Source of the DNA: Desulfobacteraceae bacterium
GTDB taxonomy: Bacteria; Desulfobacterota; Desulfobacteria; Desulfobacterales; Desulfosalsimonadaceae
Length of the DNA: 64,000 nucleotides
NCBI GenBank assembly: GCA_014237465.1
Contig: JABZFM010000033.1
Location: forward strand, 62,001 to 126,000
Direction of reading: 5' to 3'
Shown here piece by piece: positions 1 to 64,000 of this stretch (its first letter is position 1; each line of letters begins with the position of its first letter). Position numbers and translations under genes: made by a program. The notes under the pieces are model-generated. The model saw nothing but the letters and a program-made list of their open reading frames with translations, was not told the origin of the DNA and did no database searches.

Positions 1-77
1 AACAGTGTGATGCTGCTGACAATCATAACAATAATTCTTATTTTATTGGTGATGGAAAAATCTCTAAACGCTTTCAT
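1..77 (-). CDS. Membrane sensor protein, N-terminal fragment (runs off left edge)
   Basis: On the minus strand an ATG at 75-77 opens a frame that stays open to the window edge and encodes MKAFRDFSITNKIRIIVMIV..., a short basic cytoplasmic N-terminus followed by the start of a hydrophobic helix. The start lies 15 bases after the stop of the YfiR-like gene, so the two are probably co-transcribed. This N-terminal style (SITNKIRIIVMI) is typical of sensor kinases or diguanylate cyclases with CHASE8/HAMP modules, which are the usual partners of YfiR proteins. Only 25 codons are visible, so the output domain cannot be read and the assignment is inference from context. Confidence 0.5.
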   Translation of the reverse strand, partial: MKAFRDFSITNKIRIIVMIVSSITL

Positions 78-92
78 GAATATTCTCGCTGG

Positions 93-635
93 TTACTGGA
101 TTGCTGCGGCAACTTCCAGCAGTTTGGCACTGAGTTTCAAGTCGGACTTCAGTGCTGCAGTTTGATTAATTTCAAACCGGATATGATTTTTTTCATTGTA
201 AAATCTGATAATTCCCCCCATCCGGATAAAATCTTCATCTTCTCCAATGGTCAATACGGGCGTTCCGGACACCTCCCGGAGGATCTGATAGCAGCGATGT
301 GACTCGGAGGTGCCGACAAATAAAACCTGGCAATCAGAGAGCTGGCTTAAAGAGTTGATGTGCCTGATGGCGAGTTGTTTTCCCCCGATGGATCTCCCTT
401 CAATGTGATCCAGTGTATTGCCGAAATTGTCCTTGCCGATAATTCCAATCGTGATCGTAGCACCGGTTTTGTCGATTAATTGATCCGGCCATTTAACAAA
501 CTTGATAAAATTCATCATCATGGCCCCTTTAATCTGGTATTCCATTCCTTCCAGGCAATACCCGGTTCCACTGAAAACCATAAAGGCGATAATAATGAAA
601 ATTAAAGAGCATTTAAGTCGTATCATTTTTTTCAT
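93..635 (-). CDS. YfiR-family (DUF4154) periplasmic protein
   Basis: 180 aa with an N-terminal signal segment (residues about 6-27, hydrophobic, ending near GYCLEG). The body matches the YfiR/DUF4154 pattern: an early YQIKGAMMMNFIKFVKWP segment, a central FVGTSE stretch, and the late motif TIGEDEDFIRMGGIIRF followed by IRFEIN. YfiR proteins are periplasmic inhibitors of an inner-membrane diguanylate cyclase (YfiN). The gene sits between a TonB-dependent receptor upstream and a membrane sensor downstream, an arrangement seen in several Gram-negative lineages where ligand or redox state at the envelope is relayed to the sensor. Family assignment is firm; the partner and the signal are inferred. 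Confidence 0.8.
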   Translation of the reverse strand: MKKMIRLKCSLIFIIIAFMVFSGTGYCLEGMEYQIKGAMMMNFIKFVKWPDQLIDKTGATITIGIIGKDNFGNTLDHIEGRSIGGKQLAIRHINSLSQLSDCQVLFVGTSESHRCYQILREVSGTPVLTIGEDEDFIRMGGIIRFYNEKNHIRFEINQTAALKSDLKLSAKLLEVAAAIQ

Positions 636-644
636 TATAAACTT

Positions 645-733
645 TGATGTCTCCGTAAAAAGTCGGATTTTAGGATCGTCGCTCTTTTAACATATTGAAT
701 TTATTAATGCCAAAATTCAATAAACAGCCATTT
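645..733. repeat. Dispersed repeat, copy 1 of a pair with 9109-9213
   Basis: Starts with TGATGTCTCCGTAAAAAGTC and contains the small hairpin ATTGAATTT...AAATTCAAT followed by AAACAGCCATTT. The same order of elements, with substitutions, recurs at 9109-9213. The left end resembles the GTAAAAAGTC arm of the larger palindrome family, but the central boxes are absent. Confidence 0.6.
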
Positions 734-748
734 AATGCCTGAATTTCA

Positions 749-849
749 CACGCGTCGGAGGCTTCTATATGCAAGGCATTTAATGGTGAAGCCATAGTGA
801 ACTATTGCAATCCATTAATAACGCAGCAGATGGGAGCCTCCGACGCGTG
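749..849. repeat. Long palindrome, boxed family (locus-specific arms)
   Basis: Outer arms CACGCGTCGGAGGC (749-762) and GCCTCCGACGCGTG (836-849) are perfect inverse complements. Inside are the family boxes GCAAGGC and AACGCAG, separated by an inner hairpin whose arms are ATTTAATGG and CCATTAAT. It lies just past the stop of the TonB receptor, between it and yfiR, so it may also act as an RNA hairpin within the transcript. Confidence 0.8.
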
Positions 850-856
850 GGTCGGG

Positions 857-3007
857 TTAGAATTCGTAACCGACCGTAAGCCAGATATTTCTTCCTTCAA
901 TGGGCTGCTGGGTCGGGTAATAGCCTCCGGTAGCGGTACGGATGCCGGCATCGAATGCATCATCAGTGTCAAAGATATTCCTGATCAAGAGCGTCAAAAA
1001 CAGACCGTCAACAACAGCATTTTCCCAGCGAATGTTTGAATGGAAAATAACCTTATCGTCTATTTCTTTGACGGGATTTGACTGAATCGTTTGTATTTTA
1101 TATAAATAATTTGCTCTTAAGTGAAATGAAAGATTGTAAAGAATGCCATAGGTAAACCCGATGTTTGCCTTATGCTTTGGAATATTTGGAATGGATTCCC
1201 CGTCATGAGCTGTGGAAAAGGTAGTAATCATTTCCGGAAGGTTTTTATATTCCCCGCGTGAAAAGGTGTAGTTCATATAAAGTGAAAGCTTGTCGGTCAG
1301 GGTGAAGTCTGAATCGAACTCTATGCCATAAATATTTGCCTTGCCGATATTCTGGTTCTGGTTCCAGAACTCTGATTCCGGATTCGGGTTGGGAACGTTT
1401 GTTTCAACTTCAAGGATAAGGTCGTTGATCACGTTATAATAACCCTGAAGACTGAGATGCCCTTTAAAGGGCAACGCGTATCCCAGGCCGAGTTCAAAAG
1501 AGCGCATATGCTCAGGATCAAGGTGAAGGTTCGCCATTCTCTGCCGGGTTTCATTGACAAGCTCCCAGGCCGTTGGTCCGCGAAATCCGGTGCTAAACAT
1601 TGCTTTAATCGTGCAGTCTCCCGGATTGGCAATAGCACTGACCCTAAAAGTGTTTGAATCACCATATGCCGTGCTGTGATCAAAGCGGTATCCGCCAACA
1701 AAAGAAAAAATTTCATTCATCCGGTAAATGCTTTGCAAATAGCCGGCATAATTCTCATATTTATATCTTTCATAGGAACCGTAACCTTTTGGCACATCAT
1801 AAAAAATCAATTCCAGGCCCACCGTGTTGTCAAACTGATCAGAAGGTTGCCATTGCAGTCGCTCTTCAATTTTAAAGAGGTCATCCGGCCTAGCATAGCC
1901 TGATACGGTCGTCACATCTTCCGGGAAATTATATGCGTCAGGCCCGGGGGTGTTCGGGTAGGATTCATGGCTGGAACTCAGTAACCGGGAATTTTGAATT
2001 AACGCTTCGCTGTCAAGGGAAAGCTGAGGGCTAATCTCCCATAGATATCCGAGATCAAGTGAAGTGCTTTGAAAATCCCAGGCAGAGCCTGAAAACCCGG
2101 ACCCATTAGTATCTATCTGGTACGTTCCGTTTGCAAATGTGCCATCCCCCTGGAGATATTGCCAGTTAATAACCTCAAACCGTAAGTTGTCGAAAGAAAA
2201 TTTTGCAGTAATATTATATGTCTCTTCGTTTGAGTTATTGTAGGTGTCCGACCACCAGTAGCCAAGTCCATTTTCATCAAGTTTTTGGACACCCCTGAAG
2301 TCCGGTCCGTCACTGTTGTAGTAGTAGCCGCCGATACTGCAGGCGAAGCGCCCTTTTTCCGTATGCGTACTATCATTTAGTGCAAAGGCACTTCCTTTGC
2401 CCAAATAGTCCTGATCCATCCAGGTACCAATAAATGCCTGAACGTTTTTGTCTGATGTTTTTTTTCCGTCTTTGGTTATGATATTAATAACACCGTTAAA
2501 TGCATTGGCACCATATAAAGCAGATACAGGACCGGCAACGATCTCTATCTGTTCAACATTATGCAGGGGGTAACGAATTGTTCCGCCGAGAATTGCATTT
2601 TCTGAAATATTGTTATCCAGAATGCCATCTATATAAACCAGGCTTCGCTGGTTATTTCCGATTAGTCCTCTCTGATGAACCAAATCCGGGAATAACCCGT
2701 AAGTATGCTGGATGTCAAAACCGGGGATGTCCTGCAGCGCGTCAATGAGCGTTCGATAGCCTCTTGCACGAATGTCGCGTTCACTGATAATGTATACAGC
2801 AGAAGGTGTTTCCCGTAGTTTCATCTTTGTGCCGGTTGCAGTAACCACTTCAAGCTCCATTAATTCAGATAAATCCATTTCATATATTTCATCAGAGCTC
2901 ACCTCATGGGCGCCTGTTGTGGAAGGACAGTACCAAACCGTCAACATGCATATTGTTGAAAGAATAGTTGTTATGGTTTTTTTGATTAACGGTTTGTCCA
3001 TAAGCAC
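857..3007 (-). CDS. TonB-dependent outer-membrane receptor
   Basis: 716 aa. A signal peptide spans about residues 1-32. A plug domain begins with MDLSELMELEVVTATGTKMK and carries the signature PSAVYIISERDIRARGYRTLIDALQDIPG, with the Gly-rich IEIVAGPVSALYGANAFNGVINIITK near residue 160. The remainder is a 22-strand-type barrel with many aromatic strands, ending in the outer-membrane C-terminus LTVGYEF. Such receptors import siderophores, cobalamin or other ligands with TonB energy. The substrate is not readable: no cobalamin riboswitch or iron-box is evident upstream. It is followed by the YfiR-like gene and a sensor, which suggests a receptor-to-signalling unit rather than plain uptake. Confidence 0.9.
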   Translation of the reverse strand: MLMDKPLIKKTITTILSTICMLTVWYCPSTTGAHEVSSDEIYEMDLSELMELEVVTATGTKMKLRETPSAVYIISERDIRARGYRTLIDALQDIPGFDIQHTYGLFPDLVHQRGLIGNNQRSLVYIDGILDNNISENAILGGTIRYPLHNVEQIEIVAGPVSALYGANAFNGVINIITKDGKKTSDKNVQAFIGTWMDQDYLGKGSAFALNDSTHTEKGRFACSIGGYYYNSDGPDFRGVQKLDENGLGYWWSDTYNNSNEETYNITAKFSFDNLRFEVINWQYLQGDGTFANGTYQIDTNGSGFSGSAWDFQSTSLDLGYLWEISPQLSLDSEALIQNSRLLSSSHESYPNTPGPDAYNFPEDVTTVSGYARPDDLFKIEERLQWQPSDQFDNTVGLELIFYDVPKGYGSYERYKYENYAGYLQSIYRMNEIFSFVGGYRFDHSTAYGDSNTFRVSAIANPGDCTIKAMFSTGFRGPTAWELVNETRQRMANLHLDPEHMRSFELGLGYALPFKGHLSLQGYYNVINDLILEVETNVPNPNPESEFWNQNQNIGKANIYGIEFDSDFTLTDKLSLYMNYTFSRGEYKNLPEMITTFSTAHDGESIPNIPKHKANIGFTYGILYNLSFHLRANYLYKIQTIQSNPVKEIDDKVIFHSNIRWENAVVDGLFLTLLIRNIFDTDDAFDAGIRTATGGYYPTQQPIEGRNIWLTVGYEF

Positions 3008-3539
3008 CTTTTGAAAATTTCAAGTGATTATGCAAAACGGCAGGATTGGATGGTAAGTATGGTAGGTTGATTCTTATCATACCGTTAAGTTCATAAATTA
3101 CTAAAAATTATAATATATTTCAAGAAAGATATTGTTTCTTTTTCGAGACGTCTTATAGTGTTTAATATGGAACTTTTAACTTAGCCATCCTGCATTCCAG
3201 CCGTTTTCTCTGACCCCTGAGATTTGTCAAAGTGCATTGGAAGTTATCATAATAAAATCCGATTTTACTGTTTCGCGCCCGCATTTTGATAAAATTACAG
3301 TTTTGTAATTTTTTAACAGAAAAATGTTACAAAAATGTAATTTCATACAACTTGTTTGCTTGGTGGTTTTATTATTTATTTAAAATATTGAAGTGTTATG
3401 ATTCGTGTAGAATTGGCATATATTTTGCTATGATATACATGCCGTTAAAAATTAATTATATTGTTGCAAAATAATTAGCCATCCGGATACTTTTTATGAA
3501 GCCATCAAATTTGGCCGATGAATAAGGAGTTTGATTAAT
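3008..3539. other. Divergent intergenic region with repeat debris
   Basis: 532 bases between the divergent TonB receptor and glutamate synthase genes. It is AT-rich and contains no convincing gene. A solo right end of the repeat family (GGAACTTTTAACTTAGCCATCC) occurs near 3169-3190, and mixed repeat ends (TTAGCCATCCGGATAC, ATGAAGCCATCAAAT) near 3476-3510. Both promoters must lie here, and the operator-like pair at 3295-3340 is described separately. Confidence 0.6.
3295..3340. promoter_or_regulatory. Two operator-like dyads TTACA-N4-TGTAA
   Basis: TTACA-GTTT-TGTAA at 3295-3308 (extended to AAAATTACA/TGTAATTTT) and TTACA-AAAA-TGTAA at 3327-3340. Their centres are 32 bp apart, about three helical turns, and they lie about 200 bp upstream of the glutamate synthase start. 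Identical half-sites with matched phasing suggest a dimeric regulator. The regulator is unknown. Confidence 0.45.
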
Positions 3540-4670
3540 ATGTGTCGTTTATTTGCGATCACGAGTGATACACCGGTGTCACCGCTTGTTGCGCTGAATG
3601 CTTTAGATGTCATGCGTGAAGGACATGACGGATCCGGTGTGGGACTCTTCCTGCGTGATCTGGGAGGAGCCTTTGATGAAATGAAAGATGCCCCGATTCT
3701 TTCCGGTATTTTTACAAAAGAGGGGATCAAGCGCCTGGATACATTTATGATGAATCTTGGGTTTATGACCAAATACAAGATTACGTTTAAACTGCCGAAA
3801 CAATCACCGGAAGGTGTTCCGAAGCGCGATATGTATCTCATTCGGGCATATGAATATCCGGAGGAGTGGGAAGGGCGGAGCTTTAAGGAGTTGGGAAAAG
3901 AACTGATGAATATCCGGTTGATGCTTCGTGAAATGGGGCAGGAAAAACAGGACATGATTGTCTTTTCTCTCTGGCCGGATGTGATCATGATTAAGGAAAT
4001 CGGTGACCCGTTAACCGTTGGTCACTATTTACAGTTGGACAGGGAAGTCCTGAAGGCCCGGGTGGTTATGGCACAGGGACGGCAGAATACCAATTATGCC
4101 ATTAATCTGTATGCCTGCCATCCCTTTTTTGTGGAAGGGTTTTCCACCATGACAAACGGTGAGAATACGGCATTTGTCCCGATCCGGGAGTTTTTAAAAT
4201 CACGGGGGTTTCCGGGTTATTCCGGGTTCCAGTCAGATTCCGAGGTGTTTACCCATATTCTCCACTATACCATGGCAGGGCTCGGGCTGGACATTGAAGC
4301 GTATAAACATATTATTACCCCGCTTCAGGGGACCGATATTGAGAAACATCCCAATGCGCCATTGCTAAAGCAGCTGAAGCAAAGCTGCCGGTCAATGATT
4401 ATTGACGGGCCGAACTGTGTGATCGGCAGTCTGCCGGATCATTCCCTTTTCATGGTTCAGGACCGCAAAAAATTACGACCCGGCGTGGTTGGCGGCCGAC
4501 CCGGACAATACGCTTTTTCATCTGAAATATGCGGTCTGGATGCGGTGATTCCGGACCGTGACAAAAGTAAAGATTTTCAACCTATGCATCTGGATACCGC
4601 GATTATCGGGCCGGATCGACAGGAGATAAATATATGCCATCAAACAGACCCATTACCCCTTCTTCATTAA
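3540..4670 (+). CDS. Glutamate synthase, class-II glutamine amidotransferase subunit
   Basis: The start is taken as the ATG at 3540, because AAGGAGT at 3524-3530 is correctly spaced for it and it places Cys at position 2 (MCRLFAITS), the N-terminal nucleophile that class-II amidotransferases expose after Met removal. The TTG at 3531 would bury that Cys. About 376 aa. Other visible motifs are EGHDGSGVGLF near residue 30 and the TNGENTAF segment that resembles the NGE glutamine-binding region. The protein hydrolyses glutamine and passes ammonia to the synthase subunit. It overlaps the next gene by 37 bases and is the first gene of the GOGAT cluster. This split form corresponds to the N-terminal domain of bacterial GltB. 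Confidence 0.88.
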   Translation: MCRLFAITSDTPVSPLVALNALDVMREGHDGSGVGLFLRDLGGAFDEMKDAPILSGIFTKEGIKRLDTFMMNLGFMTKYKITFKLPKQSPEGVPKRDMYLIRAYEYPEEWEGRSFKELGKELMNIRLMLREMGQEKQDMIVFSLWPDVIMIKEIGDPLTVGHYLQLDREVLKARVVMAQGRQNTNYAINLYACHPFFVEGFSTMTNGENTAFVPIREFLKSRGFPGYSGFQSDSEVFTHILHYTMAGLGLDIEAYKHIITPLQGTDIEKHPNAPLLKQLKQSCRSMIIDGPNCVIGSLPDHSLFMVQDRKKLRPGVVGGRPGQYAFSSEICGLDAVIPDRDKSKDFQPMHLDTAIIGPDRQEINICHQTDPLPLLH

Positions 4671-6268
4671 GTGTCAAGGATCTGCCCTGGCAGATCCACT
4701 GGAATAAGGACAAGTGTACGCTCTGCGGCAGCTGCACTGCTGTCTGCCCGGTCAACGCGATTGAGCTGGGTGTTTTTCGAAAAAGAATTGTAGAAACCGA
4801 ATTGGGGATCAACAGCTCGTCATCCAGTGTATTCAAGGTATATCATGGCGTTCGCCAGAAGACGGATCCGGCATATTCATGTATCGGGTGTGCCATGTGC
4901 AGTCAGGTATGTCCTAATGATGCGATATCGCCGATAAAAAGCGATGAGGCCGGCAAGCTGGCGTTTCACATTAACCGGGGTGGTCAGCCACGGCGCAGGG
5001 GCGGTCGACGGAATGTGCCGGGAGGCCTTCTGGATCAGATTAAATTTATCCGGATCTCTATGCTCACGGACCCGGCACTGGATGCGGGCCGCCATGAGTT
5101 TGAACTGCGGACCCTTCTCGGAAGAGTTTTGCCACCGGAAGAAAGCATTGCGCATTTTAAGTCAAACGGCTGGATTCCCCCTGTTCGGGAAATTTATCCG
5201 CTGATTATCGGCAGTATGTCATTCGGTGCATTGTCACCGCCCATGTGGGAAGGACTCCAGATGGGAGTTGCTTACCTGAATGAGGAAATAAACATGCCGG
5301 TACGCATGTGTACGGGTGAAGGCGGATGTCCGCCAAGGTTGCTTCGCAGCCGTTTTTTGCAGTATGTGATTCTTCAGATTGCCAGTGGTTATTTTGGCTG
5401 GGACGAAATTATTCACGCAATCCCGAAAATGAAAGTCGACCCGTGTGCCATTGAAATCAAGTACGGCCAGGGAGCAAAGCCCGGCGACGGCGGGTTGCTC
5501 ATGTGGAACAAGGTCAATAAGTTGATTGCGGCGATTCGCGGGGTGCCGACAGGCGTCAGCCTGCCGAGTCCGCCGACGCACCAGACTCAGTATTCCATTG
5601 AAGAGTCGGTTGCCAAGATGATCCAGTCCATGTCCATGGCCTGGGGGTTCCGAGTGCCGGTCTATCCGAAAATTTCCGCCACATCAACGGCGCTGGCGGT
5701 ATTAAATAACCTGACGCGGAATTCATATGCGGCCGGGCTCGCCATTGACGGCGAAGACGGCGGTACCGGGGCGGCTTATGATATTTCCATGAACAGCATG
5801 GGGCATCCGATTGCCACGAATATTCGGGACAGTTACCTGAATCTGGTGGCTTTGGGAAAACAGAATGAAATTCCGCTGTTTGCCGGCGGCGGTGTCGGAA
5901 AGAGCGGGAACCTGGCCGCCAATGCCGCTGCATTGATCATGCTGGGGGCCAGCGGAGTGCAGATTGGGAAATATATCATGCAGGCGGCTGCCGGATGTCT
6001 GGGTTCTGAAACGGATCGCTGCAATATCTGCAATATCGGGCTTTGTCCCAAGGGGATTACCTCCCAGGATCCCAGAATTTACCGCCGCTTAAATGCCGAA
6101 GAGGTCGCGCAGCGTGTGGTGGATGTATATTTGAGTTTTGACACGGAACTGAAGAAAATTGTCGCTCCCCTCGGGCGCTCGACTTCGCTTCCCATCGGTA
6201 TGTCGGACGCACTGGGAATCAATGATTTTAATGTGTCGGAGAGATTGAATATCAAATATGTGGTTTAA
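4634..6268 (+). CDS. gltB: Glutamate synthase, ferredoxin-FMN catalytic subunit
   Basis: 544 aa corresponding to the central domain of glutamate synthase. N-terminal 4Fe-4S motifs CTLCGSCTAVCP (about residue 31) and CIGCAMCSQVCP (about residue 81) form a dicluster ferredoxin. The FMN barrel follows, with GSMSFGALS, GEGGCPPRLL, IEIKYGQGAKPGDGG, DGEDGGTGAA and AGGGVGKSGNLAANAAALIMLGA. Near the C-terminus CNICNIGLCPKGI provides the 3Fe-4S ligands. It makes glutamate from 2-oxoglutarate plus ammonia delivered by the amidotransferase subunit. This short ferredoxin-bearing version is the type known from archaea, Thermotogae and strict anaerobes. Translational coupling with the upstream gene is likely from the overlap. 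Confidence 0.9.
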   Translation: MPSNRPITPSSLSVKDLPWQIHWNKDKCTLCGSCTAVCPVNAIELGVFRKRIVETELGINSSSSSVFKVYHGVRQKTDPAYSCIGCAMCSQVCPNDAISPIKSDEAGKLAFHINRGGQPRRRGGRRNVPGGLLDQIKFIRISMLTDPALDAGRHEFELRTLLGRVLPPEESIAHFKSNGWIPPVREIYPLIIGSMSFGALSPPMWEGLQMGVAYLNEEINMPVRMCTGEGGCPPRLLRSRFLQYVILQIASGYFGWDEIIHAIPKMKVDPCAIEIKYGQGAKPGDGGLLMWNKVNKLIAAIRGVPTGVSLPSPPTHQTQYSIEESVAKMIQSMSMAWGFRVPVYPKISATSTALAVLNNLTRNSYAAGLAIDGEDGGTGAAYDISMNSMGHPIATNIRDSYLNLVALGKQNEIPLFAGGGVGKSGNLAANAAALIMLGASGVQIGKYIMQAAAGCLGSETDRCNICNIGLCPKGITSQDPRIYRRLNAEEVAQRVVDVYLSFDTELKKIVAPLGRSTSLPIGMSDALGINDFNVSERLNIKYVV

Positions 6269-6409
6269 GATGGCGTCGCCAAAAGTCCCACCTACTGCGT
6301 TGTAGTGGTTTTTCAGTCCCTCAATATACGACTTGTATTATTTTGGGCCTGAAAAACCACTACGCCTTGCCAAATTTTATGGGATTGGTGGAACTTTTAA
6401 CTTAGCCAT
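6269..6409. repeat. Long palindrome, boxed family, GTAAAAAGTC-type arms
   Basis: Begins directly at the stop of the FMN subunit gene. Boxes CTGCGTTG and CGCCTTGCC flank the inner arms TAGTGGTTTTTCAG and CTGAAAAACCACTA. The right end is GGTGGAACTTTTAACTTAGCCAT. Close relative of the copy at 51361-51488. It separates two genes of the glutamate synthase cluster. Confidence 0.85.
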
Positions 6410-6490
6410 TCAGCTACTTAAGCTTATACTTTTAAAAGTATCGGAAACGGTTATTTTTAGAAGGTAAAGTCAATATAATTGGAGAAATTC

Positions 6491-8938
6491 ATGGATAGTG
6501 AATTCTATACAATAGCAGGACAGGAGAACGGAAACCGCCTGGAATCCAGAATTTTGGAAGAAAAGATCCAGCAGGCGGTTGAAGCGGGACACCGTGCATT
6601 AAAGATCGAAGCCCTTGGACAGCATGGCATCGGCGGCCGGCTCTGGAAAGCCGGTGACGATCCGGTGCATGTCAGAATCGAGGGTAATGCCGGTCAACGG
6701 ACCGGATCATTGGGATATCCCAATACATTTATCGAAGTCATGGGACCGGTGTCCGATGATGTCGGATGGCTGAACGCGGGCGCTGAAATTGTTGTGCACG
6801 GCAATGCGGGAAACGGACTGGCAAATGCCATGGCCCAGGGAAAAGTCTATGTTGCCGGGAATACCGGTTCCCGGGGCATGACCATGACAAAAAGCAACCC
6901 GCGGTTTGCCCCCCCGGAAGTGTGGGTGCTTGGATCCGTGGGAGACTATTTCGGTGAATTCATGGCGGGCGGTATTTCGGTTATTTGCGGTGTCAACGCA
7001 CAGAATCCGGATGATGTGCTCGGTTACCGGCCGCTGGTCGGGATGGTCGGGGGAAAAGTTTTTTTTAGAGGCCCGCACGGCGGTTTCAGCCAGACAGATG
7101 CCAAGTTAATACCGATTTCAGATGAAGACTGGCAGTGGCTAACCGAAAACCTGGCGGTTTATCTGGATCGGATTCAACGGTCCGATCTTTTGGAAATCCT
7201 GACCGTCCGGGAAGAATGGCAGCTTATTACCGCGCGCGCTCCCCATGAAAAAGGGCTGGTGCAACGGCGTTCCATGACTTCATTTTACAAAAAAGTCTGG
7301 GAAAAGGAACTTGGATTGGGTGGTTTAATCGGTGATCTGACAAATCTGGACCGGAGCCCGATTCCATTGATTCCGACCGGTGAAATGAGGCGGTTTGTGC
7401 CGGTCTGGGCGAACCGTAAATATAAGGCACCCTGTGAAGCTGCCTGCCCTTCCGGTATCCCGGTGCATGATCGCTGGCGCTTGATTCGGGAGGGCCGTGT
7501 TGACGAGGCGGTGGACCTGGCGCTGGCGTATACGCCGTTTCCGGCAACGATCTGCGGATATCTCTGTCCGAACCCGTGCATGCAGGCCTGCACGCGCCAA
7601 ATCAATGAAATGATTCCCGTGGACACGTCCCAGATTGGTAAGGCCAGCATCAAAGCAGGTGTGCCGGAACTGCCTGAGCTCAGTGGCAAAAGAATTGCCG
7701 TGATCGGCAGCGGTCCGGCAGGGCTTTCAATTGCCTGGCAGCTGCGATTAAAAGGACATGAAGCCGTCATTTATGACCGGTCAAAAATTCTGGGTGGAAA
7801 AATTTCGTCCCTGATTCCGGAAAGCAGAATCCCCAAGGAGGTGCTGACTTCGGAACTGGAACGGATCCGCAAGGTCATTTCCCATGTGAACCTTCAGCAG
7901 GGTCTGGAAAAAGAGGATCTTGAATGTTTAAAAAATGATTTTGACTTTATCGTCCTGGCAACCGGTGCCCAGAAGCCAAGAACGCTGCCGTTGCCGGGAA
8001 AAGAACTTTTGATGACGGCCAACGATTTTCTGGGGGCTGCCAGGACAGATGATGTTCGTCCCGGAAATCGCGTGGTGGTGATCGGCGCCGGAAATGTGGG
8101 GTGCGATGTGGCAACCGAAGCGCATCGGCTGGGCGCAAAAGAACTCACCTTAATTGACGTTCAGAAACCCACCGCGTTCGGCAAAGAGCGGGACGAGGCC
8201 GAAGCAGTGGGCGCTGTTTTCAGGTGGCCGTGTTTTACAAAAGAAATCACGAAACAAGGAGTGGTGCTGGATTCCGGTGAAGTGCTGGCCGCGGACACGG
8301 TGGTCATATCCATCGGTGATGTGCCGGATCTTGACTTTCTGCCGGAAAGCATTAAAACGGATCGCGGTTTTGTCAGGGTCAGTGAAATTTTTCAGACATC
8401 GGATCCCCACATTTTTGCCGTGGGCGACATGGTCCGGCCGGGTTTGTTAACAGACGCCATCGGGGCGGGCCGGAAGACGGCAACCGCTATTTGTGAAATA
8501 ATTGATGGAAAACGACCGCTGATGGATTTGCCGGCCGGCAGGAGCCGGTTTGATCCAAAAAACGTTGATCCAAAAAACGTTGATCCGGACAACATTGACC
8601 TGGCAACTAGTGAGTACTACGGGATTCATGAAAATGTCTGGGATACCCGGGAGGCCATTGACAAAGCCCGGGTTTCCCTGGAATACTTTGATCCCCGGAT
8701 TACTGAATTTGAGGATCCGGAACAATGCGGATCTCAGTGTGCGTCATGCGGTTCCTGTAGGGATTGCGGCATATGTGTATCAATTTGCCCCCAGGCAGCC
8801 ATCAGCCGGGAGCCCAAAAGCGGGGTTGATTACGAATATGTCGTGAATGCGGATAAGTGTATCGGTTGTGGCTTTTGTGCCGGCGCATGTCCCTGCGGCG
8901 TCTGGGAACTGGTTGCCAATGAACCGATCGGTTTGTAA
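6491..8938 (+). CDS. Glutamate synthase GXGXG domain fused to NADPH-dehydrogenase (GltD-like) and ferredoxin
   Basis: The ATG at 6491 is preferred over the upstream TTG because GGAG at 6481-6484 is well placed; this gives 815 aa. Residues about 20-250 are the GXGXG beta-helix domain of GltB (repeats such as GHRALKIEALGQHGIGGRL, GNAGNGLANAMAQG, AGNTGSRG). Residues about 300-700 are the GltD module: a Cys-rich CEAACPSGIPVHD plus CGYLCPNPCMQACTR, the FAD motif IAVIGSGPAGLSIAWQL, the NAD(P)H motif VVVIGAGNVGCDVA, and IFAVGDMVRPG. The C-terminus adds CASCGSCRDCGICVSICP and CIGCGFCAGACPCG clusters. It would feed electrons from NAD(P)H or ferredoxin to the FMN subunit. The C-terminal ferredoxin is an extra relative to classical GltD. 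Confidence 0.88.
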   Translation: MDSEFYTIAGQENGNRLESRILEEKIQQAVEAGHRALKIEALGQHGIGGRLWKAGDDPVHVRIEGNAGQRTGSLGYPNTFIEVMGPVSDDVGWLNAGAEIVVHGNAGNGLANAMAQGKVYVAGNTGSRGMTMTKSNPRFAPPEVWVLGSVGDYFGEFMAGGISVICGVNAQNPDDVLGYRPLVGMVGGKVFFRGPHGGFSQTDAKLIPISDEDWQWLTENLAVYLDRIQRSDLLEILTVREEWQLITARAPHEKGLVQRRSMTSFYKKVWEKELGLGGLIGDLTNLDRSPIPLIPTGEMRRFVPVWANRKYKAPCEAACPSGIPVHDRWRLIREGRVDEAVDLALAYTPFPATICGYLCPNPCMQACTRQINEMIPVDTSQIGKASIKAGVPELPELSGKRIAVIGSGPAGLSIAWQLRLKGHEAVIYDRSKILGGKISSLIPESRIPKEVLTSELERIRKVISHVNLQQGLEKEDLECLKNDFDFIVLATGAQKPRTLPLPGKELLMTANDFLGAARTDDVRPGNRVVVIGAGNVGCDVATEAHRLGAKELTLIDVQKPTAFGKERDEAEAVGAVFRWPCFTKEITKQGVVLDSGEVLAADTVVISIGDVPDLDFLPESIKTDRGFVRVSEIFQTSDPHIFAVGDMVRPGLLTDAIGAGRKTATAICEIIDGKRPLMDLPAGRSRFDPKNVDPKNVDPDNIDLATSEYYGIHENVWDTREAIDKARVSLEYFDPRITEFEDPEQCGSQCASCGSCRDCGICVSICPQAAISREPKSGVDYEYVVNADKCIGCGFCAGACPCGVWELVANEPIGL
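8552..8596. repeat. In-frame 15-bp tandem repeat (x3) in the GltD-ferredoxin linker
   Basis: GATCCAAAAAACGTT occurs twice in tandem, followed by the diverged third unit GATCCGGACAACATT. It encodes DPKNV-DPKNV-DPDNI between the GltD module and the C-terminal ferredoxin domain, so copy number would change linker length without a frameshift. Confidence 0.85.
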
Positions 8939-9108
8939 CCTGTGAGGAATCTGGTTTAATCCGTGGGAAATTCGGTTTAACCTTATTATAAAGGCGTCTG
9001 TTCATTTTTTAACACAATTTTTTATTTCCGGATGTCCGGTTGAAGCCTGGCAATAATCTTTTATATTGATTTGAGTCGAAGATTTGTTACAAGAGGCTTA
9101 CTCAATTT

Positions 9109-9213
9109 TGATGCCTCCATAAAAAGTCGAATTCAGGGAGGCTTGTTTTTATACCTATTGAATTTATTGATGACAAAAGTCAATAAATAGCCATTTTTGA
9201 CTTTTTACGAATC
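9109..9213. repeat. Dispersed repeat, copy 2 of the pair with 645-733
   Basis: TGATGCCTCCATAAAAAGTC at the left and TTTTTGACTTTTTACGA at the right form an arm pair. The centre holds ATTGAATTTATTGATG...CAATAAATAGCCATTT as in 645-733. It sits in the 316-base gap between the glutamate synthase cluster and carA, where no gene is visible. Confidence 0.6.
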
Positions 9214-9254
9214 TGGCAAAACTAAATAATAAAATAATTCCAAGAATATATACA

Positions 9255-10394
9255 ATGAAAGCATTATTGGCCCTTGAGGATGGAAGAACATTTGAATGCC
9301 GGAGTTTTACCGGTTCGGGCGAAACCTTTGGGGAGGTCGTCTTTAACACCAGTATGTCCGGATATCAGGAAGTGCTGACGGATCCGTCATACCGGGGACA
9401 GATGGTGGTCATGACCTACCCCCTGATCGGGAATTACGGCGTGAATCCTGATGATGTAGAGTCCGACAGGATCCATGTGTCTGCATTCATTATGAAAGAA
9501 TATCAGGAGTTTCCCAGCAATTTCCGTTCAACACAAACACTTCAGGCGTATTTACGCTCCCAGAAGATACTGGGCATTGACTCCCTGGACACCCGGGCCC
9601 TGACCCGGCATATCCGGACTGCCGGTGCCATGCGAGCCGTAATATCCACTCAGGATCTGGATACTGAATCACTGGTGGCCCGGGCAAATCAGACCCCTAA
9701 GATGGAAGGCCGGGATCTTGCCAGTTCAGTAACAACAGACCAGCCGTATTTCTGGGAAAACAACCAGCGGCTGTTTGTTGATAAAGGTTCTCCATTGAAC
9801 AGCGCTATCTGGGAGCATCGGGACAGCCGGTTTGCCGTTGTCGCGTTTGATTTTGGGATTAAATATAATATTTTAAGGGGACTGGAAAGAGCAGGATGTG
9901 AAGTTCTGGTGGTGCCGGCGGCAACGTCTGCGGCAAGCGTCCGGGCACTGGCACCGGACGGGATTTTTTTATCCAACGGTCCCGGTGACCCGGAACCGGT
10001 TGATTATGCGGCTAAAACCATTAAGGATCTGCTGGGGTATAAACCAATGTTCGGCATCTGTCTGGGAATACAGCTTCTGGGCCGTGCCCTGGGCGGGAAA
10101 ACCTATAAATTGAAATTCGGCCACCATGGATCCAATCAGCCGGTGCAGAATCTGACGACCCGGCGTGTGGAGGTGACTTCCCAGAACCATGGCTTTGCTG
10201 TGGACCAGGAATCCCTGGATCCGGATCGGGTGGAAGTGACACATATAAATCTAAATGACAATACGGTCGAGGGGTTTCGGCATAAAGAATATCCCATGTT
10301 TGCCGTTCAGTATCATCCGGAAGCAGCTCCAGGACCGAATGACGCGAATTATCTGTTTTGCAATTTTGTGGAGCTGATGAAAGAGAATAAGTAG
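9255..10394 (+). CDS. carA: Carbamoyl-phosphate synthase small subunit
   Basis: 379 aa, the normal length for CarA. The N-terminal domain begins MKALLALEDGRTFECRSFTG and contains the conserved MSGYQEVLTDPSY and TYPLIGNYGVN. The C-terminal half is a class-I glutamine amidotransferase with the nucleophile Cys269 in GICLGIQLLG, the oxyanion region SNGPGDP, and the His-Glu pair in QYHPEAAPGP. It supplies ammonia to CarB for carbamoyl phosphate, used in pyrimidine and arginine synthesis. carB starts 6 bases after its stop, so the two form an operon. Confidence 0.97.
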   Translation: MKALLALEDGRTFECRSFTGSGETFGEVVFNTSMSGYQEVLTDPSYRGQMVVMTYPLIGNYGVNPDDVESDRIHVSAFIMKEYQEFPSNFRSTQTLQAYLRSQKILGIDSLDTRALTRHIRTAGAMRAVISTQDLDTESLVARANQTPKMEGRDLASSVTTDQPYFWENNQRLFVDKGSPLNSAIWEHRDSRFAVVAFDFGIKYNILRGLERAGCEVLVVPAATSAASVRALAPDGIFLSNGPGDPEPVDYAAKTIKDLLGYKPMFGICLGIQLLGRALGGKTYKLKFGHHGSNQPVQNLTTRRVEVTSQNHGFAVDQESLDPDRVEVTHINLNDNTVEGFRHKEYPMFAVQYHPEAAPGPNDANYLFCNFVELMKENK

Positions 10395-10400
10395 ATTCCA

Positions 10401-13400
10401 ATGCCAAAACGAACAGACATAAAGAAAATCCTCATTATCGGCGCCGGGCCGATTATTATCAGCCAGGCATGTGAATTTGACTATTCGGGGACCCAGGCCT
10501 GCAAGGCACTGAGGGAAGAGGGGTATGAGGTCGTCCTGGTCAACAGCAATCCGGCGACGATCATGACCGATCCGGAGATGGCGGACCGGACCTATATTGA
10601 ACCCGTAACCCCAAAAACAGTTGAAATGATTATTGAAAAGGAGCGTCCGGATGCATTGCTGCCCACCCTGGGCGGTCAGACCGGCTTGAATACCGCCGTA
10701 GCGGTGGCGGAAAAAGGCGTGCTGGAGAAATACGGCGTTGAAATGATCGGGGCGAATCTGGCGTCCATCCAGAAAGCCGAAGACCGGGACCTGTTCCGTC
10801 AGGCCATGAATAAAATTGGTCTTCGAATCCCTAAAAGCGGGATTGCCCATGACATGGACGCTGCCCGGAAGATTGCCGAGGAAATCGGTTTTCCGATCAT
10901 TGTGCGACCGAGTTTTACCCTGGGCGGGACCGGAGGCGGCGTTGCCTATAACCCGGAAGAACTGGAAGTGCTGGCAGGATCGGGACTTGATGCCAGCATG
11001 AACACCCAGGTGATGCTGGAAGAGTCCGTTCTCGGCTGGAAAGAATATGAACTCGAAGTCATGCGGGACAAAAACGATAATGTGGTGATTGTCTGTTCCA
11101 TTGAAAATATGGACCCCATGGGCATTCATACCGGCGATAGTATTACGGTGGCGCCGATCCAGACCCTGACCGACCGGGAATACCAGGTAATGCGGGATGC
11201 CGCTATTGCCATTTTAAGGGAAATCGGGGTGGATACCGGCGGCTCCAATGTTCAGTTTGCGATTAACCCTGAAAACGGCGAAATGATCATTGTGGAGATG
11301 AATCCCCGGGTTTCAAGGAGTTCCGCGCTGGCATCCAAGGCAACCGGGTTTCCCATTGCCAAGATCGCAGCAAAACTGGCTGTCGGATATACCTTAGATG
11401 AACTCCCCAATGACATTACCGGTGAAACCGTGGCCTCTTTTGAACCGGCGCTGGATTACTGTGTGGTTAAAATACCACGCTGGACCTTTGAGAAATTTCC
11501 GGAAGCCGAAGATGTCCTGACAACCTCCATGCGGTCGGTGGGTGAAACCATGGCCATCGGACGGACATTTAAGGAAGCCATGCAGAAAGGGCTGCGCTCT
11601 TTAGAGATCGGCCGTTTCGGGTTGGGTGCAGACGGCAAAGACTGCGGAGAAAACAGTGATGAACCGCCGTCAGCCGATGAGGTTGAAAAATTTCTTTCCC
11701 GGCCGAATTCCAACCGGATTTTTTACATCCGCGAAGCCCTGCTATCGGGTATGTCCATAGACACCATTTACGAATTGACCGCGATTGATCCCTGGTTTTT
11801 GACTCAGCTGCAGCAGATTGTGGATATGGAACAGCTGATTGTAAAAAATGGCGAAAAAATTTCTGCCAACCAATTGAAAAAAGCCAAGGAATACGGATTT
11901 TCCGATGTTCAGCTGGGGGTTTTGACCGGCATGGGGGAATCCGAAATCCGACGTTTCAGAAAGGATAATAATATTCGGCCGGTATATAAGCTGGTGGACA
12001 CCTGCGCGGCCGAATTTGAAGCAGCCACGCCTTATTATTATTCCACTTATGAAATTGAAAATGAAGCCCGGCTGTCGAACTGCAAAAAGGTTATGATCCT
12101 GGGCGGCGGTCCTAACCGGATCGGCCAGGGGATCGAGTTCGACTACTGCTGTGTTCACGCTTCATATGCATTAAAGGAACTCGGGATTGAAAGCATCATG
12201 GTCAACAGCAATCCCGAGACAGTCAGCACGGACTATGATACATCGGATAAACTCTATTTTGAACCCCTGACCCATGAAGATGTGATGCATATCGTGGAAA
12301 CGGAAAAACCGGATGGCGTGATTGTTCAGTTCGGCGGACAGACCCCGCTGAACCTGTCCCTGCCGCTTCTGGAATCCGGCGCGCCCATCATCGGAACACA
12401 CCCGAACAGCATTGCCCGCGCAGAAGATCGAAAACAGTTTCAGGTCATGTTAAACAAGCTGGGGTTGGTTCAGCCGCCCAACGGAACTGCCCGGACGATT
12501 CCCGAAGCCGTCGCAGTGGTCGATGAAATCGGTTTTCCGGTTATTGTGAGGCCTTCCTATGTACTGGGCGGCCGGGCCATGAAGATCGTATATGACCGCA
12601 AATCCCTGGAAAATTTCACCAACCTGGCGCTGATGGCGTCTCCCGGGCATCCGGTGCTGATTGACAAGTTTTTGGAAGATGCCATTGAAGTGGATGTGGA
12701 CGCGGTCTCTGACGGTCAGGATACGATTATCGGCGGAATCATGGAGCATATCGAGGCTGCCGGGGTTCATTCCGGGGATTCCGCCTGTGTGTTGCCCCCA
12801 TACAGCCTGACAGCGGCTGAAATTAAAGAGATTGCTGGGGCCACAAAAGCCATGGCAAAAGAGTTGAATGTTATCGGGTTGATGAATGTTCAGTATGCCA
12901 TTAAAGACGGCCGGCTGTATGTGCTGGAAGTCAACCCGAGGGCGTCACGGACCGTGCCGTTTGTGAGCAAGGCGACCGGGGTGCCGCTGGCAAAGATTGC
13001 GACCAAAATAATGGTGGGCAAGACGCTTGCCGAACTTGGTTTTACAAAAGAAGTGATCCCTTCTCACATTTCCGTCAAGGAAGCGGTCCTCCCCTTTGAC
13101 CGGTTCCCCAATGTGGATATCCTTTTGGGGCCTGAAATGAAATCAACCGGTGAAGTGATGGGCGTGGACATGGATTTCGGCCGGGCGTACGCCAAGTCTC
13201 AAATCGGCGCCGGACAGAATCTGCCGACCACAGGGGCGGTTTTTATTAGTGTACAGGAAAAAGACAAGGCCGCTGCCCTGGAAGTGGCTGACCAGTTTAA
13301 AAAAATCGGTTTTAAGATCATCGCCACCCGGGGGACATCGGAATACTTCCATGCCAACGGCATAGAAAATCAGAGGATTAACAAGGTTTCCGCCGGCCGG

Positions 13401-13622
13401 CCCCACGTGGTGGATGCGATTATGAATCGTGAAATACAGTTCGTGATTAATTCCGGAACCGGAGACAAAACCCGGCGGGACGGTTATCTGATCCGCCGCG
13501 CGGCATTAAAATACAATATTCCCTACGCAACGACCATTGCGGGCGCAAGGGCTATGTGCACGGGAATCGCTGCGTTAAAGAAAAAAGCGCTTTCGGTTAA
13601 ACCGATCCAGTTATATCATTAA
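10401..13622 (+). CDS. carB: Carbamoyl-phosphate synthase large subunit
   Basis: 1073 aa, full length. It shows two tandem ATP-grasp halves, each preceded by a biotin-carboxylase-like N-domain: [19 protein letters not shown] near residue 11 and [19 protein letters not shown] near residue 565. Metal and phosphate ligands appear in [20 protein letters not shown] and [20 protein letters not shown]. The last about 140 residues are the MGS-like allosteric domain ([24 protein letters not shown]). It makes carbamoyl phosphate from bicarbonate, ammonia and two ATP together with CarA. Nothing looks broken. Confidence 0.97.
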
Positions 13623-13635
13623 GATCACTGAATAT

Positions 13636-13797
13636 TGATGGCTTCGTAAAAAGTCCAACTTCTGCGTTGCGCTGCATCCTTCGTTTCTTCATGGTACGAT
13701 AAGTACGAATCATCACTCAGGATTTGCGCGCCTTGCCAATTTTTATAAGAATGGTGGAGCTTTTTTCTTTGCCATCGAAATTCGACGTTTTACGAGA
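13636..13797. repeat. Long palindrome replacing the 5' end of purF
   Basis: GTAAAAAGTC-type member of the boxed family. The left arm is TGATGGCTTCGTAAAAAGTC and the right arm AAATTCGACGTTTTACGAGA. The boxes are CTGCGTTGC and CGCCTTGCC, and the inner hairpin is GTACGATAAGTAC. It is nearly identical to 37326-37490. Its right boundary abuts purF coding sequence at about 13797. Confidence 0.88.
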
Positions 13798-15152
13798 CGG
13801 AAGCCGCCCGGCTGACCTATTTCGGACTTTATGCACTTCAGCATCGGGGGCAGGAAAGCGCCGGGATTGCTGTTGTCCGGGATGAGCGTATTAAGTATCA
13901 TAAAGGCATGGGGCTTGTTTCAGACGTATTTAACGATGCCCGGCTGGATTTTCTAAAAGGCGAATGCAGTTCTATCGGGCATGTGCGTTATTCCACGACC
14001 GGAGATTCGAATCTCATTAATGCCCAGCCGTTTGTGATTACGTACAGCGGGAAATCGTACGGGGTGGCCCATAACGGGAACCTGGTGAACGCCCATATCC
14101 TGAAAAAAGAACTGGAAGAAGAAGGATCTATTTTCCAGACCACCACGGACAGTGAAATTTTTCTTCATTTGTTCGTCAAAAACCTGAAAAACGGGTTTGA
14201 AGAGGCCCTGATCAATGCCGTGACTCGCCTGAAAGGGGCGTATTCATTTATTCTGCTGACCAGCCGGGGCGAGATTGTCGGAATAAAGGATCCTAATGGA
14301 TTTCGGCCTCTTTGTCTGGGGCGCTGTTTACTCAATGACCGGTATGTGCTGGCATCTGAATCATGCGCGTTGGATTTGGTCCAGGCGGAGTTTGTCCGGG
14401 AGCTGGAACCCGGTGAGATCGTGATTATCAGCGACGACGGGGTGAAAAGCATTCACCCCCACAAACAGGTACAGCAATCCTGCTGCATTTTTGAACTCAT
14501 TTATTTTGCGCGGCCGGACTCGACGATTTTTGGAGAAAATGTCTACCTGACCCGCAAGGCCCACGGTCGCCAACTGGCCAAAGAAGCCCCGGTGGATGCC
14601 GACCTGGTCATGCCGTTTCCGGATTCCGGGAATTACGCGGCCATCGGTTATGCCGAGGAGTCGGGTATTCCTTTTGATCTGGGGATGATACGAAATCATT
14701 ACGTGGGCCGAACCTTTATTCAGCCGACCCAGAGCATGAGAGATTTCAGCGTGCGCATGAAACTGAATCCGGTCAAGGAATTGCTCAAGGGCAAGGATAT
14801 TATCATTATTGAAGATTCCATCATCCGGGGAACAACGGCAAAAAACCGGGTGAACGCATTGCGTGACCTGGGGGTCAAGCATGTTCATATGCGGATCAGC
14901 TGTCCGCCCCACCGGTTTCCATGCCATTACGGCATTGATTTTTCCACCAAGGGCGAACTCATTGCCGCCAGTAAATCCGTGGAAGAATTAAGAGAGTTTC
15001 TCGGACTGGACTCCCTGTATTACCTGAGTCTGGAGGGCATGCTCGATTCAACCGGTGTTGAATTTTCTGAAAATAATTTTTGTAAAGCTTGCTTTGATGG
15101 TTGTTATCCTGTAGAATTTGATGATAATATGTCTAAGACATGTTTAGAATAG
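13798..15152 (+). pseudogene. purF: Amidophosphoribosyltransferase lacking its N-terminal catalytic Cys
   Basis: The frame encodes EAARLTYFGLYALQHRGQES, then HVRYSTTGDSN, VAHNGNLVNA, the Gln-PRTase body and the PRPP loop IIIEDSIIRGTTAKNR, ending in CFDGCYPVEF. Normal PurF begins with a short CGIFG-type segment about a dozen residues before EAARL, and its first Cys is the glutaminase nucleophile. Here that segment is absent: the preceding bases belong to the palindrome at 13636-13797. The frame has a stop at 13746 and no ATG, GTG or TTG before the ATG at 13908 (which would leave 414 aa). Either the gene is inactivated, keeps only ammonia-dependent activity from 13908, or the join is an assembly error at a repeat. 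A second purF may exist elsewhere. Confidence 0.8.
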
Positions 15153-15195
15153 TGTTTTTGACGTCTGCTTACTATTCCTGAGTATGGGGGCATAA

Positions 15196-15729
15196 ATGAT
15201 TGAGTCAAAATATCTAAAGGATAATGTCCAAAATATTCAAAGGCTTATGGGGATTCCGGGGCTGAAGGAATTTGAGACCCGGAACTTGGCAAAGCTGCTG
15301 CGGCTCAGTAAAATACGGGAATATGAAGATGGAGAATTGATCATCAAGGAAGGGGATGATGATCCATGGTTGTATTTTCTGTTGTCCGGCCGGTTAATTA
15401 TCCAGAAAAACGGCATTGAGATCGGCCGAATCGATCAGGTCGGCGAGATCTTCGGGGAAATGAGAGTTATTGACAGCCTTACCCGCTCTGCCTCGGTTTT
15501 TGCGGATGGAAAAACCCTGTGTCTGGGTGTGGATACGTCGGCAAAAGGCCGTCTCAGTATGGTAAGCACTGAAGAAAGAGACGAACGTCTTGATTTTCTT
15601 CTGTTATTATACAGAATTTTTTCGGAATACATGTCGATCCGCCTTCGTGCCGTCAATGATGAACTGATCAAGTCAAAAGTCGAAGCCCAAGTGTTAATGG
15701 AGGCCAAACGCGAGTCGTCTGAAGTGTAA
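15196..15729 (+). CDS. Cyclic-nucleotide-binding-domain protein
   Basis: 177 aa. Residues about 30-125 form a cNMP-binding beta-roll (REYEDGELIIKEGDDDPWLYFLLSGRLIIQKNG, then IGRIDQVGEIFGEMRVIDSLTRSASVFA, the phosphate-binding cassette region). There is no DNA-binding domain after it, only a helical tail, so it is not a CRP-type regulator; it may be a stand-alone sensor or scaffold. It follows purF by 43 bases and precedes a radical SAM gene by 36, so it may be part of the same transcript. Function unknown. Confidence 0.75.
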   Translation: MIESKYLKDNVQNIQRLMGIPGLKEFETRNLAKLLRLSKIREYEDGELIIKEGDDDPWLYFLLSGRLIIQKNGIEIGRIDQVGEIFGEMRVIDSLTRSASVFADGKTLCLGVDTSAKGRLSMVSTEERDERLDFLLLLYRIFSEYMSIRLRAVNDELIKSKVEAQVLMEAKRESSEV

Positions 15730-15765
15730 TTGCACGGTTTATCAGTTTGTTAGGCGACATCTTCT

Positions 15766-16782
15766 ATGAGTAAAACAGTTGCGTTTTCAAAACATTCCGT
15801 TAATGTCTTTTTTCATATCCTGACCCAATGCAATCTTAAGTGTTGCCATTGTTATATCAACCGCGACCAGCACGGCAATAATACCCTTTCTGTAGAAACC
15901 ATCTGTGCATGGCTGAATCTTTTTGTAAATAAAACCCAAAATGCCAACCTGATTTTTCTCGGCGGAGAACCCACCCTGCATCCCGGCCTTGACAAGGGTG
16001 TGAAAGCCGCACGTGAAATGGGTTATTCGTCCATCACCATTGATACCAACGGATACCTGTTCCATGATATTTTAAATAAAATTGCGCCGGCTGATATTGA
16101 TTTTTTAAGCTTCAGTCTGGATGGGGCAACTCCAAAAACAAATGACCGGATCCGGGGAAACGGGTGTTATGAGCAGTGTGTTTCCGGCATTCAAAATGCG
16201 GTAACGAGCGGGTTTAAAACCAGCCTGATTTTTACGGTGAGCAATGAAAACATCCATGAACTCCACATGATGCCCGCCCTGTTAAGCCGTCTGGGGGTGG
16301 ACCGGTTTTTTATCCAGGTGATCGGTATCCGGGGGAAGTCGCGGGGAAAGCCGGCTGGCACGGATAATGACCGGCTCCAGGTGGATCGCGGGACCTGGAT
16401 GTCTTTGATCCCGTCGGTGGCGGATCAGGCGGCAGACCTCGGTATCACGGTGACCTATCCCAAAGTGTTTTTAAATGACGCAGATATCTTTGAATGTGCC
16501 GGCCGGGTGGCGGAAAATTATTTTATTTTTCCCAACGGCCGGGTTTATCGCTGCCCCTTGTGCGAAGATTATCCCCTGCACAGCTTTGAAATCAAGGATA
16601 ACACGTTAATTCCAAGAGAAAAAATCAATGAACAGGATTTGTTTGCCCTCAATATTGCCGAAGGGTGCGTCATGAACAAACTGGTCCAATCCGGAAACCT
16701 GAGTTATCGTGAAGACGGTACACCGGATTATAAAATTGCCTGTTGTTTGTTAAAAGAAGAAGTCCCGGCTCGCAATTCCTAA
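15766..16782 (+). CDS. Radical SAM protein
   Basis: 338 aa. The 4Fe-4S/SAM motif CNLKCCHC (Cys-x3-Cys-x2-Cys) lies near residue 23, followed by FLGGEPTLHPG and the strand motif ITIDTNGY, typical of the radical SAM barrel. A later Cys-containing NGRVYRCPLCEDYP and MNKL...KIACC region may bind an additional cluster, as in SPASM-like C-termini, but the spacing is not canonical. The enzyme would generate a 5'-deoxyadenosyl radical; the substrate is unknown. Its neighbours give no strong hint. Close to heme/MoaA/PqqE-like oxidoreductases in style only. Confidence 0.8.
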   Translation: MSKTVAFSKHSVNVFFHILTQCNLKCCHCYINRDQHGNNTLSVETICAWLNLFVNKTQNANLIFLGGEPTLHPGLDKGVKAAREMGYSSITIDTNGYLFHDILNKIAPADIDFLSFSLDGATPKTNDRIRGNGCYEQCVSGIQNAVTSGFKTSLIFTVSNENIHELHMMPALLSRLGVDRFFIQVIGIRGKSRGKPAGTDNDRLQVDRGTWMSLIPSVADQAADLGITVTYPKVFLNDADIFECAGRVAENYFIFPNGRVYRCPLCEDYPLHSFEIKDNTLIPREKINEQDLFALNIAEGCVMNKLVQSGNLSYREDGTPDYKIACCLLKEEVPARNS

Positions 16783-16951
16783 CGGTTTCTTTTCCTGAAT
16801 TTTTTTACCCGCATTGCATCCGGTTGAAAATGGTCTTATTGTTTTAATAATATCTGGATCCACTTCGCATAAGTTGTCGTCTTAACTTTTTGATGTTGAT
16901 TAATATATTGAAATAAACCTTCGAATTTACGTCCAAACCGGGAGGTGGGCC

Positions 16952-17734
16952 ATGTTAAAAGGAAAATCAGCGATTGTCACCGGCAGTACCAGTGGTATCG
17001 GAGAGGGAATCGCCACCGCATTTGCCGCCGCCGGATGCAATGTCATGCTCAACGGTTTCGGAGACGCGCAGAAAATTGAAAAATTGTGGGCCGGTCTTGA
17101 AAAAGGCAATGGCGTCAAGGTGTTATATTCTCCGGCAGATATGACCCGTCCGGATCAGATTGCGGATATGGTGAAAAGCGCGGAAGAGATATTCGGCGGC
17201 GTGGATATTCTGGTGAACAATGCCGGCATTCAGCATGTGGCGCCCATCGATGAGTTCCCGCCGGAAAAGTGGGACGCGATTATTGCCATTAACCTGTCGT
17301 CTGCGTTTCATGCCATCCGGTCCGCGCTGCCGGGGATGAAGAAAAGAAAATGGGGACGGATAATCAATATTGCATCTGCCCATGGTCTGGTAGCCTCTCC
17401 GTTCAAGTCCGCTTATGTGGCCGCCAAGCACGGGATCATCGGTATGACCAAAACAGTGGCCCTGGAAGTGGCTGAACAGGGGGTTACCTGTAATGCCATC
17501 TGTCCCGGATATGTCAAAACGCCACTGGTGGAAGGCCAGATTTCCGATCAGGCTAAGGCGCGGAATATGACGCCGGCAGAGGTTGTGAAAAATGTCATCT
17601 TGGCGGCCCAGCCGACCAAACAATTTGTCACGGTGGATCAGATAAACGCGCTCACATTATTTCTGGCAGATAACAATGGCGCCTCGATTAATGGTACTTC
17701 AATATCCATAGACGGCGGATGGACGGCTCAATAA
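16952..17734 (+). CDS. 3-Hydroxybutyrate dehydrogenase (SDR family)
   Basis: 260 aa, the usual length. NAD-binding TGSTSGIGEGIA near residue 10, NNAGIQHVAPIDEFP near 90, catalytic Ser-Tyr-Lys in NIASAHGLVASPFKSAYVAAKHG, and the C-terminal GTSISIDGGWTAQ. The combination NNAGIQHVAPI and SAHGLVASPFKSAYVAAKHG is characteristic of D-3-hydroxybutyrate dehydrogenases, which interconvert 3-hydroxybutyrate and acetoacetate and are linked to PHB turnover. A good ribosome site GGGAGGT precedes the ATG. It stands alone; a palindromic repeat begins at its stop codon. Confidence 0.85.
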   Translation: MLKGKSAIVTGSTSGIGEGIATAFAAAGCNVMLNGFGDAQKIEKLWAGLEKGNGVKVLYSPADMTRPDQIADMVKSAEEIFGGVDILVNNAGIQHVAPIDEFPPEKWDAIIAINLSSAFHAIRSALPGMKKRKWGRIINIASAHGLVASPFKSAYVAAKHGIIGMTKTVALEVAEQGVTCNAICPGYVKTPLVEGQISDQAKARNMTPAEVVKNVILAAQPTKQFVTVDQINALTLFLADNNGASINGTSISIDGGWTAQ

Positions 17735-17917
17735 TGGCTTCGCAAAAAGTCCAATGTCTATTTTAGGCTTTTGGGTTGCACTTCATTCTTCGTCGGCAGT
17801 TTTTGCTACTGGGGAGCAGGCGAACCACCCCTCATTCCTAATGAATTTGTGCGCTTTGCCAATTTTTATAAGACTGTTGAACTTTTTTCTTTGCCCTTGA
17901 AGTCTGATTTTTTTCGC
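17733..17917. repeat. Degenerate long palindrome of the boxed family
   Basis: The left arm ATGGCTTCGCAAAAAGTCC and the right end CTTTGCCCTTGAAGTCTGATTTTTTTCGCC enclose degenerate boxes (GGGTTGCACTTC, GTGCGCTTTGCC). It is more diverged and longer than the other copies. A 64-codon open frame crossing it is not credible as a gene. Confidence 0.65.
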
Positions 17918-18155
17918 CGTTGTTATAAAATTAAATTTATGTTAATAATTCAAGAATTTAAATAATGCGTTGCTTCTAAGTCTTGCTAAAAAAGACAAAA
18001 CGGAACCTGACTGCGAAATCGAATTGTAATTAAATGATCGGGGTCATAATGGCGTGTGCAAATAAACTCGCTCCCCTCATCGCTAACACCTGGGAATTAA
18101 TCCGATTTTTAAAATAACTGCAGCCAAGAAAAGCAAAAAAATGAAAGGTAAAAAA

Positions 18156-18650
18156 ATGGATAGAATACAGAAGTATATAGGTTTAACGGCAGTGTTTCTT
18201 TTGCTGTGTGGTTTGGTTTTTCCGGCAGATAAAGCAAGGGCTGATACACGAATATTTTTGTCAAAAGGGCAGTCGGTTTATGTGCCCATCTATTCCCATA
18301 TTTATAGCGGCAACCGGGAGCATCCTTTCTATCTGGCGGCAACACTGAGCATTCGAAATACGGATGCCGTCAATCCGGTTACGATAACTACTGCAAATTA
18401 TTATGATTCGGACGGTAATCTGCTGATGAACTATTTGGAAAAACCTATAAAACTCAAAGCTCTGGCATCCACCCGGTTTGTTGTCAAAGAATCCCACAAG
18501 GCCGGGGGTTCCGGCGCCAATTTTATTGTTAAATGGGAAGCCGATAAAAAGGTGATTCCGCCGCTAATTGAATCGGTTATGATCGGAACTCAATCCCAGC
18601 AGGGACTTTCCTTTACTTCCAGAGGGATAGTTGTTGAAGAAAATCAGTGA
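18156..18650 (+). CDS. DUF3124 domain secreted protein
   Basis: The ATG at 18156 is preferred because AAAGGT precedes it; an in-frame ATG at 18141 would add five residues. About 164 aa with a signal peptide (residues 1-29, LLLCGLVFPADKARA). The mature part starts with TRIFLSKGQSVYVPIYSHIY and contains AATLSIRNTD, VTITTANYYDSDG and the conserved SFTSRGIVV end, the DUF3124 signature. Function is unknown; predicted periplasmic. It lies alone on the plus strand, followed by a GNAT remnant. Confidence 0.75.
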   Translation: MDRIQKYIGLTAVFLLLCGLVFPADKARADTRIFLSKGQSVYVPIYSHIYSGNREHPFYLAATLSIRNTDAVNPVTITTANYYDSDGNLLMNYLEKPIKLKALASTRFVVKESHKAGGSGANFIVKWEADKKVIPPLIESVMIGTQSQQGLSFTSRGIVVEENQ

Positions 18651-18686
18651 TAACGGCGAGTTGACTTGCAATAAAGGAATCTCCTG

Positions 18687-18828
18687 ATGGCAATGATTCG
18701 CCAGTTTGAGGAGTCTGACTGGCCCGAGGTCTGGTGTGTTATTAAAACCGTTTTTCGGGCTGGAAGAAACCTATGCCTTTTCACCGGAAATCGCAGAGAG
18801 AGATGCCTATAAAATCTGGCTCGAATGA
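18687..18828 (+). pseudogene. GNAT acetyltransferase N-terminal remnant (frameshifted)
   Basis: An ATG with AAAGGA upstream encodes MAMIRQFEESDWPEVWCVIKTVFR. A +1 frame change then gives LEETYAFSPEIAERDAYKIWLE and a stop. Together these read like the start of the GNAT family whose members begin MIRxxxxSDWPxVWxIxxPVFRxGETYAFSP. The remaining two thirds of the domain are missing; a hairpin repeat follows at 18853. Confidence 0.7.
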
Positions 18829-18852
18829 TAGGGGGCACCCATTAAAGGACGA

Positions 18853-18906
18853 GTCTGCTCTTGACCCATTGCCATTTATTCACAAGAGTCAAGGGCAGAC
18901 CCCCAA
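18853..18906. repeat. Hairpin repeat flanking the Sec-rhodanese gene (copy 1)
   Basis: Arms GTCTGCTCTTGACCC and GAGTCAAGGGCAGAC form an imperfect hairpin followed by CCCCAA. A direct-orientation relative occurs at 19750-19801. Together they bracket the rhodanese gene. The form (GGGTC...GACCC) resembles REP-type hairpins associated with RAYT transposases. Confidence 0.7.
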
Positions 18907-18920
18907 TTCTTTTTCAATAC

Positions 18921-19697
18921 CTATTTGAGGATATATATATTTGGGTAGTCCATAAGCTTCAAAGTCGCGGCAATGACACCCGCGACTGCCGGGACATCGT
19001 GAATGATTATCAGGGCGTTGCTCTTACTTAGCTCCTCCATCATGGGTTTCGAGAACATGTTGCCGTAATCAACGTAGTGGGCCCCCTGGACATGACCTTT
19101 CTTAAATTTCGATTCATCACGAAAATCTACAAACGTACAATTTTTTAACTTTCCGGCATCGCCTTCGGTGATGATTAGCGCGGCAAAATCGTTCTTGTTC
19201 ACAGCAATCAAGGCCTCAAGAAGTTCCGGGTTCCCTTCCGTAGCATACCCTACATTTTTCCACCCATTGATACCATCTCTCATCCAGTAAACATTCTTGT
19301 AGCCATTAGCAACCGCCAACCTGGCGGTATGATAGGATTTCCATCATGTGTACGACGCGCAATAGGTTACAATGGGGGTATCCTTGTCTTTTGGAAGCTG
19401 TGCTATGTCAAAGTCGACTTCGCTCAGCGGCATATCAGTGTGTTTATGGTTCTTTGGAACCAAACACGTTATGTGGATTGTGCCGGAAGGATGACCCTTC
19501 ATGAAATCGGTCGTGTGACTGTGGCAAGCAATCACTGTCGCACCATTTTCGTGAAGTTTTTTTGCTTCTTGCAGGCTTATCGCTTTGAAGCCGTCTCCCC
19601 CTTTTTCAGGGGCAGGTACCTTGGCCGTAAAACCGGACGTTGAAAATCCGACTATCAACAATAATGATAAAATAAGAATTGATATCTTTCTGTACAT
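18921..19697 (-). CDS. Putative selenocysteine-containing tandem-rhodanese protein (UGA read as Sec118)
   Basis: Start MYRKISIL at 19697 has an ideal AAAAAGGAGG six bases upstream. A signal peptide (about residues 1-24) suggests a periplasmic location. The first rhodanese domain (about 30-145) has TYCASYT-UGA-WKSYHTARLAVANGYKNVYW. The UGA at 19344-19346 is followed in the same frame by 117 intact codons that complete this domain and add a second one (FVDFRDESKFKKGHVQGA...). Relatives I recall carry Cys at the UGA position (C-x4-C-W-K-S), so Sec replaces a conserved Cys. A hairpin suited to a bacterial SECIS lies 17-33 nt after the UGA. The second domain lacks a loop Cys (IIIHDVPAVAG) and may be structural; the C-terminus ends early, near a hairpin repeat. 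The alternative is a simple nonsense mutation. Confidence 0.72.
19312..19328 (-). promoter_or_regulatory. Candidate bacterial SECIS hairpin
   Basis: On the minus strand ACCGCC-AGGTT-GGCGGT is a perfect 6-bp stem with a 5-nt apical loop containing GG followed by U. The loop lies at nucleotides +22 to +26 after the UGA, inside the about 16-37 nt window known for bacterial SECIS elements that bind SelB. It lies within coding sequence, as required in bacteria. Confidence 0.65.
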
Positions 19698-19749
19698 CGC
19701 TAACCTCCTTTTTCTCTTCATGTTGTTGTCTTTTTGCGTAATATTTATG

Positions 19750-19801
19750 GGGCCTGCTCTTGACCCACTACCACACATGAGTTTAAGGGGAGACCCCCAA
19801 C
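19750..19801. repeat. Hairpin repeat flanking the Sec-rhodanese gene (copy 2)
   Basis: GGCCTGCTCTTGACCCAC...GAGTTTAAGGGGAGACCCCCAA, the same orientation and similar sequence to 18853-18906. The two copies lie about 890 bases apart on either side of the rhodanese gene. Confidence 0.65.
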
Positions 19802-19809
19802 GCCACTAT

Positions 19810-19865
19810 CACAGGTGTCAAAAAGCTGTGTAGGTGATACGAACGCAGTTTTTTGACATCCTGTG
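19810..19865. repeat. Short palindrome
   Basis: CACAGGTGTCAAAAA at the left and TTTTTTGACATCCTGTG at the right pair, with GCTGTGT and AACGCAG-like sequence in between. Possibly a reduced member of the boxed palindrome family; located at the 3' side of the methyltransferase gene. Confidence 0.55.
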
Positions 19866-19875
19866 CATGGTTTTG

Positions 19876-20496
19876 TCAGCCTTTTACCGCAACGCCACGA
19901 ATTGTAGGTCTGACGAGAGGCATTGCTTTTCGCATACTCTCTCGCTTAATTTCAGAAATTTCAAATCCTGCTGATACCATAGACTTTTCTATTTCCCTAT
20001 TTAAATGGCAGTTGCCTGCCAACTTTCGCCAAAAGGGATTCATACGGTTCTGCCACCTTCTTCTTTTGGAGCCTTTGTCAGCTGCTACATGCTCTAGGAA
20101 AACTAAACTACCACCTGGCTTTAATACTCGATGGATTTGGTTCAATACAGCCTCAAGGTTTGTAACTGAACAGCAAACAAATGATGCAACTACAAAATCA
20201 AAAGACTCTTCATTTGCTTCAATGTTCTCAGCTGAAGCAGAAGATACAGTTACGTCTTTGAGCGCACTGTTACCAATTTTAACTTCCAACAGCCTACGCA
20301 TGGATTCGTCAGGCTCAGAAAGTACAAGCCGAATAACTGATTCAGGGTAGAATTCTATATTTGCTCCGGTTCCAGCGCCAATCTCAAGCACATGACCATG
20401 GACTTGTTTTAAAAGCCCTTGCCTCCACTCCTTTAAGCAGGCTTCTTCTGCTGAAATCATGCATTTATCGTATAAAAACGCACTTAGAAAAGACAT
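19876..20496 (-). CDS. Class I SAM-dependent methyltransferase
   Basis: 206 aa. Motif I HVLEIGAGTGANIEFYP near residue 35, the acidic motif LVLSEPDESMRRLLE, motif post-II FDFVVASFVCCSV, and VLKPGGSLVFLEHV. This is the Methyltransf_11 class, similar in layout to small METTL7-like enzymes that act on thiols or small molecules; the substrate cannot be told. It is isolated between a short palindrome and another at 20522-20622, and lies downstream of priA on the same strand. Confidence 0.82.
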   Translation of the reverse strand: MSFLSAFLYDKCMISAEEACLKEWRQGLLKQVHGHVLEIGAGTGANIEFYPESVIRLVLSEPDESMRRLLEVKIGNSALKDVTVSSASAENIEANEESFDFVVASFVCCSVTNLEAVLNQIHRVLKPGGSLVFLEHVAADKGSKRRRWQNRMNPFWRKLAGNCHLNREIEKSMVSAGFEISEIKRESMRKAMPLVRPTIRGVAVKG

Positions 20497-20521
20497 TTAG
20501 GTACTATCCCTCAGCTTACGA

Positions 20522-20622
20522 AAACAACTCAAATTCAAGACGCGCAGGAGATGGAAAACGAAGTAGATGACCATCGCTTTGCATGATGAAAAGCGAGGCA
20601 AAGTGCGGAAAATGAGTTGTTT
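20522..20622. repeat. Long palindrome, diverged member of the boxed family
   Basis: Outer arms AAACAACTC and GAGTTGTTT. The centre contains CAAGACGCGCAGG and GAGGCAAAGTGCGG, which are altered boxes. It occupies the gap between priA and the methyltransferase gene. Confidence 0.6.
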
Positions 20623-20632
20623 GATGGTGTCA

Positions 20633-23074
20633 TCACATCATGAAGAACGGATCCACATCTATGGCTACCTTGACATGATGGCCGGAAAGATGCAACCCGT
20701 TTTCAAATATCAGTGTTCTGACAAACCGGTGCAGGAGATCCACCCCTTGGGATTTAATCAGCAACTGCCAGCGGAAGCGGTTTGCCACCCGTGTAAGCGG
20801 CGCCTCAATGGGGCCTAAAATATCAATCCACTGCTCGTAATCGCTGTTTTCTTTTTTAAGACTGTTACACATTTTACCAATATCTAAGGACTGCTGCCGG
20901 GTTTTTTCACGATCACGACCGGATATTTTCAGCTGGATCATTCGTGAAAAAGGCGGGTATTTAAAGGTTTTCCGAAACGAAATCTCCTGGTTGTAGAATT
21001 TCATGAAGTCATGGTCTGTGGCGGCGGTAATACTGAAATGTTCCGGGTTGTAAGTTTGGAGAATCACACGACCGGGCCGGTTTCCCCGACCGGCCCGGCC
21101 GGCCACCTGGGCCAGAACCTGAAATGTGAGTTCTCCGGCCCGAAAATCCGGAAAGCTGAGTGACAGGTCGGCACAGATGATGCCGACAAGCGTGATGTTG
21201 GGAAAATCATGACCTTTGGCCACCATCTGGGTGCCGATCAGGATATCGGTTTCATGATTTCGGAGACCTTTTAACAGTTTCACCAAGGCCCCTTTGCGTG
21301 TTACCGTGTCCCGGTCCATCCGGGCCACCCGGGCTTGGGGGAACAAGCCTTTGATGGTGGTTTCGATTTTTTCAGTTCCCATGCCCAGGCGTTTAATACT
21401 GGTTGATCCGCAATTACTGCACGCGGCAACGGACGGCAGAGAATATCCGCACAGATGGCATTTGTAGGCTTTATCTTTCTGGTGAAGGGTGAGGGTGATG
21501 TCGCAGTTACGGCACTTGAGGGCTTCCCCGCATCCCGCGCATACCGGATAACTGGCAAAGCCCCGCCGGTTTAAAAACAGCAGCACCTGCTCTTTTCGGT
21601 CAAGGGTTTCTTTGATGGCTTTCTGCAGGTCAATGGTAATAAAACGCCGGGTCCCCCTGTAGTCTTTATGTTTTCTGAGGTCCACCACATGAATGTCCGG
21701 CAAAGTTTGTAAAAATACCCGGTTCTGAAGGCTCAGTTCATTGAATTTTTTGTTTGCTACATTATGAACTGACTGGACGGAAGGGGTGGCGGAACCCAGC
21801 AGGGCAATGGCGCCTTCCTGTCGGGCCCGGATGATAGCCATATCCCGGGCATTATATCGGAACCGGCTTTCCTGCTTGTAGGAGGTGTCATGTTCTTCAT
21901 CCACAATAATCAGGCCGATGTTTGTGAGCGGGGCAAAGATGGCGGACCGCGCGCCGATAACAATCGGGCATTGCCGGTTGCTGATGCGTATCCACTGGTC
22001 AAAACGCTCGCCCGCGGACAGACCGCTGTGAAGAACCGCCACACATTCTCCAAACCGGGCGCGAAAGCGTCTTTCAATTTCAGAGACCAATGCAATTTCC
22101 GGCACCAGTACCAGCACGGATAATTTCTTTTTAATCGTCTGGGCCGTCGCATGCATATAAACTTCGGTTTTTCCGCTTCCGGTGACGCCGGCTAGCAGGA
22201 AAGCGCTAAAACCGTTTCCCAAATTTTTTACAACATTTGATACCACATGCTGCTGGTCCAGGGTCAGCTTGGGCGGATGATCCGGAGAAACGGATTCTCC
22301 GAACGGATCGCGATAGACCGGTTTGCTGAAAATCGAAATTAATCCGTTTTGTTCCAGCTTTCGAATATGACTGGCAGCCGTGGGGATAATTTTTTTTAAT
22401 TCAGATACGGAAATTTCTCCGTATTCCGCGGCTGTTTCAAGGATTTTTTGTTTGGGAACCGAGAGTTTTTCATCCGGTATTCCTGTCTCCGGGCGTGTAA
22501 TATAACGCTGCATTTTTTGGCGGGTGACGGGTTTGTTTATTTCCCGTTTACGGCATAGCAGCCCGTTCTTTTCCATTTTGCAAATCAGGGAATTGGGGAC
22601 TTTCCGGTTGAGTTTTTTGCTTATATCCTGAAGACGGCAGGCATCGGACGACAGGACGCATAATATGTCATTTTCAAGGGGCGCTGCTTTTTTTTGATCC
22701 AGCCATTGGGTGCCGCATTCCGTGATGTGAACCGAAATGCATTCATTTAAATTAATGCCGCCGGGCAGTGCTTCTTTAATGACTTCTCCCATGGGGTGGA
22801 TGTAATAGTCGGATATCCATTTAAAAAAAGGAATCATTGAAGACGGGAACAGTGGAATTTCGTCAAGAATTTCAATAATGTTTTTTATGCCCTGAATGTC
22901 TGAATTTTTTGTGCTTCCCAGCACATAACCGGTTATTTTACGCTTTCCAAAAGGGATAAGTACCCGTTTGCCGGGAGCGATGATTTCCTGCAGCGGTTCC
23001 GGGACCGCATACGTATAGGTATTAAATACCGGAAGTGTTACCGCGACTTCTATGTAGGGATAATTGTCAGTCAT
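20633..23074 (-). CDS. priA: Primosomal protein N' (replication restart helicase)
   Basis: About 813 aa from MTDNYPYIEVAVTLPVFNTYTY, the start that matches the family. An upstream in-frame ATG at 23095 lies in repeat-like sequence. The order is a 3'-DNA-end-binding domain (PFGKRKITGYVLG), winged helix, and a superfamily-2 helicase with Walker A AGVTGSGKTEVYM, DEEH box VDEEHDTSYKQES, motif III GSATPSVQS, and the zinc-binding Cys series CAGCGEALKCRNCD...CHLCGY...CSNCGS inserted before GTQMVAKGHDFPNITLVGIICAD. It reloads the replisome at stalled forks. Complete and standard. Confidence 0.95.
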   Translation of the reverse strand: MTDNYPYIEVAVTLPVFNTYTYAVPEPLQEIIAPGKRVLIPFGKRKITGYVLGSTKNSDIQGIKNIIEILDEIPLFPSSMIPFFKWISDYYIHPMGEVIKEALPGGINLNECISVHITECGTQWLDQKKAAPLENDILCVLSSDACRLQDISKKLNRKVPNSLICKMEKNGLLCRKREINKPVTRQKMQRYITRPETGIPDEKLSVPKQKILETAAEYGEISVSELKKIIPTAASHIRKLEQNGLISIFSKPVYRDPFGESVSPDHPPKLTLDQQHVVSNVVKNLGNGFSAFLLAGVTGSGKTEVYMHATAQTIKKKLSVLVLVPEIALVSEIERRFRARFGECVAVLHSGLSAGERFDQWIRISNRQCPIVIGARSAIFAPLTNIGLIIVDEEHDTSYKQESRFRYNARDMAIIRARQEGAIALLGSATPSVQSVHNVANKKFNELSLQNRVFLQTLPDIHVVDLRKHKDYRGTRRFITIDLQKAIKETLDRKEQVLLFLNRRGFASYPVCAGCGEALKCRNCDITLTLHQKDKAYKCHLCGYSLPSVAACSNCGSTSIKRLGMGTEKIETTIKGLFPQARVARMDRDTVTRKGALVKLLKGLRNHETDILIGTQMVAKGHDFPNITLVGIICADLSLSFPDFRAGELTFQVLAQVAGRAGRGNRPGRVILQTYNPEHFSITAATDHDFMKFYNQEISFRKTFKYPPFSRMIQLKISGRDREKTRQQSLDIGKMCNSLKKENSDYEQWIDILGPIEAPLTRVANRFRWQLLIKSQGVDLLHRFVRTLIFENGLHLSGHHVKVAIDVDPFFMM

Positions 23075-23340
23075 GAAATTTGATGGCTTAGCCATCCCGG
23101 TATTTTTATAAGTTTATCAAATTTGCCTATTGTGAATATGGGCTGTTCATCTTAATTTTAATTAATTCATTCAATGAAAAGTTTCAATAGTATTTCAGGC
23201 CGGCAGTATTCAGCGGAAGACCTAAAAATTGTTGGCAGTTAAATTATCATGCGGTTGTGATGTGGATAATATTTTGATAATATAAATCATTGTCAAGATA
23301 ATGAGGACCGATTCCAAATGATTATCAGAGTGAGAGATCA

Positions 23341-24003
23341 ATGAAAAGAAAACAATGGATAAAAATAAAATGGGTGAAAAAACAATGTGCGATGATTTTG
23401 ATCCTTGTACTTGCCATGCTGGGGTGTGCGGGAAAAGAAAAATCCGTTTACCGTGCCCAGGCACTGATTATTGCAGAACTGGAGTCAAAAGCACGAAAAA
23501 TCAATTCATATGCCCAGGATTATAAGATTAAAGGACTGCTGGTAAAGCGAATGTATTTCCAATTTGAAAAAAACGGCCGGCCGTTTTACCGGTTTCGCGA
23601 GGACTTTATCCGGGCCGAAAAACGCTATGTCTACATCTATAACGCGGATGGAAAGCATGATTATCATTATTTTCCGGACGAAAAAAAAGCATACCGCTGC
23701 CTGACCAATAACGCATGGAATGACGGAAATTATGAAAAAGCAAAAGACTGGCATTTCAGTTATAAAGATGCCCGGATCATCGGCGAAGAAATAATTCTTG
23801 GAAAAGAATGCTACCTGCTGGAACTGCAGAACAGTATTTTTGCTGTATGGAAAGAAAAGGGGATTAAGCTGGCAAAAATGAACAACAGGAAAGACAGAAA
23901 CCAGACCATGTATTATGAAAATATTGAATTTGATTTCAGCGATGATGTTTTCAGTATCCCGTCTGATGTTATTGTGATTGATCGAAAAGAATGTAATTTT
24001 TAG
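23341..24003 (+). CDS. Outer-membrane lipoprotein, LolA/LolB-like fold (uncharacterised)
   Basis: 220 aa with a lipobox LAMLGC, lipidated Cys29. The mature part starts with a helix (YRAQALIIAELESKARKINSYAQDYKIKG) followed by alternating beta segments such as MYFQFEKNGRPFYRFREDFIR, KECYLLELQNSIFAVWKEKGI and IEFDFSDDVFSIPSDV. This pattern resembles LolA-like or outer-membrane sorting-type lipoproteins. Single gene; a strong terminator hairpin follows at 24047. Function unknown. Confidence 0.65.
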   Translation: MKRKQWIKIKWVKKQCAMILILVLAMLGCAGKEKSVYRAQALIIAELESKARKINSYAQDYKIKGLLVKRMYFQFEKNGRPFYRFREDFIRAEKRYVYIYNADGKHDYHYFPDEKKAYRCLTNNAWNDGNYEKAKDWHFSYKDARIIGEEIILGKECYLLELQNSIFAVWKEKGIKLAKMNNRKDRNQTMYYENIEFDFSDDVFSIPSDVIVIDRKECNF

Positions 24004-24046
24004 TAGCATGTTGGTTTTTTTGACCAAGCCGCCGAAAAGTCCGGTA

Positions 24047-24082
24047 GGCCCAATAAAAACATGGCTATGTTTTTATTGGGCC
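24047..24082. terminator. Perfect 16-bp stem hairpin
   Basis: GGCCCAATAAAAACAT, a 4-base loop GGCT, and the exact complement ATGTTTTTATTGGGCC. It lies 44 bases after the lipoprotein stop; the convergent HsdR remnant overlaps its right half. Probably a bidirectional terminator. Confidence 0.75.
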
Positions 24083-24363
24083 TGTGTCAATTTTTTTATG
24101 GCCCAGATAATTGGGTATATGGACCAGCGGCGGCATTTTCGTAGACCATTTTTTTTGATTTTATGGACCACAAATTTGACGTGTCTGATTTCCTCGTCAA
24201 TTTGATCCAGGAGATAGCCATATTCATTTGCAAGGACCGTCAGATATTGCTGGCGCACCTGCTCTTCCGGTGTTAATGAAAGCCATATTTTCCGAACAGG
24301 ACTGAAGATTTTGTTCCCGTTTATTTGGACTTCATCTGCTTTTTTATATTTTATACCAGCCAT
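24073..24363 (-). pseudogene. Truncated HsdR N-terminal-like fragment (type I restriction)
   Basis: 96 aa. It begins MAGIKYKKADEVQINGNKIFSPVRKIWLSLTPEEQVRQQYLTVLANEYGYLLDQIDEE, the opening of proteins with the type I restriction HSDR_N nuclease domain. The domain should continue into the GRGSGQARADFVIW and ECK catalytic region, but here the sequence turns into unrelated basic residues and ends inside the terminator hairpin. Probably a remnant, lying 12 bases downstream of radC on the same strand. Confidence 0.6.
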
Positions 24364-24375
24364 TGCTTTGGCTCC

Positions 24376-25074
24376 TTATATCAAAATATTTTTGTGTTCT
24401 GAAAAACTATAAAAACGATCTTGTCCGATAATGATGTGATCCAATAAAAGCATTTCCAGAACATCAGCGGCTTGCTTGAGCTTTCGTGTTGTTTCGATAT
24501 CCTGTTCGGAGGGCTTGGGTTCCCCTGAAGGGTGATTATGAACGACAACAATGGCACTGGCTGAAACCCGAAGGGCTTCTTCCATGATTTTTCGAATATA
24601 GACAACCGACTGCGTCGGGATTCCTTCTGAAATGACACGTTCCGCCAGCAGGTTGTTTTGACCGTCAAGGAGCAGTGTGAGGAACTGCTCATGTCTCTTT
24701 CCTTCAAATTTTGGATAACAGAACGCCGCGATAGCATCAGCAGACTCAAAGGATACCGGCGTTACATTCTGTCTTCGAACACGCTTTCCGATTTCGATGG
24801 CCGCTTTAATCTGAGCAGTTTTAGCAACGCCCAGGCCTTTGATCTGAAGAATATCTTCAACATGCGCGCGATCAATGCCGCCGAGGCCGTTCAGCCTGTC
24901 AATAAGTTGCTTTCCCATGTCAATTGCAGATGATCCTTCTTTGCCCACGCGAAGCAAAATTGCCAATAATTCAGCATCGGACAGTAATTCCGCTCCAAAC
25001 TGAATCAGTTTTTCACGAGGACGTTCGCCCTCCGGCCACTTTTTTATTGAGAAGCTGGTAGGAGGATCAGTCAT
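24376..25074 (-). CDS. radC: RadC-family JAB/MPN-domain protein
   Basis: 232 aa, full length. N-terminal helix-hairpin-helix part (GERPREKLIQFGAELLSDAELLAILLRVG...ILQIKGLGVAKTAQIKAAIE), then the JAMM metalloprotease-like domain with VHNHPSGEPKPSEQD and LLLDHIIIGQDRFYSFSE. The family was named for DNA repair, but its role is unresolved and it often travels with mobile or defence genes; here its downstream neighbour is an HsdR remnant. The metal-binding HxH-x7-D pattern appears intact. Confidence 0.9.
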   Translation of the reverse strand: MTDPPTSFSIKKWPEGERPREKLIQFGAELLSDAELLAILLRVGKEGSSAIDMGKQLIDRLNGLGGIDRAHVEDILQIKGLGVAKTAQIKAAIEIGKRVRRQNVTPVSFESADAIAAFCYPKFEGKRHEQFLTLLLDGQNNLLAERVISEGIPTQSVVYIRKIMEEALRVSASAIVVVHNHPSGEPKPSEQDIETTRKLKQAADVLEMLLLDHIIIGQDRFYSFSEHKNILI

Positions 25075-25102
25075 TGAGTCTTCCCTTTTTTCTCATTCCT
25101 TG

Positions 25103-25585
25103 TTAAATAGATTTCATAGCCAGAAACAGCCTGTGGCTGTCATCACTTAATCGGGTGAACCCAAAACGCTCGTAAAAACGTTGGGCGTCACTGTTGATGG
25201 CATCCACAACCATGGCATAAATGGCGATTTCATCACTGACAGCCAGGACGCGCTTAACTGCATCGGCAAGCAGCATTTTACCGACCCCCTTTCCCTGGGC
25301 GGATTGACTGATCGCCAATCTGCCAATTAAGACGGCGGGTACCGGATGTTTAGGTAGTTTTCGAGATAGCTTTTCAGGCAACTGATTCAACTCAATCGAT
25401 AAGCTGCTCAAGGTGTAATAGCCAATTACCTTCTTTGGGCGGTCTGTTTCCGCAGCTATAAAAACACGGCTGATGTGGCGCTTAACATCCTGCCTTGCCT
25501 GTCTTCGCAGGTAATGGTCGAGTATTTCATCACCGCAATAAAAGCTTGGCCGGTCATGAGTTGTGTTGAGCGGTTCAATGATCAA
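25103..25585 (-). CDS. GNAT acetyltransferase toxin (TacT/AtaT type)
   Basis: 160 aa with GNAT motifs: VPAVLIGRLAISQSAQGKGVGKMLLADAVKR (acetyl-CoA pyrophosphate loop QGKGVGK) and VVDAINSDAQRFYERFGFTRL. The opening IIEPLNTTHDRPSFYCGDEILDHYLRRQARQD is typical of GNAT toxins that acetylate aminoacyl-tRNA and pair with DUF1778 antitoxins. The antitoxin gene lies upstream on the same strand, but the two are separated by 118 bases filled by a long palindrome rather than overlapping as is usual. The catalytic Tyr in the FYERFGF segment is present. Confidence 0.85.
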   Translation of the reverse strand: MIIEPLNTTHDRPSFYCGDEILDHYLRRQARQDVKRHISRVFIAAETDRPKKVIGYYTLSSLSIELNQLPEKLSRKLPKHPVPAVLIGRLAISQSAQGKGVGKMLLADAVKRVLAVSDEIAIYAMVVDAINSDAQRFYERFGFTRLSDDSHRLFLAMKSI

Positions 25586-25588
25586 ATT

Positions 25589-25692
25589 ATAGCCTTCCAG
25601 ATAATGCCTTTGGCTGTGTTATCGGTCGTCGGCGTATTACAATACAGCCTCCTCCCTGCTGCCTTGCCAAAAAACATTATCTGGAAGGCTAT
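25589..25692. repeat. Long palindrome between antitoxin and toxin genes
   Basis: Arms ATAGCCTTCCAGATAATG (25589-25606) and CATTATCTGGAAGGCTAT (25675-25692) are perfect 18-bp inverse complements. The boxes GGCTGTGTTAT and CTGCCTTGCC are inside. The arms are unlike those of any other copy in the window. Confidence 0.9.
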
Positions 25693-25703
25693 AGAAGAAT
25701 CGA

Positions 25704-25991
25704 TCATTTGCTGACTACGCGCTGGGAGTGTTCTTCAAGAGCATCGGTCAGCTTGCTGTTGAAGCTAACCGTAGCAGCCAGAGCGTTGAAGAAAGTTTTT
25801 GAGTTTTGAGCATTCAAAGCCATGGCCTCATGCTCATGAACGGTTTTCTTGGCCTGCTCCAGGGCACTATGCAGAACAAACTTGCTGACAGTTTTCCCTT
25901 CAAGGCCTGCGGCACGCTCTAAAAGGGTCTTTACGCTGCTCTCTAAGCGAATATTGATCCGCTCTTTATTGGCTTGTGTCGGTGCTTTCAA
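25704..25991 (-). CDS. DUF1778 (TacA-like) antitoxin
   Basis: 95 aa. The N-terminal ribbon-helix-helix reads RINIRLESSVKTLLERAAGLEGKTVSKFVLHSALEQAKKTV, followed by a C-terminal toxin-neutralising tail (FFNALAATVSFNSKLTDALEEH). It would bind the operon promoter and the GNAT toxin encoded downstream. No ribosome site problem is visible. The distance to the toxin gene is enlarged by a palindromic repeat. Confidence 0.85.
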   Translation of the reverse strand: MKAPTQANKERINIRLESSVKTLLERAAGLEGKTVSKFVLHSALEQAKKTVHEHEAMALNAQNSKTFFNALAATVSFNSKLTDALEEHSQRVVSK

Positions 25992-26251
25992 AATGAATGT
26001 CCTCTATTTTTAAGGGGTGTTTTAAAGTTTAATAAAAATGTACGTCATAATGGTGCCGTTGTCAATCTGAATTCAGTCTCCTGCCTGAAAACCATCATAC
26101 CAGCTAAAGCTTGTCTCAATTTCGCCTTGTGCCATCAAAGCTGAATTAAATTTAATAAAATCAGTTGAAATATCATTTTGATTATGTAAAATGATTTTTT
26201 GGTAAAAAATAGAGTGAGCGTTCGTTATTTTTATTTAATAAAAGGTGATTC

Positions 26252-27229
26252 ATGGCTGAACAATTATATCCCAATCTGTACCGCATCAAAATTCCGTTGC
26301 CGGAAAGTCCGCTAAAGTATCTGAATTCATATATTATCAAGGGTGGTGAACGGAACCTGATCGTTGATACGGGCTTAAACCGGGAAGAGTGTAAAACGGC
26401 CATGATGGATGGATTAAAGGAGTTGAATATCGATCTTGAAACAGTGGATATATTCATCACCCACCTTCACGCGGATCATTTTGGACTTTTAGGGGAACTG
26501 GTCACAAAAAATACAATGGTTTATTTTAACCGCCCGGATACGGAACTCATTGAACACTGGGAGGGCTTTGAGCCGATGATTGCCTATGCCGCCAAAAACG
26601 GATTTCCGGAAGGCATGCTCCGCCAGGCCCTTTCCCAGCATCCCGGATTCAAATACGGCACTGACTGGATTCCGGCGTTAAATATTTTAAATGATGGTGA
26701 TGTTTTGGAAATTGGAGACTACCGGTTCACCTGCATCCAGACCCCCGGTCACACCCAGGGCCATACCTGCTTATATGAACCGGACAAACGGTTTTTAATC
26801 GCCGGAGATCATCTGCTGGGTGACATTACCCCCAATATCCAGTGCTGGTCGGAAGATTCTGATCCGTTAAAAGAGTACCTGGAAAGCTTAGACAAAGTGT
26901 ATCCGTTAAACGTGGACCGGGTGCTTCCCGGGCACCGGCGGGTGTTTGAAAATTATACCCAGCGGATTGATGAGTTGAAGCACCATCATGATCTGAGGCT
27001 CCGGGAAGTTGCGGATATTCTGATTCAAACCTCTCCGCTGTCTGCGTTTGATGTGGCTTCGAAAATGAAATGGGACATTGAGGCGGATTCCTGGGATGAT
27101 TTTCCGGTGGCGCAAAAATGGTTTGCCACCGGCGAGGCATTGTCCCATTTAAGATATCTTGAAAATAAAAAAATTATCTATCGGGACAAAGAAGATCCGG
27201 TAATTTGTTACAGTCCGCAGGATCAATAA
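26252..27229 (+). CDS. MBL-fold metallo-hydrolase
   Basis: 325 aa. The metal-binding motif HLHADH (His71, His73, Asp75, His76), then TPGHTQGHTCLY and AGDHLLGD supply further ligands, and VLPGHRRVF the last His. The extended C-terminal part contains a winged-helix-like segment (SAFDVASKMKWDI...GEALSHLRYLENKKII), as in LACTB2-like/glyoxalase-type hydrolases. The substrate is probably a thioester or lactone but this is not determinable. It precedes the acyl-CoA synthetase genes, which might be a functional link; a palindrome separates them. Confidence 0.85.
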   Translation: MAEQLYPNLYRIKIPLPESPLKYLNSYIIKGGERNLIVDTGLNREECKTAMMDGLKELNIDLETVDIFITHLHADHFGLLGELVTKNTMVYFNRPDTELIEHWEGFEPMIAYAAKNGFPEGMLRQALSQHPGFKYGTDWIPALNILNDGDVLEIGDYRFTCIQTPGHTQGHTCLYEPDKRFLIAGDHLLGDITPNIQCWSEDSDPLKEYLESLDKVYPLNVDRVLPGHRRVFENYTQRIDELKHHHDLRLREVADILIQTSPLSAFDVASKMKWDIEADSWDDFPVAQKWFATGEALSHLRYLENKKIIYRDKEDPVICYSPQDQ

Positions 27230-27241
27230 TTCTTATTCTAC

Positions 27242-27343
27242 GCGCAAGTCTGATTCGCCCATTTGCTGTGTTATAAAGGGATCGCGGTAGCACACTACAG
27301 CTTCCCCGTTTATGCCTTGCAAATGAACGAATCAAACTTGCGC
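27242..27343. repeat. Long palindrome, boxed family
   Basis: 24-bp near-perfect outer arms (GCGCAAGTCTGATTCG at the left, CGAATCAAACTTGCGC at the right). Boxes GCTGTGTTAT and ATGCCTTGC. The inner arms contain GCGGTAG and CTACAGC. The outer arm part GATTCGYYCATTTG is shared with copies at 28068 and 38728. Confidence 0.88.
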
Positions 27344-27390
27344 AGAAATTGAGTTAACAGAATTAACATCATGAGAAAAACGAGGTCGCG

Positions 27391-28107
27391 ATGCAAATAT
27401 TAAAGCCGTTCGAAATTGAGAGCAGTCATCGGGCACTGTCGGAATATGAATCCAAAAAATTGCTGGTGGAATACGGCATTCCAACGGCAGACGAAATACT
27501 TGTTCAGAGTCGGGATCAGGCAGTCGCAGCTGCGAAAAAGATCGGTTTTCCGGTGGTGCTGAAAGCCTGCAGTCCGGAACTGATGCACAAAAGTGAAGCC
27601 GGATGCGTTGAATTAAGTCTAACATCGGATGACGATGTGGCCCAGGCCTATGATCGCATTCTATCATCCATATCCGTGAGGCTGGAAGGGGTGCTGGTTT
27701 CCGAAATGATTTCCGGTGTAAGAGAACTGGTGTTGGGGTTGACCCGTGAGCCGCAGTTTGGTCCCTGCGTGATGCTGGGGCTTGGCGGCGTGATGACGGA
27801 AATTTTCAAGGATACGGTTTTCCGAGTCGCCCCGTTTGACCGGGTGGAAGCCGAAGATATGGTAAGTGAACTGAAATCTAAAGCCATGCTCAATGAATTC
27901 AGGGGGGAATCCCCGGCTGACATTAATACCATTTGCCGGTGTTTGATATCCCTGGGAAAGATCGGTCTGGAGAATCCCGATATATCTGAAATTGATATTA
28001 ATCCTTTAAAGATAGATCCGGACGGACGGGTGAAGGCGGTGGATGCTTTAGTGGTGTTTAACAGGCCTGATTCGTCCATTTGCAGTGTTATAAGCGATTC
28101 GCGGTAG
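27391..28107 (+). CDS. Acyl-CoA synthetase (ADP-forming) beta subunit, ATP-grasp
   Basis: 238 aa. The ATP-grasp domain begins LSEYESKKLLVEYGIPTADEILVQS, followed by the lysine motif GFPVVLKACSPELMHKSEAGCVEL, LVSEMISGVRELVLGLTREPQFGPCVMLGLGGVMTEIFKD and the metal-binding EIDINPLKIDPDGRVKAVDALVV. The last dozen residues (SSICSVISDSR) are encoded by the palindrome at 28068-28152, so the native end was probably replaced. With the alpha subunit it interconverts acyl-CoA, ADP and Pi with acid, CoA and ATP, conserving energy at the acyl-CoA level in anaerobes. Confidence 0.88.
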   Translation: MQILKPFEIESSHRALSEYESKKLLVEYGIPTADEILVQSRDQAVAAAKKIGFPVVLKACSPELMHKSEAGCVELSLTSDDDVAQAYDRILSSISVRLEGVLVSEMISGVRELVLGLTREPQFGPCVMLGLGGVMTEIFKDTVFRVAPFDRVEAEDMVSELKSKAMLNEFRGESPADINTICRCLISLGKIGLENPDISEIDINPLKIDPDGRVKAVDALVVFNRPDSSICSVISDSR

Positions 28108-28152
28108 CATTAGTACAGCTTCATCGCTTATGCCTTGCAAATGAACGAATCA
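28068..28152. repeat. Long palindrome overlapping the 3' end of the beta-subunit gene
   Basis: Arms TGATTCGTCCATTTG and CAAATGAACGAATCA. Boxes GCAGTGTTAT and ATGCCTTGC; inner arms AAGCGAT and ATCGCTT. The coding frame of the upstream gene runs 40 bases into it before a TAG at 28105-28107. Confidence 0.88.
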
Positions 28153-28212
28153 AACTCGTTAAAAAATTTGGGTTCGGAAGTACAATAGAAAAATGGGAAA
28201 TAGGGTTTAGTT

Positions 28213-29673
28213 ATGCGAAAAACAATTGAAGAGACTGCACTGTATCGAATTGTAAATCCCAGGCATATTGCAATGTTCGGTGCGTCCAACCGGTTTGCCG
28301 CCATGGGTACCAACTTGCTTTCATCCATTTTAGCACTTGGGTTTGAAGGCGAGATCTACCCGATACATCCCAAAGAAGACCCGGTGATGAGGCTTGATGC
28401 CTATAAATCGGTATTGGATTTACCGGTAACACCGGATCTTGCCTTTATTGTCCTTCCCACGAAAGTGGTGCCGGAAATTTTAGAAGAATGCGGGAAAAAA
28501 GGGATCAAGCAGGCCATTATCGTCTCCGGGGGATTTAAGGAAGTCGGCGGAAACGGCATTGCCCTTGAAAAACAGATATGTGATATCGCCGATAAATATG
28601 ACATGCGATTTGTCGGCCCCAACTGTATCGGCGCTGTCAATACACACCACAAATTCAACGCCACATATTTCCCCTATCAGCAGGCACCCGGTTTCATCGG
28701 AATGGCTTCCCAGAGCGGCAGCTTTATTACCCAGATGTTTGACTATCTTTCCAGTTTCGGTCTGGGATATTCGACCGGTATCAGTGTCGGCAATGAGGCG
28801 AATATTGATATCGTGGATTGCCTGGAATACTTAGGGGCCTGCCCGCATACCCGGGTCATCAGTCTTTATATAGAAACCATCCGGCGTGGCAAAGAATTTA
28901 TTGAAACGGCCCGATCCATTGTACCGCATAAACCGATTGTGGCGTATTACGTGGGAGGTTCCGAGGCTGGAAAAAAAGCGACATTTTCCCATACCGGGGC
29001 CTTGTCCGGCCCGGATAAATTGTATGACGGGATTTTTCGTCAAAGCGGCGTGATTCGGGCGAATTCCATTGAAGAGATGTTCGATTTTTGCTTGTGCCTG
29101 GGCATGTGCCCGAAACCGGCGGGAAACCGGGTCATTATCCAGACACATTCCGGCGGCCCCGGCGCGGTGGCGGCCGATGTGTGCAGCCGGGAAGGGCTTG
29201 TGTTAAATCCCATATCCGATCAAACCCTTGAAAAACTAAGACAATATATTCCCCATACCGGCAGCACCAACAATCCCATTGATATTACATACTCGAAAAA
29301 CAGTATGGATTATTTTGTGGACATACCGAAAGTGCTTATTGAAGATGATGAATCCGACTCCGTATTGATATATTTTTTAATGCCGGATCATTCGGTTCGG
29401 CGGGCGATGGAGGGTTACGGGATCACCGGAGAAAAAGCCGTTTCCCAGGCCGGTGCGTTTATTGATGAGCAAAGCAAAACCGTTGCGGATTTGATTAAAG
29501 ACTTTCCCAAACCGTTTATCGGATTTTCATTTTATACGCGGGAAAACAGGTTTATCAAAAACCTTCAGGATAACGGTGTTGCGGTTCTGCCCAGTCCGGT
29601 CCGAGCGGCAAAGGCACTTTCGGCAATGGTCCGGTATACGGATTATCGCAAAAAGATTTTAGCAAACGGCTGA
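28213..29673 (+). CDS. Acyl-CoA synthetase (ADP-forming) alpha subunit
   Basis: 486 aa. A CoA-binding Rossmann domain (IAMFGASNRFAAMGTNLLSSILALGFEGEIYPIHPKE) is followed by two succinyl-CoA-ligase-like flavodoxin domains: IIVSGGFKEVGGNG, VGPNCIGAVNTH, MASQSGSFITQMFDYLSSFGLGYS. The candidate phosphohistidine is His260 in KKATFSHTGALSG, matching the ACD-family active site. Together with the upstream ATP-grasp subunit it forms an ADP-forming acetate/acyl-CoA ligase. Complete; no frame problem. Confidence 0.88.
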   Translation: MRKTIEETALYRIVNPRHIAMFGASNRFAAMGTNLLSSILALGFEGEIYPIHPKEDPVMRLDAYKSVLDLPVTPDLAFIVLPTKVVPEILEECGKKGIKQAIIVSGGFKEVGGNGIALEKQICDIADKYDMRFVGPNCIGAVNTHHKFNATYFPYQQAPGFIGMASQSGSFITQMFDYLSSFGLGYSTGISVGNEANIDIVDCLEYLGACPHTRVISLYIETIRRGKEFIETARSIVPHKPIVAYYVGGSEAGKKATFSHTGALSGPDKLYDGIFRQSGVIRANSIEEMFDFCLCLGMCPKPAGNRVIIQTHSGGPGAVAADVCSREGLVLNPISDQTLEKLRQYIPHTGSTNNPIDITYSKNSMDYFVDIPKVLIEDDESDSVLIYFLMPDHSVRRAMEGYGITGEKAVSQAGAFIDEQSKTVADLIKDFPKPFIGFSFYTRENRFIKNLQDNGVAVLPSPVRAAKALSAMVRYTDYRKKILANG

Positions 29674-29710
29674 TCAAAAAACTTTTTATTCATTTCGAGT
29701 TTGATATTTT

Positions 29711-29762
29711 CAAAAAAAACGGTCATTTCGCTGTTAAATGGCAAAAAGGCCGTTTTTTTTCA
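29711..29762. terminator. Bidirectional terminator between convergent genes
   Basis: CAAAAAAAACGGTC at the left and GGCCGTTTTTTTTC at the right pair across about 25 bases, giving U-tracts on both strands. It lies exactly between the stops of the alpha-subunit gene and citrate synthase. Confidence 0.8.
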
Positions 29763-29769
29763 AACTGTT

Positions 29770-31080
29770 TTAATAGTCGCTTTCGTCTGCTGAGTCAGAT
29801 TCCCGTTTGGCAATCGGAATATACGTTGTTTCGTTTTCACCCATGTAAATTTGTCTGGGCCGGGTGATTTTCTGTGCCCTGTCATCCATATTTTCCTTCC
29901 ACTGGGCAAGCCAGCCCGGCAGGCGGCCGATGGCAAACATAACGGGAAACATTTTCGTGGGAATGCCCATGGCTCTTAATAATATACCGCTGTAGAAGTC
30001 CACATTCGGATAAAGGTTTTTGTTAATAAAGAACTGATCGCTTAAAGCGACTTCCTCGAGTTGTTTGGCAATATCGAGGAGCGGGTCATCAATTTTCAGC
30101 TTGGGCAGGATCTTGTCGCACACTTTTTTCATGATTTTGGCCCTGGGGTCATAGGTCTTGTAGACCCGGTGCCCAAATCCCATCAGCCGGAATGAACTTC
30201 GTCTGTTTTTTGCCTTTTCCACAACATCCTCGATACTCCCGCCTTTTTTATGAATAGCAGTCAGCATTTCAATGACTGCCTGGTTGGCACCGCCATGAAG
30301 GGGGCCCCATAATGCCGCGATTCCGGCTGAAATTGAGGCATAAACATTTGCCCGCGAACTGCCCACGGTTTTTACCGCGGAAGTGGAACAGTTCTGTTCA
30401 TGGTCGGCATGGAGAATCCAAAATGTATTCAGGGCTTTAACTATATCCCTGTCAAGCTGATAGGGATTGACCGGGCTGTCAAACATCATGTTTAAAAAAT
30501 TGGCGCAGTAGGTATAATCCGTTCGTGGATAAATGACTTTATGGCCCTTTGAGATTTTATAGGACATGGCGGCCATGGTGCGGATTTTTGATAGCAGTCG
30601 AATGAATACTTTTTCAAAATCTCTTTCAGTTTCAATTAGTTCCGGATAGAAACTCCGCAAAGCGTTGACCATGGCGGACAGAATGCCCATGGGATGCGAC
30701 AAGCGGGGAAAATTCTGAAAAAAGAACTGCATGTCTTCATGGACCATGGATTGATCATTTAACATGATGCTGGTTCGGGTAAGTTCTTTTTGTGTGGGCA
30801 GATGACCGTTCATGAGCAAAAATGAGGTTTCCACAAAAGATGATTTTTCCGCAAGCTGTTCAATGGGAATACCGCGATGACGAAGAATTCCTTTTTCACC
30901 GTCCATGAATGTGATTTTGCTCTTGCAGGAGCCGGTATTGCCGAATCCCGGATCATAGGTGATATAGCCGGTTTCCTGTCTTAACGATCTGATATCAATT
31001 CCTTTTTCACCTTCTGTGCCTGTGATCACTGGTAGTTTCAGCTCTTTTCCACCGATGATTAATTTGGCATATTCTTTCAT
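29770..31080 (-). CDS. gltA: Citrate synthase
   Basis: 436 aa, the hexameric type-II length. Starts MKEYAKLIIGGKELKLPVITGTEGEKGIDIRSLR (the beta-rich N-terminal domain). Active-site features are the His in NTFWILHADHEQNCSTSAVKTVGSSRANVYASISAGIAALWGPLHGGAN, GFGHRVYKTYDPRA, and the late Asp region NVDFYSGILLRAMGIP. It condenses acetyl-CoA with oxaloacetate. It is monocistronic with a long AT-rich upstream region (31081-31330). Confidence 0.96.
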   Translation of the reverse strand: MKEYAKLIIGGKELKLPVITGTEGEKGIDIRSLRQETGYITYDPGFGNTGSCKSKITFMDGEKGILRHRGIPIEQLAEKSSFVETSFLLMNGHLPTQKELTRTSIMLNDQSMVHEDMQFFFQNFPRLSHPMGILSAMVNALRSFYPELIETERDFEKVFIRLLSKIRTMAAMSYKISKGHKVIYPRTDYTYCANFLNMMFDSPVNPYQLDRDIVKALNTFWILHADHEQNCSTSAVKTVGSSRANVYASISAGIAALWGPLHGGANQAVIEMLTAIHKKGGSIEDVVEKAKNRRSSFRLMGFGHRVYKTYDPRAKIMKKVCDKILPKLKIDDPLLDIAKQLEEVALSDQFFINKNLYPNVDFYSGILLRAMGIPTKMFPVMFAIGRLPGWLAQWKENMDDRAQKITRPRQIYMGENETTYIPIAKRESDSADESDY

Positions 31081-31331
31081 GATACACTTCCTTCACGCGA
31101 TTTAATTGCATTTTGAATTAAAAACGAGTTGAATTGATAACTATTAACATTTAATATCATTTCTACCTGTTTAAAATAATTTTTAAATAACAGGGTTATT
31201 ATAAATTGAAAAAAGATAATAACTCTAATAACTTTTTAAAATAATATGAAATAATAATAATAACCGATATTAGAATTGCGGTCAAGTGTATAAATTGCAA
31301 TACATCTTATAGTTTTTAGCAACTAAAATCG
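31081..31331. promoter_or_regulatory. AT-rich upstream region of citrate synthase
   Basis: About 250 bases, strikingly AT-rich with runs such as AATAATATGAAATAATAATAATAACC, and no open frame. It must hold the citrate synthase promoter. I do not see a clear operator. Confidence 0.4.
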
Positions 31332-31499
31332 ATAAACTTGTAAAAAGTCAGATTCGGATGGCAAAGAAAAAAGTTTCACCATTCTTATAAAAATTGGCAA
31401 GGCGCACAAATTCGTCAGGAATGAGGCGTACTTATTGTACTCCGCAATGACGAGGAATGCAGTGCAACACAGAATTTGGACTTTTTACGAGGCCATCAA
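31332..31499. repeat. Long palindrome, boxed family, inverted copy
   Basis: The GTAAAAAGTC-type element in the opposite orientation to 13636 and 37326. Left arm TTGTAAAAAGTCAGATTC, right arm AATTTGGACTTTTTACGAGG, boxes GGCAAGGCGCAC and GTGCAACACAG. Confidence 0.85.
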
Positions 31500-31537
31500 A
31501 TCAGTTTTCCATGAACCATTTATAACAGGAGCCGACC

Positions 31538-32209
31538 ATGAAAAAACTTTTATGCGTATTTTTATTAATTTGTTTGCCTTGCACAGCTTATGCCCTGCCA
31601 TTGTTTGATATTGAATGCGCCATTGGCGGACGAAATATTTCACCGGATGGCAGCATCGGATCCGATGATTTTAAAAGTGATCTGGGTTTTGATGATGAAT
31701 GGGAAGTTATGGGTCGGTTAAAAGTCGGAATGCCGCTGATTATTCCGAATGTCTATCTGGTGGCATCCCCTATGGAGTTCAAGGGATCCAGTTTAGATTC
31801 AAAATTCACCCTGAATCAGTATGATTTGGGGCTGTATTATTCTATTCCGTTTCTGCATACGCTCACCTTAAAAATGCTGAATGTGGAAGTCGGTTTAGAT
31901 GCCCGATTCATGGATATTGAAGCGGATATTTCAAATGATTCTGACAAGGAAGATTATACGCTTCCCATGCTTTATCTCGGGTGTCAGTTTACGCCGGGTG
32001 ACCGGTTTGCTTTAGAAGGCGAAGTTTGGGGAACATCTTATAATAAGAAAGATGTTTATACTCTGATCGGCAGAGTAAGGGTTAATATGGTTGGTCCGCT
32101 TTTTATTACAGGGGGTTACCGTTATGATGATATTAATATCAGAGAAGGTAATCTGCGCGTTAAGGGCAATTTTTCAGGCTTGTTTGCTGAATTGGGCGTG
32201 AAATTTTAG
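31538..32209 (+). CDS. Outer-membrane beta-barrel protein (TIGR04219-like)
   Basis: 223 aa with a signal peptide ending at TAYALP (about residue 20), then alternating amphipathic strands (NISPDGSIGSDDFKSDLGFDDEWEVMGRLKVGMPLIIPNVYLVASPMEF...) and the terminal strand FSGLFAELGVKF with the C-terminal Phe recognised by the Bam complex. Its length and the LPLFDIECAIGG start match the TIGR04219 outer-membrane family. Function is unknown. It sits alone, upstream-separated by a palindrome; recN converges from the right. Confidence 0.75.
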   Translation: MKKLLCVFLLICLPCTAYALPLFDIECAIGGRNISPDGSIGSDDFKSDLGFDDEWEVMGRLKVGMPLIIPNVYLVASPMEFKGSSLDSKFTLNQYDLGLYYSIPFLHTLTLKMLNVEVGLDARFMDIEADISNDSDKEDYTLPMLYLGCQFTPGDRFALEGEVWGTSYNKKDVYTLIGRVRVNMVGPLFITGGYRYDDINIREGNLRVKGNFSGLFAELGVKF

Positions 32210-32245
32210 TCTGTGTCACTTTTCATGGGAAATTCGGGAAAACAG

Positions 32246-33973
32246 TCATGTGGCATTGGAAGGCCGGTATTTGCGACCGTTTTTCAGCATTTCCCGGGCA
32301 TGGTTCCGGGCGGCGGTGGTAATTTTTTCTCCGCCGATCATCCGGGCGGTTTCTTCCAACCGCCGGTCGGCGTCTAACGGCGATATACGGGTGCAGGTTC
32401 TGTTGTTTTCAATCTGTTTGGATATTTTAAAATGATTATCTCCAAAGGCGGCAATCTGTGCCAGGTGCGTGATGCAAATGACCTGGTTGGCAGCCGCAAG
32501 ATCAGATAATTTTTTACCGACCACTTCCGCAACTTCGCCGCCGATGCCGGCATCCACTTCATCAAAAATCATGGTGCCTGCGGATGCATCATTTGCGGGA
32601 ATTGATTTTAACGCCAGGACCACTCGTGACAGTTCTCCCCCGGATGCTATGTGGGATAGCGGTTTTAAATCCTCCCCAACATTTGGTGCAATCATAAAAC
32701 AGGCCTGCTCTGTCCCGGTCTCTGTAATTGTCTTGCCATTGGCTGTTAAGAACAAAGAGGTTTTCGAGGTCGCGGCAGTTTCAGTAAAAGCGATCTCAAA
32801 CCGGGTGTTCGGCATTTTTAATACATTTAATTCTTTTTCTACTTTTTTTGCCAAAATAAGGGATAATTCCCGTCGTTTTTTGGAGAGCCTGTCTGCCAGA
32901 TCAGCCAGTTGTTCGTGATGTTTGTTCAGTTTCTGTTCTGTTTGCAAAATCCTGTCATCCAGAGTGCCATGGTCACCAAGCTCCCGGGCAATGGTATCCA
33001 GATGCAAAATGACAGAATCAAGAGTTCCGCCGTATTTGCGTTTTAAACGGTTGACCTGATCCAGCCGGAATTCAATTTCTTCCAGCCGCTGTTCATCAAA
33101 CTGGATGCTGGCAACGTAGGAATTGAGTTCACTGGAAATGTCTTCAATGCGGAAAGTTGCATCACTTAATCCCTCGGCAGACGATCCCAGATCATCGTCA
33201 ATACGGGAAGCGTTTTCAAGCTGCCGTTTCATTTCACCCAGTTTTTCAGCGATAGCGCCTTCCCCGCTGTACAGGGTTTCAACAACTCCGGAAACGATTT
33301 GATACAGGGTTTCCGCGTTTTTCAATCGGGTCTGCTCTTTTTTCAGTAGTTTATCTTCATCCGGTATGATGCCGGCATCTTCTATTTCTTTTTTTTGAAA
33401 CTCAAGCAGTTCAATATGGTCCTTTTGTTTTTGACGGGACTCCTTTAATTGATCCAGTTCTTCAATGAGTGGAAGGAGTTGATGATAACAGTCATGGACC
33501 TGCTGTCGAAGGGGCATTATATCGCCGAATTGATCAAGAATCAGCAGGTGCCGGGATTCATTTAACAGCTGCTGGTGTTCGTGCTGACTCGAAATGGCGG
33601 CAAGGTTTTCCGTTATTTTGTTCAACAGCTGCATTGTCGAGATTCGGCCGTTGATATAAATACGGTGACGGTCATTGTTAGAGATAATCCGTTGGATCAG
33701 AAGTTCTTTGGAAATTTTAAAGCCCTGGCTTTTAAGTATTTCTATGGCAGAACACGATGCAGGGGGATGAAACAATGCCTCGATTTCAGCTGTTTCCGCG
33801 CCGGTACGAATCATTTTGGATGTCGCGCGGTTTCCCAGCAGCAGGTTTACCGCGTTGATGATAATTGACTTTCCAGCCCCGGTTTCCCCGCTTAAAATAG
33901 TGAGTCCCTCTGAAAACTGAATACTTAAATCGTCTATTATGGCGAAGTTTTTAATCGAGAGTTCAATGAGCAT
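32246..33973 (-). CDS. recN: DNA repair protein RecN
   Basis: The start is placed at MLIELSIKNFAIIDDLSIQF (33973), the family N-terminus, rather than the longer open frame to 34096 that overlaps the glycosyltransferase gene. About 575 aa. Walker A GETGAGKSIIINAV near residue 30, a long central coiled coil, the ABC signature HIASGGELSRVVLALKSI, Walker B GTMIFDEVDAGIGGEVAEVVGKKL, and the H-loop CITHLAQIAAFG. It is an SMC-like ATPase in double-strand break repair. It starts 4 bases after the upstream glycosyltransferase stop, so it is probably co-transcribed with that unrelated gene. Confidence 0.95.
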   Translation of the reverse strand: MLIELSIKNFAIIDDLSIQFSEGLTILSGETGAGKSIIINAVNLLLGNRATSKMIRTGAETAEIEALFHPPASCSAIEILKSQGFKISKELLIQRIISNNDRHRIYINGRISTMQLLNKITENLAAISSQHEHQQLLNESRHLLILDQFGDIMPLRQQVHDCYHQLLPLIEELDQLKESRQKQKDHIELLEFQKKEIEDAGIIPDEDKLLKKEQTRLKNAETLYQIVSGVVETLYSGEGAIAEKLGEMKRQLENASRIDDDLGSSAEGLSDATFRIEDISSELNSYVASIQFDEQRLEEIEFRLDQVNRLKRKYGGTLDSVILHLDTIARELGDHGTLDDRILQTEQKLNKHHEQLADLADRLSKKRRELSLILAKKVEKELNVLKMPNTRFEIAFTETAATSKTSLFLTANGKTITETGTEQACFMIAPNVGEDLKPLSHIASGGELSRVVLALKSIPANDASAGTMIFDEVDAGIGGEVAEVVGKKLSDLAAANQVICITHLAQIAAFGDNHFKISKQIENNRTCTRISPLDADRRLEETARMIGGEKITTAARNHAREMLKNGRKYRPSNAT

Positions 33974-33977
33974 GGTT

Positions 33978-35309
33978 TTACTGATAGGTGTTATTGTTTT
34001 CACTGAGATAAGTTGTACATGGAGTGACAGATTCCAGAATACCCAATAGCTTCTTTTCAAGAACAGAATAGGAATAAAATCGCCTGGCAAGATCATAATT
34101 ATGCCGGGTCATATCTTCGCATATAAGGGAATTGTTCAACACTTTTTTTGTCTGTTCCACCGCTTTTTGGGTAACATATCCATCGAGTTCAATGACTTTA
34201 AATCCTTTGGGCTTGATATCAATGGAGTATATGGAGTAAGTGTTGACGACAATGGGTTTGCAGAAATATATCGCCTCTAAAAATGCGTTGCCGAACCCTT
34301 CATAGTTGGAGGGGTAGGTGACCAGGTCCGCATGGGGATAAACATCATCCAGGGTATAGATTTTTTCTCCATTCTTTGTGTGTCCCCTTTTTTCGCTGAT
34401 TCGTTTAGAGACAAATACCGTATCCACATTCATAATCTTTGAATATTCGATTATCCGTTTTTCATAACCAAATCCTTCGTCGCCGGACGCATGTGAAATG
34501 ATTAACTTGCATCTGAGCCCCAGGCGACTTACCAGTTCAATGGCGAGCTCAATCCCTTTTCGTTTGATTACCCGGGTGGGTTGAAGAATAAAGAATTCAT
34601 CGTCTTTAACACCAAAGGCTTCCCGAACGTCAGACGCAAAGTCATCAACCGGCGGCGGGGGGATATCAAAATCCATAACGTTGGGTATGACAGTGGAAGA
34701 AGCGCCGGTCCTGAGCCCCAGTTGGTTATTGGCCGAGGAGTTGATCACCACATGGTGCATCGATGGCAGATGAGGCGGAAATGCCATATTCAAATATTCC
34801 CAGACTGAATTTGTGAGAAAATTTGTCCGTTCCCAGAAGAAATCATGATGGTGGGCGATAACCGGTATGCCTGTTTCGGATATGACTTCGGTCAGGGCCA
34901 GGCCGAGTGGGATATTCATCGGGATGGTCAGCGCGTTTTGGGGAACCAGCAGGCTGATATTAAACTTGTTGATAAAATCATAAAGGTCGTCTTTTAACTC
35001 TTCTTTTAAGGAATGAATTTTTTTTGTTGTGGACCGCATGCGATTTCGTCTGCCAAAAGCGCTTCTAAAAATTTTTCGGATTTCAGGATGCCGGAAATGG
35101 GATTTTTCTGAAAGATAAGACCGCTCCGCAGGTGTTTCGAGTTCGCCGGCAAAATAAAAACATTTGAATCTCTGCTTATTAAAAATTCTAGACCATTTGT
35201 ATGTTTCCAAAGAAACGCCATCCGTACCGGCAATTCGGGTGGAGACAAATCCGATACGTTGGCTGGCCGAGCAAAAAAAACATTGACACTCTGTGTTATG
35301 TTTTTTCAC
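33978..35309 (-). CDS. GT4-family glycosyltransferase
   Basis: 443 aa from a GTG at 35309 with AAGGA nine bases upstream. An odd Cys-rich start (CQCFFCSASQ) precedes the GT-B N-domain (IGFVSTRIAGTDGVSLETYKWSRIF). The C-domain has PTRVIKRKGIELAIELVSRLG and the nucleotide-sugar binding EGFGNAFLEAIYFCKPIVVN (E-x7-E motif). The layout resembles glycosyltransferases that make small glycosides (for example of glycerate), but acceptor and donor cannot be told. Confidence 0.82.
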   Translation of the reverse strand: MKKHNTECQCFFCSASQRIGFVSTRIAGTDGVSLETYKWSRIFNKQRFKCFYFAGELETPAERSYLSEKSHFRHPEIRKIFRSAFGRRNRMRSTTKKIHSLKEELKDDLYDFINKFNISLLVPQNALTIPMNIPLGLALTEVISETGIPVIAHHHDFFWERTNFLTNSVWEYLNMAFPPHLPSMHHVVINSSANNQLGLRTGASSTVIPNVMDFDIPPPPVDDFASDVREAFGVKDDEFFILQPTRVIKRKGIELAIELVSRLGLRCKLIISHASGDEGFGYEKRIIEYSKIMNVDTVFVSKRISEKRGHTKNGEKIYTLDDVYPHADLVTYPSNYEGFGNAFLEAIYFCKPIVVNTYSIYSIDIKPKGFKVIELDGYVTQKAVEQTKKVLNNSLICEDMTRHNYDLARRFYSYSVLEKKLLGILESVTPCTTYLSENNNTYQ

Positions 35310-35487
35310 TGTTTAGAATCCTTAATTGTGGAAAAAAAGTTTCAGGTAAAATAAATTGACTGCTTGTTTGAAGAATAATACATTAATTACCATTCATTAT
35401 AGTTTGATAATTGAACTTGTCAAGTAAAGTGGGGGCACGCGCAGGGTAATTCCATTTACATCAAGCGATAACCCGTTTGCAATTAGA

Positions 35488-36426
35488 GTGAGTATGAATA
35501 CGAAGCAGGCTGGAAAAATATCTGAACCGGAGCATCACCTGATGGGGGGCGTGGCGGTCGAAGTAAGAAATATTTACACGGATGATAATACCCGACTGGC
35601 GATCAGCCGGATCAAGTCGCGCAATTCGGATCGTTTGCCGTTTCCGGTGATTTTAATTCACGGCAGCTATTCAACGAGGAGCTTCTGGATTTCTCCCAAA
35701 GGAATCGGGATGGGGGTGTATCTTGCGGATCAGGGGTTTGATGTATGGATTCCTGAACTCAGGGGCCACGGCCTTTCGCCCAAGGGAGAGACTTTTTCAA
35801 GAATCACGGCTGAAGATCAGATCCGGTATGATTTGCCGGCAATTCAGGATGCCGTGTTTACCATAACGGGAACGCCGGCGTTCTGGATCGGGCATTCATT
35901 TGGCGGTCTGTTCATTCTTGCCGCGCTTTCTGTGGACTGGTTGAACCACGAAACCGTCCGGAGCCTGGTCACTTTTGGAAGCCAGATCAGTCTTGGGGAC
36001 GGGTATTTAAAAATACCGCCGGTTGCCTGGACATTGTCTGCCATGCTGAAAATATTAGGAAATTTTCCAGCGCCAAAATTCGGGTTGGGCCCTGAAATCG
36101 AGTCCGCAGGAACAATGATTGAAACCATTCGCTGGAAAAAATTCCGCGGCAAGTGGACCAATTCAGAAGGGGTCTCGTACTGGGAGGGTCTGGGGAAAAT
36201 AAAAATGCCGCTCATGACATATGCCGCGGCCAATGATAAAAATGACCCGCCGGCGGGCTGTCGAAAAATACATAAACGTCTGGGAAGTGTGGATAAAATA
36301 TTTATGGTGCTTGGAAAAGATAACGGGTTTTCAAAAGACTATGACCATGTGGGGATGGTGGTGAGCAGGGAAGCGCAGGAAGAGGTTTGGCCGGATCTTG
36401 CGGGTTGGCTCAAAGATCGCATCTAA
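35488..36426 (+). CDS. Alpha/beta hydrolase
   Basis: About 312 aa; the start is GTG 35488 or ATG 35494, both weakly supported. VILIHGSYSTRSFWISPKG supplies the oxyanion loop, DVWIPELRGHGLS the second strand, IGHSFGGLFILAAL the nucleophile elbow Ser, and the late DYDHVGMVVSREAQEEVW the catalytic His region. Similar to lysophospholipase- or lipase-like proteins. Substrate unknown. Stand-alone gene. Confidence 0.82.
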   Translation: MSMNTKQAGKISEPEHHLMGGVAVEVRNIYTDDNTRLAISRIKSRNSDRLPFPVILIHGSYSTRSFWISPKGIGMGVYLADQGFDVWIPELRGHGLSPKGETFSRITAEDQIRYDLPAIQDAVFTITGTPAFWIGHSFGGLFILAALSVDWLNHETVRSLVTFGSQISLGDGYLKIPPVAWTLSAMLKILGNFPAPKFGLGPEIESAGTMIETIRWKKFRGKWTNSEGVSYWEGLGKIKMPLMTYAAANDKNDPPAGCRKIHKRLGSVDKIFMVLGKDNGFSKDYDHVGMVVSREAQEEVWPDLAGWLKDRI

Positions 36427-36479
36427 AGCCACTTTTAGGAATTTATTGCCGGCTTAGATGCGATGATGAGATATATAAA

Positions 36480-36625
36480 AGCTCAGATAGCATTCGAGCT
36501 GCGTTGTGCTGCATTCTTTATTAATTCAACGTACAAAAAGTACGCCTCATGGATGAAGAATTTTCACACCTTGCCAATTTTATAAGATTGGTGAAGCTTT
36601 TTTTTGTCATTCGAATTGATACCAG
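36480..36625. repeat. Diverged long palindrome of the boxed family
   Basis: Boxes GCTGCGTTGTGCTGC and CACACCTTGCC, with an inner GTACAAAAAGTAC hairpin. The outer arms are partly decayed (GCATTCGAGC against TGTCATTCGAATTG). It supplies the first 31 codons of an over-long open frame that I trim from the next gene. Confidence 0.65.
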
Positions 36626-36641
36626 GTTAAAGTATTATAAA

Positions 36642-37328
36642 ATGATTGATTATATTAAAAATCATAACGGTAAAGTATTTATCCGGGCAGTGGTTATTTT
36701 GTTTCTGATCCTGATGACCGGGTTGGGAGGACTGCTGTTTTACGGGTCAAAATCCATTCATGATCTGTTTGAAAACAACAAAAAGTTAAAACTGGCGATC
36801 GCGAACCTGACCCATGAGGACCAGATCGGGTATGCCAAAGTGGTCCGTCAGGAAGAGCTCGACGGCAGGCTGTACACCACCTTGAAATTTGTCGAAACCG
36901 CACGGGACAATCAATTAAAAAAAGTGCTGGAGCGGGAGTATACAATTGAAGGTGATGTGGTTTTTTTTGATGCGCTGATTGTCATGTTTAATAATGAAGA
37001 TGTCATGACCGGCGAAAAAAGGGCGTTATATTTGTGGCGCCGGATCTATGGCGAAAACATGGCGCCGTCAGACGGGTACCCCATTGAAATGGAATCGCAG
37101 GCACCGAAACGCTATGCCGATTTTTTGGCGCAGCTGAGCCTGCCGGAGCAGGAAATGTTTTGGGAGTCGGTCTGGAAGCTGGTTGATGACCCGGATGTTC
37201 TTAAGAAACACGGCGTTAAAGCGGTTTATGGCAATGCGGTATATAAGAAGCTACGCCCAGGGCTGATTTATGTGTTTAAGATCGGCAGTAGTGGGCGGGT
37301 ATATCCGGAAACAGTCCCTGACATATGA
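36642..37328 (+). CDS. Single-pass membrane protein of unknown function
   Basis: Starting at ATG 36642 (MIDYIKNHNGKVFIRAV) rather than 36549, because the upstream extension is repeat sequence; 228 aa. One N-terminal transmembrane helix (about residues 12-33, VVILFLILMTGLGGLLFYG), then a soluble part with mixed helices and strands (KVVRQEELDGRLYTTLKFVET, WRRIYGENMAPSDGYPIEMES). I do not recognise the family. The stop TGA is formed at the first bases of the following palindrome. Confidence 0.65.
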   Translation: MIDYIKNHNGKVFIRAVVILFLILMTGLGGLLFYGSKSIHDLFENNKKLKLAIANLTHEDQIGYAKVVRQEELDGRLYTTLKFVETARDNQLKKVLEREYTIEGDVVFFDALIVMFNNEDVMTGEKRALYLWRRIYGENMAPSDGYPIEMESQAPKRYADFLAQLSLPEQEMFWESVWKLVDDPDVLKKHGVKAVYGNAVYKKLRPGLIYVFKIGSSGRVYPETVPDI

Positions 37329-37490
37329 TGGCTGCGTAAAAAATCCAAATTCTGCGTTGCGCTGCATCCTTCGTTTTTCATAGTACGATAAGTACGAATC
37401 ATCACTCAGGATTTACGCGCCTTGCCAATGTTTTATGAATGGTGGAGTTTTTTCTTTGCCATCGAAATTCGACTTTTTACGAGACCATCA
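37326..37490. repeat. Long palindrome, boxed family
   Basis: Closest relative of the element that truncates purF: GATGGCTGCGTAAAAAATCC left, ATTCGACTTTTTACGAGACC right, boxes CTGCGTTGC and CGCCTTGCC, inner GTACGATAAGTAC. It starts inside the stop codon of the upstream gene. Confidence 0.88.
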
Positions 37491-37537
37491 TTATTGGGTG
37501 CCATCAATATTTAATCAAAAATAAAAAGGAGGTTACC

Positions 37538-38038
37538 ATGAAAACGAAAAAAATAACCATTTTGATTGCTGTATTTTCTTTTTTGCTGATGTTTTTTTCT
37601 GCTGGGATTGTTTGTGCGGAAACATCAGGTACAATGGATCTTGTAAAGATGTTAACGAGCCAGCTGGGTGTGACAGAACCCCAGGCTGCCGGAGGTGCCG
37701 GCTCGTTGTTTGATATGGCAAAAGGGATGCTTTCGGAAACCGACTACGGGCAGGTGGCCGGCGCGATTCCCGGTATCGGCGATCTGATTAAAGCAGCGCC
37801 TGCGGTTTCGGAATCAACAGCAGATGCTTCCGATACAATGGCCGGGCTTGCCGGGGGAATGGGCTCAATCACCAAGGCCGTAGATAGTGCGAACAAGTTT
37901 GCCGCTGTAAATGATCAGTTTAAACAGCTGGGACTGAATGCGGATATGGTATCACAGTTTATTCCTGTGTTACTTTCTTTTGCTAATTCAACCGGTGGTG
38001 AATCCGTCATGAATATTCTCAAATCGGTTTGGCAGTAA
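37538..38038 (+). CDS. DUF2780-like secreted protein
   Basis: ATG at 37538 with AAGGAGGT upstream; 166 aa. Signal peptide about residues 1-27 (LLMFFSAGIVCAE). The mature part starts MDLVKMLTSQLGVTEPQAAGGAGSLFDMAKGMLSETDYGQVAGAIPGI and ends LNADMVSQFIPVLLSFANSTGGESVMNILKSVW, the DUF2780 (VcgC/VcgE) pattern of small helical repeats. Role unknown; predicted periplasmic or secreted. Confidence 0.8.
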   Translation: MKTKKITILIAVFSFLLMFFSAGIVCAETSGTMDLVKMLTSQLGVTEPQAAGGAGSLFDMAKGMLSETDYGQVAGAIPGIGDLIKAAPAVSESTADASDTMAGLAGGMGSITKAVDSANKFAAVNDQFKQLGLNADMVSQFIPVLLSFANSTGGESVMNILKSVWQ

Positions 38039-38050
38039 GGGCTCGTTCAA

Positions 38051-38186
38051 AAATAACTTCATATTTTCAGGCGCCGGTTCATCCCACTCGGCTGTGTTAC
38101 TCGTCAGTTAAATAGGCCAGCTATTCGCCCTCCTCGCGCCTTGCCGAGTGGGCGACCCAACACCTGAAAATATAAATTAATTTTTT
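38051..38186. repeat. Long palindrome, boxed family, unique arms
   Basis: Outer arms near ATATTTTCAGG and CCTGAAAATAT, then CCACTCGG and CCGAGTGG; boxes GCTGTGTTAC and CGCGCCTTGCC. The arms are unlike those of any other copy here. It lies between the DUF2780 gene and the next small gene. Confidence 0.88.
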
Positions 38187-38211
38187 CGCAAACCCTAAGG
38201 GTAAAAAATAA

Positions 38212-38613
38212 ATGATCACAGACAGTTTAAGTAAGTTGTTTAGCCTTGAAGTAATTGAAGAAATCTTTCCGAATGACCGGGCGGACCAGTTTTTTGATGT
38301 GCTGTACGGGGATTCGTCTGAGGGTGCTTATAACATCAGGCTGGTTTTTAAAGAGCAAAAAGACAATACATTGGTCTTTGAATTTCATTTAACCCAGTGT
38401 CCCGGCAAATGTCTCCGGTGCAGCCTGACCTATGGATTGCCGAAAGTTTTTTCAAGACACCCCCTGATCAATGTTAAAGGCCTGGTACAAAAAGTCGATG
38501 AACAGTTAAACGGGCAGGGGAAATGCATTGACTGGAAACTCGGCAAGACAATTGAAATTTCAAATGCTCTGCATATCATTCCTTTGATCATTACTCTTGG
38601 CGCTGCAGCGTAA
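38212..38613 (+). CDS. Conserved small cytoplasmic protein of unknown function
   Basis: 133 aa without a signal or membrane helix until a mildly hydrophobic end (ALHIIPLIITLGAAA). A CPGKCLRCSLTYGLP segment has three Cys near residue 63 and could bind metal. The rest is a compact alpha/beta sequence (EVIEEIFPNDRADQFFDVLYGDSSEGAYNIRLVFKEQ). Not recognised beyond being the kind of small protein common in sulfate reducers. A terminator follows. Confidence 0.6.
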   Translation: MITDSLSKLFSLEVIEEIFPNDRADQFFDVLYGDSSEGAYNIRLVFKEQKDNTLVFEFHLTQCPGKCLRCSLTYGLPKVFSRHPLINVKGLVQKVDEQLNGQGKCIDWKLGKTIEISNALHIIPLIITLGAAA

Positions 38614-38650
38614 AATATCTATTTTTTTAGGGTTGAGCCGAAATTTTAGA

Positions 38651-38699
38651 AATAAAAAAAGCCGCACTCATCTATCAGGATGAGGGTGGCTTTTTTTTG
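38651..38699 (+). terminator. Rho-independent terminator
   Basis: AAAAAAAGCCGCACTCATC and GATGAGGGTGGCTTTTTTTT pair around a TATCAG loop. U-tracts on both sides let it serve the plus-strand small gene and possibly the convergent operon. Confidence 0.82.
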
Positions 38700-38727
38700 A
38701 ATGTCTTAGCCGGTTTTCTCATAAGTA

Positions 38728-38812
38728 TGATTCGTTCATTTTCAAGGCATAAGTGGTGAAGCTGTAGTAAGTCTACCGCGAACCGCTTGTAACACAGAAA
38801 ATGGGCGAATGA
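38728..38812. repeat. Long palindrome, boxed family
   Basis: Arms TGATTCGTTCATTTTC and GAAAATGGGCGAATGA; boxes TCAAGGCATAAG and TAACACAG; the inner arm has GAAGCTGTAGT against CTACCGCGA. Orientation opposite to 27242 and 28068. Confidence 0.85.
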
Positions 38813-38848
38813 GAAATCCGGATTAATCGTTAGGCCTTTATTCTCACA

Positions 38849-38942
38849 AATCAAGTTTGCCGGAGATGCAAGGCGCAGGACATGAAGCTGTAGTGTGCTA
38901 CTGCGATTGTCCTGCAACACAGCAGATTCGGTGAAATTGGTT
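38849..38942. repeat. Long palindrome, boxed family (adjacent second copy)
   Basis: Boxes GCAAGGCGCAGGAC and GTCCTGCAACACAGC, inner GAAGCTGTAG against CTACTGCGA; outer arms about 20 bp and imperfect. It ends 6 bases from the stop of the acyl-CoA dehydrogenase gene and lies in tandem with 38728-38812, possibly acting as the operon's 3' end. Confidence 0.85.
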
Positions 38943-38947
38943 CGTGA

Positions 38948-40111
38948 TTAACGGTTTGCTTTTTTGATCCCCAGCTTATCCATGGCAATGATTATTTTGC
39001 AGATGTTGGCGGATCCTTCCACCATGGTGTAGGTGGGAATGTCCCGATAAAACCGGGCCACCGGGTATTCCGTGGAATAGCCGTATGCTCCGAAAATCCG
39101 CATGGCGTAATTGGCGCACCGGCTGGCGGTTTCACCGGCAAAATACTTGGCCTGGGCCACATCCAGACCGTTGTTCAGATTTCCCTGATCTTTTTCCCAG
39201 GCTGCCCTGTAAACCAGCAGCCGGGCCGCCTCGATCTCTGTGGCCATCTGCGCAATCAGGTCCTGATTCATCTGAAAATTGCCGAGGGCTTTGCCGAACT
39301 GTTTGCGTTCATTGCAGTATTTGACGGATGCATCCAGCAACGCCTGGGCCACTCCGACCGCTCCGGCAGCCGCGGATATCCGTGTCTGGTTGAGTGACGA
39401 GAAAACGATTTTGGCCCCGTCGCCGGGTTCCCCTAAAATATTTTTCTTGGGCACTTTTGTATCATTTAAGAAGATTTCGCCTGATGGTGATGAGAATGAC
39501 CCCATTTTTTCCAGGCGGGAGGTTTTGATGCCGTTGAATTTTTTCAGTTCAATGACAAAGGCGGACAATCCTTTGGACCCCCTGGCTCGGTCCGTGTACG
39601 CATAATAAATTACGACATCGGCGATGTCTGCGTTGGAAATCCAGGTCTTGGAGCCGTTTAACAGCCAGTGGTCCCCCATGTCCTTCGCCTCCGAGGCGAT
39701 GGACATGACATCCGACCCGGCATCCGGTTCGGTAATGGCAAAACAGCCGAGATAATCCGCACAGACCAGTTTTGATATATATTTTTTTCTTAACGCCTCA
39801 CTGCCGTATTTGTAAATGGTATACGCCGAACCAATACACTGCATGTTGATCTGGACCCGCAGTGAACTGGATACTTTGGCAATCTCTTCGGTGATGATCA
39901 CTGCCGAAAGCCAATCCAGGTCTTCTCCGCCGTATGCTTCCGGAATGCACATGCCGAAAAATCCCAGTTCTCCCATGGGTTTGATCACTTCTTCATAGGG
40001 GAAATAATGATTTGCATCCCATTCATCCACATGGGGTGCGATTTGCTTGACGCTAAATTCCCGGACTGCCTTTTGCAGCATCGTATGTTCTTTGGATAGT
40101 TTAAAGTCCAT
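38948..40111 (-). CDS. Acyl-CoA dehydrogenase (alicyclic or glutaryl type)
   Basis: 387 aa, the standard length. MDFKLSKEHTMLQKAVREFSVKQIAPHVDEWD start, FAD-site motifs GCFAITEPDAGSDV and WLLNGSKTWISNAD, C-terminal RQFGKALGNFQMNQ and the base-bearing YTMVEGSANICKIIIAMDKLGIKKANR. The EGSANICK end recalls cyclohexanecarboxyl-CoA and cyclohex-1-ene-1-carboxyl-CoA dehydrogenases. Electrons would pass to ETF. It is the last gene of the minus-strand operon that also holds BadH- and BadI-like genes, which favours an alicyclic substrate, or glutaryl-CoA at the end of the route. Confidence 0.85.
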   Translation of the reverse strand: MDFKLSKEHTMLQKAVREFSVKQIAPHVDEWDANHYFPYEEVIKPMGELGFFGMCIPEAYGGEDLDWLSAVIITEEIAKVSSSLRVQINMQCIGSAYTIYKYGSEALRKKYISKLVCADYLGCFAITEPDAGSDVMSIASEAKDMGDHWLLNGSKTWISNADIADVVIYYAYTDRARGSKGLSAFVIELKKFNGIKTSRLEKMGSFSSPSGEIFLNDTKVPKKNILGEPGDGAKIVFSSLNQTRISAAAGAVGVAQALLDASVKYCNERKQFGKALGNFQMNQDLIAQMATEIEAARLLVYRAAWEKDQGNLNNGLDVAQAKYFAGETASRCANYAMRIFGAYGYSTEYPVARFYRDIPTYTMVEGSANICKIIIAMDKLGIKKANR

Positions 40112-40170
40112 GTGAGTTGTCCTTTTTAATTTCCATTTCAGAAAATGTGACCCGGATTTTTCACCGAGTT

Positions 40171-40255
40171 TGAATCGTTTGCTGGCAAGGCATCCGGGAA
40201 GAAGCTGTAGCTCGTCTACCGCGATTCCCGGATAACGCAGCCAGGAGACGATTCA
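40171..40255. repeat. Long palindrome, boxed family
   Basis: Arms TGAATCGTTTGCTGG and CCAGGAGACGATTCA; boxes GCAAGGCATCCGGG and CCCGGATAACGCAGC; inner GAAGCTGTAG against CTACCGCGA. Lies in the operon between the BadH-like gene and the acyl-CoA dehydrogenase gene. Confidence 0.88.
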
Positions 40256-40271
40256 GACCGGCCCGAAGGGT

Positions 40272-40292
40272 GAACAATTCGAAGAATTGTTC
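40272..40292. repeat. Small perfect hairpin
   Basis: GAACAATTC, loop GAA, GAATTGTTC. Nine-bp perfect stem with a three-base loop, just after the palindrome at 40171 and before the stop of the BadH-like gene. It has no U-tract, so a terminator role is unlikely; it may stabilise an mRNA end. Confidence 0.6.
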
Positions 40293-40307
40293 ATGAGAAA
40301 TTCGGGT

Positions 40308-41075
40308 TTAGTCGACCATTGTAAGCCCGCCACTAACACTCAACACCTGGCCGGTGATAAAGTTGGCTTCTTCAGATGCAAAAAAGACCACTGCCGCGGC
40401 AATGTCGTCAGCGGTTCCCATTCGTTTTAAGGGAATAATTTTGTCCATACTGGAAAGGACCTTGTCTGCAAACGCGTCTTCGGCTTTCATGTCATCGAGC
40501 AGAGGAGTCGGTGTCGGTCCGGGGCAGATCACGTTTACGTTTATTTTGTTGCGGGCAAATTCCCGGGCCATGGTTTTTGAAAATGAGATGACCGCCCCCT
40601 TTGTTCCGGAATAGACAGATTCTCCCGTGCTCCCCACGCGTGCGGCATCGGACGCGATATTGATGATCTTGCCGCTGTTGCGTTCCATCATGTCTTCTGC
40701 CACCGCGTAAATGGTATTCAAGATGCCTTTATAATTAATATCAATGACCTTGTTCCAGAAATCCGGCGTGGTTTTTACAAACGGTTTCATCCGGTCCCAC
40801 CCGGCATTATTCACCAGAATATCCACGGGCCCGAATTTTTCCTTCACCGCTTTGATCATAGCCTGAACGGATGCAAGATCCGTAATGTCCGTTTTGACCG
40901 CGATTGCCTGTCCCCCGGAGTTTTCGATTTCCGCTGCGGTTGCCACGGCTTCGTCTAAAAGCAGGTCGGCAATTACCACTTTGGCGCCCTGCTTTGCTAT
41001 GGTCTCACAAATTCCTTTGCCGATCCCTCGTGCACCGCCGGTAACCACCGCCACTTTGTCAGTAAGTTTGAACAT
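40308..41075 (-). CDS. BadH-like SDR (2-hydroxycyclohexanecarboxyl-CoA dehydrogenase)
   Basis: 255 aa SDR: VAVVTGGARGIGKGICETIAKQG NAD site, LVNNAGWDRMKPFVKTTPDFWNKVIDIN, catalytic Ser/Tyr/Lys in IASDAARVGSTGESVYSGTKGA, VNVICPGPTPTPLLDD, and end ITGQVLSVSGGLTMVD. The triad NNAGWD, SDAARVG(S)GE and PGPTxTxLL matches BadH of the Rhodopseudomonas cyclohexanecarboxylate pathway as I recall it, more than FabG. It would oxidise 2-hydroxycyclohexane-1-carboxyl-CoA to the 2-keto ester using NAD. The BadI-like gene lies in the same operon, which supports this role. Confidence 0.78.
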   Translation of the reverse strand: MFKLTDKVAVVTGGARGIGKGICETIAKQGAKVVIADLLLDEAVATAAEIENSGGQAIAVKTDITDLASVQAMIKAVKEKFGPVDILVNNAGWDRMKPFVKTTPDFWNKVIDINYKGILNTIYAVAEDMMERNSGKIINIASDAARVGSTGESVYSGTKGAVISFSKTMAREFARNKINVNVICPGPTPTPLLDDMKAEDAFADKVLSSMDKIIPLKRMGTADDIAAAVVFFASEEANFITGQVLSVSGGLTMVD

Positions 41076-41139
41076 GATTTTTGTTCCTCCAATGTAAGTT
41101 GTTATTATCTATTTTATTTAGAATTTAAATCATTGTGCA

Positions 41140-41240
41140 GGTGTTGAGGTAGAAGGTATAAGGTAGAAGACCGAAGGAAATGCAGTTGTTACCTTCTACT
41201 TTCAATCTTCAATCTTCAATCTTCAACCTTCAGCCTTTCA
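41140..41240. repeat. Pyrimidine/purine-rich imperfect inverted repeat
   Basis: GAGGTAGAAGGTATAAGG and a TTCAATC tandem array (CTTTCAATCTTCAATCTTC) ending CCTTTCACCTC form purine- and pyrimidine-rich arms. A relative occurs at 47216-47347. Located between two genes of the operon. Confidence 0.65.
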
Positions 41241-42416
41241 CCTCAAATTCTCCCATATCGTAGACACCCCCTGCCCCCGCCCCACACACAGAGTGGTGAG
41301 GCCATATCTGGCGGACGGATTTTTCTCAAATAATCCGTTTAAAAATGCCACCAGCCGCGGGCCGGATGCCGCCAGTGGATGCCCGTATGCCAAGGCGCCG
41401 CCCCACTGGTTGACCCGGGGATCATCCCACGCCAGCCCCAGCCGGTCCAGGCAATACAAAACCTGGACGGCAAATGCTTCATTAATTTCTATAATATCCA
41501 TATCATCCATGGTCAGGCCGGCCATTTTAAGGACTTTTTCCGTTGACGGCACGGGCGCGATCCCCATGATTTTCGGGTCCACGCCGGCCACGGCAGAGGC
41601 CACCCACCGCATCTTCGGCTTCAGCCCCAGCGCTTCGGCTTTTTGGCGGCTCATCAGCAACGCGGCACACGCACCGTCATTTAAGCCGGATGAATTTCCG
41701 GCTGTGACCCGTCCGTTTTCTTTAAACGCCGGTTTTAGGGCTGCCAGTTTTTCTATCGTGGTCTCAGGCCGTGGGTGCTGGTCCGTATCGGCAATGATCC
41801 GGGTATCGTCGGCCAATTCTGCTTTAATGGGGATTATCATGCGGTTCATTTTGCCGGATGTCATGGCTGCTTTGGCTTTTTTCTGGGATTCGGCTGCATA
41901 GCTATCAGCCATTTCACGGGTAAATTCCGGGAATCGGTCATGAATATTTTCCGCAGTCAACCCCATGACCAGGGCGGATGCCCCGCCCATGACGTCTTCG
42001 GCCCGGGGATGATGTTCCCGCATAAACCCCATGGGCACGTGACCCAGGTGCTCTACCCCGCCGGTAATCAGGCAGTCGGCCATGCCAGAAGCAATGGTGG
42101 TGGCGGCAAATCCCATGGCGGTCAGACCGCTGGCGCACATGCGGTCAATAGAGCATCCCGGGATTTCCCAGCCCCAGTCCGCCAGCATGGTGATCATCCG
42201 GCCGAGGGTACTGGCCTGCTCCTTCACCTGGTTGGTGACGCCCCAGATGCTGTCTTCGATCATATTCGGCATAACCAGTGGATTTCGTTCAATTAATGCC
42301 TTGAGCAGGGGAACGGCAAGATCTTCAGCCCGGGTTTTCCAGAAAATTCCTTTTTCACCGGCCCGGCCAAATGCGGTTCTCACCACATCGATTAAAACCA
42401 CTTCGTTGATTAACAT
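41238..42416 (-). CDS. Thiolase (acyl-CoA acetyltransferase)
   Basis: Start at ATG 42416 (MLINEVVLIDVVRTAFG) with AAGGA nine bases upstream; 392 aa. Active-site Cys94 in CSIDRMCASGLTAMGFAA, NEAFAVQVLYCLDRLG, GGALAYGHPLAASGPRLVAFL (His), and TTLCVGRGQGVSTIWEN (second Cys). A degradative thiolase by length and motif set. In this operon it would cleave 3-oxoacyl-CoA, for instance 3-oxopimeloyl-CoA to glutaryl-CoA and acetyl-CoA. Confidence 0.9.
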   Translation of the reverse strand: MLINEVVLIDVVRTAFGRAGEKGIFWKTRAEDLAVPLLKALIERNPLVMPNMIEDSIWGVTNQVKEQASTLGRMITMLADWGWEIPGCSIDRMCASGLTAMGFAATTIASGMADCLITGGVEHLGHVPMGFMREHHPRAEDVMGGASALVMGLTAENIHDRFPEFTREMADSYAAESQKKAKAAMTSGKMNRMIIPIKAELADDTRIIADTDQHPRPETTIEKLAALKPAFKENGRVTAGNSSGLNDGACAALLMSRQKAEALGLKPKMRWVASAVAGVDPKIMGIAPVPSTEKVLKMAGLTMDDMDIIEINEAFAVQVLYCLDRLGLAWDDPRVNQWGGALAYGHPLAASGPRLVAFLNGLFEKNPSARYGLTTLCVGRGQGVSTIWENLR

Positions 42417-42526
42417 GATCAATTGTCCTTAATTTTTTTTCACCCAGAGCACACCACGAAAATCGCGTGGTTCATTGGTTGATTTTTTGTTGTCAGAATA
42501 CGCTGGTTCAGTTTGCTCAAAAAAAA

Positions 42527-44311
42527 TTAAAATGCGTTTTCCGGCATTTCTGATACCTCCCGTCCGTTTTTCAAACATGAATGGATTCGGGCCTGGGTGT
42601 GCGGTAATGTGATGTCCGTATACCAGGTGGCCTGCAGGATTTTACCGGTGTAAAAATTGTTTTTCGGCATTTTTTCAGCCAGCCTCTCGGCAATGATTGC
42701 CAAATCCAGCAGCCGCCAGGCCATGATCAATTCCCCGAAACAGAGCAGTGCCGGATAGGTGTTTGCCCCCCATAGGAGAGGGTCGGTTTTCCTGAGTTCA
42801 TTCATTTTAAGAACGGTCCGGAAGACTGCGTTGAACGTGTTTTCCAGGCTTTGAATGCTTTTACACAATGTCGGGTGAGATCTATTTTTTTTGCAAAAGA
42901 TTTCAATTTCCTGCGTAAACGCCCGAAACGGCGCACCCCCGGCAATGGCCATTTTGCGCCCCATCAGATCAATGGACTGGATGCCGTTGGTCCCTTCATA
43001 TAGGGACATGATTTTCACATCCCTTAAATACTGTTCCAGGGGAAAGTCTTTGCAGTATCCATAACCGCCCAGGCACTGGATGGCGGTCTCGCAGACTTTA
43101 AATCCCATGTCCGAACAAAAGGCTTTGATTATGGGGGTGATGAAATCCACCAGGTGTTTGTAATGATTTTTTTCATCTCCATCTTCCAGTTCACCCGCCA
43201 GATCGGACCAAAACGCGCCGGTGTAAATCATGGACCGCATGCCGTCTACTGCCGCTTTCATCCACAGCAGCATCCGCCGGATGTCCGGATGATTGATAAT
43301 CGGTACATCGCCTGATTTTGTGCCGCTGATATCTTTTCCCTGAACCCGGCTTTTGGTATAGGCCAGGGCATTTAAATAGGCGGTGCTGGCAATGCTCATC
43401 CCGCTGACCCCGGTGTTGATCCGGGCGGAATTCATCATTTGAAACATGTGGGCCAGCCCCATGTTTTCCTTGCCGCACAGGTATCCGATACAGTCATCTT
43501 TTGATCCAAAGTCCAGCGTGCAGGTGGGCGACCCGTGAAGGCCGAGTTTTTTTTCAATATTGCTGCAGACCACATCGTTGCCTGGACCAGGGGTGCCGTC
43601 ATCGTTGACTCTTTTTTTGGGAACAATGAACAGGGAAATGCCTTTGACACCGGCCGGCGCGCCGTCGATCCGGGCAAGTATCAGGTGAATGATATTTTCC
43701 GTCAGATCATGGTCACCCCAGGAAATAAATGTTTTTGTCCCTTTAATTTTAAAATGATCATCTTTGCGGTATGCCGTTGTCTGGGTGTTGGCAAGATTAG
43801 ATCCGGCGTCTGCTTCGGTGAGACACATGGTGCCGGTCCAGTCACCATTGTAGCATCGGGGCACAAATTGTTTTTTCAAGTCATCGGTGGCAAAGGTTTC
43901 AATCAAATGGGCCGCGCCATGTGTCAGGCTGGGGGCCATGTTAAACGCTTGACAGGCGCCGTACATCAGGTCGTTGACAACAATCCGCATCATATGCGGA
44001 AAGCCCTGCCCACCGTATTCCGGGTCCCGGGCGGCGGCGATCCATCCGCTTTCCGCATAGCGGTGATACGCGTCCTTAAATTCATCCGGGCAGGACACGT
44101 TTCCGTTGTTAAATGTTACGCCGCTTGTTTCCCCGATTTCCTGGAGCGGATCAACAACGCCTTTTGCAAACGTTGCCGCCTCTGATACCGTCATGTCCAG
44201 CACTTTTGCGTTAAGGCCCTTGTAGCGGGGAAGGGCGCACAGTTCGCCATAGTTGAGCTGGTGGTTTAAGATAAACAGGATGTCTTTTAAGTTGACTTTA
44301 TAGTGTGCCAT
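42527..44311 (-). CDS. Large acyl-CoA dehydrogenase (DmdC/FadE-like, C-terminal extension)
   Basis: About 594 aa (start MAHYKVNLKDILFILNHQL; an ATG two codons upstream is also possible). Longer than classical ACADs: it has the N-terminal ACAD_N-like domain typical of the DmdC group, GTMCLTEADAGSNL, FKIKGTKTFISWGDHDL, the base Glu in MSLYEGTNGIQSIDLMGRKM, and an extra about 130-residue C-terminal helical domain. Such enzymes act on varied acyl-CoAs. It overlaps the 3-hydroxyacyl-CoA dehydrogenase gene by a few bases, confirming an operon. Confidence 0.88.
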   Translation of the reverse strand: MAHYKVNLKDILFILNHQLNYGELCALPRYKGLNAKVLDMTVSEAATFAKGVVDPLQEIGETSGVTFNNGNVSCPDEFKDAYHRYAESGWIAAARDPEYGGQGFPHMMRIVVNDLMYGACQAFNMAPSLTHGAAHLIETFATDDLKKQFVPRCYNGDWTGTMCLTEADAGSNLANTQTTAYRKDDHFKIKGTKTFISWGDHDLTENIIHLILARIDGAPAGVKGISLFIVPKKRVNDDGTPGPGNDVVCSNIEKKLGLHGSPTCTLDFGSKDDCIGYLCGKENMGLAHMFQMMNSARINTGVSGMSIASTAYLNALAYTKSRVQGKDISGTKSGDVPIINHPDIRRMLLWMKAAVDGMRSMIYTGAFWSDLAGELEDGDEKNHYKHLVDFITPIIKAFCSDMGFKVCETAIQCLGGYGYCKDFPLEQYLRDVKIMSLYEGTNGIQSIDLMGRKMAIAGGAPFRAFTQEIEIFCKKNRSHPTLCKSIQSLENTFNAVFRTVLKMNELRKTDPLLWGANTYPALLCFGELIMAWRLLDLAIIAERLAEKMPKNNFYTGKILQATWYTDITLPHTQARIHSCLKNGREVSEMPENAF

Positions 44312-45155
44312 AATCATACCAGCCTTTGCCGGTTTTCCGGCCCAGGTGCCCGGCTTTTACTTTTCGTCTCAGCAGAAGCGGGGGATACCACCGGGAATCC
44401 CCGGTCTCATGATACATGGACATCAATGCACCATAGGTAACATCCAGTCCCACCATATCGCCGGTTTCAAAAATTCCCATTTTTCGGCCCGACGCCAGCT
44501 TCAGGCCCTTATCAATATCTTCTATCGTGGCAACGCCTTCTTCAACCAGGCGCATGGCCTCCATGGAAGCGGGCAGGTTGATCCGGTTAATCACAAAGCC
44601 GGCTACGTCCCGATTCACCATAATCGGGGTTTTGCCGATTTGTTCCACAAAGGTTTTGCCTGCTTCGGCTGTCTCATCTGTCGTCAACGATCCTTTGATC
44701 ACTTCAACCGCCATCATCATAGGGACCGGGCTGAAAAAGTGAATCCCGAGAACGCGATCGGGCCGACCGGTTACGGCTGCCAGTTCAGTAATCGGTATGG
44801 AGGACGTATTGCTGGCAATCAGCGTTTTTTCAGGGCAAAGGGCATCCAAGGATTTAAACATGTCATGCTTGATGTCGATATTTTCGAAAATCGCTTCAAT
44901 GGCCAGGTCAACATCCGCAACCCCTTCAATTGTATCTGATGTTGTGATCCGTTTAAGAATCGTGTCTTTATTTTCGCTTAATTTGCCTTTTTCAACAAAT
45001 TTGTCCACCGACCAGGCGATATTGTTTTTGGCTTTTTCAAGCGCGTCTTTTGACATATCATGCAGAACAACACGAATACCTGACTGGGCACAGACCTGGG
45101 CAATACCGCTGCCCATCAGGCCGGACCCGATGACTAAAACTGATTTGATTGACAT
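44298..45155 (-). CDS. 3-Hydroxyacyl-CoA dehydrogenase
   Basis: Start MSIKSVLVIGSGLMGSGIAQVCAQSG at 45155 with AAGGAGG upstream; 285 aa, the single-function PaaH/Hbd length. NAD site GSGLMGSGIAQ, catalytic region IASNTSSIPITELAAVTGRPDRVLGIHFFSPVPMM (His), and GFVINRINLPASMEAMRLVEEGVATIEDIDKGLK. It oxidises 3-hydroxyacyl-CoA to 3-oxoacyl-CoA. No fused hydratase. Lies 10 bases after the BadI-like gene. Confidence 0.93.
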   Translation of the reverse strand: MSIKSVLVIGSGLMGSGIAQVCAQSGIRVVLHDMSKDALEKAKNNIAWSVDKFVEKGKLSENKDTILKRITTSDTIEGVADVDLAIEAIFENIDIKHDMFKSLDALCPEKTLIASNTSSIPITELAAVTGRPDRVLGIHFFSPVPMMMAVEVIKGSLTTDETAEAGKTFVEQIGKTPIMVNRDVAGFVINRINLPASMEAMRLVEEGVATIEDIDKGLKLASGRKMGIFETGDMVGLDVTYGALMSMYHETGDSRWYPPLLLRRKVKAGHLGRKTGKGWYDYGTL

Positions 45156-45165
45156 GATATCCTCC

Positions 45166-45957
45166 TTACCTATACTTGGAAAATTCCGGCTTCCTCTTTT
45201 CCATGAAAGCATTCTTGCCTTCTAATGATTCTTCCGAATCGTAAAACATGCTCAAGCCCCCAACACCCAGATTGGTGACGCCGACCACCCCGTCGGTTTC
45301 CGCATGAAAGGCATATTTGAGCATTTTCAGAGCGGTGGGGCTTTTTTCCAGCAGGTCGGCGCACCATTGATTCACTTCTTCATCGAGTTTTTCATGGGGA
45401 ACCACGGCATTAACAAGACCCATTTCAAGGGCCTGGGCCGCGGTATACTGCCGGCATAGAAACCAGATTTCCTTGGCTTTTTTTAACCCAACAGCGCGGA
45501 CCAGGTCACCGGTGCCGTAGCCCGGGTCAAAACTGCCGACTCTGGGTCCGGCCTGGCCGAATTTGGCTTTATCCGATGCGATGGAAAAATCACACACCAC
45601 ATGAAAGACATGCCCGCCGCCAATGGCATACCCGTTTACCCGGGCAATCACCGGTTTGGGGATGGTCCGTATCAGACTGCTGACCTGCTGCCACCCGACT
45701 TCAAGGGGCAGGGCGGCCACTGTTCCGGAATACCCACCGGCTTTCCGGATGGACTGGTCGCCGCCGGTGCAGAATGCCTTATCGCCGGCCCCGGTCAGGA
45801 CAACCACGCCTACAGATTTATCCACCCATGCATCGGTCAGGGCCTGGGTGAGTTCATAAATGGTGGTGGTGGTGCAGGCATTGAATTTCTCCGGCCGGTT
45901 GATGGTGATGCGCGCCACCCCGTCTTTTTTTTCATGTAGAATTTCGGTAAATTCCAT
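45166..45957 (-). CDS. BadI-like crotonase (2-ketocyclohexanecarboxyl-CoA hydrolase type)
   Basis: 263 aa, crotonase fold. INRPEKFNACTTTTIYEL, GAGDKAFCTGGDQSIRKAGGYSG, NGYAIGGGHVFHVVCDFSIASDKAKFGQAGPRVGSFDPGYGT, IWFLCRQYTAAQALEMGLVNAVVP and the end KRKPEFSKYR. These features (CTGGDQS, GPxVGSxDPGYGT, KRKPEFxKY) are shared by BadI and its relative MenB rather than ordinary enoyl-CoA hydratases. BadI opens the ring of 2-ketocyclohexane-1-carboxyl-CoA to pimeloyl-CoA. The BadH-like neighbour argues for BadI over MenB; no menaquinone gene is near. Confidence 0.78.
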   Translation of the reverse strand: MEFTEILHEKKDGVARITINRPEKFNACTTTTIYELTQALTDAWVDKSVGVVVLTGAGDKAFCTGGDQSIRKAGGYSGTVAALPLEVGWQQVSSLIRTIPKPVIARVNGYAIGGGHVFHVVCDFSIASDKAKFGQAGPRVGSFDPGYGTGDLVRAVGLKKAKEIWFLCRQYTAAQALEMGLVNAVVPHEKLDEEVNQWCADLLEKSPTALKMLKYAFHAETDGVVGVTNLGVGGLSMFYDSEESLEGKNAFMEKRKPEFSKYR

Positions 45958-46005
45958 CTTTCTCTCCTTCCTTATATTAGAAAAAAGTCTTTTTCGAAAC
46001 CATCA

Positions 46006-47148
46006 TCATATTTTAAGGTGCCTTGCAATCACTTCTTTCAGTACCTCATTGGCCCCGCCGTAAATCCGTTGCACACGGGCGTCAACAAACAAACGGGAAA
46101 TCAGATATTCTCTCATGTAACCGTAACCGCCAAACATTTGGAGGCATTTATCCGCCGCTTCAAATTGGAGCTCTGTTAACCAGTATTTGGCCATGCTGAC
46201 TTCCCTGACCACATTTTCTCCGGCCATATGCCTGGGAATCAGATCATCTAAAAATGACCGGGCCAGCTGAACCTTGGTGGCAACTTCGGCCAGGGTAAAG
46301 CGTGTATTTTGAAATTTTCCTAACGTTTTTCCAAACAGTTTTCTGCCTTTGACGTAATCAATGGTAATATCCAGGGCACCTTCGGCAGCCGCATACGCGC
46401 CGATGGCAAGCACCAGTCGCTCCTGCTGAAGGTTGTGCATCAGGTATTTGAATCCTTCGCCTTCTGCGCCCAGCAAATTTTCGACCGGCACCCGGCAGTC
46501 ATCAAAAAAAAGTTCCGATGTATCCTGGGCGCGCATTCCGATTTTTTTGAGGTTAGTTCCTTTTCGGTATCCTTTTCGGTCCGATTCGATTACCAGGAGG
46601 CTCACCCCGGCATGGGGTCTTGCGGCATCATCGGTCCGGACAGCCACAACACACAAGTCAGCCAGTTGTCCGTTGCTGATGAAAATTTTGGATCCGTTGA
46701 CAATATAGTGGTCACCGTCTCTAACCGCCGTCGTGGAAAGGCTTGCCAGGTCAGACCCGGCATCCGGCTCGGTCATGGCGACTGCCAGAATGGTTTCACC
46801 GGAAATGCACCCGGGGATCCATTTTTTTTTCTGCGTTTCACCGGCATAAAGTTCAATATACGGAAATACAATATCATTGTGCAGCGGCCAGAACAGGCTG
46901 CTTAACCCATGATAATACATTTCTTCCGTAATGATCACCGAATAAAGGAAATCCGCGCCGGCCCCGCCGTATTTTTCAGCTGCCGTGGGGCATAAAAAAT
47001 CATTTTTCCCGGCTTCCAGCCACACGCCCCTGGGGGTAACGCCGGCATCTTCCCACTCATCATAGAATGGAATAATTTTGTCTTTTAAATATGACCTGAA
47101 TGATTTTCTGAAGATATCGTGCTCTTTTTTAAAAATCCGACGTTTCAT
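46006..47148 (-). CDS. Acyl-CoA dehydrogenase (LCAD-like active site)
   Basis: 380 aa. AVAMTEPDAGSDLASL and YIVNGSKIFISNGQ FAD motifs, KLFGKTLGKFQNTRF, and the end RIYGGANEVLKEVIARHLKI. The canonical base position (EGTNE Glu) is Gly here. A Glu in NLQQERLVLAIGAYA matches the alternative base position used by long-chain and isovaleryl-CoA dehydrogenases. First structural gene after the TetR regulator; it could oxidise pimeloyl-CoA or another chain acid in the pathway. Confidence 0.88.
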   Translation of the reverse strand: MKRRIFKKEHDIFRKSFRSYLKDKIIPFYDEWEDAGVTPRGVWLEAGKNDFLCPTAAEKYGGAGADFLYSVIITEEMYYHGLSSLFWPLHNDIVFPYIELYAGETQKKKWIPGCISGETILAVAMTEPDAGSDLASLSTTAVRDGDHYIVNGSKIFISNGQLADLCVVAVRTDDAARPHAGVSLLVIESDRKGYRKGTNLKKIGMRAQDTSELFFDDCRVPVENLLGAEGEGFKYLMHNLQQERLVLAIGAYAAAEGALDITIDYVKGRKLFGKTLGKFQNTRFTLAEVATKVQLARSFLDDLIPRHMAGENVVREVSMAKYWLTELQFEAADKCLQMFGGYGYMREYLISRLFVDARVQRIYGGANEVLKEVIARHLKI

Positions 47149-47215
47149 GAACCCTCCTGATAATTACCAAATATTTTTATGTAATAAATTTTTGCGATTC
47201 CTTGATTTTAAACAC

Positions 47216-47347
47216 ACAGGTGAATAGGCTGAAGGTATAAGGTAGAAGAACAGCGGCATAAGCATTTTTATTTTTTCGAAAAGAAAATATGTGCTCATTT
47301 GTTCCAATCTGCTTTTTTGTCCTTCAGTCTTACACCTTCAACCTAAA
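47216..47347. repeat. Purine/pyrimidine-rich inverted repeat, relative of 41140-41240
   Basis: GGTGAATAGGCTGAAGGTATAAGG at the left and CCTTCAGTCTTACACCTTCAACC at the right, with GGTAGAAG inside. Shares GAAGGTATAAGGTAGAAG with 41140-41240. It lies between tetR and the first dehydrogenase gene and touches the tetR stop. Confidence 0.65.
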
Positions 47348-47960
47348 CACCTTCTTCGTTTATCAGCCTTTCATTCACAAATGTTTCCAGTTCCGTGCGG
47401 TGGTCTTTTAAAATCTGCTGGTAAATTTTTTCATCAAAAAACTGTTTGACCGTGGGCAGGGATATGATCAGGTACCGATGAGCCCCGAGCAGCTGGAGAA
47501 TGAAGATTTCCGGGTTGATCGGTTTGAATAACCCCTTGGTTTGTCCGGATTTTATTATGCCTGTCAGTTCCTTGAAATAGTCCACAAAAAACCATTTTTT
47601 TGCTTTTTCAGCCCGCTTCGGGTTATCTATCAGTTCACGTAAAATAATGTTTTCCCGGTTGGGTTTTTTTTCTGAATTATTGCAGAGTAACTGCACAAAC
47701 TGAAAAATTTGTTCTTTTTCGTCCGTAAACTGTTTCCGGATATATTTGACCTCCAGCGTCATTTCACCTGCCAGTTTTTTCAGCACCGCGCCGTATAGCT
47801 TTTCTTTTGAGGGGTAATGGTGAAGCAGGGAAGATTTGGCAATGGCGATGCCGTCCGCAAGGTCCCGGATGCTGGTGCCGTAAAAGCCTTTTTCAGCAAA
47901 AAAGGATTCTGCAATATCGATTAATTTTTCAGCGGTTGCTGTTGTTTTTTGAGATTTCAT
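47343..47960 (-). CDS. TetR-family transcriptional regulator
   Basis: 205 aa from MKSQKTTATAEKLIDIAESFFAEKGFYGTSIRDLADGIAIAKSSLLHHYPSKEKLYGAVLKK, a clear TetR N-terminal HTH. A longer open frame to 48050 would run over the operator at 48025-48042, so the start at 47960 is preferred. The C-terminal ligand domain is diverged. It lies immediately upstream of, and in the same direction as, the acyl-CoA/alicyclic operon and is the probable acyl-CoA-responsive repressor of it and of itself. Confidence 0.88.
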   Translation of the reverse strand: MKSQKTTATAEKLIDIAESFFAEKGFYGTSIRDLADGIAIAKSSLLHHYPSKEKLYGAVLKKLAGEMTLEVKYIRKQFTDEKEQIFQFVQLLCNNSEKKPNRENIILRELIDNPKRAEKAKKWFFVDYFKELTGIIKSGQTKGLFKPINPEIFILQLLGAHRYLIISLPTVKQFFDEKIYQQILKDHRTELETFVNERLINEEGV

Positions 47961-48024
47961 CTTGTCTTTCGTGATTAAATATTTCAGCTCACATAAAAAA
48001 AGGAATGAGGAGCTGGAAAACACT

Positions 48025-48042
48025 CTACCGACCGATCGGTAG
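48025..48042. promoter_or_regulatory. TetR-type operator
   Basis: CTACCGACCGATCGGTAG: perfect 7-bp arms CTACCGA and TCGGTAG around a 4-bp centre. It lies 65 bases upstream of the tetR start, in the promoter region. ACCGAYCGGT-type sites are common for TetR regulators of fatty acid and solvent genes. Confidence 0.8.
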
Positions 48043-48172
48043 ACAGTCAAGTAATTTTTTGGAAAACTGCCGTTGATCAGTGTATGAGAATGATCATTTT
48101 TGACATCTGCGGGTATTTGAATTATAAGCTTAATTTTTCCGATATTATCGACAATTTTAAATGAGGAATAGG

Positions 48173-49300
48173 ATGGGGTTATTAAACAGGGATATTGAAC
48201 TCCGGCTGGATTTAACAGACCGTTGCAATCTTAAATGTATCATGTGTTTTAAAGGATATGAAACCGGCCGGGAGCATTCGCGAAATTCCGATATGACCGC
48301 AGATTTTTTCAAAAAGATAACAGGAGAAATACTGCCCCGGGTCAATGTTCTTCATTTGTCCGCCGGATATGAACCGTTGCTGAATAAAGAGTTGCCCGCC
48401 ATCTTATCCGTGATTAAAGAAAAAAATGTTCCCCAGGTTGTCATGACAAGCAATTTAATGGCGCTAACGGACCATATGGCTGATTTATTAACCGATGGAT
48501 ATATTCATGAACTGCATGTGTCCATGGATGCGGCAGACAAAAACATGTATGAAATGATTCGTCAGAAAGGTGATTTTGACCGGGTGGTATCCAACCTGAA
48601 AAAAATTAATCATTTAAAAATATTAAAAAAATCGAAATATCCGAAAATCGTATTTAATTACGTGTTAATGAAAATAAATTTCAATTATTTGAAGGATTTT
48701 GTCGATTTTTCGGCCAGCCATGGGATAAATGAAATCAACTGTGCCGAGTTTCGGGTGCCCTATAACTATCAAAAATCGCTTCTCCCTTTTGGCAGCCGGG
48801 GGCTGCCCGCTGATTTTGACCTGGCGGATCAGCATATTGATTATAGCTCACCGGATACCAAAAAAGCGTTAATTCAACTGGTAAAGTATGCGTCTCATAA
48901 GGGGATTTTTTTAAATGTGCCGTACAAGTTTGATTTAAACGGCTCCGGAAAATTGATGAGAAGAAAACATCAGGTCATGCATCTGTGGAAAAAAAGCAGC
49001 CTGATGACATTTCGGGCAAAGATGGCGTTTGGTCTGGCCTATCTGAAAAAATATCCGACATACAGAAAGGTTATGTGCTCATTTCCCTGGCGGCAGATTA
49101 TTTTAACCGCCACCGGGGAAGTGCTGCCGTGCTGCACCTGGTCGGGATCGCCATCCATGGGAAATATTCATCAGGAACCCCTTTCCCGGATCTGGAACAA
49201 TGAAAAATACTTAAATGTCAGAGCCGGGATCCGGCATGGAAATTATCCGGATGCCTGTAAACAATGCATTGTGGCAATGAAGAAGCGGCATGGAATATGA
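48173..49300 (+). CDS. Radical SAM/SPASM-domain protein
   Basis: Start ATG 48173 (MGLLNRDIELRLDLTDRCNLKCIMC) fits the GAGGAATAGG site better than the ATG at 48161; 375 aa. CNLKCIMC cluster motif, LHLSAGYEPLLNKELP, VVMTSNLM, HVSMDAADKNMYEMIR. The C-terminal SPASM-like Cys set is CSFPWRQIILTATGEVLPCCTW, then GNI and CKQCIVAMKK. Typical of enzymes modifying peptides, cofactors or surface sugars. The next gene is a sulfotransferase, so a shared pathway is possible. Substrate unknown. Confidence 0.82.
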   Translation: MGLLNRDIELRLDLTDRCNLKCIMCFKGYETGREHSRNSDMTADFFKKITGEILPRVNVLHLSAGYEPLLNKELPAILSVIKEKNVPQVVMTSNLMALTDHMADLLTDGYIHELHVSMDAADKNMYEMIRQKGDFDRVVSNLKKINHLKILKKSKYPKIVFNYVLMKINFNYLKDFVDFSASHGINEINCAEFRVPYNYQKSLLPFGSRGLPADFDLADQHIDYSSPDTKKALIQLVKYASHKGIFLNVPYKFDLNGSGKLMRRKHQVMHLWKKSSLMTFRAKMAFGLAYLKKYPTYRKVMCSFPWRQIILTATGEVLPCCTWSGSPSMGNIHQEPLSRIWNNEKYLNVRAGIRHGNYPDACKQCIVAMKKRHGI

Positions 49301-49398
49301 CTATCCCCCATTTCTCATGATAAACGGTTGTTTGATTGCAAAATGAGTTGAAATCGGTTAGTTTAATTTCAATTTACCTATGCAGAAAGGATCGATGA

Positions 49399-50514
49399 AT
49401 GCGGCTTTATAAGCAAGGACTGGCGGCCAGTTGGGAGTTATTCGGATTCAGCAGGAATTTTGTGTTTTTTGTATTCGTGATTCTGTTTTTTATGACGCAT
49501 TCTTTTTTTACCGTCACAACGCTTTTTTTCGATTATATCTTTTTCCCGAAATTCCGTAAAGTGAAAGTCAAACAGCCGGTATTTATTATCGGCCACCCCC
49601 GAAGCGGCACCACTTTTATCCATCACCTGTTTACCCAGACAGATGAAATGGCCGCCTTTACCACCTGGCAGCTGCTTTTTCCGGCATTAACCGCCCGGGT
49701 GATTATAAAACCGATTGTCCGGTTTCTGACGCGTAAAAATCCGGTGGTGCTAATTCCCGAAGAAGCCGGTCACCAGATTGCGTTAGATACGGTGGAAGAA
49801 GATGAGATGTTGTTTTTGCATACCCATGATACCCAGTTTGTGATCATCGGAACACCGCTGGGATTTGTTGAAAAAGATTACCGGGAAATCCGGTTTCATG
49901 ACCTTCAGCCAAGGAAAAAAAGAATAAAGTCGGCGCGGTTTTTAAAATCCATTTTTCAGCGTCATATTTATTATTCCGGCAAAACCCAGATCTTTGCCCA
50001 GACTCATTTTTCCACTCACCGGATCAAGACGCTTCTCGAAGTTTTTCCGGACGCAAAGTTTATCTATATGCATCGCATGCCCGAAGAAACCCTGCCGTCT
50101 TATTTGTCATTGAATTACAATATACTCGATATCCTGTGGGGCATGCACCGATTTTCCGAAGCCCAGAAACAGACCTTTTTTGAACAACGTTACAAGGCAA
50201 GCCTGGAACTGTACCGGTATTTTTATGAGCTGTGGCATAACAATGAAATTGATAAGGAAAAAGTGCTGATCGTTGATTACAAAAAGCTGCGCAAAGAGCT
50301 GATGCCCATGTTTGAGCAGATTGTTGAGTTTACGGGAATTAAGCCGAGTAAGGAATTACGGAGTGCGGTTGCGCGCCAGGAGCAAAAGCAGAAGTCGTAT
50401 CAGCGGAAACACCAGGTGAAAACGTTATCGGATTTCGGCATCAACAGCGACCGCGTCAGAAAAGACTTTGCGTTTTTATATGCAGACGATCCCTTTGGGC
50501 AACAAAAGAACTAA
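49399..50514 (+). CDS. Sulfotransferase family protein
   Basis: 371 aa with AGAAAGGA before the ATG. N-terminal hydrophobic segment (residues about 18-45, FVFFVFVILFFMTHSFFTV) suggests membrane anchoring. PAPS 5'-phosphosulfate loop PVFIIGHPRSGTTFIHHLFTQ, 3'-phosphate region VFPDAKFIYMHRMPEETLPSYLSLNYN, and KVLIVDYKKLRKELMPMFEQIVEFTGI. Matches the broad Sulfotransfer_3 class found in many bacteria; the acceptor (lipid or glycan) is unknown. Downstream of the radical SAM gene by 98 bases. Confidence 0.83.
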   Translation: MRLYKQGLAASWELFGFSRNFVFFVFVILFFMTHSFFTVTTLFFDYIFFPKFRKVKVKQPVFIIGHPRSGTTFIHHLFTQTDEMAAFTTWQLLFPALTARVIIKPIVRFLTRKNPVVLIPEEAGHQIALDTVEEDEMLFLHTHDTQFVIIGTPLGFVEKDYREIRFHDLQPRKKRIKSARFLKSIFQRHIYYSGKTQIFAQTHFSTHRIKTLLEVFPDAKFIYMHRMPEETLPSYLSLNYNILDILWGMHRFSEAQKQTFFEQRYKASLELYRYFYELWHNNEIDKEKVLIVDYKKLRKELMPMFEQIVEFTGIKPSKELRSAVARQEQKQKSYQRKHQVKTLSDFGINSDRVRKDFAFLYADDPFGQQKN

Positions 50515-50521
50515 GGAACGT

Positions 50522-50666
50522 GAATTCAATAACTTGAACGAATTTACTTGTCTTTGGGTCCATCTTCCGCGTTGCGTCATCGGCTGAATATCCCAATATG
50601 CATCTGATGACGCGCCTTGAATATGAACCCAAATCCTTCGCAATTTCTGCTCAATTTATTGAATTC
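50522..50666. repeat. Very long palindrome, boxed family, unique arms
   Basis: Ends GAATTCAATAA and TTATTGAATTC are perfect inverse complements. The arms continue imperfectly for about 40 bp (TTTGGGTCCAT against ATGAACCCAAA). Inner arms GCGTCATC and GATGACGC; boxes CGCGTTGCG and CGCGCCTTG. The longest arm pair seen in the window. Confidence 0.9.
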
Positions 50667-50721
50667 CCATTCCTAAACGATTTTCTCACAACTTTTTTTA
50701 TAGAAATCAGAAGGAAAACCC

Positions 50722-51356
50722 ATGAGCCAGATTGAAATCGTTCCGTTGAAAGCCGATTCTTTCAGGGAAGCGTCACGCCTTTTGTCAAAATCCTTTCTCG
50801 ACAATCCGTCAAGCATCTGCATTCTGGATAACATGCCCGTTAAAAAAAGAAAAAAAAATTATATTTACTTCATTTTGGCCTGACCAATGCCTGTATCGCC
50901 TACGGTCTTGCAAGTGCCGTCCTTTACGATGGAGAACTTGCAGGTATTTCACTGGTATATCCACCCGGGTCTTATCCATTTTCAATCTGGGCCTGGCTTC
51001 GCAGCGGAATGGGCGGACTGGTTATCGGTCCCCGGTATACATGGCGCTATGCGACAGTTGATTCGCATATTCGAAAAAAGCACATCACGGAAAAACACTG
51101 GTATCTGTATGTGCTTGCCGTCGCTCCTCATTTCCAGGGGAAAGGCCTGGGAAGCAGGCTGGTTCGCAGGTTGTCGGAACAGGCAGATCATGAGGCTTTG
51201 CCCTGCTATCTTGAGACGGACAAGCCGGAAAATGTCATTATTTATAAAAGTCTGGGGTATGAATTGGTCGGCGAAGACACGTTTCCCAAACTTGGCGGAC
51301 TGACCATCTGGTATATGCTGCGTCCGGCAAACAGGAGATCGCAAAATACTGCATGA
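50722..51356 (+). pseudogene. GNAT N-acetyltransferase interrupted by a -1 frameshift at a poly-A tract
   Basis: ATG 50722 opens MSQIEIVPLKADSFREASRLLSKSFLDNPSSICILDNMP. At an A7-G-A9 run (50842-50858) the frame must shift by -1 to continue as LYLLHFGLTNACIAYGLASAVLYDGELAGISLVYPPGSYPF and then VLAVAPHFQGKGLGSRLVRRLSEQ (acetyl-CoA loop QGKGLGS) to ETDKPENVIIYKSLGYELVGE. Without the shift translation stops at 50883. The cause may be a sequencing indel in the homopolymer, a real mutation, or slippage on A9 giving some full-length protein. Both halves are otherwise well preserved. Confidence 0.8.
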
Positions 51357-51360
51357 AAAT

Positions 51361-51488
51361 TGATGGCGTCGTAAAAAGTCCCATCTACTGCGTTGTAGTG
51401 ATTTTTCAGCCGCTCAAGATACTATATGTATGATTTCTTGTCTGAAAAATTACTACGCCTTGTATATGGAACTTTTAACTTAGCCATC
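51361..51488. repeat. Long palindrome, boxed family
   Basis: TGATGGCGTCGTAAAAAGTC left, GGAACTTTTAACTTAGCCATC right; boxes CTGCGTTGTAG and CTACGCCTTG; inner TAGTGATTTTTCAG against CTGAAAAATTACTA. Sister of 6269-6409. Compared with that copy the inner arms differ at matching positions on both sides (TAGTGG/CCACTA against TAGTGA/TTACTA), a partly compensatory change. Confidence 0.88.
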
Positions 51489-51650
51489 CGGGTACTTTTG
51501 ACGAGAGTGTTAAAATTGATCCTCTAATCCCATGATTATAATCAAAAAAATAATTCTTCATGGGAAAGGGTTAGTACTTTACGGGTTTGTTAGATGATTA
51601 TAAAAAGGCCGTTTACATAAGATAAAGCAATCCACAAAGGAGGCGTCGGG

Positions 51651-52269
51651 ATGAAAAACAAATTAAAACCATTTTCACGAAGAATTCTGTCTTTTACCAT
51701 GTTGGGAGCCGTTTTAAGCTTTTTTGGGTTCACCCCTGTTTCGGCTGCAGTTATGGATGATCTGACCCAGGCCTTAAAAAGCGGAACACCCAGCCTTGAA
51801 CTCAGATTAGGCTATGAATACTCAAACCTTGATGATCCGGCAGACCGTGATGCAGCCAATGCCCTAACCCTAAGAACTCGTTTAGGATGGCGATGACCGG
51901 CCGTTTGATACGCTTTTCAGTACCGCCCATAAGTTCAATGGCTGGGCGGATACATTCCTGAGCACCAACAGCGGCACTTTAAACAATGGGCTGCAGGATA
52001 TATATGTTCAGGCCGGGGCCGATTTCATGGGTATGAATTTTAAGGCAGTATACCATTATTTTGATACAACTGAAGATTATAATGGTTTTGACGATGCATA
52101 CGGAGATGAAATTGATTTACTGATAGTGAAAAAAATAAATGCCAATCTTAAAGTTCTTTTAAAATACGCGCATTATAATGAGAAAAATAATTCAGGCAGT
52201 TTGGCTTCAAACCTGACGGGTGGTTATGATAAAGATGTTTTCTGGACGCGTCTGATTTATTCTTTCTAA
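51651..52269 (+). pseudogene. Alginate-export-type porin with internal deletion and frameshift
   Basis: N-terminus: signal peptide ending TPVSAAV, then DDLTQALKSGTPSLELRLGYEYSNLDDPADRDAANALTLRTRLGWR and a stop at 51894-51896. In another frame, from about 51890, the sequence resumes DDRPFDTLFSTAHKFNGWADTFLSTNSGTLNNGLQDIYVQAGADFMGMNFKAVYHYF and ends with a barrel strand FWTRLIYSF. The two pieces fit the start and end of a roughly 400-residue outer-membrane porin of the alginate-export style (HKFNGWAD, GLQDIYV). The middle is deleted, so the gene is not functional. Confidence 0.82.
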
Positions 52270-52564
52270 ATTTAATCGGCTTACGGGTTTTCTCTGACAC
52301 CGCCACAGCCCGTAGCCGGATTTATTAATAAAGGCCCTTCAGCAGGCCTCGGGGAATGCGGTCGCCGGGCAGGTTTAACTGCCTATGCCGGTTGGTTTCA
52401 TTGATTGTCTGTGGAAAGTGTGAAGCAAAAAGTGCTTGATGCGCCCAACTCGCTTTCGGCCCAAATTCTCCGATTGAAGAGAGACAGGTCATCAATTTCC
52501 ACTCTCCAAAGTTTAAACTGTCAAGAATGAAGATCTGACCCTCTTGTCTCTTCCTTTTTATTTT
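52270..52564. other. Gene-free spacer
   Basis: About 295 bases between the porin remnant and the convergent transporter gene. No open frame, repeat-family box or convincing terminator seen. Confidence 0.4.
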
Positions 52565-53968
52565 TCAAGTTTTAACCGGCACCGGTAATAATGGTTTGTA
52601 CAACGCAATAGAAATCACGCCGGCTATATACATCACCAGTCCGAAAAGGGCTGAAGTAACGAACATGGAGCTGTAAAAATCCCCCATTGTATCCTGGATT
52701 AAAAGTGCAATAGTCATGGAAAGCGCGGCGTTTCGTAAACCGGTTTCAAGGGAGATGGCTCTTGTCTGAAAATTGTTAACCGCAAACAGTTTTGAAAATC
52801 CGATGCCGGACATCATTCCCAGAAACGTGAGGGAAAAAACCGTTAAATAGAACCTGAGGCCGTATCGTGCCGTATCGGCAAATATATGCAGATTGCTTAA
52901 AACTCCGGCGATGATCAGGACAAGCAGCGCGATGATTCCAAGAGCTGAAAAAACCGGTGTCGCTTTTTGGGCAAATCCGGACCACTTGGTGCGGACCGAC
53001 ATGCCGATGATAAGCGGTATGATCACCAGGATCAGGATTGTCTGTACAACGAGCTTAATCGGGATAATCACTTCCGGCATGTTGGCACAGTAGAGGGCCA
53101 GCAGGAGCGGTGTAAAAATGATCGAAAAAACGGTTGAAAAGGAGGTCAATGATATGGAAAGGGCCAGATCCCCTTTGGCATAGTAGGTCATGATATTTGA
53201 CGTGACGCCTCCGGGGATAGCGGTAATCAGGATCATTCCGACAAAAATAAACGGATACTGATTGTAAAATCCCAGAAGATGCCCCATGCAAAATGCCAGA
53301 AACGGCATAAGACCAAACTGCAGGATTTCACCGATAATGATGCCGCGCGGTTTTGTAAATACCAGTGAAAAGTCTTTGAAGGTCAATGTCATGCCCATTC
53401 CTACCATGACAAAGAAGAGCATGAGGATAATACTGATTTTAAATATCTTATCGAGCAGCACCGGTTGAGGTGTTTTTGTAAATCGGGCAAAGGCGTACGT
53501 CCGGCCATTCACCTCTCCCGTCGTGGTAAATGCTTTGATGCTCAATTTGCTTTCATACTTTTTATCCAACCCGGCATAAAAAGAGTTCGCATTTTCTTCC
53601 AGCATGGCAAGATTATCAGGTAATGACAGAATATAGACCTCACCGGTGAGTTTCCGTAAAAGATAGATGGTTTGAATTTTATCTGTATTAGATTTCAGGA
53701 TGCGGAGATTTCCGACAAATTCCGTTTCTGTCGCGTCAACCCAGTCTAATTTTCGGGATTCTGTATTTAATTTTTTAAATAAGCCGGCATCCCCATCTCC
53801 CCTGGCAATGGAAGACAACTGGTGAAATAATTTTTCGCCGGATTGACTTTCAGCGCCGGATGATGTCAGTGGGTTCAGGAATATGACAAGCGCAAGGATG
53901 CAGATGGAGACAAAGGTGAATCTGTTCGAATGCTTTTTCCATCTTTTAATTGATTGCCTGATAATCAT
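52565..53968 (-). CDS. BASS-family transporter with an N-terminal periplasmic-type domain
   Basis: About 467 aa; ATG 53968 preferred (GGAGG 11 bases upstream), with ATG 53986 also in frame. Residues about 1-38 are a signal or anchor helix (FTFVSICILALVIFLNPLTSSGA). Residues about 40-155 are soluble (KLFHQLSSIARGDGDAGLFKKLNTESRKLDWVDATETEFVGNLRILKS...). After that nine or so membrane helices match the bile acid:sodium symporter fold: VGMGMTLTFKDFSLVFTKPRG, the crossing motif ITAIPGGVTSNIMTYYAKGDLALSISLT and ETGLRNAALSMTIALLIQD. It would co-transport an organic anion with Na+. The N-terminal domain is not part of standard BASS proteins and I do not recognise it. Confidence 0.82.
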   Translation of the reverse strand: MIIRQSIKRWKKHSNRFTFVSICILALVIFLNPLTSSGAESQSGEKLFHQLSSIARGDGDAGLFKKLNTESRKLDWVDATETEFVGNLRILKSNTDKIQTIYLLRKLTGEVYILSLPDNLAMLEENANSFYAGLDKKYESKLSIKAFTTTGEVNGRTYAFARFTKTPQPVLLDKIFKISIILMLFFVMVGMGMTLTFKDFSLVFTKPRGIIIGEILQFGLMPFLAFCMGHLLGFYNQYPFIFVGMILITAIPGGVTSNIMTYYAKGDLALSISLTSFSTVFSIIFTPLLLALYCANMPEVIIPIKLVVQTILILVIIPLIIGMSVRTKWSGFAQKATPVFSALGIIALLVLIIAGVLSNLHIFADTARYGLRFYLTVFSLTFLGMMSGIGFSKLFAVNNFQTRAISLETGLRNAALSMTIALLIQDTMGDFYSSMFVTSALFGLVMYIAGVISIALYKPLLPVPVKT

Positions 53969-54167
53969 AATAATGGTGCCCTCCATTCCGGTTTTTGTCT
54001 TTCGTCATTGATGACCTTGCATATTCTGATTTCAATTTTTGTTCAAAATTGCTGACAGGGCCGGCGCAGCGGAGTCAGAAAGTAATTCCAACAAAGTTGA
54101 TTTCATTTTATCCATAATGCCAGATAAGTGCACATCTTGCAAGGGAAATGGAACATGGTGGAACATG

Positions 54168-54216
54168 GGGTCAAACCTTGATTATTATGATAACAATTGA
54201 CATGTGACGCTGACCC
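54168..54216. repeat. REP-like sequence upstream of the RAYT gene
   Basis: GGGTCA at the left and TGACCC at the right bracket TTGATTATTATGATAACAATTGACA. RAYT genes usually carry such GGGTCA-type hairpins at their ends; only this upstream one is clear. Confidence 0.5.
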
Positions 54217-54231
54217 TGGTAATGTCAAATC

Positions 54232-55212
54232 ATGGCAAGGCAACTGAGAATAGAATTTAAAGGTGCATATTACCACGTTCTTTCGCGTGGCAATAACCGG
54301 TGTGAAATCTTCCGCAGCGATGAAGACTATCATGATTTTTTAGATCTTCTTGCCGAACTGTCCGAACGGTTTGAGATCGATATTCACGCCTATGTCCTGA
54401 TGACCAATCATTATCATCTGCTGCTGCGTACCCGAAAACCGAACCTCTCAAAAGCCATGCAATGGCTGGGCACAAGTTATACCCGACGTTTTAACCTGAG
54501 AAATTCGCAGAGCGGTCATCTGTTTCAGGGAAGGTTCAAAAGCATCATCGTTGAAAACGATTCTTACCTGATGAGACTTTCCTGCTATATCCATCGGAAC
54601 CCATTGCGGGCAGGAGTTGTAAAGCGCCTGACTGACTATCAATGGAGCAGTTACCCGTATTGCGCGTATAAGAAAAAACAACCGGCCTGGTTAAAGGTTG
54701 ATTCAATTTTATCCCAGGCAAGTGCGGCCAAAGACAGGCGTCTCGCATACCGCGGCAAAGTTCAACGGTTTTCTGATGAAAAAGGGTGCGTCTGGGAGGA
54801 CGTTAAATTCGGATTCATCTACGGATCTCAGGCGTTTATTGATCGCATTAAAGACAAGTACCGGTCGGGAACTCCGGATGGCGAACTGCCGCAATTAAAC
54901 CGGCTGTTGAAAGAAGAAGACCCTGAAATTTTAATTGGAAAAGCATCCACCCTGTTGAATTGCGATATTGAATATTTCAGGGAATCCGGACGGCTTACGG
55001 GCGATGATCGGGATAAACGGGATGTCATTGTCTATCTTTTATGGAAAACGGGCAGATACAGTAATCAAAAAATTGGAGAATTACTGGGCCTGACATATTC
55101 CTCGGTGAGCCGGAGGATACATCATGTCAGATTAAAATTAAAATTAAGAAGCGGCAAAAACAATAAAGTTAAGAAGTTTTATAATTCTGTAAAGCTAAAA
55201 ATGAAAGTTTGA
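54232..55212 (+). CDS. REP-associated tyrosine transposase (RAYT, Y1 HUH family)
   Basis: 326 aa. MARQLRIEFKGAYYHVLSRGNNR start, HUH pair His60-Tyr-His62 in LMTNHYHLLLR, and the candidate nucleophile Tyr119 in LSCYIHRNPLRAGVV. Beyond the about 200-residue catalytic core it has a C-terminal extension with a DnaA-like helix-turn-helix (DKRDVIVYLLWKTGRYSNQKIGELLGLTYSSVSRRIHHVRLK). RAYTs are single-copy relatives of IS200/IS605 transposases that mobilise short palindromic REP sequences through single-stranded DNA. It may act on the many palindromes of this window. No sign of decay. Confidence 0.9.
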   Translation: MARQLRIEFKGAYYHVLSRGNNRCEIFRSDEDYHDFLDLLAELSERFEIDIHAYVLMTNHYHLLLRTRKPNLSKAMQWLGTSYTRRFNLRNSQSGHLFQGRFKSIIVENDSYLMRLSCYIHRNPLRAGVVKRLTDYQWSSYPYCAYKKKQPAWLKVDSILSQASAAKDRRLAYRGKVQRFSDEKGCVWEDVKFGFIYGSQAFIDRIKDKYRSGTPDGELPQLNRLLKEEDPEILIGKASTLLNCDIEYFRESGRLTGDDRDKRDVIVYLLWKTGRYSNQKIGELLGLTYSSVSRRIHHVRLKLKLRSGKNNKVKKFYNSVKLKMKV

Positions 55213-55605
55213 CCGTCGAAATTTTGCCCCCCGACATTCCTGCGGAAAGGGAAGCACTGAAGCGGATAGCACGTTGAATGATCCGTGTCACATACGCCAT
55301 CTGGGCGGGTTTGAAATATCCGCCCCGCAGCCGGTGGTTTGTCTTCCTGTATGCTTTTGCATGTTCTTCTGACCAGAAGAATACACTCTCCGATTTTAAA
55401 CCTTCTTTATTTAATAGTATATATTCGAATAAAGGTTATTGTCTTGTTGTAACGCGAAATAATTTTGATCCGTCACGAAATTTTTTATCATTGCAGAAAC
55501 GTAAAGCTGGCGAATACTGTATTTTTTTTATCAATCAGATTGAATAGATTGATCATTTCATGTAAGTTGCTGTAATATAAGTAATTTTAACAACGAAAAA
55601 CAAAT
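55213..55605. other. Gene-poor region downstream of the RAYT gene
   Basis: 393 bases. An 89-codon open frame at 55278-55547 has no ribosome site and reads like random low-similarity sequence. No box-type palindrome is present. The first 50 bases may be the RAYT element's right end (CCCCCCGACATTCC). Confidence 0.4.
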
Positions 55606-56067
55606 ATGATAAATTTCAGTAAACGAATTATTATCGCAGGACTACTGGCATTTATGCTTTTTGGGTGTTCCGGAAAGCACCTGCGGATAAACGATGATAA
55701 CACCATGGAACTATGCGGATGTAATCCACTGCCCAATTGTGTCTCAAGTACGACCTGGGTTTTATACAACCGGACATCCCCGTTTGAGCCGGCGGCTCCC
55801 ATAGATGACGCCTGGCTGGAAATCAAAGATGTCATCCGCAGCATGCCGCGAACGGAAATAGTGGAAGAAAATGATGTCTACGTTCACGCTAAGTGCACAA
55901 GTCGTGTGTTCCGGTTTGTGGATAACCTTGAACTCCTGCTGCATCCTGACCAAAACCGGATCTCTGTAAGATCCTCTTCCGTGATCGCGCTCTGGGACCT
56001 GTGCGTCAACCGATGGCGGGTTTATAAACTGCGGAAACAACTTGAGGAAATGAAGGTTATTAAATAA
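55606..56067 (+). CDS. DUF1499 lipoprotein
   Basis: 153 aa with lipobox FMLFGC, lipidated Cys21. The DUF1499 pattern is visible: CNPLPNCVSSTT near residue 40, AWLEIKDVIRSMPRTEIVEENDVYVHAKCTSRVFRFVDNLELLLHPDQNRISVRSSS, and the end WDLCVNRWRVYKLRKQL. The usual Gly in the SxxGxxDxGxN part is changed (SVIALWDLCVNR). Function of the family unknown; predicted envelope-anchored. Confidence 0.83.
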   Translation: MINFSKRIIIAGLLAFMLFGCSGKHLRINDDNTMELCGCNPLPNCVSSTTWVLYNRTSPFEPAAPIDDAWLEIKDVIRSMPRTEIVEENDVYVHAKCTSRVFRFVDNLELLLHPDQNRISVRSSSVIALWDLCVNRWRVYKLRKQLEEMKVIK

Positions 56068-56137
56068 GGTTAAAAATCGAGGTTTGACTCGTCCTTTACA
56101 TGTAAAGACATCAACAAGACATAAAAAGGGATACCTG

Positions 56138-56827
56138 ATGAAAAATTTAGACGACTATTTAAATCCGACTGAAATAATTGACAGCAACCATCCGGCGATT
56201 CTTGAATATGCCCGGAAAACGGCTGGTAATGCACCCGATGGTAATACAACGGACGAGATTTCAATCGCCTGCAGGCTGTTTACAGCTGTGCGTGATGAGA
56301 TCGCATATAATCCCCGCACCCATTTTTACCTCAAATCCCATTACCAGGCCAGCAACGTACTTGAACGCAAAAGTGGGTACTGCGTGTCCAAGGCATGTCT
56401 TTTGTGCGCCCTGGGTAGGGCGTCGGGTATTCCCAGCCGCCTTGGCCTGGCCGATATCCGGAATTACGGTGCCAGCTGGGAGGTTGTGGAATTAATGGGG
56501 ACCAATATATTTACCTATCACGGGTTTGTTGAATTTTTTTTAGACGGCCAATGGGTGAAAGCCACTCCGGCCTTTGATCGTCCGGTATATGAAAAACACC
56601 ATATCCCTTTGCTGGAATTTAACGGCCGGGAGGATGCTGTTTTTCCGTCTCATGACTTAAACGGCAAGCCGTATGTGGACTATATGAAATATCATGGGTC
56701 ATTTGCCGATCTGCCGTTAAACGATCTGGTCCAGGCATTTAGAAAAATATATGGAGAGGATCGGGTCGATTTCTGGATCGAAATGCTTGAATCCGAATTG
56801 CCAAATGAAGAAAGAAATAACCGGTGA
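56138..56827 (+). CDS. Transglutaminase-like cysteine protease-fold protein
   Basis: Start ATG 56138 (MKNLDDYLNPTEIID) behind AAAAAGGGATACC; 229 aa. The transglutaminase core has the nucleophile Cys82 in KSGYCVSKACLLCALGRASGIPSRLGLADIRN, the His in YHGFVEFFLDGQWVKATPAFD and the following Asp. The length fits small cytosolic transglutaminase/peptidase-like proteins. Stand-alone gene; substrate unknown. Confidence 0.85.
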   Translation: MKNLDDYLNPTEIIDSNHPAILEYARKTAGNAPDGNTTDEISIACRLFTAVRDEIAYNPRTHFYLKSHYQASNVLERKSGYCVSKACLLCALGRASGIPSRLGLADIRNYGASWEVVELMGTNIFTYHGFVEFFLDGQWVKATPAFDRPVYEKHHIPLLEFNGREDAVFPSHDLNGKPYVDYMKYHGSFADLPLNDLVQAFRKIYGEDRVDFWIEMLESELPNEERNNR

Positions 56828-56900
56828 GCGGAAAAGAAAAGGAACAGTTTGCATCTGTTTTTAATGCGTCAAGATCCTTGGCGTTCCATGCGTTTATGAT

Positions 56901-56990
56901 CTGGATGCCCGCCTTCGCGGGAATGACAAAATAAACTGAATTTACGAAAAATAACCCTGAAGCGTCATACCCGCGAAGGCGGGCATCCAG
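56901..56990. repeat. Inverted pair of CCCGCCTTCGCGGG repeats
   Basis: CTGGATGCCCGCCTTCGCGG continuing GAATGAC (56901-56927) and its inverse complement with small differences (56964-56990), each with an internal CCCGC/GCGGG hairpin. This is the widespread proteobacterial repeat usually seen between genes. Unrelated in sequence to the boxed palindromes. Confidence 0.85.
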
Positions 56991-57120
56991 GCAATTAATC
57001 GTTAATATTAAATTCCTGAATCGTCAATTAGAGCAAAGTGGATAACCAAGTACCTTTTTTTATGAGATAGCGGGATGTATGTTATCCTGGTTATCTCATG
57101 AAAGATCCGGGTAAGGTTGT

Positions 57121-57360
57121 TTACAACGACTGCATTGGCGATGATTGTGAGCCCAGCAAAATTATAAATCCAAAAATGAATGAAATGGCACACAAAACAA
57201 AGACGATGCGGGCAATATTTCCTAATCTGTCGGCAAGTTGCTGGTACTTTTTACGTTTTGATTTGGTTTGTTTCTTTTTTTGTTTGTCAACAATGCCGCC
57301 TGCAATCCAGACAGAAATACCAATAATGAAAAATACGAGTGCAAGGTAGATACAGAACAT
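57121..57360 (-). CDS. Small two-helix membrane protein
   Basis: 79 aa, with AAAGGAGC seven bases before the ATG on the minus strand. Two hydrophobic helices (residues about 3-23, YLALVFFIIGISVWIAGGI; about 50-70, IARIVFVLCAISFIFGFIILLG) flank a highly basic loop KQKKKQTKSKRKKYQQ. The loop should face the cytoplasm. Unknown function; well-placed ribosome site makes it likely real. Confidence 0.6.
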   Translation of the reverse strand: MFCIYLALVFFIIGISVWIAGGIVDKQKKKQTKSKRKKYQQLADRLGNIARIVFVLCAISFIFGFIILLGSQSSPMQSL

Positions 57361-57556
57361 AATACGCTCCTTTAATCGGCCTTAAATCGTCCAGATAAAT
57401 TGTCATAAAAAGAGTGAACTAAAATGGTTTTGAGTTTGAAGTGATCTAAAGTTATGGATAATGCCTGTGGCATTGTCATTTTTTATTACAAAAATGATTG
57501 CGCGTTTCGCGCAGTCCGGAACTTCAGGTGCCTTAGCTCACTTTCAACTTCAAACT

Positions 57557-57805
57557 TTATATTTTGATTTCTTTTAAAGCCTCTTCCGGTTTTTTTTGAC
57601 GGGGTTGAGTGACCGGCATCATGTGATTGTCCAGGTGCACAAGCCCGTCGGTGATGGTCCAGCAGAAGGCCGGTTTGCTGATTTTCCGGGAAAGCCGTCG
57701 GACGATGGCAAGGACTTCCGCTTCCTCATGGCTTTCAATCACCACAATAGGAATTCGGGAGTCGATGATCAGGAGCAGGTCTTTGGCGCTGTTGGTTTCC
57801 GGCAT
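57557..57805 (-). pseudogene. Truncated AAA-family ATPase N-terminus
   Basis: 82 aa. DLLLIIDSRIPIVVIESHEEAEVLAIVRRLSRKISKPAFCWTITDGLVHLDNH matches the N-terminal domain of Ycf46/FtsH-related AAA proteins (LIRSRxPIIxIETxEExR...TWSVTDGL). The sequence stops at EEALKEIKI, exactly where the linker to the Walker A domain would follow; the next bases are low-complexity CTCACTTTCAACTTC-type repeat. Probably a remnant; alternatively a small domain-only protein. Confidence 0.6.
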
Positions 57806-57892
57806 CAGTTTTCCTTGTAATTACAGTTTTCGGATGAGTGTACATAGCCGTATTTTAACTAAATGTTTTAGGTTTTATGGGCCTTTTTCAGG

Positions 57893-58414
57893 TTATCTCA
57901 GCTTTACCTCTTCCAGATAGGATTTTACACTCCCGGCAGTTGCGATAAACAGGCGGGAGCCGGTTATTACAGTAAATACATCATCGCGGTTTCCGCAAAC
58001 TCCGGCAAACTCGGGACCAATCACAACGGCCGGAGCCTCGGCGTCCGGGTTTTTGTTCATGGCATCCACGTACATGTTCAGCCGGTCTTTTAAGACTTGA
58101 AAATAATCAATGGTTTTACCGGCCATGAGTTCGGCGGTTTCTGACAGGCCCTGGGAAAATTCCCGGACCGAGTTCCAGTAAATTTCCGACACCTCATTTT
58201 TATACGGTACATGGCTGATAAAATAGGAGATGCTCCAGCCCACGGTAATAATTTTAAGGATCGGCAGTTCATATTCAACCGTATTGCGGTTGATGTCTGC
58301 ATCCTCATGCAGGCCGAGCATCACTTCTTTAATGTCGGTCCGGTCAATGGCAAAATTAAAGAGATTTTCTGCTGCCTGTTGAACGGGTAATTTTTTTGCT
58401 TCAGTATTTCCCAT
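57893..58414 (-). CDS. Hypothetical protein, possibly partner of the AAA fragment
   Basis: 173 aa, no signal or membrane helix. Mostly helical (VQQAAENLFNFAIDRTDIKEVMLGLHEDADINRNTVEYELPILKIITVGWSISYFI) with a C-terminal alpha/beta part (VVIGPEFAGVCGNRDDVFTVITGSRLFIATAGSVKSYLEEVKLR). No recognised family. Same strand as, and 87 bases upstream of, the AAA fragment. Confidence 0.55.
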   Translation of the reverse strand: MGNTEAKKLPVQQAAENLFNFAIDRTDIKEVMLGLHEDADINRNTVEYELPILKIITVGWSISYFISHVPYKNEVSEIYWNSVREFSQGLSETAELMAGKTIDYFQVLKDRLNMYVDAMNKNPDAEAPAVVIGPEFAGVCGNRDDVFTVITGSRLFIATAGSVKSYLEEVKLR

Positions 58415-58500
58415 ATAATAAACTAACTCAGATGGTTGATATTAAAAATTTTTTAGAATGGGGGCATTAATAATATCATGTATCCTAACAAAATGATGAA

Positions 58501-58799
58501 TTAAGAGTCAAGACGGTAAGGAGGGTATCAAAGACGCGGGAAAGAAGTTCCACTTTTTTTGACCGGCTTCTGTCATAGGGGGAATCATCAAAAATCAGCA
58601 CTTCTTCAGATGAATCGTCTAAAAGATTCCGGATCATAATGTAGATTTTATTGCTCAACATAAGGGTAAATCGTCGCCAATTATATTTTGGTGAATTTAA
58701 AAAATTATAAACAGCATCTTTGCCGATACGGATATTCTTGTTTTTTACAATACCCTGGAAAAAGTTTTTCCCGGTAAAGGCCAGGTTAAAGATAATGGT
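58501..58799 (-). pseudogene. IS4-family transposase remnant
   Basis: On the minus strand a frame reads NLAFTGKNFFQGIVKNKNIRIGKDAVYNFLNSPKYNWRRF, then LMLSNKIYIMIRNLLDDSSEEVLIFDDSPYDRSRSKKVELLSRVFD. The IFDDSPYDRSRSKKVELL stretch is the first catalytic-Asp region of a group of IS4-type DDE transposases. No start codon fits and the rest of the gene is missing. Confidence 0.75.
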
Positions 58800-58883
58800 A
58801 AATACTGATAATTAAAATTTGTCAGATAATCATCCCCGAAAGTTGAGTTACATTATAAAATCAAAGATCATTTAAGCGAAAGT

Positions 58884-59057
58884 ATGGAATTTACCATCGG
58901 TCACTTCTTTTATATATCGGGAATGATTTCCCCTTTATTAATTGGTATTTTATTTCTATCAGTTAGAAGCCTTAATATACTTTTTGACAAGTACGAAAAT
59001 CCAGATAAAGCAGGAATTCGGACGGTGAATTCAAATTCGGTAAAAATCTATCAATAA
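58884..59057 (+). CDS. Candidate 57-residue membrane peptide
   Basis: MEFTIGHFFYISGMISPLLIGILFLSVRSLNILFDKYENPDKAGIRTVN..., one helix at about residues 7-27. It ends 14 bases before the next gene's ATG and shares its direction, so it could be a leader or partner. The ribosome site is weak (AAGCGAAAG), so it may be chance. Confidence 0.35.
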   Translation: MEFTIGHFFYISGMISPLLIGILFLSVRSLNILFDKYENPDKAGIRTVNSNSVKIYQ

Positions 59058-59071
59058 AAGGAGATTGGAAA

Positions 59072-60040
59072 ATGACAACAAGCGACGAAACAAAGAAAAA
59101 GCCTCTTTGGATGTTAATTGAGGAGAATTTCCTTGAGCTTAATTTACAGGACCTCTCAGGGAAAGATAAGGAAGCAGCAATTCAAAAGATTGCCGGTGAA
59201 CTTGATGCTGCAGGTTACAATGTTTCCCGTAGAGGGGGCAATATGCTTCAATTGAGATGGGCAATGGATGAAATGCTAAAGGTTGGCAGGCCACTAATGA
59301 AGGATCTCAACGATGCGATCGCGACACTTTCATTAGAGGACGTGGCCGATCCTTATTTCGCTACTAGTAAGCTCATCGATGACCTCGGTAAAACGTGGAA
59401 AGAACTCAAAAAATCCGAGCGTAGACCAGACGTGATACGGATTGTCGAGAAGACAAGACTCGATTTACTCATTAACAAAGCAAAAGACTTGCCTGACGAT
59501 GAAGGTATCCGATTCCTTATTGAGGAAAAAGTGGCATCTGAAGTGATCATAAACGAGTTGGGCATTACCGAGGAAAAGCTGGGCCAGGTGAACGCCGAGA
59601 TTGAAAAAGAAAATGCAGAGAGGGAAAGGGTGGAGACGCTGCTCGAGGCGGTAGACGGCAAGTCCAACGAGGAAAAGGTGAAGCACTTATTTGATAATAA
59701 TGTCTCAGAAAATTTGATAATCGAGATAGCGAAAGTTGACCAGGGTGTGATTGATAGTGTCAAACAAGCAATGGAAGAGGAGCTAAAGGAAAAACAAAGG
59801 TTGGAAGAAGAGGCAGCTGCACAGAAAAAAGCTGAGGCTGCAGGGCCTTCACTGGAAGAAATTCCTCCGGATCAGATGCTTGACTACATCGAGTCCATTC
59901 GCGAAATCATGGAGTTTAGCGATGTAGAAAAAGAAATCAGAGTGATGTGCGACCAAAGCTCCATTCCCAAAAGCATTGTAGACATTGCTGTTTCAGACCA
60001 TAGCAGACTGGATGAGCTCGAAAAAGAGGCAGAAGGATAA
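59072..60040 (+). CDS. Uncharacterised helical protein with three internal repeats
   Basis: 322 aa, acidic, no signal. AAAGGAGATTGG precedes the ATG. The N-terminal third (LWMLIEENFLELNLQDLSGKDKEAAIQKIAGELDAAGYNVSRRGGNM) looks like a small globular domain. From about residue 145 three degenerate units follow (GIRFLIEEKVASEVIINELGITEEKLGQVNAEIE, KVKHLFDNNVSENLIIEIAKVDQGVIDSVKQAMEE, EIRVMCDQSSIPKSIVDIAVSDHSRLDELEKE), the first two ending in coiled-coil stretches. Each unit has the spacing of a small helix-turn-helix or TPR-like hairpin. No family recognised. Confidence 0.7.
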   Translation: MTTSDETKKKPLWMLIEENFLELNLQDLSGKDKEAAIQKIAGELDAAGYNVSRRGGNMLQLRWAMDEMLKVGRPLMKDLNDAIATLSLEDVADPYFATSKLIDDLGKTWKELKKSERRPDVIRIVEKTRLDLLINKAKDLPDDEGIRFLIEEKVASEVIINELGITEEKLGQVNAEIEKENAERERVETLLEAVDGKSNEEKVKHLFDNNVSENLIIEIAKVDQGVIDSVKQAMEEELKEKQRLEEEAAAQKKAEAAGPSLEEIPPDQMLDYIESIREIMEFSDVEKEIRVMCDQSSIPKSIVDIAVSDHSRLDELEKEAEG

Positions 60041-60299
60041 TATTGTTAGAAGAATTGAAACGCGAAAGATTTTTCGAAAAAGTGGTGATATGATAGGCAA
60101 AATGTCTTAAATTGAGATAGTTCAGACTTGATCTGACAGATACCGATTTTGCTACCCGCACTATTGCAAAAAATAGTCTTAGTGCATATATGCATGACCA
60201 TCACCGGCATACGATAGCGCGTCCGAGCATAGAGCTGTTCTGGTCTGATCTTCTCTTTCCGCAGTTGATTATGATTATCGCCGTCCTTTTCGCAGCCGG

Positions 60300-61577
60300 C
60301 TACGAGCTGAGGATACCGTCCGCGGCACGCATTCCGCTTGCCCAGGCTGCCGTTATGCCTCTGCTTGTGCCTGCACCATCGCCCACCAGATAGATGTGTT
60401 CTGCAGCGCGAAAGTAATCGTCAATGAAACTTGGCTTGTTCGCGTACAGCTTGACCTCCGGGTAATACATGATCGTACCAGGATGCAAAACCCCAGGCAC
60501 AACCGTGTCCAACAGTTTCATGGATCTCCAGATGTTCCGCATGATCTTGCCGGGAACTGCCAAGCTGATGTCGCCTGCCGCACAGTCTGCCAGCGTCGGC
60601 TGAAAATCAAATAAATCGTCGCAGAACGTCTCAGCCTTCGACCGTTTGCCGACGCGGAAGTCCCCCACCCGCTGCATGATAGGTCTGTCGCCTCCCAAGA
60701 GCATGGCTTGGCAACCAAGCATTTCGGCGAATTCCTGGCCGCTGGCCAGTGGCGCGGTCAGCGTCACTGTCTTGAGCAGGGCAAAATTGACGAGCCCGTT
60801 CTTCTTTCGAGAATTGCTGTATGCGTGACCATTGACGCTGTAATAGTGGCGCCCCTCACGTGTCTCGTAACGTTCCTTCACGACATAGGCTGAACCGCTG
60901 TTGGTGCAGAAAGTCCGAACTAACCCGGGGAAATAGAACTTCGGATCATAGTAGTCCCGAATGATGGGATAGCGTTCTTCGCGAGTCTCGATCCGGATGC
61001 CGATATCTACGATGTTGTCCTGATAGTGAACTCCGGCTTTCTTCATCGCTGTCTGGAGAAATCGGAATCCGCCTCTCCCTGGTGCCAGAATTAAATTGCC
61101 GTAACCGATGTCTCTTCTGTTCGTCACAATCCGTCTGTCGGCTGGCTCTGCTCCGACTACAGTCTCCCCGAGGCTGACCTCGATGCCGCGCCTTTCAATC
61201 TCGGTCATGAGACTTTTGATCAGCCGTAGTCCACCGTCGGTTCCCAAGTGGTACTGCCGAATGTCGAGCAGGCGCACGTCGAGCCGTTCCGCTCGCCTCT
61301 GATATGTCTCCAAGCCAGTCTTGTTCATAAAACTGGGATTCAGGTGCTGCACGACCAACTCCAGATAATGCTCCGCCTGTTCCCGGGTCCAGCTGTCCGC
61401 CGGGAAGCCCACGGGGTAGGTGAAGTTCATCTTGCAGTCGTGCCTGAGCCCCCCCGTACTGAGCCTCTCTTTGTCGATCAACAGCAACCTCAAGTCAGAC
61501 CGGTTGGCGCTGAGATGAAACGCGGCTCCCAGTCCAGCGGGTCCGGTGCCGACAATGATACAGTCATATGTATCCAT
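60300..61577 (-). CDS. FAD-dependent oxidoreductase
   Basis: 425 aa. FAD-binding dinucleotide fold CIIVGTGPAGLGAAFHLSANRSDLRLLLIDKE at the N-terminus and the closing IYLVGDGAGTSRGITAAWASGMRAADGIL. The middle resembles NAD(FAD)-dependent dehydrogenases of the COG2509 group (YGNLILAPGRGGFRFLQTAMKKAGVHYQDNIVDIGIRIETRE). Its codon use is GC-richer with more CGN-Arg and CTG-Leu than its neighbours, suggesting acquisition. Substrate unknown. AGGT precedes the ATG. Confidence 0.8.
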   Translation of the reverse strand: MDTYDCIIVGTGPAGLGAAFHLSANRSDLRLLLIDKERLSTGGLRHDCKMNFTYPVGFPADSWTREQAEHYLELVVQHLNPSFMNKTGLETYQRRAERLDVRLLDIRQYHLGTDGGLRLIKSLMTEIERRGIEVSLGETVVGAEPADRRIVTNRRDIGYGNLILAPGRGGFRFLQTAMKKAGVHYQDNIVDIGIRIETREERYPIIRDYYDPKFYFPGLVRTFCTNSGSAYVVKERYETREGRHYYSVNGHAYSNSRKKNGLVNFALLKTVTLTAPLASGQEFAEMLGCQAMLLGGDRPIMQRVGDFRVGKRSKAETFCDDLFDFQPTLADCAAGDISLAVPGKIMRNIWRSMKLLDTVVPGVLHPGTIMYYPEVKLYANKPSFIDDYFRAAEHIYLVGDGAGTSRGITAAWASGMRAADGILSS

Positions 61578-61911
61578 TGGTATACCTACAAGGTTGATCC
61601 GTAATGTATATGATTACCCAATCATATCTTTTGACTTCTGCCACTCGCAGACCTCCCTGTTTATCGAACAACCTCGGCATGGGCACTTCTTGCCTTATGT
61701 TGTGAGTCCTTCTAACTCATTAATTTTAATAAAAATTTTCTTAAAAATGCGGCGAATTAGTATATCTATTTTTAGATGTTATAAGTAAAGAAGTTCGGCG
61801 TAAACCTGGCACCCATATCCGTACCCAAATCAGATCCAATTTCAGTGCAGCATAGTAACGTCATTCCGCCAAAATCGATACGCTGCCACCCCTAAACCAA
61901 AAAGCCTGCTA
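61578..61911. other. Gene-free spacer
   Basis: 334 bases between two minus-strand genes. An 80-codon plus-strand frame overlaps the oxidoreductase start and has no ribosome site. No palindrome boxes seen. The promoter of the oxidoreductase gene should lie here. Confidence 0.4.
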
Positions 61912-64000
61912 TCAAACACAGCTGTCCAACTTATCGATCGCCTTCAGATATTCCTTTGAGCGGTTTAAGTAAAATGCCAGAGGCTTTGAAAAATTACGGC
62001 CCGCAATTCCATCAATAAACATCTGACTGATTTCCCGCTCCATCCTTAAAACAGACTGAGCCTTGATCAGTATCCGACGCTCATCAAGCTCCATCCGGCA
62101 TAACAGGTTTGAAAATGCTGTCCGGGCTCGTGGCTGATACATCCAGAGATAAAGCAGATCCAGCGCATTGATGATTAAAACCATAATCTGGTCTCGGGCA
62201 TCCTGGTTTGCCTCCGCAAGCCACTCCTTCGGCTGATCGAGGAGATCATAGACATCGGTTTCCGGAAACAGAATTTCCAGCCGGGCATAACAGTCCAAAA
62301 ACTGATTCAGCTTCTGCCGGTAATCCTTTAACCGGTTTTTGACATTCTTCGTCCGATCCACGGACCCCTCAATAAAACCGGCCACACAATCCGAAGCCGC
62401 CTTTGAAATCACCGCAGCCCAGCTTTGAAGGATACCGGCAACATTTACCGCGCCGAAAAGCCCCAGCAGACCGCCAATCATCGCATTAAACGTGAACGCC
62501 ACAGGAATGGAAAGCACACTACGGAAAAAATTCCCGTATGCGGCTTCTTTCGGCAGTCCCCGAAACAGGTTGTGGCTGGTCAGATAAACCCCATTGACCA
62601 AGGCCATGATGGCATAAAGCAATACCGGACTGGTTGAGGTTGTTATCCCCAGTTCACGCTGCAGGAGGAGTGTTTTGACCAGATAATCCAGCAGGGGAAC
62701 GGAAAAACCGGTATAGAACAGCGAATCCGACAGCCGGTCCCAGCTGACAAAGTCGTTCCACTTCAGCAATGACGACCGCCGGATGCCGCCGCCGCCAATA
62801 ACGGATTGTACAATATTACGCAACCCGGTGATGGAAAACCAGATAAACGCCCCGAAGTACGTTAAAACCCACCAGTCATGGGTCAACAAAAATGTCAGAA
62901 ATGCCGGAGCAAACCCGACGCCGACCTTTATGATATTCTGCAGCACCGGATGAACATAACGCCATGAAAAGCGACCCTTTTCCGACTCCGTATCCGTCGG
63001 CACCAGGGTCAGTTGATTGGTATTATCGCCTTGATGCCCCCCCATGGTCACGATGTTTCCATGATCCACCATACGTGTTGAATCTTCATGGACAACCCAT
63101 TCATGACGGCACCGGATGCCGGCATAACGTAAGCCCGGTATTTTTCGAACAGCGGTTAAAAATTGCCCCAATCGCCCTTTGATTTCATGGGCAAATGAAT
63201 AAATACGGTGCAGAGACGTATCAATATAAAACGGAATAATCAGCCGTGAGGAACCGGACTCATTTTTAATTTTTTTCTGCACATGATCGGGCAGGGAATC
63301 CATGACCACCAGGCCCATCCCGAAAAGCCGGTCGATATGGCCGGTGGAATCACTCCCGACTCTGGGCTTCAACGGTTTGGCCTGGTACATGTTCTTTAAT
63401 GTTTCAATATCTGCGAGTATTTTTTTAAATTTGGGAACCCGAGAACGCGCGATGGGATCCCCTTTAATTTTCATCCGATCAATGATTTCCAGGATCATCT
63501 GCTTGATCTGTATTACATTGCCGTCATTCAGGCTCTGCTGAAGCCGGTGGATCGCAGGGATATGGTCCACTTTACAATCGGAATAATCCTTGAGGTTGAA
63601 TATTTCAAGCCGGGTAATCCTGCCATTGCAGTTATAAAGCATCTCCAGGACATCTTCTACTTTCAGGTTGGTCAGGTTCAGGGTAATACGATATCCTGAA
63701 TGGAAATCAGCCAGCCGGTCGATGATCCCGCAGGGTGACAGCTGCATCAGCAGGGGAATCGGTGTGATGGTGCAGGATTTGGTGATATCCGGGACTGATG
63801 GATTCTGCTCCGGCTTTAAAAACCTTTCATGCACGGTGTCCACCGTCATCAGGTTCATTTTGACAACCAGCGCCTCTATGCGCTCCTGTTCATTGACATC
63901 CGCCTGTGCATACCGTTTCCTCAGCCGGCTGACATTTTCCGTTAAAAGCGGCAACAGCCGTTCATGGATGAATTTGGCCAGATGGAGCATGGACGCCTGG
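61912..64000 (-). CDS. Large uncharacterised membrane protein (5' end beyond the window)
   Basis: At least 692 aa from an internal Met; the frame is open to the window edge (Gln-Ala-Ser-Met...), so the true start probably lies outside. The N-terminal 330 residues are soluble, with a leucine-rich stretch (LNLTNLKVEDVLEMLYNCNGRITRLEIFNLKDYSD). Around residues 350-520 there are about five hydrophobic segments (VGVGFAPAFLTFLLTHDWWVLTYFGAFIWF, LLYAIMALVNGVYL, LSIPVAFTFNAMIGGLLGLFGAVNVAGIL). The C-terminal 170 residues are helical and cytoplasmic in character. Not recognised. Confidence 0.7.
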   Translation of the reverse strand, partial: QASMLHLAKFIHERLLPLLTENVSRLRKRYAQADVNEQERIEALVVKMNLMTVDTVHERFLKPEQNPSVPDITKSCTITPIPLLMQLSPCGIIDRLADFHSGYRITLNLTNLKVEDVLEMLYNCNGRITRLEIFNLKDYSDCKVDHIPAIHRLQQSLNDGNVIQIKQMILEIIDRMKIKGDPIARSRVPKFKKILADIETLKNMYQAKPLKPRVGSDSTGHIDRLFGMGLVVMDSLPDHVQKKIKNESGSSRLIIPFYIDTSLHRIYSFAHEIKGRLGQFLTAVRKIPGLRYAGIRCRHEWVVHEDSTRMVDHGNIVTMGGHQGDNTNQLTLVPTDTESEKGRFSWRYVHPVLQNIIKVGVGFAPAFLTFLLTHDWWVLTYFGAFIWFSITGLRNIVQSVIGGGGIRRSSLLKWNDFVSWDRLSDSLFYTGFSVPLLDYLVKTLLLQRELGITTSTSPVLLYAIMALVNGVYLTSHNLFRGLPKEAAYGNFFRSVLSIPVAFTFNAMIGGLLGLFGAVNVAGILQSWAAVISKAASDCVAGFIEGSVDRTKNVKNRLKDYRQKLNQFLDCYARLEILFPETDVYDLLDQPKEWLAEANQDARDQIMVLIINALDLLYLWMYQPRARTAFSNLLCRMELDERRILIKAQSVLRMEREISQMFIDGIAGRNFSKPLAFYLNRSKEYLKAIDKLDSCV

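Follow-up and report, generated by a model that had tools for sequence, protein, structure and literature searches.

Gene structure at the locus

In the window, the whole 64,000-nucleotide stretch of DNA analysed here, we identified a minus-strand gene that very probably encodes a selenoprotein with two rhodanese domains. The features at this locus are listed below.

18921-19697, minus strand: putative selenoprotein gene, a tandem rhodanese of 258 aa when read through UGA118, with stop TAG (translation, PF00581)
19344-19346, minus strand: in-frame UGA, predicted Sec118, conserved in the family copies
19359-19361, minus strand: Cys113, first residue of the C-x4-U motif, at the canonical position of the rhodanese catalytic Cys (invariant in 23 of 23 aligned rows)
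19254-19574, minus strand: rhodanese domain 1, residues 42-148, with C113 and the predicted Sec118 (PF00581, 1.8e-20)
18933-19217, minus strand: degenerate rhodanese domain 2, approximately residues 161-255 (second PF00581 stretch; NF045521 match 161-255)
19623-19697, minus strand: probable signal sequence, residues 1-25 (assigned by eye; helix 2-19 in the structure model)
19704-19709, minus strand: Shine-Dalgarno sequence AGGAGG, 6 nt upstream of the ATG (similar purine-rich sites in most of the 24 members)
19312-19328, minus strand: SECIS-type hairpin, stem ACCGCC/GGCGGU, loop AGGUU with GG (folding, covariation, bSECIS constraints)
18855-18906, plus strand: dispersed hairpin-forming repeat, copy downstream of the selenoprotein gene (19 matches in its own genome, this one included)
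19754-19800, plus strand: dispersed repeat, copy upstream of the selenoprotein gene (same repeat as 18855-18906)

The reading frame extends from ATG (19697-19695) through TGA (19346-19344), which is codon 118, to TAG (18923-18921) and contains no further in-frame stop. Translation therefore agrees with a preliminary description of this DNA as to the UGA and the otherwise open frame. Its count of 117 intact codons after the UGA was reversed, since the UGA comes after 117 codons and is itself followed by 140 sense codons. The strong ribosome site that it reported is the AGGAGG at 19709-19704. The UGA, said to follow TYCASYT, is indeed preceded by YCASYT and followed by WKSYHTARLAVANGYKNVYW as claimed, and with UGA translated as Sec the active-site loop of domain 1 reads Y-C113-A-S-Y-T-U118-W-K-S. 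It was also right that ORF callers split the gene: a mechanical list gives one frame of 144 aa (19344-19778) and another of 132 aa starting from TTG 19319. Because standard-code ORF calling cuts the gene at the UGA, the whole protein is easily missed. Residues 1-25 look like a Sec-type signal sequence, and this signal-like N-terminus suggests that most family members are located in the periplasm. One branch, represented here by L039, L040 and L126, is devoid of a signal-like N-terminus and looks cytosolic.

Conservation of the UGA codon

We scanned 84,980 species genomes using a query that carries Cys in place of the predicted Sec; one of the six peptide patterns spans the site, also with Cys, and Cys versions were thus not disfavoured. 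The scan returned 23 loci. We then read 26 sequences, among them the window gene, the other copy present in its genome and two records that came from other searches. Of these, 24 are family members, and a single UGA is found at the identical place in all 24. The remaining two, L092 and L093 (Nitrospirota), are relatives with one domain, in which Gly takes the position of Sec and Ser that of Cys113. L094, a 26-residue end fragment, was left out of the 24-member count. The contig is labelled Lokiarchaeota, its end holds this 26-residue stretch, 92% identical to the selenoprotein, and it is possibly misbinned.

Profile searches, which scored the best six or fewer candidates per genome so that weaker relatives may be missed, were run on 389 genomes of the order and 395 of the phylum. 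In the order, 30 genomes were matched, 29 of them with this family; the UGA is present at residue 118 in 28 of 28 matches that span the site, and four partial matches end short of it. G141 was rejected as a family member because it carries a different rhodanese with Cys. In the phylum, the two copies of the window's own genome were recovered together with L126, which also has the UGA, and the remaining matches were weaker and belonged to other rhodaneses. A motif search of all fetched loci, with any residue allowed at the Sec site and the flanks fixed as WKSYH-[AST]-A-x-L-A (copies that differ in the flanks are not counted), found TGA in 32 of 32 distinct copies. No Cys version of the tandem family was found in the 84,980-genome scan, the 389 genomes of the order or the motif search. 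Carriers of the UGA include the named strains Desulfocicer vacuolatum DSM 3385 (L082) and Desulfobacter latus AcRS2 (L083), and the occurrence of the same UGA in many separate assemblies, these two among them, excludes a sequencing or assembly error, a concern that the preliminary description had raised.

That description placed Sec118 at the second Cys of a C-x4-C loop and proposed an alignment of homologues at this position. More distant C-x4-C rhodaneses do have Cys there: across 78 distinct segments the aligned site holds 40 C, 29 U, 6 G and 3 gaps, counted without duplicates and without segments of fewer than 20 residues, with this family included in the U rows and some rows being second domains. 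L131, with YCNGTTCWMS, is an example of Cys at the site. Within the tandem family no Cys orthologue was found, and the usual Sec/Cys pairing holds only with the more distant relatives.

RNA hairpin and selenocysteine machinery

In most members the codons after the UGA are TGG AAA TCC TAT CAY GCC GCC AGG YTG GCG GTT, with few departures. Synonymous codon diversity, calculated for members sharing the amino acid in 11-codon windows with at least seven usable codons, drops to 0.135 over the 11 codons from the UGA (nine usable), which is the gene minimum, against a median of 0.436. The reported 6-bp stem from +16 with its loop at +22 to +26 is present as ACCGCC-AGGTT-GGCGGT at +16 to +32 (19328-19312), and folding prefers to pair the A and U too, which reduces the loop to 3 nt. 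Folding of the mRNA after the UGA, another of the checks proposed earlier, gave -10.8 kcal/mol for the 25-nt hairpin stretch and -16.2 kcal/mol (z = -2.33) for 46 nt from the UGA; the 66-nt stretch from the UGA is only slightly better than shuffled sequences (z = -1.72; 15 of 200 shuffles as good).

Covariation was assessed in an alignment of 22 of the 24 members (A1, without L032 and L040; L086, L087 and L090 start 3 nt late, with the stem columns unaffected). Base pairing of the stem, (A/G)CCGCC/GGCGGU, is intact in 99.2% of the 126 cells from 21 distinct rows. Compensatory changes from C-G to U-A occur at two stem pairs, one in L088, which recurs in L126 and L161, and one in L085. None of 500 shuffles showed two-sided pair changes at so high a level, and none were seen in slid controls. 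Pair types, one of the five covariation measures, did not rise above the shuffles, of which 451 of 500 reached the same level, and three of the six stem pairs never vary. The accessible part of a 2026 review (PMC13188914, including the Fig. 2 legend) gives constraints for bacterial SECIS elements (bSECIS) of a 3-9 nt loop, a 4-16 bp stem, G in the first two loop positions, a spacing of 16-37 nt and an MFE of at most -7.5 kcal/mol. When these published constraints were coded by hand, all 24 members and all 32 distinct copies fell within them, against a background of 44 of the 2648 UGAs of the window; the window copy scored -10.3 kcal/mol with a 3-nt loop. A search of 18600-20000 against Rfam gave no match with E up to 1. 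The hairpin after the UGA is, as shown computationally, of SECIS type and under selection.

A genome search for selA, selB, selC and selD, also proposed in the preliminary description, found all four over cut-off in the genome of the window, at 614.6, 369, 75.1 and 362.2 bits, respectively (G000 positions C66:100918, C57:115800, C64:130073 and C63:107176). The selD gene of this genome itself has an in-frame TGA. Another 25-genome search covered selB, selC and selD, and 23 of these genomes carry the rhodanese family. Among the carriers, selB was over cut-off in 20 of 23, selC in 18 and selD in 19, and at least two of the three were present in 22. G166, a carrier that is 82% complete, has no selB, selC or selD over cut-off. 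In 14 control genomes the numbers over cut-off were one for selA, two each for selB and selD and five for selC; the selC model is thus the least specific and is not decisive alone.

Reading of UGA118

Among 16 full-length members of equal length, mean differences at codon positions 1/2/3 were 0.16/0.08/0.41 before the UGA (codons 30-117) and 0.19/0.13/0.42 after it (codons 135-258). The similarity of these values indicates that both halves are read in this frame. We consider it probable, at roughly 85%, that the rhodanese gene encodes a genuine selenoprotein, in which SelB would read the hairpin after the UGA and bring Sec-tRNA, so that codon 118 becomes selenocysteine in the active-site loop of domain 1.

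If the UGA were a true stop, the locus would be a pseudogene or a pair of separate short genes, as the two frames obtained by mechanical ORF calling might suggest. However, the UGA is identical in all 32 distinct copies, purifying selection is alike before and after it, and synonymous change is suppressed directly after it. The internal TTG at 19319 that would start the second frame is TTG in 17, CTG in 6 and TTA in 1 of the 24 members and is therefore not a conserved start. Moreover, an identical stop with a covarying hairpin would not be expected to persist in a pseudogene. Conservation of the UGA, selection on both sides of it and the covarying hairpin rule out this reading for practical purposes, and we regard it as extremely improbable. 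Readthrough at UGA occurs in nature, and a Trp codon lies directly after the UGA in this gene, so decoding as Trp or readthrough by a near-cognate tRNA, in either case without selenium, was also considered. Against this, the neighbouring methyltransferase gene (19876-20496) terminates with TGA, meaning that UGA also serves as a stop in this genome. Sec insertion is favoured by the SECIS constraints and the covariation, and the genome has the sel genes. Relatives without UGA most often have Cys at the aligned position, and none of them has Trp. On these grounds Trp decoding was ruled out, and the chance of any selenium-free readthrough seems vanishingly small.

Rhodanese fold and active site

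The protein matches PF00581 in two stretches with 73.7 bits, over the gathering cut-off of 22.2. Its structure was predicted with Cys replacing Sec, and the model is of moderate quality, with a pLDDT of 77, a pTM of 0.52 and a linker at about 50 (alignment A3 comprises 21 rows, without L032, L039 and L040). Structure comparison of the model, which speaks mainly for residues 30-159, aligned domain 1 with GlpE (1gmx) at Z 12.8 and an rmsd of 2.3 over 103 residues. The best tandem match was 6mxv (E 4.9e-11), with an rmsd of 14.3 which indicates that the domain arrangement in the model is not reliable. In the model, C113 lies just after strand 109-112 and residue 118 just before helix 119-130, a placement which is the usual rhodanese active-site arrangement as far as the prediction goes. 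Residue 118 is invariant in 23 of 23 rows, as are C113, W119, K120, S121, Y122 and H123. Domain 2 has the loop IIIHDVPAVAG, and with no Cys in this loop the domain is probably structural.

Domain 1 also contains a C-H-x-H sequence (residues 58-61) and Cys78, which are conserved in most members and changed in L039; C58 is kept in every row other than L039. These residues could possibly form a second disulfide or a metal site.

Relationship to known rhodanese selenoproteins

Five rhodanese-like selenoprotein forms, UxxS, UxxG, CxU, UxxG and TsoB with UxxxxU, are listed in the accessible part of the 2026 review (PMC13188914). The tandem rhodanese with C-x4-U-W-K-S is probably an unnamed selenoprotein subfamily of this already known kind. 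The accessible text of PMC13188914, PMC9312934, PMC1794560, PMC8318568, PMC2398784, PMC1088965 and PMC12013277 contains no C-x4-U-W-K-S tandem rhodanese. In the accessible portion of the open-access literature searched we found neither a description of such a protein nor biochemical data on the family. 'Form 1' (UxxS, WP_010941598.1) was compared by motif only, and on that basis its UxxS fits the U-W-K-S found here (PMC13188914, accessible part).

TsoB (NF045694) has Sec at the same second loop position, with Y-U-[AT]-G-L-[AT]-U-[VA]-R-S in 20 loci against Y-C-A-S-Y-T-U-W-K-S here, and it occurs in the same order, being over its cut-off in 31 of 195 genomes, the window's own genome excepted. 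However, TsoB contains a DsbD-like part and a pair of Sec residues (U-x4-U), whereas the present protein has Cys first, one Sec, a length of 258 aa and a degenerate rhodanese as its second domain. The window protein scores 50.4 bits with NF045694 against a cut-off of 805. NF041203 ('form 3', rhodanese_LYCAU) likewise combines Cys and Sec in one loop, according to the accessible part of PMC13188914, but with CxU rather than C-x4-U spacing, and the score is 33.2 against a cut-off of 115 bits. PQQ_CXXCW (TIGR03865) aligns over residues 104-154, including the Sec-Trp site; it differs in having CxxCW instead of C-x4-U-W spacing and no Sec in its name or description, and scores 52.1 against 128.05 bits. 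The 23 members of alignment A2 match the TsoB, NF041203 and PQQ_CXXCW models weakly, with the best E of 2.6e-17 to TsoB. A loop of equal length, with Cys at the Sec position, is also found in C-x4-C rhodaneses of the phylum, such as L011 (YCHGPDCMKS), L131, L146 (YCASSMCSAA) and the YCGFVKCTRSH group; these fall on separate branches of the tree.

The tree was built from 100 rhodanese domains (109 domain segments less nine identical ones, 127 columns, five rows assigned to no group). It has several long branches and unsettled bootstrap values and was relied on only for the separation of this family, which forms one group (13 rows, 99/91), from TsoB, which stands apart (20 rows, 99/95). Score, architecture and tree together rule out membership of TsoB. 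The row nearest to the family is L146, a C-x4-C protein on a very long branch, followed by the Gly group. L092, L093, L127 and L128, single-domain relatives with the WKSY sequence, carry Gly in place of Sec and Ser in place of Cys, and are possibly an inactive or differently working sister group.

A possible Cys/Sec relay

The protein may be a periplasmic thiol/selenol sulfurtransferase, as the preliminary description proposed. A mechanism can be outlined as follows. Sulfane sulfur would be bound as a persulfide on Cys113, at the canonical rhodanese position. Sec118, which stands where the next helix begins, would then attack the Cys113 persulfide as a resolving selenolate, so that sulfide would be released or the sulfur passed on and a C113-Se118 selenenylsulfide would remain. 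A periplasmic thiol-disulfide partner of the DsbD/thioredoxin type would reduce this bond. Such an electron supply is suggested by TsoB, the U-x4-U protein described as a rhodanese/DsbD fusion. We put forward this sequence, in which a Cys113 persulfide is resolved by Sec118 and the selenenylsulfide re-reduced in the periplasm, as a tentative proposal whose odds lie just below even.

Alternatively, Sec may be inserted, yet the protein, instead of being a sulfurtransferase, may be a thiol-disulfide (selenenylsulfide) oxidoreductase or a peroxide or polysulfide reductase with a rhodanese fold, in which Sec118 is the attacking residue and C113 the resolving one. In favour of this, the C and U of the C-x4-U loop look like a redox pair, TsoB has U-x4-U in the same loop of its rhodanese/DsbD fusion, and two further Cys (58 and 78) are conserved in most members. 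In addition, most selenoproteins of known function are oxidoreductases, according to the accessible part of PMC2398784. On the other hand, C113 occupies the canonical position of the rhodanese nucleophile, and there is no linked redox partner gene. We see this alternative as a real possibility that nevertheless falls somewhat short of an even chance.

Distribution and genomic context

The family is carried by 9 of 195 relatives, the window's own genome being counted. No match of family strength was found in the 10 other genomes of the genus or in the 25 others belonging to the taxonomic family. Two copies of the gene, sharing 884 bp at 88% identity, are present in the own genome. ORFs of at least 90 aa were clustered for the surroundings of 24 loci, comprising the window, L032 and 22 more, some of which lie on short contigs; no cluster of neighbours included more than two loci. 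The context therefore says nothing on function. This distribution and the two copies, together with the lack of conserved neighbours, suggest the gain and loss of a lone gene. No relative was found in the viral contigs scanned, and among plasmids seven records matched weakly, in every case over less than 80% of the query.

The two repeat copies that flank the gene are imperfect copies of a hairpin repeat that is also present on contigs C9, C66, C34 and C53 of G000. Several of its 19 genome matches are clustered on few contigs, and the second gene copy has one as well. The repeat may, we infer, be a REP-like element and have contributed to the movement or duplication of the gene.

A broader reading is that the family is selenium-dependent throughout its sampled range: Sec118 would not replace the rhodanese nucleophile but would act as a second, resolving residue and so make a Cys/Sec redox relay out of a sulfur carrier with one cysteine, Cys versions would not persist, and the gene would travel alone, without linked partners, mostly among Desulfobacterales. 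We hold this reading, its last part included, to be rather doubtful. If it were true, the chemistry of the relay (persulfide in, sulfide out) may need selenium. Sec in every sampled copy makes this an unusual family and offers a clean test of what selenium contributes to sulfur transfer.

Further UGA-containing rhodanese candidates

Rhodanese loops of the C-x4-U or U-x4-U type recur in several branches of the phylum, and the present family may therefore clearly exemplify a broader role of selenium in sulfur metabolism that has been little described. L041 and L045-L050 are triple-rhodanese frames, lipoprotein-like by eye, each with two in-frame UGAs in C-x4-U loops. These loops are mostly YC.GPTUKLSH and YCGGYTUKLSH, with mixed Sec/Cys versions in L022 and L030. 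All of these loci can be regarded as further candidate rhodanese selenoproteins in the order. UGA-containing rhodanese candidates with C-x4-U loops were also observed in L042, L043, L044, L051, L135 and L145, on branches apart from the family, with the loops YCLGGTU, YCHGPGU, YCMGERU, YCNGFKU and YCMGHDU.
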